The translations under genes and the position numbers were made by a program. A stretch of DNA of 33,589 nucleotides, taken from NCBI GenBank assembly GCA_016748015.1, contig JAAOMT010000530.1, positions 1,675-35,263 of the forward strand, given 5' to 3'. This DNA is from Geosiphon pyriformis (lineage: Eukaryota > Glomeromycota > Glomeromycetes > Archaeosporales > Geosiphonaceae). This document shows, one piece after another, positions 1 to 33,589 of this stretch. Under the pieces are notes generated by a model. That model was given only the letters and a program-made list of their open reading frames with translations. It had not been told where the DNA came from and did no database searches. Position 1 is the first letter of the stretch; every line of letters begins with the position of its first letter.

Positions 1-3000
1 TTGATAAACTGCTGATCAACGATTTTAAAAAGTTCAAGTTTTTGAAAATTTATATATTAAATTTCTTATATACAAATTTTATCTGTTGAATATTTTTAAA
101 AATAATTAAGCATACATTTTGTATATTATTCAAAAGTTATATTGATTTAAATAAATAATTTTAATGGCAGAATTCATAATTAATAGTTTTAATCATTTTG
201 AAAATAGATAATTTTACACACCTGTGCATCAAGATCTGTATTTATATTTAATATTGTAATAAACCATTTTTTTTGGTTATTATGGTGGTTTGGACTTAAT
301 GATTAAAAAACACATTTGTTGAAAATGTTAATTTTTAACCAATTGACTTATTATACTAATATAAATAATATAAAGTTTTCAATGCTAAATATAGTAGTAA
401 ATGACAATTTAAGAAAGAAGAATAATGTTAATTAATTTATTTTAAGCAAAAGAGATCTTTAATAAAAACATTAAGCCAAAGAACTTATGAAATAAGATCA
501 TTTTGTTTTCATTTTTATCTTCAAAATGAACTTCAAGTTTCAAGGGCCTTCAATAAATTTCTTAAATTGGTAACTATTAGGAAGGTAATTTTCACAAATT
601 CTATTGTTTTTTAACTTGACAATTTAAAAAAATCAAATATTGGATAAATAAATCTTACTGGGTACTTTAAATTTTGAAAATAAAATACTTTTTTCAAAGT
701 TTATTTTTTAAAGCATGAAATTAAAATGAATCTTCCTAATTCTAAAATACTCTTAAAGACAAAGATTAGAATTTTCAAAAAAAATAATTGCTAAGACAAA
801 AATAATTCGATCAAAATTATTTAATAATTTGTTTATTCCTTAAATTAAGTATAATTTTGATCTTTTTATATTTTTTTCTAAAGAAAATGGCATAGAATTG
901 TTATTTTTAAAAGTTGTTCTCCTATGTATTTTGAAGAAAAATTCAATCTCAAGAATTTGTGAATATTTGATTTAGTTGTGAGCAAGCTAAAATTATTGGA
1001 AACCTCTGTTAATGTGATCATTTAAGAAAATTATCCCAATATTTTAACACTATCTTGTGCAGAAAATATCTAATCAATCTTCTTTATTTTTACAGTCTTT
1101 TCTAATTTAGAAGTTCTATTTTGCAAGACTTGAAATACATTTTTCAATACATGCTTTAAAAAAAAATTGGTTAGCATTAATAATTTAAAAACAAAAAAAA
1201 ATTTCGGGTCTAATTAAATGTTATCATGCAAATCTGAAAAGATATTATAAAGAAATTAAAATAGTAGCGAAAATACAATTAAATCAGGACCAAAAAGTTT
1301 ATTTTTCAATATTGTATTTGGTTAAAAAATTATAAAGCAAATAAAAAAAGCTTTCTTCAAAATAGAATGCTTATATATGTTCAAACTAATTGCTAAATGT
1401 GCTTGAGCCAAATTTTTTACTCAATCTTGATTTTTTTTATTGCTTATTTAATATCACATAAGATACATATTAATTTACAGAAAATTATTATGTTTCAAGT
1501 AATGATTTATCAATAATAAAAATAATATTTTTTATTTAATTCGAGAAATTTTCAGATCTTATTTAAAAGCCAATTTTTTCGAAAGCATTTTCATATGAAA
1601 AAATAAATTTGACAGTTTTTGTAATTGAAAATAAAAAGTAGATATAGACTCCATTCATGTTATTTTAAGTATTCTTTCCAATGTCTGATTATTATTAAAC
1701 AATATGCAACTACCATAAACAGATAATTGTCATGTAACAAGATATCTTAAAAAGAGTAAATTGATTAAAGAAAAATTAACTAATAAATTATTTTTGAAAT
1801 TCTTTATATGAAAAATATGTTAAAAATTAACATGAATTTAATTGTGAAAATTTTAAAAGTAAGCTTTGGTTTTTTAAAATTTCCAATAAATTTTTATATT
1901 TTTTTAATATTTAGCTTTTTAACTTCCAAATCTACCAAGTAATTTAGTGTGCTAAAAGCAATAAAATATGCAGAATTACTGCAAAACATTTTAACACTTT
2001 TTGTTTTTTGTAGTATTAATTTCTGTTATAATAATAAATAAAAAATACCAAAAAATTTATAAAAAGCATTTGAACTTTATTTGAATACAGTAAAGATAGA
2101 AAGTTTAGTTGTATAATACTTTGTTTTTATAGTAGATTAAGAATAATAAATAATTTGAAAATAAGCAGAAAATTCATGTTCACTAAACAAACTTAAGAAC
2201 TTGAAAAAATTAAATTATTGCTGGTGATAAAAAAAATTTTTAATTTGAAATCGAAATTGATTAAAAAAATTCAAATATATTTGCTGTTATTAATTTGAAA
2301 ATTCTAAGCTTATAAAGGATTATTTTTATTAATACTCCTAAAAATTTTAATAACAATCTTAGATCTTTAGAGTCTTATAATAAAATTTATTATTATTATT
2401 ATAAATAATACCAATTTATTTGCACTGCTAATAAGTTAAAGCTTAAATAAACATCAATGTCTAACTTTTTTAATTTTAATATCAAAAATTATGAAATTTT
2501 AAAATATTATTATAAATAGATATTTAATTTAAGATTTATTTGATTATTATTAGCAAGCAATAAATGAAATTTTTATTACAAATTACTTTATATTAAAGTA
2601 TTTTTTGATAAAGTTTGTGTATCCATTGAAATTAGTTTTATTTAAAAATTTTTACTTTAAGCGCTTTATTTATATATAATAAATGTGATATTTTGTTAAA
2701 ATTCATAACTGGCGGTCACCTTTTAGTTACAAATATAAAAACAAGTATTACATTATTATAAATATAAAATAAGATTAAATCTTTGCTATTTATACTGAAA
2801 GTTATTTTTAGCAAAAAATCTGGTAAAAAATTAAGCTTTAACAAATGTAATACTAAAACTATTAAGTTTAAATATATATTAATTCAGTGCTTTTTAATAA
2901 ACCTCGATTTTTTTTGAGCGTATTTATTAAAAAACTGGTATTTTTGTAATGTATTTGTGTAGTAAATGGTATTAAAAATTTATTTTAATAAATTTTTAAT

Positions 3001-3450
3001 TTGTAAAAATGAACAAACAGCTTAAAAACAGATTTTAATAAACCAAAAAAAGTAGTTTTGTATTTAAAACAAATTAATCAAAATTTTACCATTTGTGATA
3101 ATGTTAATATTCAGAAGTTTTTCACCAAATGCAATTTTTCTTTAAAGTATTAGTCTCAAAAATAGTTATATAAAAAGTTTTTTCAAACTTGAAAATAATA
3201 ATAATAATAATATATTTTAACAATAATCGGAATTAGATAACCAACAAATAAAACATGTTTAACCACATATTTGAGTAACAATATTACTAATTTTATAAAC
3301 TATACAGCCAAAAAGAAAATTAAACAATTTAACCTTAAAAATATTATATGAAACAATTACTTTTTTTCACTTAAAATAAAAAAGATCTAAATATTGTTTT
3401 TTTTACATGAAAACTGAGCAGTAAGCAAAAGCAGAATTAGCAGATTCAGA
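1..3450. other. AT-rich gene-free stretch
   Basis: I see no coding region here. All frames are closed at short intervals, CpG is very scarce and homopolymer A/T runs are frequent. A short AAT run lies near 3195-3212. By analogy with the decayed transposons recognised elsewhere in this window it is probably eroded repeat DNA, but I could not recognise a family. Confidence 0.6.
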
Positions 3451-5760
3451 TTCCTTAATACAAACAATAGCATATTGTTACAAGCCAGTAGGTTTTAACT
3501 TATCAGCAGAAACCTTTCAAGTATCTTTATTGAATATTTATTAAAAGAATTTTTTACATTGTTGCACAGTAAAAACTTAAACACCATTTAAAATCTATAA
3601 TTTGAAGTAATTAAAAAACACAAATATCTATCTAAAAGTTGTAGCATATCAGCTCAAGAGTATTTTTATGATTTTGGTCTGTGATAAAAAACCTAAACTT
3701 TAGAAATTATAAGTTGTTTAATAAAAAGTCTTTTTCAAGTTTTAAAATAGATAAATGTTATTCTTTAACTTCATTGTAGGGCTTAAAAGAGTAGGCTATA
3801 AAATATATCGCCAGTGAAATTTTATTAGACAGCACAACCTTCAGACAATGTATAATTAAATTATATAAAAGCAAATTTATCTTTTTATCATTTGAAAAAC
3901 TTCATACTCCTCGACAGAAAAATACACCCGTTGATTTTCTGATCCAAGTAAAGCATGTTCATATTGACCTCCCTTTTGACAAAAGCACTTTGAACTATTT
4001 TTAAAATCATTGCCATACAATCCAATATTGGCCTCTCCAAAAGTGGGTCCACAATATAAGCCACCAAAAGGTCCATATTCTGCAACAAATTTGCTAAGTA
4101 TAGCATTTTCAGCTTTGTCATCTCCAAGAGAAAAAATAAAACTTCCTTTTCCCTCTAAATATCCATTCCTAGAATGCCAAAATTGTGGGTTAAAGCCACC
4201 AATTATCTGACCAGTTCCTTTCACTTTGATTACGCTAATTGTTGCTCCTTTATCATCGCATAATCGATGAAAATTTGCTGAAGTAAATCCGTCTCGACTG
4301 CCTCGAAGTAATAATTTAAAATTATTTTCAAGTTGATTTCCAAAAGGAGTATTTTCGTCTTTTCCTTGAATCCAATGATCAAGCTGTTTTATGTTTTGCG
4401 ATTTAAGAAGCTTTGTATCAATATTTGATCGAGTCAAACGTAATGGCTGAGCGTCTACAGACTTTTGATGACTACCCGGTACGAGGTAATGATGTAAAAG
4501 ATCTTCATATAAAGTTCCAGGTAAGATTCTCGCAAATGGTTTTACTTTGTGATAAAAGTCGACTGAAGATATGTTAAAGAAGCGGATTAAAGGTAGAAGC
4601 CTTTCGATGGATTCCTTAAAGGCGTTAAAGTTTTCATCTGTCCAGTAAAGAACTTTTTTCGTCTGAATATCGCTATCCAATTTAGCAACTCCCCATTCTA
4701 CAATCTTTTCCCAAATTTCAGATTCTTTTATATTTATTTCATCCTGGGTTAAAATTGAGACAAGAGCATTTTCACTAAGGGAGGTAAAATCTTGCGAGTT
4801 GAAGACTATAGCTGGATTTTCAGCAGCTATTTCGGTGCAGAATTTTTGTAACTTTTTGAAAGAATCATACATAAATGAAGTTTTCTGCAAAGTGGCGAAA
4901 TTTACTTCTAGCTCTTTTGCACGGTGTTCAATCAAATAGTCTTCAAGGTGATCAATCATGTTTTCTAGAATAAGCTCGTCAGCGGTAACAAGAACTTCTA
5001 AAATGGTAGGTACTCCATGTTTATCAAGAGAAATCTCGCCGTTATAAATGTATCTGCAGAAAAATAAAAGTGAATTTCATGTTGGTCAAAATATTCAAAG
5101 CAAATTAAAACCCTAACCTGAGAATTATTTCAAAAATCTTTGGTGAAATATTGGGTTTAGGGAGGATTATGGTATTATTTTCCCTTTTAATCCAATTGCT
5201 AGAGAGTGCGACAGCAAAATATGGTGATCTTGCTGCTAAAATTTGGGAATGAGCTTGAAAAGTTCTAATATTGGGCGTTTCGCCAACTATAATTCTAATA
5301 TCAGAGAACTCCTGACTGTTAAATAAATTCCCAAAATCATTGGATAAAGCGTGAAAGTATTGTTGAGGTGACATCGGTAAAATATGTGAAGTCTGTGTGA
5401 AGTCTTTTTCCCTACAATCAGTATTTATGCTAGTCATATACTTATCCGGAGCAGAAGTCACATTTTAATCTGCACTTATTTTGGCCTATTAAATATTTTC
5501 TTTGTAATCAAATCGCCTCCAAAGATTAGAGCCCTATTTGAAAAGTGTGAAATATCTAAAGAGCCGAATTTTCGGTTTTTTTATTGAGTTAGCAATATAA
5601 ACAGATTTTATCGCCCAAAATGATAATTGAGTGAAACTTTTGATCTTAAAAATCTGTACAATGAATAACTTTGTTCTTAATAAAAAAAACTTTTAGGGCA
5701 GTTCATTTATTAATTTTATATTTCATTATACCATGTAATAATCCATTTTTTAAATTAATC
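3450..5760 (-). repeat. Segmental duplication, copy A
   Basis: This block carries the first BTB-BACK-TLDc gene and matches the 14140-16320 block in inverted orientation. The similarity goes beyond the coding sequence. About 350 bp upstream matches, including the stretch at 5500-5530 that reads CTTTGGAGGCGATTTGATTA on the minus strand, and several hundred bp downstream of the stop match with scattered differences. The outer limits are approximate because similarity fades gradually. Confidence 0.8.
3877..5374 (-). CDS. BTB-BACK-TLDc domain protein (copy A)
   Basis: Two exons, 5374-5118 and 5053-3877, are joined across a 64-nt intron (5117-5054; donor GTTAGG, acceptor TTCTGCAG), giving 477 aa. 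In order: a BTB/POZ domain at about residues 10-115 (FSDIRIIVGE, FQAHSQILAARSPYF), a BACK domain at about 145-265 (FTSLSENALVSIL, EIWEKIVEWG), and a C-terminal TLDc domain at about 330-475 (LLLRGSRDGFT, GGFNP, SFIFSL, ending VEEYEVF). BTB-BACK proteins usually act as cullin-3 substrate adaptors; TLDc domains are linked to V-ATPase binding and oxidative-stress response. The role of this fungal family is not established. I chose the Met at 5374 because all three copies share MSPQQYFHAL there. An in-frame ATG at 5437 would add 21 residues, but an 11-bp difference in copy B breaks that frame. It is intact and the reference for copies B and C. Confidence 0.93.
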
Positions 5761-7469
5761 AGGATTTATGCTTAAAAAAGCATTTTTTTAAAATAAGTCA
5801 TTCACAAATTGGTCCATTTTTCCCATGCTTATATCCCTATTTTAAAATATTTCAGATTATTTAATGATAAAGAATTAAAAAAATATTTTGCGAGTAATTT
5901 TTTATCTATAATAAAAGTTAATCAAATTTAATAATACACTTTTGAATTATACAAAGTTTTTATCGATTTTTAAAGTTCTAGTTTAAATATCTTATTTGCA
6001 ATAAGTAATCTTTTTTATTGTGTACAATTTCTATAAAATCTGTCATGAGTTCTTAACATTGTTTCTACAATGCTTACAAAATCTACAATGATGTACATAT
6101 AATCAGTACAAAGTGTATGATAAATTTATGAGTAGATATATTGATAAAATAAGTTTTTGTTTTGTATTCATAGAAAAATAATGGTCGGCTATTGCTGCTG
6201 GCTTATTAAATAAATGTACTATTTTAAACATTTTTCTTATAATAGGTATGCATAATCTAATTTTGGTTTGTCATCTTGAGAAATACTAATCAAATTATTT
6301 AAAAAACTTACGGCAAGGTTTTTGCCAACTTGATCAATACTAAACAATAATGCTCATTAATTTAAACATTTATTTCAGCTCAAGCAATTAAGTTAATTGC
6401 AATTCAAACTGAATAATAGTTTTATTTGGTAGCAAAAGTATTTAAATGTAATAAAAAAAGATATGTAAACAAAATCTATTTTGCAAAATAAATTTGAAAT
6501 TTATCAAGCTTTGTTTTTAATTTCTTGCCTTTTTTTTAAAGTTTGGCTTGCATAGCAACATAATATTTAAGTTTTCTTAGCTTTTTTCTGTTTAGCAATT
6601 TTATTATCAACTGTTTTCACTTTTTTAATAAAGTATGTCAAAAATTATTATTATCAGGTCTATTTATTATTTATATACACTGTTTTTATTTTATTAAGCC
6701 TTACTTATACATATTTTGACCAATAGTATTGATATAAGATCAATTATGTCAGAAGAAGATTGTTGCTCAAAAATAAGTTAGATTAATAATGTAAATATTT
6801 GTTATATGTATTTTTAATAAAATCAGATTACTGCAAAAGTTGGATTAAAAAGTGTCTTAATTTTGGTTTCAACATATTTTGCATTTCTTTTTTAATTTTT
6901 TTTATGTTAAAATTAATTTCTTCACAAAATTTTTCTAATTTTAAGAAATTTTAGAATAAATTAAGTAAATAATTTTACACATATTACAATATTTTTAATA
7001 GAGATTTTCTGGATTGTTATAAAAGAATTAAGTTGAAAAACTGGGTGCTAAAAAAAAAGTGATCAGCATAATACATATTAAAAATAATCTGCAGCATTTA
7101 AAATCTAGTACGTAAGCATTAGACTTTTTTTACAAGAAGAGAATAATACAGCATGTGTGCATTAAGCATTTATAATATAACAACAAACATAGAAACATTT
7201 ATAATAATATACACACTAATTAAACTTATGGCTTATATAATATAATATAAATGTTCATTACAATTAGAAATTAGTACTATTAACTTATACGTGTTCTTAT
7301 CTTAAATTTAGGTTATAGATTAATTTTTAACTAATCTGAAAAAAATATGAAAACAAATGCTTAAATCTTGCTTGAAATACTAATAAAATGACAAGGAAAC
7401 AATTTATCTATAATGCTTTCTTTTATTTCACACTTTAATTATTAACCAATCAAAAATAAGATTACACAG
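5761..7469. other. AT-rich intergenic stretch
   Basis: There is no supported gene. A small hairpin (GGCAA...TTGCC) lies near 6312-6328. No open frame of useful length or recognisable protein similarity was found on either strand. Confidence 0.55.
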
Positions 7470-8570
7470 GAAAGAGAGATGAGGACGTTAGTAAAGTTTA
7501 ATAACGTGATTTCTGGTGTTCCCAAAGATCCTGGTTAACAAAAAAGAATAAGCCAAACTAATTTCAAGTTCTGTACAGACGGGTCACACAAAATTAGCAC
7601 GATTTCTTCAAAATTAACAACCTTGAAATTGCACTTGCATTGTTATTGTTCATAAAAAAAGACACCCGTCTTTGTTTAATTTATTATTTGATTAAAGAGC
7701 GACTTGAAAATCCCAAATATATACACAAATAGTGTCACCAAAAAGATCTTGGTAAAAATGAATTTATTATGATAAACGATAAGAGGCAAAAATTGGGCGC
7801 ATAATTGGACAGTCTGCTATTTGTGTTAAAAATTTTAAGAAATTAGAATCAACGAAAAGAATGCAGCAATAAAAAAGATACCAAAACATCTGCTTACAGC
7901 CGAAATCTCATCTAAAATTCAAATATCTATGTCCATTAGTACTTAAATAAAAAATAATACTAAATCCTATATAATGGGTAAGAAACCAATGATTAATGAA
8001 GTAAATCGAATCAAATGGTTAAAGTGCTAAAACCTACAAGCATTGAGTCAAAGAGTATTAGCGATGTGCTGTTTGGACAGACTAATCCTCTATAAGTGAG
8101 CTTAACAACTCTGATCATACACGAGCAAAAATTAAAAGTGCACATAAATCTATTGTGATATGGAAATTTATTAGCAAACAATTTGATTCATACCGCTTCA
8201 CATATGACTGGTGAAGCATATGGAAGCCTTTATATTAGATATAGTTTATCCAATGGTTAGACCGCTGAAAAAGCAATATTTTAAGAAGATAACACTCCAA
8301 TTCACAAGTCCAAGGTTTTGAAAGAACTCCAAGATAATCTTGGAATTGTGAGTTTGGAAATGACCTCCACAATCACCAGATTTTATTCCAATAGAAATAA
8401 GTGGAGGGAAGTTAATAATTGGGAAAGCCAAAACCGAAAGCCACGAACAGAAACTGACTTGGAAAAGGCAGTCTTTAATGGATCAAATGCTATATTATTA
8501 AACAAAATTCTTCAATTTATGGACTCGATGCCAAAACACGTTAAAAAAAGGGTTATGTAACCTATTGGTA
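7470..8570 (+). mobile_element. Decayed Tc1/mariner transposase, relic 1
   Basis: This is a broken DD34E-type transposase. Near 8289-8330 the sequence reads EDNTPIHKSKVLKEL, matching the second catalytic Asp block (QDNDPKHTSK in the family). Near 8360-8400, in another frame, it reads PPQSPDFIPIE, the signature around the catalytic Glu. The end reads LQFMDSMPKHVKKRV, like the usual C-terminal PRR segment. A LFGQTNPL-like stretch near 8070 corresponds to the first Asp block. Frames change several times and internal stops are frequent, so it cannot be active. The 5' limit is approximate; SGVPKDPG near 7512 may be the linker after the helix-turn-helix. I found no terminal inverted repeats. Confidence 0.8.
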
Positions 8571-9275
8571 GACGTTTGTTTTTCAATAAGCAAGTTATAG
8601 TGAAAAAGTAATTTTATCCAGGTAAAAATAATTGGTATCGTTTTTTTATCTCGAAAAAATGTCCTGATTTAGTGTACATCTATTATTTTAATAATCTTTT
8701 ACACTACTTGAAAAATTAAATAGGCGTTCCAAAAATAGTACTTGTTGAATTATATTAATATATTTGCTTTGAATTATCATTTTTATTGGTCTTAAACGAA
8801 ACTAGTATTTAAAAGGCCAAGTTTACTTGCTATATTAATAAATAGAACTAACTATAAAGATTATACGCTCTAATCTAATGCATCAAAACTATAAAGTGGT
8901 AAAAATCTTCTCTTTCTTTGTCAAGGGACCTTGAAAGTTATCTTAATCTGCTTTAGAAATAAAGATGTTCTCTTTTTATATTAACATTATTATTTACATA
9001 TTTTTAGCTATTTAATGTTTGAACTTTTACAGCATCTTAAATATACTAGTGTTAAAAGATCATCATGGTAATATAACATAAAAATTATAAAAGCAGTTGA
9101 AGATTTTGTTGTTTTGTCGTTTTTCAATATTTCTTTTATCAGTTTCTCTGGTCCCGAGAAATCTTCAATTTCCAATAAAATTCTTTGGCAATAAGACAAG
9201 TATTTTACCATTTATAATATCCATAACGAGAACATAGTCATGTGGACGATCTTTATTCATCAATATACAAAAACG
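8571..9275. other. Intergenic, possible 3' extension of the membrane-protein gene
   Basis: Most of this stretch shows no gene. On the minus strand the frame of the last exon of the neighbouring gene reopens beyond its TAG stop (9278-9276) and reads through about 9265-9150, including NGKILVLLPKNFIGN near 9210-9160, before another stop. This looks like coding sequence, so the upstream gene may once have been longer or may have an unrecognised splice. The ORF at 9211-9008 is in another frame and I do not support it. Confidence 0.4.
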
Positions 9276-11591
9276 CTAAACATCCACTATTTGAAATTCT
9301 TCATGTATCACGTGAATGAACCAGTCATCACGTATATTATTGATATTAGTATTTTTTACAGTCCTAGATATAAATTTTATGAGATCAAGTTTATAGGGCG
9401 TCAGGATCTTTCGGCCACCCATTAACTATAAAACCAGAAGTTTTTAAGGCGAACTGAAACGTCGTATTTTTTGCAAACCAAAGATCTACTTCAACTTTGG
9501 CACATATTGGAGGAAATCGTAGGTAATTTTGCCAACTTGGAGATTTTAATTCAGTTCCATGTACCTAATGATAATGAAATGAAAAAGATCATGATTATTT
9601 GAAAAGAGTATCTGTTATGTTGATGAAAAGATTATGGCTTGAAACGAACGTGCTTTTGCAAAATTAATTATTTGTTAGACTTACAAAATTGAATTGCCCT
9701 TGCTCTTTATTCTCTTGAAGAAATACATCACCACCTTTTGCTGAAACCATTCGTGTCTCAAAATATACTCTATTGTCTTCGCTTTTTGGTTGTTGTACAT
9801 TTAAGGTTGCACTCTAACAATGAGAATTGTCGACATGATTAATTTCGGTCAATAATAATACAGAAAAGTTAGGTAGAATAATTCGACATACTTGGAATTT
9901 TCCAGATGTAATAAATTCCCATGGCTGGTTTTCAAATGATCGGTCGATGTAACTTCGTGTCAAGTTATTACGAGAGTTGTCATTTAACGAGAGACCCACA
10001 CATTTTTTATAGTTTACCAGTCCAATGATCTTGTAGCATTAGGAATTTTAGGTGTGTAAAATAGTAGACATAAATAACTTCAAAAAAATTATGATTGAAA
10101 TAACTTACCACAATTACCGCGACAGCAATGATGAAGGATAAAACCAGAAAACAACCAACTTTGAGCAAGAGGTTTACTAGTTCTGTTCGTTGATGATCTA
10201 ATGGATACGGAAGAAATTGAAATTTTAAATATTGAAAAAAAATTTAATTAAAAATGAAAAACCAAAATACATTTTTCCGAGTCAGATTCTCCATTAAAAT
10301 TTTTTTTCGTCACAACTTTATTGAGATCTCCTGTAATTCAATTAGCTTTAGTTTTATTTCGGAAATCTATTAAATAAATTCGTGAGATGACATAGCTATC
10401 AATTTACTTGGACTTTGGAAGATTCTTTGATCATCTTTAAATATTGAACTCATTCGGGTTACTAGAAAAGGAAAGAATGTACAAATTAAATTTATTTTAA
10501 TAGATATATATTTAAACCTCAATTTTATCTGTACCTTTATCATAAAATCGACCACTTGAAGCTAATATTATTGTAAAAGCAATCTATTAGCTTTGTTTAA
10601 CTTTCTAACCTTTATCATTTGCAAATCACAAATATACCTGTCATTATTGGTGCTGGTGGAAGTGCAGTTTGATTTGCATACTGCGGATTTTGGTGTGAAT
10701 AATGCCGTGTTTGTGAATTCAGTGAGGAATGCGAAGGATATTTATGGATTATGGGAGGTGGATTTTGAGTTTTGTGGGAATTAAGTGAAGACTGTGAAGA
10801 ATATTTATGTAGTGCAGGATGTGAAAATTGATCTGGCTGCGGCCGATGTGAATCTTGTGAGAAATATTGATTTGTTTGTGGAAGATGCGGAATCTTTGGA
10901 GAATATTGGCTTGGTTGCGGAGGCTGTGGAGGTTGTGGTGTGTATTGAGTTTGTGAAAGACTTAATTTAAATCTGTCTGGAGACTTTGGAGGTCGTGCAA
11001 CTGGTTTTGGTTGCGAAATGAAATACGTGTCTGACATTGGCTTTGTTTGGGATTGTACAATTTGATGTGAGCTTTCAGGTGATGATCGATAAATATTTTC
11101 GTCTTCTTGTGGCCGTTCGTAATGTAGGTCTAAGGAACTCTTTAAACATCCATCATAGGCTGCCGCATCTTTGAAAAAAAATAGAGTTAATTTAGAAATT
11201 CATTTCAAAAATTTTGATCATTCTTTCACAAATAATGGTATAAGTGACGACCTTCCAAAAATTTTTCTTCATGAGAGTTTCCACCCCAAAGATCATCGTA
11301 TGAGGTTCCTTCAAAAGAAATATTTATTAATGAGATGCATTGAATTTCTTCCAAGGATTAAAAACCTCTCAATGTACTTTAAAGGTAAAAGTTACCAGTT
11401 TCTGGAGCATGATAAGCTGGGTTATTTGGATTATAAGATTCGGGTGGGTGATTTTTTGCTGCGTGAAAATTTCAATTGAAATATTATTATTAAGAATTAA
11501 AAAGTTGTATAGATCCCATCAAAACAAGTATATCCATACCCTGGACACCAAAATTTTCATTTCGTCCAGCCTTTTTGTTGAAAATATTCAT
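9276..11591 (-). CDS. Ten-exon single-pass membrane protein with Pro/Gln-rich N-terminal half
   Basis: I do not recognise the family. Exons rebuilt by eye: 11591-11540, 11458-11396, 11308-11252, 11168-10638, 10461-10408, 10197-10109, 10029-9892, 9813-9685, 9564-9419, 9363-9276. They total 1347 nt, 448 codons plus TAG, with phases matching at every junction. The start is MNIFNKKAGRNENFGV. Residues about 75-250 are rich in Pro, Gln, Ser, Tyr and His (PQPPQPPQPSQ), a low-complexity cytosolic region. Residues 266-287 (VGCFLVLSFIIAVAVIVIIG) form one hydrophobic helix between Lys265 and Lys290-291. About 160 residues follow, beta-rich in appearance and probably outside the cytosol, with motifs FITSGKFQ, LRFPPICAKVEVDLWF and DDWFIHVIHEEFQ. 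There is no signal peptide, so a type II topology is likely. Weakest points: exon 5 (54 nt, optional in frame), donor GTCGTC after exon 3, donor GTGGCC after exon 9, and the true 3' end. If exon 9 is unspliced the protein ends at 9391 instead. Confidence 0.72.
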
Positions 11592-12430
11592 TTTTTCCTT
11601 TAAAATTTGAAGCCGATCAAGTTTTTAGAAGATCCAAGTTGAAGACACTCAATAAATAGTTGGTTTTGAAAATAATGTCGCTGACTTTAAATAGTTGTCG
11701 CACAGGCACAAATGATTAAAGACATATGCAAAAAATGCTAAAGTTTATAAACGGCATTAAAATCTGGTTACCTTTTTTTTCCTTTGAAGGATAGAAATGG
11801 TGTTTTCTACTGGGAATATAACACAACTGAACCAAACCTTTTGACCATTAATGACTGCTCACTTATAGTAGGCTCTGCTGGTGCAGATAATTAATTCTTT
11901 GCCCCTAGTTGAAAATGCAGGATTGAAAATTGATGGTGTGGTTGTTTCATAAGAAGGTTTGCTATATAAATATGATCGAGTTTAAACATCAATAATAGTC
12001 TAGATGTGAATGAATTAATCCCTCGACATTGTTCCTTGGATCTTTACTGTTTATCCCTTGTGTTCATGATTCATCTTTTTTGCATACTAATTGAGCATAG
12101 AACATTCAGTTTAACGTGAACATAACTATCGTCTTTTACTTTTCTGTTCTTTGAATTGCATCGTGTTACCCAAAAAGCGCAACTTTCAAACACGAAATCA
12201 TATCCCTGACTCTGTTAACCCTTTTTTCACTGATCACCAGGAAATGTAGGTGTATTCTCGCTGCAAAGTATAAAAAGAATTTTACCGATTGGGTGGCTGC
12301 TGCCAAAAGTAGATCAAACTTGATTTATTTAAATTTAGAATGGGAAGTTTGGTAAGATCATCAGCCGGAACATTCGAAATGGGTTCAAAATAACTTGGAA
12401 AGACAAAGAATGGAATAAAAAGGTTCGAAT
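11592..12430. other. GC-richer island, unassigned, upstream of the membrane-protein gene
   Basis: This stretch is clearly less AT-rich than the intergenic DNA and includes the promoter side of the neighbouring gene. Short coding-like runs occur on both strands. On the minus strand, 12205-12071 is open for 44 codons after a CAG, and TPSIFNPAFSTRGKELI lies near 11930-11880, followed by a GTGAGC donor-like site. On the plus strand, IVLPKKRNFQTRNHIPD lies near 12160-12210. The readings conflict and no family is recognised. It may be a gene fragment or a multi-exon gene I could not assemble. Confidence 0.4.
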
Positions 12431-13050
12431 TATTAAAATATTTATTTTCTATCAATTTAATGGTTTTTTTCTATTTTTGCGTTTCATTCATATTCATAGA
12501 AATGTGTTAGATTTTGAGTGTACGTAAATTAAACATCTGAATTTGGTTTTGTTATTTTTAAACTGACTATTCTTTAAATATTTTAAGATTATTTGTTAGA
12601 GTTTATTTCAAATATCAGGCCTAAAATTTAATTTTCCTTTCAATTTTTTAATTCAAGATAAAAGGTAACATCAATTTCAATTTTGGTAGAATCTTTATGA
12701 TTGAAAAATTCGCAAACCTTTTATAATAAAATACCAAACCCTAAATAAAAGAATGAGAGTTTTATATACCAATTTTTGTGGTTTCCTTCATGCTGGTCAA
12801 ATTGATCCGATTTTATTATAAATGAAAAAGTAATGCTCACTTAATAAGCTTTATTTTAGCAAAAAACTTATTACGTATAGTAAATCTATTATTTTAAGGC
12901 TTCTGGAATATTAAGTAGCAAAATAGTAGTTATAATTTTTAACATCTTTTTGCCATAAATTAACCAAATTTAACAACTTCAAAATACAGTGTGTGAGAAA
13001 AAAACTTAACAATCAACAGACAAAAGTTATTACATATAAAACTTTTCATT
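12431..13050. other. AT-rich intergenic stretch
   Basis: No gene is supported. At 12986-13010 the text ACAGTGTGTGAGAAAAAAAC resembles the start of a Tc1-type terminal repeat and sits just before the transposase relic, but I found no matching inverted copy downstream. Confidence 0.5.
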
Positions 13051-13054
13051 TTTT

Positions 13055-13890
13055 ATAAAATAAATTTTCAGGTGTGAAAAGCGGAAATTATTTGCAGCTT
13101 TGTTTATAATTCACTTTATCAATGAGTATAATGGTCAAAGAATATAGCAATTAAAAGCTGATATCCTCCTAAAGTGAAAGTGAACGCTCCGTTCTAATAT
13201 TAAGCAAATCATAAAAATTCTTTGTCTCTGCAAAAAAATTGCTACTAAATTAGATACAAAAGGAGTAGACATTTCATTTGGGACAATTGGCTGACATTTA
13301 AAGTCACTTAAATATATGAAAAATCCACCAATCACCACCCCAATGCTCAAGCAAGTTCAAAAGCAGAAACGTGTTGAATTGGCTAAATTTCATCTTAATG
13401 ATAACTGGAAAAAAAATTATTTTTAGATGAAACAGCAGTTCAACTGCTCCCAAACAAAATTAAACATTGGTACAAAGGAAAACGGCCAATTTATCCAAGA
13501 ACAAAAGATAATTCAAATTTTTTGCATATAGCGGTATTTATATTAAGGGGAAAACCAGCTTATTTTGTTTTTTAATGTATCATGAACGCTAAGTTTTATA
13601 TTAAAATTTGGCAAAAAATATGTTAGAGAAGTTAATTAAATACTTGAGAAGGAGTAGCGCTTTTAACAAGTTAACAATCTCAAGCATAAAAGTTGAGGAG
13701 TTAAGACGTTTCTTGCAGAAAATGTACCTGAAGTTACTGACTGGTCTTCATGTAGTCTGGATTTAAATCATATTGAAAATTTATAAACAAACATTAAATA
13801 TGGAGTAGAAAAATGAATGGCACAAAATATGGATGATTTGGTTGTGAGTTGATTATCGAGAGTAAAGATAAAAGAATTGAGTTTTAAATT
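13055..13890 (+). mobile_element. Decayed Tc1/mariner transposase, relic 2
   Basis: Successive frames follow a Tc1-like transposase. ATKLDTKGVDISFGTIG near 13242-13290 is the second helix-turn-helix region. KQVQKQKRVELAKFHLNDNW near 13349-13408 precedes the catalytic core. IFLDETAVQLLPNKIKHWYK near 13418-13478 holds the first catalytic Asp. ENVPEVTDW near 13718-13745 and SLDLNHIENL near 13754-13783 correspond to the block with the catalytic Glu. Between them are stops and at least two frame changes; the second Asp block near 13660 is almost unrecognisable. It is a different subfamily from relic 1, judged by the SCSLDLNHIE signature in place of PPQSPD. Boundaries are approximate and no terminal repeat pair was found. 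Confidence 0.82.
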
Positions 13891-14641
13891 TTATAGTCAA
13901 TGGTTTTTTTTTGATAATTATTTCAATGTTTTCTAATATATAGTAGCATTTGAAGTTCCTCAAATTATAAATTCTTTGAAGATTTGAAAATGTTCTAAAT
14001 AAATTATAAAATACATATTTGCTGAATAATTTAATTCTTAAGAAAAAATTTCAGTCAAGAATAATTTGGATTCAAAATCAACAGTTTATATAACTTATTT
14101 TGACCTTATAAACTTATAACACATAAATAATGTTTTTAGCATGCATTATTATATGGTATATTGAAATATAAAATGAAAAAATGAGCTACCCCAAAGTTTT
14201 TTTTATTAAGAACAAATTCCTTCATTGTACAGGATTCTTAAGATCAAAAGTTTCACTCGATTATAGTTCATTTTAGGCGGTAAAATCTGTTTATATAGCT
14301 AATAAAAATTTAACTCAATCAAAAAAAACCGGAAATTCGACTGTTTAGATATTTCATACTTGTCAAATAGAGGCTCTAATCTTTGGAGGCGATTTGATTA
14401 CAGCAAAGTTGCAGAATACCTTGAGAATGATCTCTCAGAGATAATGATCAATCGATAGAGTGCAGATTAACATGTGACTTCAGCATAAACACTGATCGTA
14501 GGGAAAAAGACTTCACATATTTTACCGATGTCACCTCAACAATACTTTCACGCTTTATCCAATGATTTTGGGAATTTATTTAACAGTGAGAAGTTCTCTG
14601 ATATTAGAATTATAGTTGGCGAAACGCCCAATATTAGAACT

Positions 14642-15014
14642 TTTCAAGCTCATTCCCAAATTTTAGCAGCAAGATCACCATATTTTGCTGTCGCACTCTC
14701 TAGCAATTGGATTAAAAGGGAAAATAATACCATAATCTTCCCTAAACCCAATATTTCACCAAAGATTTTTGAAATAATTCTCAGGTTAGGGTTTTCATTT
14801 GCTTTGAATATTTTGACCAACATGAAATTCACTTTTATTTTTCTGCAGATACATTTATAATGGCGAGATTTCTCTTGATCAACATGGAGTACCTACCATT
14901 TTAGAATTGCTTGTTACCGCTGATGAGCTTATTCTAGAAAACATTATTGATAATCTTGAAGACTATTTGATTGAAAACCGTGCAAAAGAACTAGAAGAAA
15001 ATTTTGCCACTTTG
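14642..15014 (+). repeat. 373-bp exact duplicate, left of gap
   Basis: Bases 14642-15014 appear identical to 15035-15407, a constant offset of 393. The segment covers the end of exon 1, the intron and the start of exon 2 of copy B. Identity right up to the gap on both sides suggests two overlapping contig ends that were scaffolded instead of merged. Confidence 0.88.
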
Positions 15015-15034
15015 NNNNNNNNNNNNNNNNNNNN
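15015..15034. other. Assembly gap of 20 N
   Basis: This is a run of exactly 20 N inside exon 2 of copy B. The length is probably a scaffolder default and not a measured distance. Confidence 0.98.
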
Positions 15035-15407
15035 TTTCAAGCTCATTCCCAAATTTTAGCAGCAAGATCACCATATTTTGCTGTCGCACTCTCTAGCAAT
15101 TGGATTAAAAGGGAAAATAATACCATAATCTTCCCTAAACCCAATATTTCACCAAAGATTTTTGAAATAATTCTCAGGTTAGGGTTTTCATTTGCTTTGA
15201 ATATTTTGACCAACATGAAATTCACTTTTATTTTTCTGCAGATACATTTATAATGGCGAGATTTCTCTTGATCAACATGGAGTACCTACCATTTTAGAAT
15301 TGCTTGTTACCGCTGATGAGCTTATTCTAGAAAACATTATTGATAATCTTGAAGACTATTTGATTGAAAACCGTGCAAAAGAACTAGAAGAAAATTTTGC
15401 CACTTTG
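15035..15407 (+). repeat. 373-bp exact duplicate, right of gap
   Basis: This is the second member of the pair described at 14642-15014. It begins abruptly within exon 1 (TTTCAAGCTCATTCCC) directly after the N run, and the gene then continues past 15407 as in copy A. Confidence 0.88.
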
Positions 15408-15880
15408 CAGAAAACTTCATTTATGCATGATTCTTTCAAAAAATTACAAAAATTCTGCACCGAAATAGCTGCTGAAAATCCAGCTATAGTCTTCAACTCG
15501 CAAGATTTTACCTCCCTTAGTGAAAATGCTCTTGTCTCAATTTTAACCCAGGATGAAATAAATATAGAAGAATCTGAAATATGGGAAAAGATTGTAGAAT
15601 GGGGAGTTGCTAAATTGGATAGCGATATTCAGACGAAAAAAGTTCTTTACTGGACAGATCAAAACTTTAACGCCTTTAAGGAATCCATCGAAAGGCTTCT
15701 ACCTTTAATCCGCTTCTTTAACATATCTTCAGTCGACTTTTATCACAAAGTAAAACCATTTGCGAGAATCTTACCTGGAACTTTATATGAAGATCTTTTA
15801 CATCATTATCTCGTACCGGGTAGTCATCAAAAGTCTGTAGACGCTCAGCCATTACGTTTGACTCGATCAAATATTGATTC

Positions 15881-15899
15881 CTGTCTCTTATACACATCT
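15881..15899 (+). other. Tn5/Nextera mosaic-end adapter sequence
   Basis: The 19 bases CTGTCTCTTATACACATCT are a perfect match to the Tn5 mosaic end used in Nextera tagmentation and mate-pair junctions. They lie exactly where copy B stops matching copy A (after 15878) and where it resumes (15900), in place of 504 bp. Translation gives the well-known adapter peptides CLLYTS on the plus strand and MCIRDR on the minus strand. Confidence 0.97.
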
Positions 15900-16320
15900 G
15901 AAGAGTATGAAGTTTTTCAAATCCTAAAAAGATAAATTTGCTTTTATATAATTTAATTATATATTGTCTGAAGGTTGTACTGTCTATCTCAGAAAATTTC
16001 ACTGGCGGAATATTTTATAGCCTATTATTTTAGGCCCCACAATAAAGTTAAAGAATAACATATATCTATTTTAGAACATCACAAAGAATTTCTAAAGTTT
16101 AGGTTTTTATCAAAGGCTAAAACCATAAAACGTTCTTTAGCTAAATAGCATTAAAAGTATAACTTTTAAATAGATACTTGTGTTTCTCCGCTAATTAAAA
16201 TCTAGATTTTAGATGATTTTTTACATTTTACTATGCAATGATATAAAATAAATACTTTTAATAAATATTTAATAAAAGAAACTCGAAAAGAGTAAAAGTC
16301 TTCAAACAAAATAAAAATCA

Positions 16321-16487
16321 ATTTCTATTAAACAAAATATTTTTTAATATCAAGTTGTTTTATTATTTATTTAAAAATTGCAAAGCTTTGTTTTATTGAC
16401 TGCTTGAAATTCCTAATATTCAGAACGAATGCAATTAAAAATGCCTTTAAACTATTAATGGCATTCTATTTTTGCTCTATTTTTGCT
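16321..16487. other. AT-rich intergenic stretch
   Basis: There is no coding signal. It contains a short tandem TTTTTGCTCTA repeat at about 16467-16490. Confidence 0.5.
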
Positions 16488-16830
16488 CTATTCCCTTAAA
16501 ATCTTATTTTTTTCTTTAGAAAAGCAATTTCTTGAATCAAAGTCAAAAAACTTCTCAGGATCATATACTTCCATATCGGCGACTAGGCCAACTATTTCCT
16601 CATTCAGAAAAATGTGATCAAGTGTCCTAAGATTTTTTCCAAATCCATTCTTTGGATTCAGCTTTTCCAACTGTGGCGTTGGTTAGACCAATTATTTTTC
16701 CTTGCAAAAAACTCCCATTATCTTTAAATCTATTTCCCATCAACAATCACACATGCATTCTTGTTCCCTGCTTCCAAGATAGAAGCATTGATGAGAACAA
16801 CATAATTTATTCTGTTTCTAAAAAACTTTT
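16488..16830 (-). pseudogene. Coding-like fragment, possibly LINE endonuclease
   Basis: On the minus strand 16670-16488 is open for 60 codons. Its RTLDHIFLNEEIVGL followed by VADMEVYD resembles the C-terminal part of exonuclease-endonuclease-phosphatase domains, where a RLDYIW-type block is followed by an SDHR-type His. Here that last block reads FDSRN, so the catalytic His is missing. Upstream, at about 16740-16690 in another frame, GNRFKDNG could be the preceding GDFN-like block. The stretch is less AT-rich than its surroundings. I consider a decayed non-LTR retroelement plausible but weakly supported. Confidence 0.3.
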
Positions 16831-16899
16831 ATGCACTAATTACAATAACACTAGTTTTATTCTTAATTGACAATTTGATCTTCAAAAGACTTTTTTAAA

Positions 16900-19800
16900 T
16901 CTTCTTTATTTAAATATTTGACCAACAAACTTTCAACAATAATAACAATCTCCAAATCTATCTATTTTTTGTTTTTGCTTAAAATGTAAACTTTAAAATC
17001 CTGAAATTTATCCTTAATCTAAGATTTTACTTTGCTTGAACTTATTTTCTATAAAAATAGGAATAGTGTTATACTCTTTTTGTGTCATCTTATAATATTT
17101 TTCTGTTTAATGTTATGCTTAATCCAAACAAAAGCTCAGTAAAATCTGTATTTGTTTATCTTTTAACATAACCAATAATTCAAATATTTTTTTTATTTCA
17201 TCTATTCAAAATAAAACATAAAAACTTGCAATTATATTTAGTTTTTAACAAATTCAAAATTATGTTTATTACTATATTTTTACTAAATTTTGTACAGAAG
17301 CCGTTATTAAAACTTTACATCAAGAATAAATCTAAAAAAGTGTTTTTACTTGTTTTGTTAAAATAATAAAGCCAAGTTTGTATTATTAAGCATTATTATT
17401 GAAAAAGCTGTATTTTTATCATGTTCTAATTTCTGGCACTTTAAAAACTGTATTTTAATTAGAAATTTTTACCACCAAACAAGTTTAACAATTAAAAAAA
17501 GATTTTTAATTATTTTTTTACTAACTACCCAAGCAAAATTTTTTTAAAATAAAAAAAATGCTTGATAAGTATTTAACAACTAAAAAATTTATTTAGTTAT
17601 AAAATCACAATTATTTTTTAATTATATATTTTTAATAATATGTTAAAATTATCTTAAAAAGTAAAATACTTGCTTTTATGATTCATTAAATAAACAAGTA
17701 TTAAGAATAAATATGTGTTATTTAATTCTAAATACACTAATTAAAGCATAAAATTATATTGTTTTTAATTATCTTACTTTTTGCTATTTATTAGCATATT
17801 ACTTTCATATATAATATAAAATTAGTTCTTTTTGTAATTTGCTTCTTTCTTCAGTAATAATTTACCAAATAATTTCAAGTTTTTTGAAACTGGCTTTTTA
17901 ATAAGCATTTAATCAAACATTTTTTCTTTGTTTTATATATTTTCTTAATTAAGCTTACTTGAAAGACATTATAAAAAAACAATAATATAAATTAATGACT
18001 TAATTCAGTTCTTATTAGTTAAATATTAACAAAATTTGAATATTTAAATTTTTAAATTATATTTGAATAGCTGTTTATTGCTTAATTAATTCTTTTAAAT
18101 CAAAAATTAATAGACTTATAGTTTTAGACTTATTACAACATATTACTGGCCTTTTAATATATTTAAATAGCTTTTGGTTGGTAAACCATTACATTTTTGT
18201 TACTATTTAAAAATAATACACAATATTTATCAAATAATTAATAGATTTTAAAAGAACTGCTGTTATTAACCAATAAAATAATAAACTGTAAGTTCTATAT
18301 TATTAGTAAATAATTTCGAAATTTACCAACTGTCTTATTTTCTTGAAAAACTACAAAGAATAAATTTCGAAAATTTATTTAAAAATATAACTATTGAACT
18401 TGTTCAGCAAATTGAAGATAATTAATAAATGTATTTTAAATATAGTTTTTTTTTCTAATTCCAACTCCAATTTTCGTTTTTGTATTTTAAGTGGTTATTG
18501 TTTTTTTAGTTGCTTAAAATTAAATTCAATCAATAATAATAAATAAATTAACAGTTAACTTTGCTTAAATGTTAAAATAACAGGTTTAAGCAAAAACTTA
18601 AATTGAATTTTAGTGTAATTAATAACGATAACTGCTTTATAATTCCAAACAACAAGATTGTAATATTTCAGTTTGTTATTATTGTAAAAATACTGGATAA
18701 ATTTCAAAAATTACAATAATTTATTAATGTCTCCACCAATTTTTAAAACAATATCAACAATTAAAAAACTTGTCTGTCAGTCTTATTATGCCTATTTTAA
18801 AAAACATATTTTTATTGCTCTAAAAATAAAGCAAAATAAAATAACTAATAGCATAAGTTTAATGCTAAGTATTAACACAATTGATCTCTTTATTCCAAAA
18901 TGTGCTAAATTTAATGCTAAAAAACAAATTGAATAGGTGCAAAAAAATTTAAAAATTTTCACCCAATATTTAGTTCGTAATAATTAAGGCAAAAAATCTA
19001 TTACTTTTATTTTTATTTTATTTAATTAATTTATTATTAAAACACTTGTTTTTATTCATTATTTATCTTGGAATATTCTAAGCTTTTTAAAATTCAAGAT
19101 TTTAATTTTTTAATTGTATAAACTCATGCTTTTGGACAAATTTGCTTATAATACAGTTGAGCAAAATATCACAATTTTTTATAAAAAACTTGCTGAAATA
19201 TTCTTTCTTATTAATTATTTCAGCTTACATTTAGATACTTATGATAATATAATGAATTATGATCCAGCATATAAAAATTTTATTGTGTAAATAAGAGATT
19301 AATTTATGAAAAATAAATAATTTGTCAATATTTAATTAATATACTAACTCTTTAAAGAAGAAAACTATTTTAAATTTATATAAAGCTGGATAAGAAACAT
19401 ATACAATTATGCCAATATTTTTTAAATATTTGAAAATACAAAAACTGAGCTTGTTGTTAAGAGTTTCGAACAATAAATACAATAAATTTTTTGAATGAAA
19501 ATAATGGCTTTTTTCATTTATCATTAAAGAAAAAAATAATTACTATCTGATCTAATACACATACTTGAATGAGCTAACTGAACAAAATTTTCCATATAAC
19601 TAATATTGTCTTTCTATTACTAATAAATTATACTACTGGCCTTGTTATATAACTTGTAAAAAATAATTTTTCAATTTGAGTGAGTTTTATAATAAAACAT
19701 CCGATAAATAAACATGGCAAACAAAAAAAACTCTAATTATACAAACAAAGAATTAAAAGTTTTCTTATAGTATACTTAACAATTCAGTTATTTTAGATAC

Positions 19801-20457
19801 TCTTATATTACTATATATTTATTAATGTTTTTCTTAGAGAAATTCTGCACAAACTTTCAAGAATATTAGTCAAGAAAGAATCTTAAAAACTTTTTTCAAT
19901 TAGAAACTTTGATTGTTTATGATAAAAATTATTTTTTTCAAATAACATGTGCATCTGCATTACATAGTATTAACCAAAATATAGTGGTAGCCTGAATTAT
20001 TGAATAATAAAATATTGTATATAATAAACCAATTTAAAATTGATTTAAATATTGCTTGTAGATGTGATTTTACTCAAAAAAATTTGTACCTTAATTATTT
20101 AGTAAAAAACAAGAAGTGATAGATTGGCTCTTTTTTTCTCTAAAGAATCACATAATTTCTGGTGCTCTTTTTTTAAGCGCCATGAAAATAATAAAAATCC
20201 AATCTATATTGACACCTTAACAATAAAATGTAAGAGAAGAGAAGAAGTTTTAATAAAAATATTTTACAATTTACTTGTGCATTAAAATTAAACACTTACT
20301 ATTGAGATTTTAAAGTAAAATTCTTATCTATAAAATATTTCAGAGTTTTATGCAAGAAATACGATAAAATGTATATTAAAATTCAGGCCTTGATGAAATA
20401 AACTCAACTAATTAATTTGAATTATCAAAAACCAAGCCTGTTATAATAAATTTAATA
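16900..20457. other. AT-rich gene-free stretch
   Basis: No gene is supported. The longest open frame, 18727-18936, is Lys/Ile/Asn-rich, as expected from base composition. A 9-bp inverted pair, ATAGATTGG at 20119-20127 and CCAATCTAT at 20199-20207, encloses 71 bp. I recognise no transposon protein here, although the composition resembles the stretches that do contain relics. Confidence 0.5.
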
Positions 20458-20460
20458 TAA

Positions 20461-20487
20461 AGAGGGTGTCCAAAAGTTTCCGAACAA
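20461..20487 (+). repeat. Left terminal inverted repeat
   Basis: It starts AGAGGGTGTCCAAAAGTTTC and ends CGAACAA, and is perfectly inverted at 21038-21064. The GGTGTCC opening resembles other Tc1-like ends. Confidence 0.93.
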
Positions 20488-20569
20488 ACTTTGGAGTAAC
20501 ATTCCACATGCTTGAATAATTAGAAAAGCACGAGTTTATTACTAAATTAAGTTAGTTAATTATTTAATT

Positions 20570-20676
20570 ACGCGTTTTTTATTTTTTAAACACGCGTGTA
20601 TAATGTTTTTTCGCGACGCGCATAATCGATTTTATTCATACTCGTTTTTTTATAAAAATGAAATGTAACGCGCATA
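20570..20676 (+). promoter_or_regulatory. Cluster of ACGCG motifs upstream of the element's ORF
   Basis: ACGCGT occurs at 20570-20575 and 20592-20597, and ACGCGCATA is directly repeated at 20616-20624 and 20668-20676, all within 140 bp upstream of the start codon at 20709. In DNA this poor in CpG the cluster is striking. It could be a promoter or subterminal transposase-binding sites; the sequence does not decide between these. Confidence 0.4.
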
Positions 20677-20708
20677 TAAGATTTTTTCGTCATTTTTATT
20701 AAAACGAA

Positions 20709-20957
20709 ATGGGAGCAAAAAAAGAATTAACGATTGCTCAACGTAATACTATATGCTTATTACAACAGCATGGCAAGAAATATCGTGATATTGCCAACAT
20801 AGTCAATTGCAACTTGACAACAGTTTCGGATACAATAAAACGATTTAAAGAAACTGGTTCAATTAATTCAAGACCTCGTTCAGGACGTCCACGTTTATTT
20901 ACTCACCAAAAATATCGCCGACTTAAACGTTTAGTAACACTTAATGGAAAAATTTAG
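20709..20957 (+). CDS. Helix-turn-helix DNA-binding protein from truncated Tc1-like transposase
   Basis: 82 aa. Residues 7-50 form the first helix-turn-helix of a Tc1/Tc3-type transposase (TIAQRNTICLLQQHGKKYRD, then IANIVNCNLTTVSDTIKRF). Residues 52-62 read GSINSRPRSGR, followed by PR, the GRPR AT-hook-like linker of the family. RRLKRLV then begins the second helix-turn-helix, but the protein stops at LNGKI. A full Tc1-like transposase has about 330-350 aa, so the second DNA-binding half and the whole DDE catalytic domain are missing. The frame is intact and free of the decay seen in relics 1 and 2. By established analogy such a protein could bind element ends without cutting and act as a repressor, but that is inference. 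It may equally be a leftover of internal deletion. Confidence 0.8.
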   Translation: MGAKKELTIAQRNTICLLQQHGKKYRDIANIVNCNLTTVSDTIKRFKETGSINSRPRSGRPRLFTHQKYRRLKRLVTLNGKI

Positions 20958-21037
20958 AAAATTTCTATAAAATTATAAATATGTTGTTTATTTTGTTTTA
21001 TTTTATAAAAAAATAAATATTATTGTTAAATAAAATC

Positions 21038-21064
21038 TTGTTCGGAAACTTTTGGACACCCTCT
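21038..21064 (-). repeat. Right terminal inverted repeat
   Basis: It reads TTGTTCGG...GGACACCCTCT on the plus strand, the exact inverse of 20461-20487. It is followed by G and then the TA target duplication. Confidence 0.93.
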
Positions 21065-21067
21065 GTA

Positions 21068-22246
21068 TAAATTAAATTTCTTTTTTTTAATAAAAGGTTG
21101 AATTATTCAAAAAATATTATAAAATTTAAATTGATAAATTTTTCTGTCTAAATTATATATCTTTTTTACTGTTTTATTCAGGTTTGAAATTAAAATTAAA
21201 TTTTTTTCGAATTCTTTAAATTTCCATTTACGTCAAATCAATTTTTTATAAATTAAATAAAACAAATTCTGTAATTTTTGTTTGGGAGATTAAATAAAAA
21301 CTTGATCAAAATAAATTATTATTAATTTTTGTATCATTTCGAATCTTCAAGTTGGGTTTTAAAATAAAATTTATTTTAATTAACACCATAACACATATGT
21401 CAAACGTTATTCTATGTCATAAAAGTATGTTTAAATTTCATTGGTTTTTATTTTTTAGTGTTATTTATATTGATGGATGTGTCAGGGTTTTACAATTATT
21501 GTCTGTCAGAGTAAGCAAAGACATATCTGATAAATAGATTTTTCATACTTTGAGCTTTTTTTTAGTTTTTCACATTCTGCATCTTTTATTTTTTATCAAT
21601 AAACTTTTTTGGTATATAAATGCTTTTAAGAGATAGCAAGAAGTTAAGTTAATTAATAACGCAGGAATATGTATGATAGTCCTATTTGAGCCATTTCTCA
21701 AAGATGTGTTTTGTACCAAAGTCCTTGCCATAACATAGAATTCAAACGAGTATGTATATTTTTAAGGATGTAGACAAGATAATATTGGTTAACAGACAAT
21801 AAATACTTGATAAGAAATGACAAAATAAAATAACATTAAACGATAATCAACAATTTTCCTAGCATACTTTTTAAATAATCGAGTAACTATTGTTTGTAGT
21901 TAATGTTTTACTTTTGTCTTTTTTCATAATTTCAATACTACCCAGGAATAAAATAAAGTAAATAACAATTTTTAACAATATTCTCAATTGTTTGTTTTAT
22001 TAAATTCATTCTAAAGCACTGATATGAAAAGCCATCTGTTTTTCAACATTTTTAATTAGTAATTTATTAGAATATATGCAAGAATTTTTATTTGATTGAT
22101 TCGAAACATTTTTTGCTATATGGATATTAAATAAGCTAAAAAGCATTATTGAATTTGTTTTGGATTAAATAGTTTTTAATAAAGGGAAATTTTATATCAA
22201 TAGAAAAAAAGTTTTTCCTTTTTTTACGACAATTTCGATTGTTTTC

Positions 22247-22285
<39 letters not shown>

Positions 22286-25200
22286 TTAATATTAATATTA
22301 ATAATAATAGAAATAGTAATAATAGAAAAAATTTTCTCTTTTTAACCCAAGGCATTTATATAGTTTTTTTTATATTTTAACTAAATTATTAGTTTGATGA
22401 TATTGTCATTCTTGGTATATCATTAGTTTTTAACTGTAACTTGGCAGTATATATATCTTGGTCATTGAAATTAGAACCAAAAAGTTATTAATGATGGTTT
22501 CAAAATTTTAATTAACTTAGTCCTCATTGTTAGATGATCTTAAGTTGTTTTGCTCTCAATTTGCTAGTCAGAAAGATTTTAATGCCCATTTTCCAAAACC
22601 ATTACATGGTTTATTTTAGAGGGGGTCATGTAATACTTTAACTGACAGCTGATTGTTCAGACGAGCCATTTTATTTTGTCCGTCTGAAAGTTAGCCCTGA
22701 AATTATCACAAGAATTATAAAAATTATTATATCAATTCAATGTGTAGTACAATTTGATTTCGTTTTTTTGCTCGTGGCTTAATTGATCACATCTATGGTG
22801 TGTTTATTTGATTGATTGTGTATTTTTTCCAATTGGCAGTAATCTAATTGCTAATTTTTGAAAAATAATACCAAATCAATCTATAACGCTTAAAAATTTT
22901 CACAATGGCTAAATGTTTAAATGTCGCTTTGATTTTTATATTTTTCAGCTATATATTAGAATAATATAATTTGCGAATTTTGATTGTAGAGGATTCTGTA
23001 TTTATGGTTATTTAAATACAAAGTTTGGAAGTTTTAGTTCTGCTTTTATTATTTTTTAACTGTGAATAATATTATAACAATTTTTTTCAAAAACTTTTTC
23101 AGCTTGAAAACAATTAAAAATTTTATAAATCTAAAATATGTAAAGAGCCATAAAATTTAAATAAAACACAAATGTATTTAATTTGTTTAGTTTAATGTAA
23201 CTTTTATTACATAAAATTATATATATAATAAATATGAAACTTAAAAACAAAAATATGTTAAATATTTCCAATAAATCTTTAATGTTAATTGCAATAATTT
23301 TTATTTTATTTTAAAATACCAATAGACTTTTTTTCTCTTCTAATTTCATAATAATGACCAATACAAAGAGTAAAAAAGGAGCAACTATTACTTTTTCTAT
23401 AATATCTCAAAATATAACAGGCTAAAAAGTTTTTTAGTTGCAAATAAAATGTCATAAAAACACCTTTCTTAATATTTTAATGCAAAACAGCTTTTAGCTA
23501 TTTTAAAAACACTTTTCTTTGAAATCTTTCAAAATACTACTACAGTTTAAAACCTGTTTCTTTTTTCTTAAAAATTAAAATTTGATTTTTTTGCTTAATA
23601 TTAATTCTTTTATTAATTCTGTTTTATTATCATCAACAGTAACAATTAATCTAAATTTAGCTGTAAACAATAACGTAATATTAATTTAAATAACAACACA
23701 ATAACAAATTTATCAAAATAAATTCAAATTAAAAAATGGTTATATTGTCAAATATAGTTTTTTTTAACAGATTATTGCTGATTGTAAAAGCAAAACAAAT
23801 TATATTTTAAAATATAATTTTATTTAATTACATTATAGTATTATCTAATTTAAAGAATAAAACTAATAAAAAAAAATTAAATAACTTCTTTTTTTCTGAA
23901 CAAATTAATAACTTTGGTGGTACTTAAAAATTATTAATAACTAATAATTATTTTCTAAGTGGATAGCCTCTACTTTAATGTTTATTACTTCTTTAACATT
24001 CAAATTGGTTAATGTAAACCTGTCTTTTAGTTACTGTTTGGTGCCAAATTGGTTATCAAAAACAATATTGCATAAAATTGTTTTTTTAATGCATTTATTA
24101 AATATTAATTTATTAAATTTTTAACTACTTTAAAAATTGCAAATCTATTGTAATATTTTTTTAAGAATATCAAAAAATTATCAAAATTATTCAAATTTAA
24201 ATTCAAAAATTAAAAAGTGTTTTTTAATATTGGATTTAATTTTATTTTTCTTATTTATATTAATTTTTAAGTTGCTATTTTTAAATAAAAGCTTTTAATT
24301 AAAATTTTACAAAATTTATAAAATGTTAATAAAGTTCTAATGCTATTAGTTTTGCTTAAATTTTATTTGAAATTTTATTTTTTAGTAATAGTACATATAA
24401 TGCATTTTATTTTTTACAATATTATTTCCAGCTTAAAAAATAGTAAAAACAATTAATAATATAATATTATTACAGTCGAACTTTTACTTTTTAGTTTTTA
24501 TTTTACTTAGCCATAATTAATTACATGTATTAACTATTAATATTATTAATTAGCCATTTTATTTTTAGAATAAATTATTAATGTAATTATTGACTTGATT
24601 AATAACTTGATCATTAATCTTTTTTTAAGAATATATAAATAAAACTTTTAAAAGTTATAAAAAAAGCATTTACACTAGAATTGACATTAAAATTAATACA
24701 ATATCAACTTTTTCTTTTTTTAATTTGTACAATTATTAGTTTTTGTAAAGTATATTGAATAAACATTTACTGAAAAGTACAATTGATATCTGATATTAAA
24801 TTTTAGAAGAGTCAACATAAGATATAGAATTATACTAATGTGTTATTTTTGTTGACAGAATAAACTATCCTTTTATCTTCAAAATTTTTTGTTATTTTTG
24901 AAAATAATAATGATTAAAATATTTATGAGATTGATCTCACACATTAAATTTTTATTAATTCAATTCGCTTATTTAAGTTGAATAACTTTTTTAATTAATT
25001 TTTTCATCATACAATACTGTTTTTTTTCTATCCATTAATTTGTTAATATAATTATAACATAAAAGTAGTGTTTTTTATAAGGTTGTTAAAACTTTTAATT
25101 TCTCTATTATTGTATAAATAATTACTTTTTTTTAGCATAAAAAACCCAAAATTATTCTATAACTTATAACCAAAACAATTTAGTATATATTAAACTTCAT

Positions 25201-26252
25201 TTTTTTTATTTTGCTTTATTTGTTTTCCAATTAGAAAACAGTCTAGCCAAGAATTTCAAAATTTTTGAAATTAGTTTTTAATAAAACATATAGCTAAAAC
25301 TTATTCTGTATATAGTATTTACTCCTTTAATCAAACATATATCAAAGAAAAATTTGAAGCAAGAAATTATTACATTAACTAATTAATATTTTCAGTTATT
25401 TTTAATCAACTCTTTTTAAAATTTGATAATTTAAATCAGCAAATTTATAATTAAATAACTATTTATAAACAACTTAAAACACTTTTAAAAACTAAAAATA
25501 AAGAAAACTATTAAACAGTCTTTATTTTTGAACTTTTTTTAAGTGGTTTAGATTCATTATTATGTACACTAACATTTATTATGGCCCAAGATAAAGCAGA
25601 CATATTACTAGTTTTTTAAGGCATTTAAACTGTTTTAAATTACTGAAATATAAAGTTTTTTGCTATTATTTTAAGAAAATTCTTAAGATTTTATAAAATA
25701 ACTCAAAAACTTTAAAAGAACTACTATAATAAATCAATATAATAATGATTACAAATTTCAAATAGTTGGAAAATACTTTTAAGAATTACTTATTGTATAG
25801 TTTATACAAAAAACTACTAGAAAAGCTGTTTAACAAATTATTTTATAGTTACTTAAAAATATTGGTCAAAATACTATTTTATTACTATTAGATTCGAAGA
25901 AAAATTTTGCACTGCAATAAAAAATGGAAGTAAAAAGAAAGTGCAAGACTTAAAAAAATAATTACAAACTAATAAAAAAAATAGATTCTAAAAAGAATTA
26001 AACAAAAGAACAAAAAATCAATTCTTTTATCAAAGGCTTAATAACAGATTTATATTATGCTTTATGATAATATTAAAAATTTTTCTATCCTTTTTTTGAG
26101 TGTTGTTAATGCCGTTTTGTTGTTAATTCTGCTGTTGATAAAAGTCACTAAAGCTTTGATAAGTTAATTCTTCTTCCAAAGTATAGAAAAATACTTTGGA
26201 CTGTATATGCTGTTGGGTTTATAATAAAATAGTCAATTTTGTGCCAATTATT
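21068..26252. other. AT-rich gene-free stretch
   Basis: No gene is supported over about 5 kb. A slightly GC-richer patch at 22600-22710 holds the inverted pair TTCAGACG (22656-22663) and CGTCTGAA (22681-22688), a possible hairpin or transposon end beginning GGGGGTCATGTAATAC. Another short coding-like run on the minus strand near 24030-23950 (TNLNVKEVINIKVEAIHLEN) is too short to name. The rest is closed in all frames. Confidence 0.5.
22247..22310 (+). repeat. AAT-type microsatellite
   Basis: This is a run of the trinucleotide ATA/AAT that changes into ATATTA units and back over about 64 bp. Confidence 0.9.
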
Positions 26253-26459
26253 TGTATAGTTATTTTGTGGCAAAAGTTAACTCTTTTACAAAAATATTTT
26301 GTCTTTAAGCTCTTCAAAATATGTGTAGTTACTTTGCATTAAAAGTCAATTTTTTTACAAAAAAATCTTATCTGCAAGTTTTCAAAAATATGTGTAGTTA
26401 CTTTGCTGTAAAAGTCAACTCTTTTACAGAAAATCTCGACTGTAAGCTACCCAATAATA
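26253..26459 (+). repeat. Three-copy 69-bp tandem repeat
   Basis: Units start at 26253, 26322 and 26391, exactly 69 bp apart. Each begins TGTRTAGTTAYTTTG and contains AAAAGT(T/C)AA followed by TTTTTACA or CTTTTACA. The units differ by substitutions but not in length. On the minus strand each copy has a related reading, VKELTF in two of the three units (VKKLTF in the middle one), so the period of 23 codons may reflect an old protein repeat. Stops (AAG TAA) occur in the same place in the units, so it is not coding now. Confidence 0.85.
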
Positions 26460-28094
26460 TAAAAAATATAAAAAAAAAAAGAAAATAAACTAAAAAAAAG
26501 AAATAAGAAAATATGTTTTTATAGGAATCATTTTGGATCCAGATCTGGAAGTTGCTAACAGTTACTAAAATTGGTAGCTAATCAATTTCAAAATATTAGT
26601 ATAGAATAGTTAATTTTACAATAAGAACAATTAAAAATTTTTATGTTTTCATAGCAAGTTTTATTGAACTTGATTTGTATGAAAAATACAAACAAAAATA
26701 TTAATTCTAGTTAAAATATATTTTCTTAAATAGAAAAGTTTTTTTTTATATAGCTTATTGTAGTACTATTTTATAATCTAACACTTTTTCTTTTTTTAAT
26801 ATTTTGGTAAATTTAAGATACATTTCATTGAATTACAAATTATTTCAACAAACTATGAGTTATTTTAGCAAATTATTGAATATTTTGTTAAATTACTAAA
26901 TATTTTGGCGAATTTTGAATGTTATATAATTTAGTATATTGAATAATTTAATCATTGCAATTTGGTTATATTTGTGTTCTGTACAAATTAGGTTATTAAT
27001 TGAATAATAATTTGGGCAATTTAATAAGATAATAGTGATAAATTGAAATAAGATATATGCTAATTAATAATAGAAAGTATAAAAATAATTTCATGGTAAA
27101 TAATATCTCAAATTTTGACTAGTAATATAACCTCTTTCTTAAGACTAAGCTCCATTAAAATCCAAATACTATCTGTAATTTCTAAATAGTAATCCAAAAT
27201 TATTGAAGAAATTAAGCCTAAAAATTGTTGAAATTTTAGTTTTGTGAGCTTTCTAATGTATTGAATTTTCAAATGTTGTGAAATTGGGTTTTATAGAACA
27301 TTTTCACAAGTGTAAAATAGGTCATAGAATCTAAAAGCTGCTTTAAGTTTGTAACAGATGTTTGTTAATTTAGCTGTTATCTTAAATTTATTGTAAAGTT
27401 GTTTCTAAATAGTTTTAGTTATAAGATTTATTGTTTTAAGTTCCAGGTTTTTTTCATAAAGTGCTTTTTTAATATAGAAATATCTATAAATTGAAAGGTA
27501 TTTATTGCTTTGTTTGTTAAAATGCTGTTGAAATTTTTGTTAAATTGTGGCATTTGATAGAATGTTAATAAATGTAAATATTAAATTCGTTCTTAAAACT
27601 TGCTTTAAAAGTTTTGATAAATGAATTTTAGATTAATTTTTTGTGTTTCTTTTATAAGGATAATAATTTCGTAAACTGGTTGTTAAAAAAGTAGCTGATT
27701 CTGTTTGAGTATAATTAATATGTTTTTTAATAATAGTAATAGATAATTTGAATATTGTTTTTAAAGCTAACATTAATTTTTGAAATAATTATTGAATATT
27801 ATAAAAAATAGTCATTATAGTTAATAAAAAGTAAAAAAATTGAAATTATTTTTGGTATGTAGAGTTTTTATGTTATTTTTTTTTTCCATGTGGTTTTTGT
27901 TTTGTTTTTGTCAATTTGTTTTTAAACTATAAGGAATAACTATAGAGAAAATTAATTTTTAAATGTTAAGTTTAAAAGTTGTTCAATAATAACTATTAGT
28001 TCTAAATTTCAGAGAATATCTTCAGAATTAATCAAAGAGAATTGTGTACTAATTTGTGGAATTAAAGTTTTGGAATTAGTTTTGAAATAGTAGT
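26460..28094. other. AT-rich stretch, T/G-rich on plus strand
   Basis: There is no gene I can name. From about 27200 to 28900 the plus strand is clearly richer in T and G than in C, matching the composition of the gypsy relic that follows, whose coding strand is minus. The lower part may therefore be its 3' continuation. A perfect 12-bp palindrome, TCCAGATCTGGA, occurs near 26536-26550. Confidence 0.45.
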
Positions 28095-28880
28095 GTTTTA
28101 GTTTGTTATTATGTGCAATTTTTTTTAAAATCTTATTATTAAGTCTTAACTTGTATGATCTATTTTCTAGAATTTTAGATATGTAAAATAGTTTATTTTA
28201 TTTATGATCAAATTTTTTATTTCATTGTTTTTCAGTCTTAATTCTATGTAAAAAAACTTTATTTTTAACTTTAAATTTGTTAATAACTAATGACAGTTTG
28301 TTATTATGCCATTTTTTTTGTTGGGCTTGAAAGTGTTTTATATAAGTTGTTGCAATTTGTTTTTTTTTAGCGTGCTAAAAAGTGTATAGACTCTTTTTTG
28401 TAGTATTTTTTAAAAGTTGTTCTCTGTAATCTGCTAAGCTAAATAGGATTCATAAAATTAATTGGTAATATTACTGTTTTTCTGTAAGTCAGATCAAATA
28501 GTATGTGTTTTATTGTATCTTGTTTCAGTGTTTTATATGTTAGTAATACTGATACAATAAAGAGATCTTATTCTTGCTCAAAATTTGTTGAGACTTTGGC
28601 TAATAATTTATAAAGTGTTTTATTGAAATGTTTTATAAATCTATTTGTTTGTAGATGGTAAAGCAAAGATAAAAGTTTTTTGATGTTAAATTGTTCACAA
28701 ATTTCTTGTATTAGGTTGTTTATAAAGTGTGTTTCTTGATTGAATAAAAGTTTAATTAAGCATTTATATCTACAAATAATGTTTTTGTAAATAAAATTTG
28801 CAACTAATTTTGTGTTTGTTCATTAAATGGCTTTTGCTTTTGGCTATTTAGTAAGATAATCTACTGCAACTGCAATATAT
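28095..28880 (-). mobile_element. Decayed Ty3/gypsy integrase
   Basis: Read on the minus strand, 28880-28560 follows a gypsy integrase core: AVDYLTK, then PKAKAI, ANFIYKNIICR, KLLFNQETHFINNLIQEIC and LYHLQTNRFIKHFNKTLYK. The C-terminal part continues in 28480-28095: KTVILPINFM, VFLHRIKTEKQ and KILENRSYKLRL. Against the family signature the first Asp (VDYLTKW) is kept, the second (SDQGTHF) is now Asn, and the Glu (NGxVERFNK) is now Lys. The Trp after DYLTK is a TAG stop and the Pro of YHPQTN is Leu. All fit single C-to-T or G-to-A steps. Protease, RT and RNase H, which should lie at higher coordinates, are absent; the element is cut off near 28900 next to a bromodomain gene remnant. LTRs were not found. 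Confidence 0.87.
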
Positions 28881-29149
28881 TAGTTTTTTTGAGTTAAATT
28901 TTTTTGGTTCAAATTTAAACTTTAATTTCTGTTTTGTAGTTCTGGATAAGAAACAATCAAAAAAAGCTTCTTTAGCATTCATCAAAAAAAAATTTTTTTT
29001 GGAATTGGGGAGATCATCTGAGCCAAAAATTCAGGTAACATCAATAAAAATAATTACCACAAAAATCTTTTCGACTTATGACAAAGAATTTGGACAAAAA
29101 AGACTAACATTGACAATTAAACAATTAACTCAAAAAAAACCCAATTTTT

Positions 29150-30109
29150 AAATTGAAGCCAATCCCTCAGAGCTGATGAAAGATTTATTGCAAATGATTG
29201 TTGATCAAAAAGATAATAGATAAGGATATTTGAGATAGATTTCAATTTTAGTATTACAGTCTAGTTGTGACTTTTCATTTTCATATTCAGTGGTTGACAA
29301 TATGCCAAATTATTTATGGATTTACTATCCAAAGAAGAATATCCAGAATATTATGATGTGATCGAAGAGCCAAGATCCTTAAACATAATTGAGGTTGGTA
29401 CTATGCACTTCTTTCGTATCAATTGCTTAATATTTGACATATGTTTTTTACATCACATCAATGAAAAATTTGAAAAGAATATCATCCATTTATGAATTTG
29501 ATCAAGACTTACAATTGATTTCGAAAATGCCATGTATTTTAATGATAATTCACGCATTTTCAAAGATGCCAAATTCTTACAAGTAAGAAGTTTATTAAGC
29601 TTTTACAAAAAAATTTGGGTTTTATCTACTTGAACTAATACGTTTTATACATTTTTTGTATCAAAACAAACTCGTTAGAAAATGTACAACACTAACAAAA
29701 AAGAGCTATTCAAGGTTATAGACTTCAAGACAACTTCAGTTCTCTCAATCAAGATAAAGCCAAAAATCTTTCAATTCCAATCTGATTCCCCTAAATTAGC
29801 ACCAACTGATGTAAGTTTCTTGATTAATATGATAAGCTATTATATATCACATTCTAATAAGTTGTTGAAATATTCAACAATTGAAATTCCTTTTACAGCT
29901 TAGGAAACCAATTCTAAAACTAGATTATGATTCAGTCAAATACACAATAGGTATTTTAGTCGTTATATTTTTCTTTGGTATAATTCATCATTCAAATATT
30001 AAATTTAACCAGAAACCTTTATTACAGGGGATTTCGTATATTTCTTAGATCTAAGCAATTCTTTGAAATGCAACATTATAGTCATTGAAAGGTTATTTGT
30101 GAATTCAAA
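29150..30109 (+). pseudogene. Broken bromodomain-BAH gene (polybromo/RSC type)
   Basis: Plus-strand exons separated by short introns. About 29152-29219 reads ELMKDLLQMIVDQKDN. 29291-29393 encodes YAKLFMDLLSKEEYPEYYDV, then IEEPRSLNIIE, the ZA loop of a bromodomain. About 29465-29582 encodes EFDQDLQL and, after a one-base frameshift, ENAMYFNDNSRIFKDAKFLQ, with the acetyl-lysine-binding Asn region. 29679-29810 gives 44 codons of linker (NKKELFKVIDFK) ending at a GTAAGT donor. 29899-29950 plus 30028-30109 encode KYTIGDFVYFLDLSNSLK, the start of a BAH domain. Defects: TGA where Arg/CGA is expected just before QYAKLF (29294-29296), a missing base near 29507, no AG acceptor before the third exon, and nothing recognisable of the BAH C-terminal half. 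An open run at 28940-29034 (between AG and GT) may be an earlier exon. Bromodomain-BAH proteins belong to chromatin-remodelling complexes; this copy looks inactive. Confidence 0.8.
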
Positions 30110-31199
30110 GTAAGTATCTACATTATAATAATACAAGGTTACAAATAGAGTGCAAATGATATTTCCAAATTCTCCAACAATTGCTCATAGTACTTTTACG
30201 ATTCTTTTGATGCCTGGTGTGAACAATATTGATATCTGAGTTTCTGTCCCAATAATGACAACCAAATATGGTGGTGGTGTGAATAGAAAATTCTGGTTAA
30301 TGGTGCTGTGTTACCAGCAAAAAACACACAGGCCGAGAAATATTATATCTTTATAAAAAAGTGACCATCTAAAGATTAGATTAATATTAATTAAAAGCTT
30401 TTCTGAAAATAATAATACTTTGATGATTTATCACGTAAATATGACTTTAATGATTGCTAATTGGCTAAAATCTGATTGATTGGCATCCAAAAATTAAAGA
30501 TTAATAATAAAAGTGGCTAATTTTAAACTTTAATAACTTTATAAATTATAATATAATTCAAAAAATTAAACTGTAAATGTTAAAGAGAAGAACTTAATCT
30601 ATTATATTTATGGTTTAGTTTTTAATATTATTAAAATTGGAAGACTAGATACAATTTAAAATTATATAAATTGTTTGATGACTATAAATGGTTTGTACCA
30701 TAATGAAATGGTAAATCTAAAGACAAAATAACCTGACTAATTTCTATTTAGCATCTTTAACTATAGCCAAATGAATAGTACTATATAATGCTAAAATGTT
30801 ATCTTGATCCTCAATTATATCTGTCTTCTCTTTTAATATTTTCACCTATTCTTAAAGATATTTACCCAACTTAATTCCGAAATAAGATAAATCATTTTCT
30901 TTATTTTCTGTTTCTGCAGATTGTGGATTATTATCTGTTTTTTTGGAGTTTTATTTACTGCTGTACTTATGATTTTGTCTACCATCTTATTTAATGACTT
31001 AGTATTATTACTATTAAAAACCACTTAAATTGAAGTGGTTTGAAAAAAGATTAAAAAAGAAATATCTGGCTCATAACAATGTTTGTAAGTTATATTAGCT
31101 CATAATTTACTTATATTGAATGCTTTTGATATTTAAAATATAAAAATGGTTATTAAAAGTATAAATAAACAATTATTAAAACAATTATTTACTGCCAAA
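30110..31199. other. Mostly AT-rich, with a GC-richer patch at 30170-30350
   Basis: The patch just after the BAH fragment has two overlapping open readings on the plus strand: SVPIMTTKYGGGVNRKFWLM at about 30244-30303 and KILVNGAVLPAKNTQAEKYY at about 30290-30350. Either could be a remnant of the preceding gene's downstream exons, but I recognise neither. On the minus strand, 31024-30842 is open for 60 Lys/Ile/Asn-rich codons and may be the far 3' tail of the hAT relic. Confidence 0.35.
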
Positions 31200-32740
31200 T
31201 AATTGTGCCAATTTGTTTAAATAAAATCATACAACTCTATAATTTTTCAATTAAAGCAGCATTAATACAAACGCCAAAAATTTTACATGTAACAAACTTT
31301 AACTTATTAATTGAATTATTAGCATAATATTAATAAGCCAAAACATTATTTTTAGATTGATAATAAGTTATATTATAAAAAATATTTTTCAAACCATACA
31401 CTTTGGTTCTTTGTTTATATATACATAATAATAATAACTCAACTATTTTCTAAAAGTAGAATAATTAATACTAGAAACCATAGATCAAAATTGATTTATT
31501 TTATATTTAATATAAAAAATTATAAAAAGCAATAAAATGGTTGTTTTTATTTACTTTAGCATTATTCAAGTCTTGCAATTAATTGTATTGTAAGAATATT
31601 GTTACAATATAATATTCAAAGTTGTATAAAATAAGTTATACTTAAAACAATTTCAAATAAACAAGCTTTGTTTTATTAAAGTATATTAAGTAACTTGTAA
31701 TATAAAGTAAAAGCCTTAATTAAATGTTTAATTTGATTCCAAAATAGATTAGATTTGATAATTTTATACATTTTAAATTGTTTGTTATATAATTGACTAA
31801 TAAAAAATTGGTTATTGATATTTTGAAAATATGTAGCAACTTTGATTTTTTGGTCAATAATTCTTTTTAATAGTATTAATTTTTTAAAAATCTATCCAAT
31901 ACAAAAATTCAATTAATAAACAAAACATAGAAGAAAAACAATAGATTTTTTTGAAATTTTCAATTGATGTTTATATTGTATACTTATTTTGCAACTGTAT
32001 AAGCACCAATATTATTTGTAACAATAAAAGCAACTTTAATATTTATTGTTTTTAATTCCGTAATCATATTTTTAGTTTTATTTATAATTTTTTAATGTCT
32101 TTTATATTTAGAACTGATAATAAAGACTTTCTAAACACAGAGCTTTTTTTCAGATAATTCTCAATAAATGTTTAAGTTATATTTATTAGATCTTTTTTTA
32201 AAGCAACTTCTAGAGATTTATTAGTATTATTAACAACTTTATTCAAAATTTGCTCACTTAATTTTCTATAATTATGAAGTATAAGAAGAGAATTCAAAAA
32301 TTTTAAATTTTGTTTTGCTTTAGAATTATTGATTCAAGACAAAAACCATCCATAAGAAACTGTAATTTGAAGTAAAAATTTGTTAAATTGTTTTTGATCT
32401 TCATTTTTCAATGGCTGGACAATATAATTATTTTTTAAACTATAAGATTCTGAACGGACTATTACTTTTTAGGATGAGATGGAAGAATATAATGCACTTG
32501 AGATAGGTCTTTAATTATTCACTATTTTAATAAAATATTATAAATATTCAAATTAGTTACAATAATAAACACTTAACATACAAGGTCTTTTATTTGTAGA
32601 TAATGAAGCTATTACTAGCTCATCTATTTATGCTCATTCTTTAGGTGTAGTTTGATTGAGAAAATAATTACATTTTTTAAAATGTTGTGTAATACAATCT
32701 TTTTTGTTAGGAAAAAAAAATTTCCTTAAATTGCTTTGAT
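31200..32740 (-). mobile_element. Decayed hAT-family transposase (BED finger, RNase H-like)
   Basis: The minus strand follows the order of a fungal hAT transposase. Near 32660-32630 HFKKCNYF resembles the His/Cys half of a BED zinc finger. 32410-32310 reads DQKQFNKFLLQITVSYGW. About 32275-32205 reads YRKLSEQILNKVVNNTNKSL, then EVALKKD. 32065-31985 reads MITELKTINIKVAFIVTNN, the family's core strand ending in VTD with Asp changed to Asn. 31875-31770 reads LLKRIIDQKIKVATYFQNIN, then NQFFISQLYNKQF. 31310-31228 reads KFVTCKIFGVCINAALIEKL, then a TAG stop where the family has Trp, then SCM: the C-terminal dimerisation block. Many stops and frameshifts, again of C-to-T/G-to-A type. Terminal repeats were not found, so ends are approximate. 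It is certainly inactive. Confidence 0.8.
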
Positions 32741-32799
32741 TGATTGTAATATTGGTTCTTACTATATATGGCATGATTAGGGTTTTAGTAGTTCAGATC

Positions 32800-32929
32800 A
32801 AGGAAGGGGACATAAATAAAAAATGGTGGGACAATGTCCGTGTACAATGTTACACTGGGACATTGTCCGGGGCGTCCGTGTCCCTGCAATATAGGTCACA
32901 GTACATCACTGTGGGTAAGCACATCAAAT
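32800..32929 (+). promoter_or_regulatory. GC-rich block with three dyad sites upstream of copy C
   Basis: This block is far richer in G and C than its surroundings and replaces the upstream sequence shared by copies A and B. It holds GGACAATGTCC (32829-32839) and GGACATTGTCC (32858-32868). Each is a palindrome with a one-base centre, and each is the inverse of the other. It also holds the hairpin CACAGT-ACATC-ACTGTG (32897-32913). All lie 75-160 bp before the start codon at 32987. They could be binding sites for a dimeric regulator or the remnant of a transposon end. Similarity with copies A and B begins abruptly at about 32930. Confidence 0.45.
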
Positions 32930-33589
32930 AGCATAAATACTGATCGTAGGGAAAAAGACTTCACACAGACTTCACATATTTTACCGATGTCACCTCAACA
33001 ATACTTTCACGCTTTATCCAATGATTTTGGGAATTTATTTAACAGTCAGGAGTTCTCTGATATTAGAATTATAGTTGGCGAAACGCCCAATATTAGAACT
33101 TTTCATGCTCATTCCCAAATTTTAGCAGCAAGATCACCATATTTTGCTGTCGCACTCTCTAGCAATTGGATTAAAAGGGAAAAAAATACCATAATCTTCC
33201 CTAAACCCAATATTTCACCAAAGATTTTTGAAATAATTCTCAGGCAAGGGTTATCATTTGCTTTGAATATTTTGACCAACATGAAATTCACTTTTTATTT
33301 TTCTGCAGATACATTTATAATGGCGAGATTTCTCTTGATAAACATGGAGTACCTACCATTTTAGAAGTTCTTGTTACCGCTGATGAGCTTATTCTAGAAA
33401 ACATTATTGATCATCTTGAAGACTATTTGATTGAAAACCGTGCAAAAGAACTAGAAGAAAATTTCGCCACTTTGCAGAAAACTTCATTTATGTATGATTC
33501 TTTCAAAAAGGTACAAAAATTCTGCACCGAAATAGCTGCTGAAAATCCAGCTATAGTCTTCAACTCGCAAGATTTTACCTCCCTTAGTG
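32930..33589 (+). repeat. Segmental duplication, copy C (continues beyond window)
   Basis: From AGCATAAATACTGATCGTAG at about 32930 the sequence matches copies A and B through to the window end. Unlike A and B, the similarity does not extend further upstream, so copy C arose by a separate event or has lost its old 5' flank. Confidence 0.85.
32987..33589 (+). CDS. BTB-BACK-TLDc protein, copy C, 5' part only
   Basis: Exon 1 is 32987-33243, the intron 33244-33308 (65 nt) and exon 2 starts at 33309 and runs off the window at 33589 within the BACK domain. The visible part is about 179 codons with no stop or frameshift and is nearly the same as copy A: FSDIRIIVGE and the conserved BTB core, then FTSLS of the BACK domain as the last residues. 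Differences include His for Gln (FHAHSQ) and Lys for Asn in REKNTI. The intron donor is GC, not GT (CAG|GCAAGG against CAG|GTTAGG in A and B), a rarer but functional donor class when the flanking bases fit this well. The frame is open upstream to an ATG at 32834, but that part is not conserved in the other copies, so MSPQQ is preferred. Whether the TLDc domain is present cannot be seen. Confidence 0.88.

Follow-up and report, generated by a model that had tools for sequence, protein, structure and literature searches.

A Tn5 mosaic end, very probably an assembly artefact, at the apparent TLDc loss of a BTB-BACK-TLDc gene in Geosiphon pyriformis

Gene copies in the window

The window, by which we mean the whole stretch of 33,589 nucleotides of Geosiphon pyriformis DNA analysed here (C161:1675-35263; G+C 24.4%), contains three paralogs of a large BTB-BACK-TLDc gene family, referred to as copies A, B and C (Table 1). 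BTB-BACK proteins act as cullin-3 adaptors and, judging by their Pfam domains, copies A and B (BACK) and C (BTB) are candidate cullin-3 substrate adaptors. The TLDc domain of copy A is recognised by Pfam as PF07534 with an E-value of 4.9e-15. The BACK and TLDc domains of copy A and the BTB domain of copy C resemble those of BTB-BACK-TLDc genes of arbuscular mycorrhizal fungi and their relatives, from which the assembled copy B differs in having no TLDc, a difference that we ascribe to the scar described below. An enrichment of BTB and BACK proteins has been reported for Rhizophagus irregularis (PMC3886924), and BTB expansions for Paraglomus occultum (PMC9453076); the passages of these two papers that deal with the matter make no mention of TLDc.

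Table 1. Features of the three gene copies and of the scar, in window coordinates
Feature	Position	Strand	Remarks
Copy A, intact paralog, 477 aa	3877..5374	-	exons 5374-5118 and 5053-3877; Pfam BACK and TLDc in exon 2
TLDc-coding 504 nt of copy A without counterpart in assembled copy B	3913..4416	-	
Copy B, first partial piece	14528..15014	+	exon 1 14528-14784, intron 14785-14848, exon 2 from 14849
20-N scaffold gap inside copy B	15015..15034	.	overlap left unmerged
Copy B, second partial piece	15035..15880	+	part of exon 1 and the intron again, exon 2 from 15242 with BACK
Two bases TC separating the A/B alignment from the mosaic end	15879..15880	+	probably genomic
Tn5 mosaic end, 19 bp	15881..15899	-	very probably an artefact; outer end faces 15880, inner end faces 15900
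Copy B, last 11 TLDc codons and stop	15900..15935	+	followed by 3′ flank matching other family members
Copy C, third paralog	32929..33589	+	BTB by Pfam in ORF 32834-33364; ended by the edge of contig C161 (35,263 bp)

Copy B is interrupted by the scaffold gap, on either side of which the same 373 bp are found (14642-15014 and 15035-15407), such that part of its 5′ half is present twice. Two overlapping pieces have here been set side by side without being merged, which constitutes a second assembly fault in copy B. The preliminary description had proposed a BTB-BACK product of 316 aa for this copy; the length is reproduced, but it requires exon 1 of the first piece (14528-14784) to be spliced to exon 2 of the second piece (15242-15935), thereby skipping both the gap, which that description leaves unmentioned, and the exact duplication. 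The same splice signals yield the 477 aa of copy A.

Two repeats lie elsewhere in the window. The arms of a 46-nt inverted repeat (20456-20501 and 21024-21069; 85%) are 522 nt apart and have the shape of a small transposable element, and a 69-bp unit occurs three times in tandem at 26250-26456, the second and third units being 72% and 62% identical to the first.

A mosaic end at the junction in copy B

The 19 bases that follow the second piece of copy B match the reverse complement of AGATGTGTATAAGAGACAG at 19 of 19 positions and constitute a perfect Tn5 mosaic end (ME), as the preliminary description had claimed. No other place in the window matches when up to three mismatches are allowed, the chance expectation being 0.02. 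The ME coincides with a break in the alignment between copies A and B: positions 4417-5260 of copy A (reverse strand) pair with 15035-15878 of copy B (844 nt, 20 differences) and positions 3826-3912 (reverse strand) with 15900-15986 (87 nt, 5 differences). The 504 nt that lie between these arms in copy A correspond to 21 nt (15879-15899) in copy B, and the reading frame is kept, so that the arms agree with the earlier statement that copy B loses 504 bp and gains 21 in an open frame. Of the 21, the first two bases are probably genomic and form the start of a Ser codon, because the TLDc segment of the paralog C351p begins with Ser; the scar proper would then measure 19 bp.

Translation across the scar reproduces the peptides named in the preliminary description, with CLLYTS in frame and MCIRD on the opposite strand. 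CLLYTS and MCIRDR are known as an adapter signature found in protein databases. The claim that the product lacks TLDc is likewise borne out by Pfam, which above its cut-off recognises BACK and TLDc in copy A and BACK alone in copy B. Even up to an E-value of 10, Pfam reports no TLDc in copy B, the matches being BACK and two sub-threshold hits to unrelated families. Copy B nevertheless retains the C-terminal 11 codons of TLDc, encoding EEYEVFQILKR, together with the stop codon.

Mosaic ends across the assembly

The whole assembly of 124,688,122 bases in 406 contigs was searched for the ME. Perfect copies number 99 in the 124.7 Mb (51 forward and 48 reverse), and the reversed pattern used as a control has none. 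With up to three mismatches there are 118 matches versus 14 for the control, which leaves 19 imperfect copies, a number at chance level. Thus, the ME has no decay series, whereas in a natural repeat present about 100 times one would expect to find decayed members.

Flanks were read for all 99 scars, extending up to 1,500 bases per side for 20 of them and 600 bases for the other 79. At none of the 99 is the inner end of the ME followed by 5 nt or more of a Nextera handle, the longest prefix being 3 nt. Nor does a reverse ME follow directly on the first, inner end to inner end, at any of the 99 scars, which thereby differ from a Nextera Long Mate Pair junction, where two adaptors are joined and the exact form is 38 bp. 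At C134:56914-56971 (L008 1501-1558) two MEs with facing inner ends lie 20 bp apart, the only such pair among the 99. A TruSeq adapter residue was rejected, as the TruSeq adapter start AGATCGGAAGAGC has no match in the whole assembly.

Thirteen of the 99 scars, the one in the window and 12 besides, lie within stop-to-stop frames that remain open across the scar, counted where the frame has 100 codons or more within the 600-base flanks, with a minimum of 50 to one side of the scar and 10 to the other. Two scars on different contigs (L034 and L071) have identical sequence over the 24 bases preceding the ME, and their outer flanks are 96% alike over 441 nt; their inner flanks differ, as if one repeat-derived end had served at two places.

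A Tn5 target signal on the outer side

The target motif of Nextera transposase is given as GTNYWRNAC in a passage of PMC8224930, which cites A-GNTYWRANC-T for wild-type Tn5. Compared with GTNYWRNAC, the outer 9 bp of the 99 scars score a mean of 4.06 out of 7, the top of 500 offsets, whereas the background over offsets 9-499 is 2.66 +/- 0.13 with a maximum of 3.12. The base composition of the outer flank deviates at several positions, with C in 34 and A in 9 of 99 scars at -1 (p 8.8e-11), a purine in 78 of 99 at -4 (p = 2e-7), A or T in 85 of 99 at -5, a pyrimidine in 74 of 99 at -6 and G in 30 of 99 at -9. By contrast, the inner 9 bp score 2.77 over the 99 scars, which is at background level, and the smallest p among 30 positions of the inner flank is 0.0093. 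The flanks of the scars have a G+C content of 29.6%.

The 9-bp target duplication is absent across the 99 scars, the last and first 9 bases agreeing at 2.73 of 9 positions versus 2.62 for shuffled partners. Since the motif is confined to the outer side, the scars as a set consist of a transposase cut made in vitro on one side and an arbitrary join on the other. This evidence is collective: at the window junction, the outer 9 bp TATTGATTC fit the motif at 3 of 7 positions and the inner side GAAGAGTAT at 4 of 7, and the single outer score of 3/7 by itself says nothing.

Origin of the scar and the state of copy B

We conclude, with a probability of about 0.96, that the 19 bases are the synthetic mosaic end of Tn5, carried over from a tagmentation library, and an artefact of assembly. 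The preliminary description had also taken them for an adapter artefact, a reading that is upheld by the 99 copies versus none in the control, the lack of decay, the one-sided motif and near-exact duplications at 4 of the 99 scars. Similar to Nextera/Tn5 adapter carry-over, in which the same 19-bp ME opens both Nextera trimming sequences (as listed in PMC3906532), the scars bear the published Tn5 target motif on their outer side (PMC8224930, in the passage on the motif). They are distinct in that no handle is present (0/99) and in that the ME is internal to scaffolds and abuts genomic sequence. Thus, the earlier naming of a Nextera/Tn5 ME is correct as to the identity of the ME, but standard read-through with a handle does not describe the scars. 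According to a passage on NextClip (PMC3928519), the Nextera Long Mate Pair protocol uses transposase to put a bare 19-bp biotinylated adaptor on fragment ends, which is akin to the handle-free scars. The lack of handles fits either such a bare adaptor or trimming that stopped at the ME, and the library would most likely have been of the Nextera mate-pair type or have consisted of Nextera reads from which the handle was trimmed and the ME kept.

We suggest that the transposase cut the genomic DNA of copy B in vitro at 15880/15881, and that reads ending in the ME were incompletely trimmed. During assembly or gap closing, a contig would then have grown to include the ME and been linked straight to the following piece, whose start at 15900 would lie about 500 bp further along the gene. 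The repeated gene family probably made the region of copy B hard to assemble. The missing TLDc stretch would accordingly be a gap left by the assembly and unmarked by Ns, and the frame would have been preserved by a one-in-three chance.

Other scars are accompanied by a different fault. At 4 of the 99, the inner flank opens with a tail-to-head repeat of the bases preceding the ME that is 97-99.8% identical, namely at L006 (198 bp, 2 mismatches), L012 (855 bp, 2 mismatches), L048 (266 bp, 2 mismatches) and L061 (139 bp, 4 mismatches), and a fifth repeat of about 760 bp is indicated by flank alignment at L062. The remaining 94 of 99 scars have no tail-to-head duplication within the flanks read, which span just 600 bases for 79 of the 99. 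Such repeats are to be expected where the overlapping ends of two contigs are placed one after the other, the situation also seen at the 20-N gap of the window. The copy B junction instead jumps forward, with about 500 bp missing relative to copy A. A paralog at C258:157700-160200 (L119) lacks about 284 bp of exon sequence at a 20-N gap. Together with the forward loss and the 373-bp duplication in copy B, this indicates that both kinds of fault occur in the BTB-BACK-TLDc family.

An alternative that would still make the 19 bases an artefact is a ligation chimera, in which library preparation ligated an ME-ended fragment to an end that had not been tagmented, the resulting chimeric read being assembled unchanged. 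The absence of a handle from all 99 inner sides is compatible with this, as is the 19-bp length of the Nextera mate-pair adaptor (given in part of PMC3928519), and small circles would likewise be consistent with the tail-to-head repeats (139-855 bp) found at 4 of 99 scars. Self-circles, however, should place the inner flank a second time upstream of the outer flank. On its own contig the inner flank of the window scar (15900-16250) matches only copy A (77%, opposite strand), and its next best match in the genome, at 90%, lies on another contig (C258). At three other loci checked among the 99, further matches to the inner flank on its own contig have at most 91% identity, and the whole 500-base flank recurs on another contig at no more than 98%, with one 138-base piece at 99%. 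Moreover, a self-circle does not give the forward jump of about 500 bp in copy B. Mate-pair self-circles as the general cause are therefore unsupported by the window or by the three loci, and they are possible for the four or five tail-to-head scars; overall we regard a ligation chimera as unlikely.

The identity of the scar as an artefact does not settle what copy B contains, as the junction alone does not tell what lies between its two sides, and copy B might in the genome genuinely be without TLDc or have a damaged one. A search with the BACK region of copy B gave 40 scored matches of 165 candidates, copy B itself among the 40. All 39 other scored copies continue from BACK into TLDc (two partial, one frameshifted). 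In 30 of these 39, a TLDc DNA match lies directly downstream, and in the remaining nine TLDc is found by tblastn, over 172-179 of 179 residues in six, in two frames in L116, over 68 residues in L108 and over 44 residues up to the contig end in L113. Thus, no family member ends after BACK among the 39 others of these 40 scored copies (0/39), and copy B stands alone in being without TLDc. Damage does occur in the family, since 7 of 39 copies examined for stops have them, the frame of L116 is broken and L108 matches TLDc over no more than 68 residues. Yet in all 39 other BACK copies checked, BACK is followed directly by at least the beginning of TLDc, and copy B still has the last 11 codons of the domain as well as a 3′ flank matching that of other members. 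We consider a true loss or damage in copy B to be highly improbable, and the family comparison (39/39) indicates that TLDc is likely present in it.

Among the 40 scored matches, the BACK part of copy B is closest to the copy on C226 and to copy A (99%), whereas its inner flank (15900-16250), with matches to the 3′ ends of further members, is closest to one on C258 (90%). In the intact copies compared, identity also falls from BACK to TLDc to the 3′ flank, and the differing closest relatives of copy B are therefore no proof of a chimera.

That the 19 bases are real organismal DNA, a Tn5-derived or other short mobile sequence inserted about 100 times, has next to no likelihood: the dispersal of about 100 copies and their one-sided target preference would be in keeping with it, but the 99 copies are perfect with imperfect ones not above chance, the 19-mer is the synthetic mosaic end (PMC3046479, with the sequence in PMC3906532, each in the passage concerned), the other side is without target signal, the 9-bp target duplication is lacking and some scars span duplications, as in unmerged contigs. 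A natural insertion or short mobile element was rejected on the chance-level imperfect copies, the one-sided target preference and the missing target duplication, and a natural Tn5/IS50-like insertion on the lack of a second ME in the window and of a 9-bp duplication and on an inner side without target signal.

The apparent TLDc loss of copy B is to be discarded, and nothing biological is to be concluded from it. The preliminary description went further in holding any claim of natural loss to be false; the assembly indeed gives no evidence of loss, but this wording is too strong. As assembled, copy B would be listed in protein databases as a BTB-BACK protein without TLDc that bears an adapter-derived peptide. 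The assembly contains 98 further scars, and its gene models, domain counts and claims of domain loss need to be screened for the 19-mer, given that at some scars sequence is duplicated or, as in copy B, apparently lost without a run of Ns. In the titles and abstract openings of the papers listed by the literature searches there is no report of these scars or of TLDc variability in Geosiphon, which says little, the genome paper lying outside the search.

Variable positions in TLDc

The TLDc of the family shows an excess of nonsynonymous change, in the window at 3880-4416 and in the paralogs L101-L107 and L120-L150, and BACK is more conserved. Pooled over 8 close intact paralogs, pN/pS is 0.20 at the end of BACK and 0.79 in TLDc. 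A search for TLDc gave 40 scored matches of 163 candidates, of which one partial match was left out and 13 of the remaining 39 were excluded because of stops or coverage; for the 26 copies kept, tree-based ratios of substitution counts are 0.37 in BACK and 0.74 in TLDc. In ten-codon blocks, the ratios reach 1.9-2.4 at 282-311 and 322-331, and two BACK blocks also exceed 1 (1.10 and 1.30). Single-site binomial tests give 5 sites with p < 0.05, uncorrected.

Under a grid site model, a class above 1 is preferred in TLDc (2 delta lnL 173 with the null re-optimised; 19 sites with P > 0.9) and, more weakly, in BACK (34; 7 sites; 20 sequences). These site tests ignore recombination between paralogs and variable synonymous rates, both of which can inflate them, and because the BACK control is also positive, part of the TLDc signal may be due to such inflation. 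Sequence searching at an E-value of 0.01 matched no solved structure to TLDc, and a single-sequence AlphaFold2 model of the segment was set aside with a mean pLDDT of 31.7.

The fast-evolving positions of TLDc cluster at 264-269, 293-310, 324-332 and 344 (numbered in the 360-aa ORF of copy A). On the basis of these rate analyses, we tentatively suggest that TLDc may be under diversifying selection at clustered positions and act as a variable recognition domain on cullin-3 adaptors, one that could recognise foreign or symbiont proteins. The closest known logic is that of the nematode MATH-BTB adaptors. Indeed, for nematode F-box and MATH-BTB adaptors, a passage in PMC4334554, citing Thomas 2006, describes positive selection in the substrate-binding but not the cullin-binding domains.
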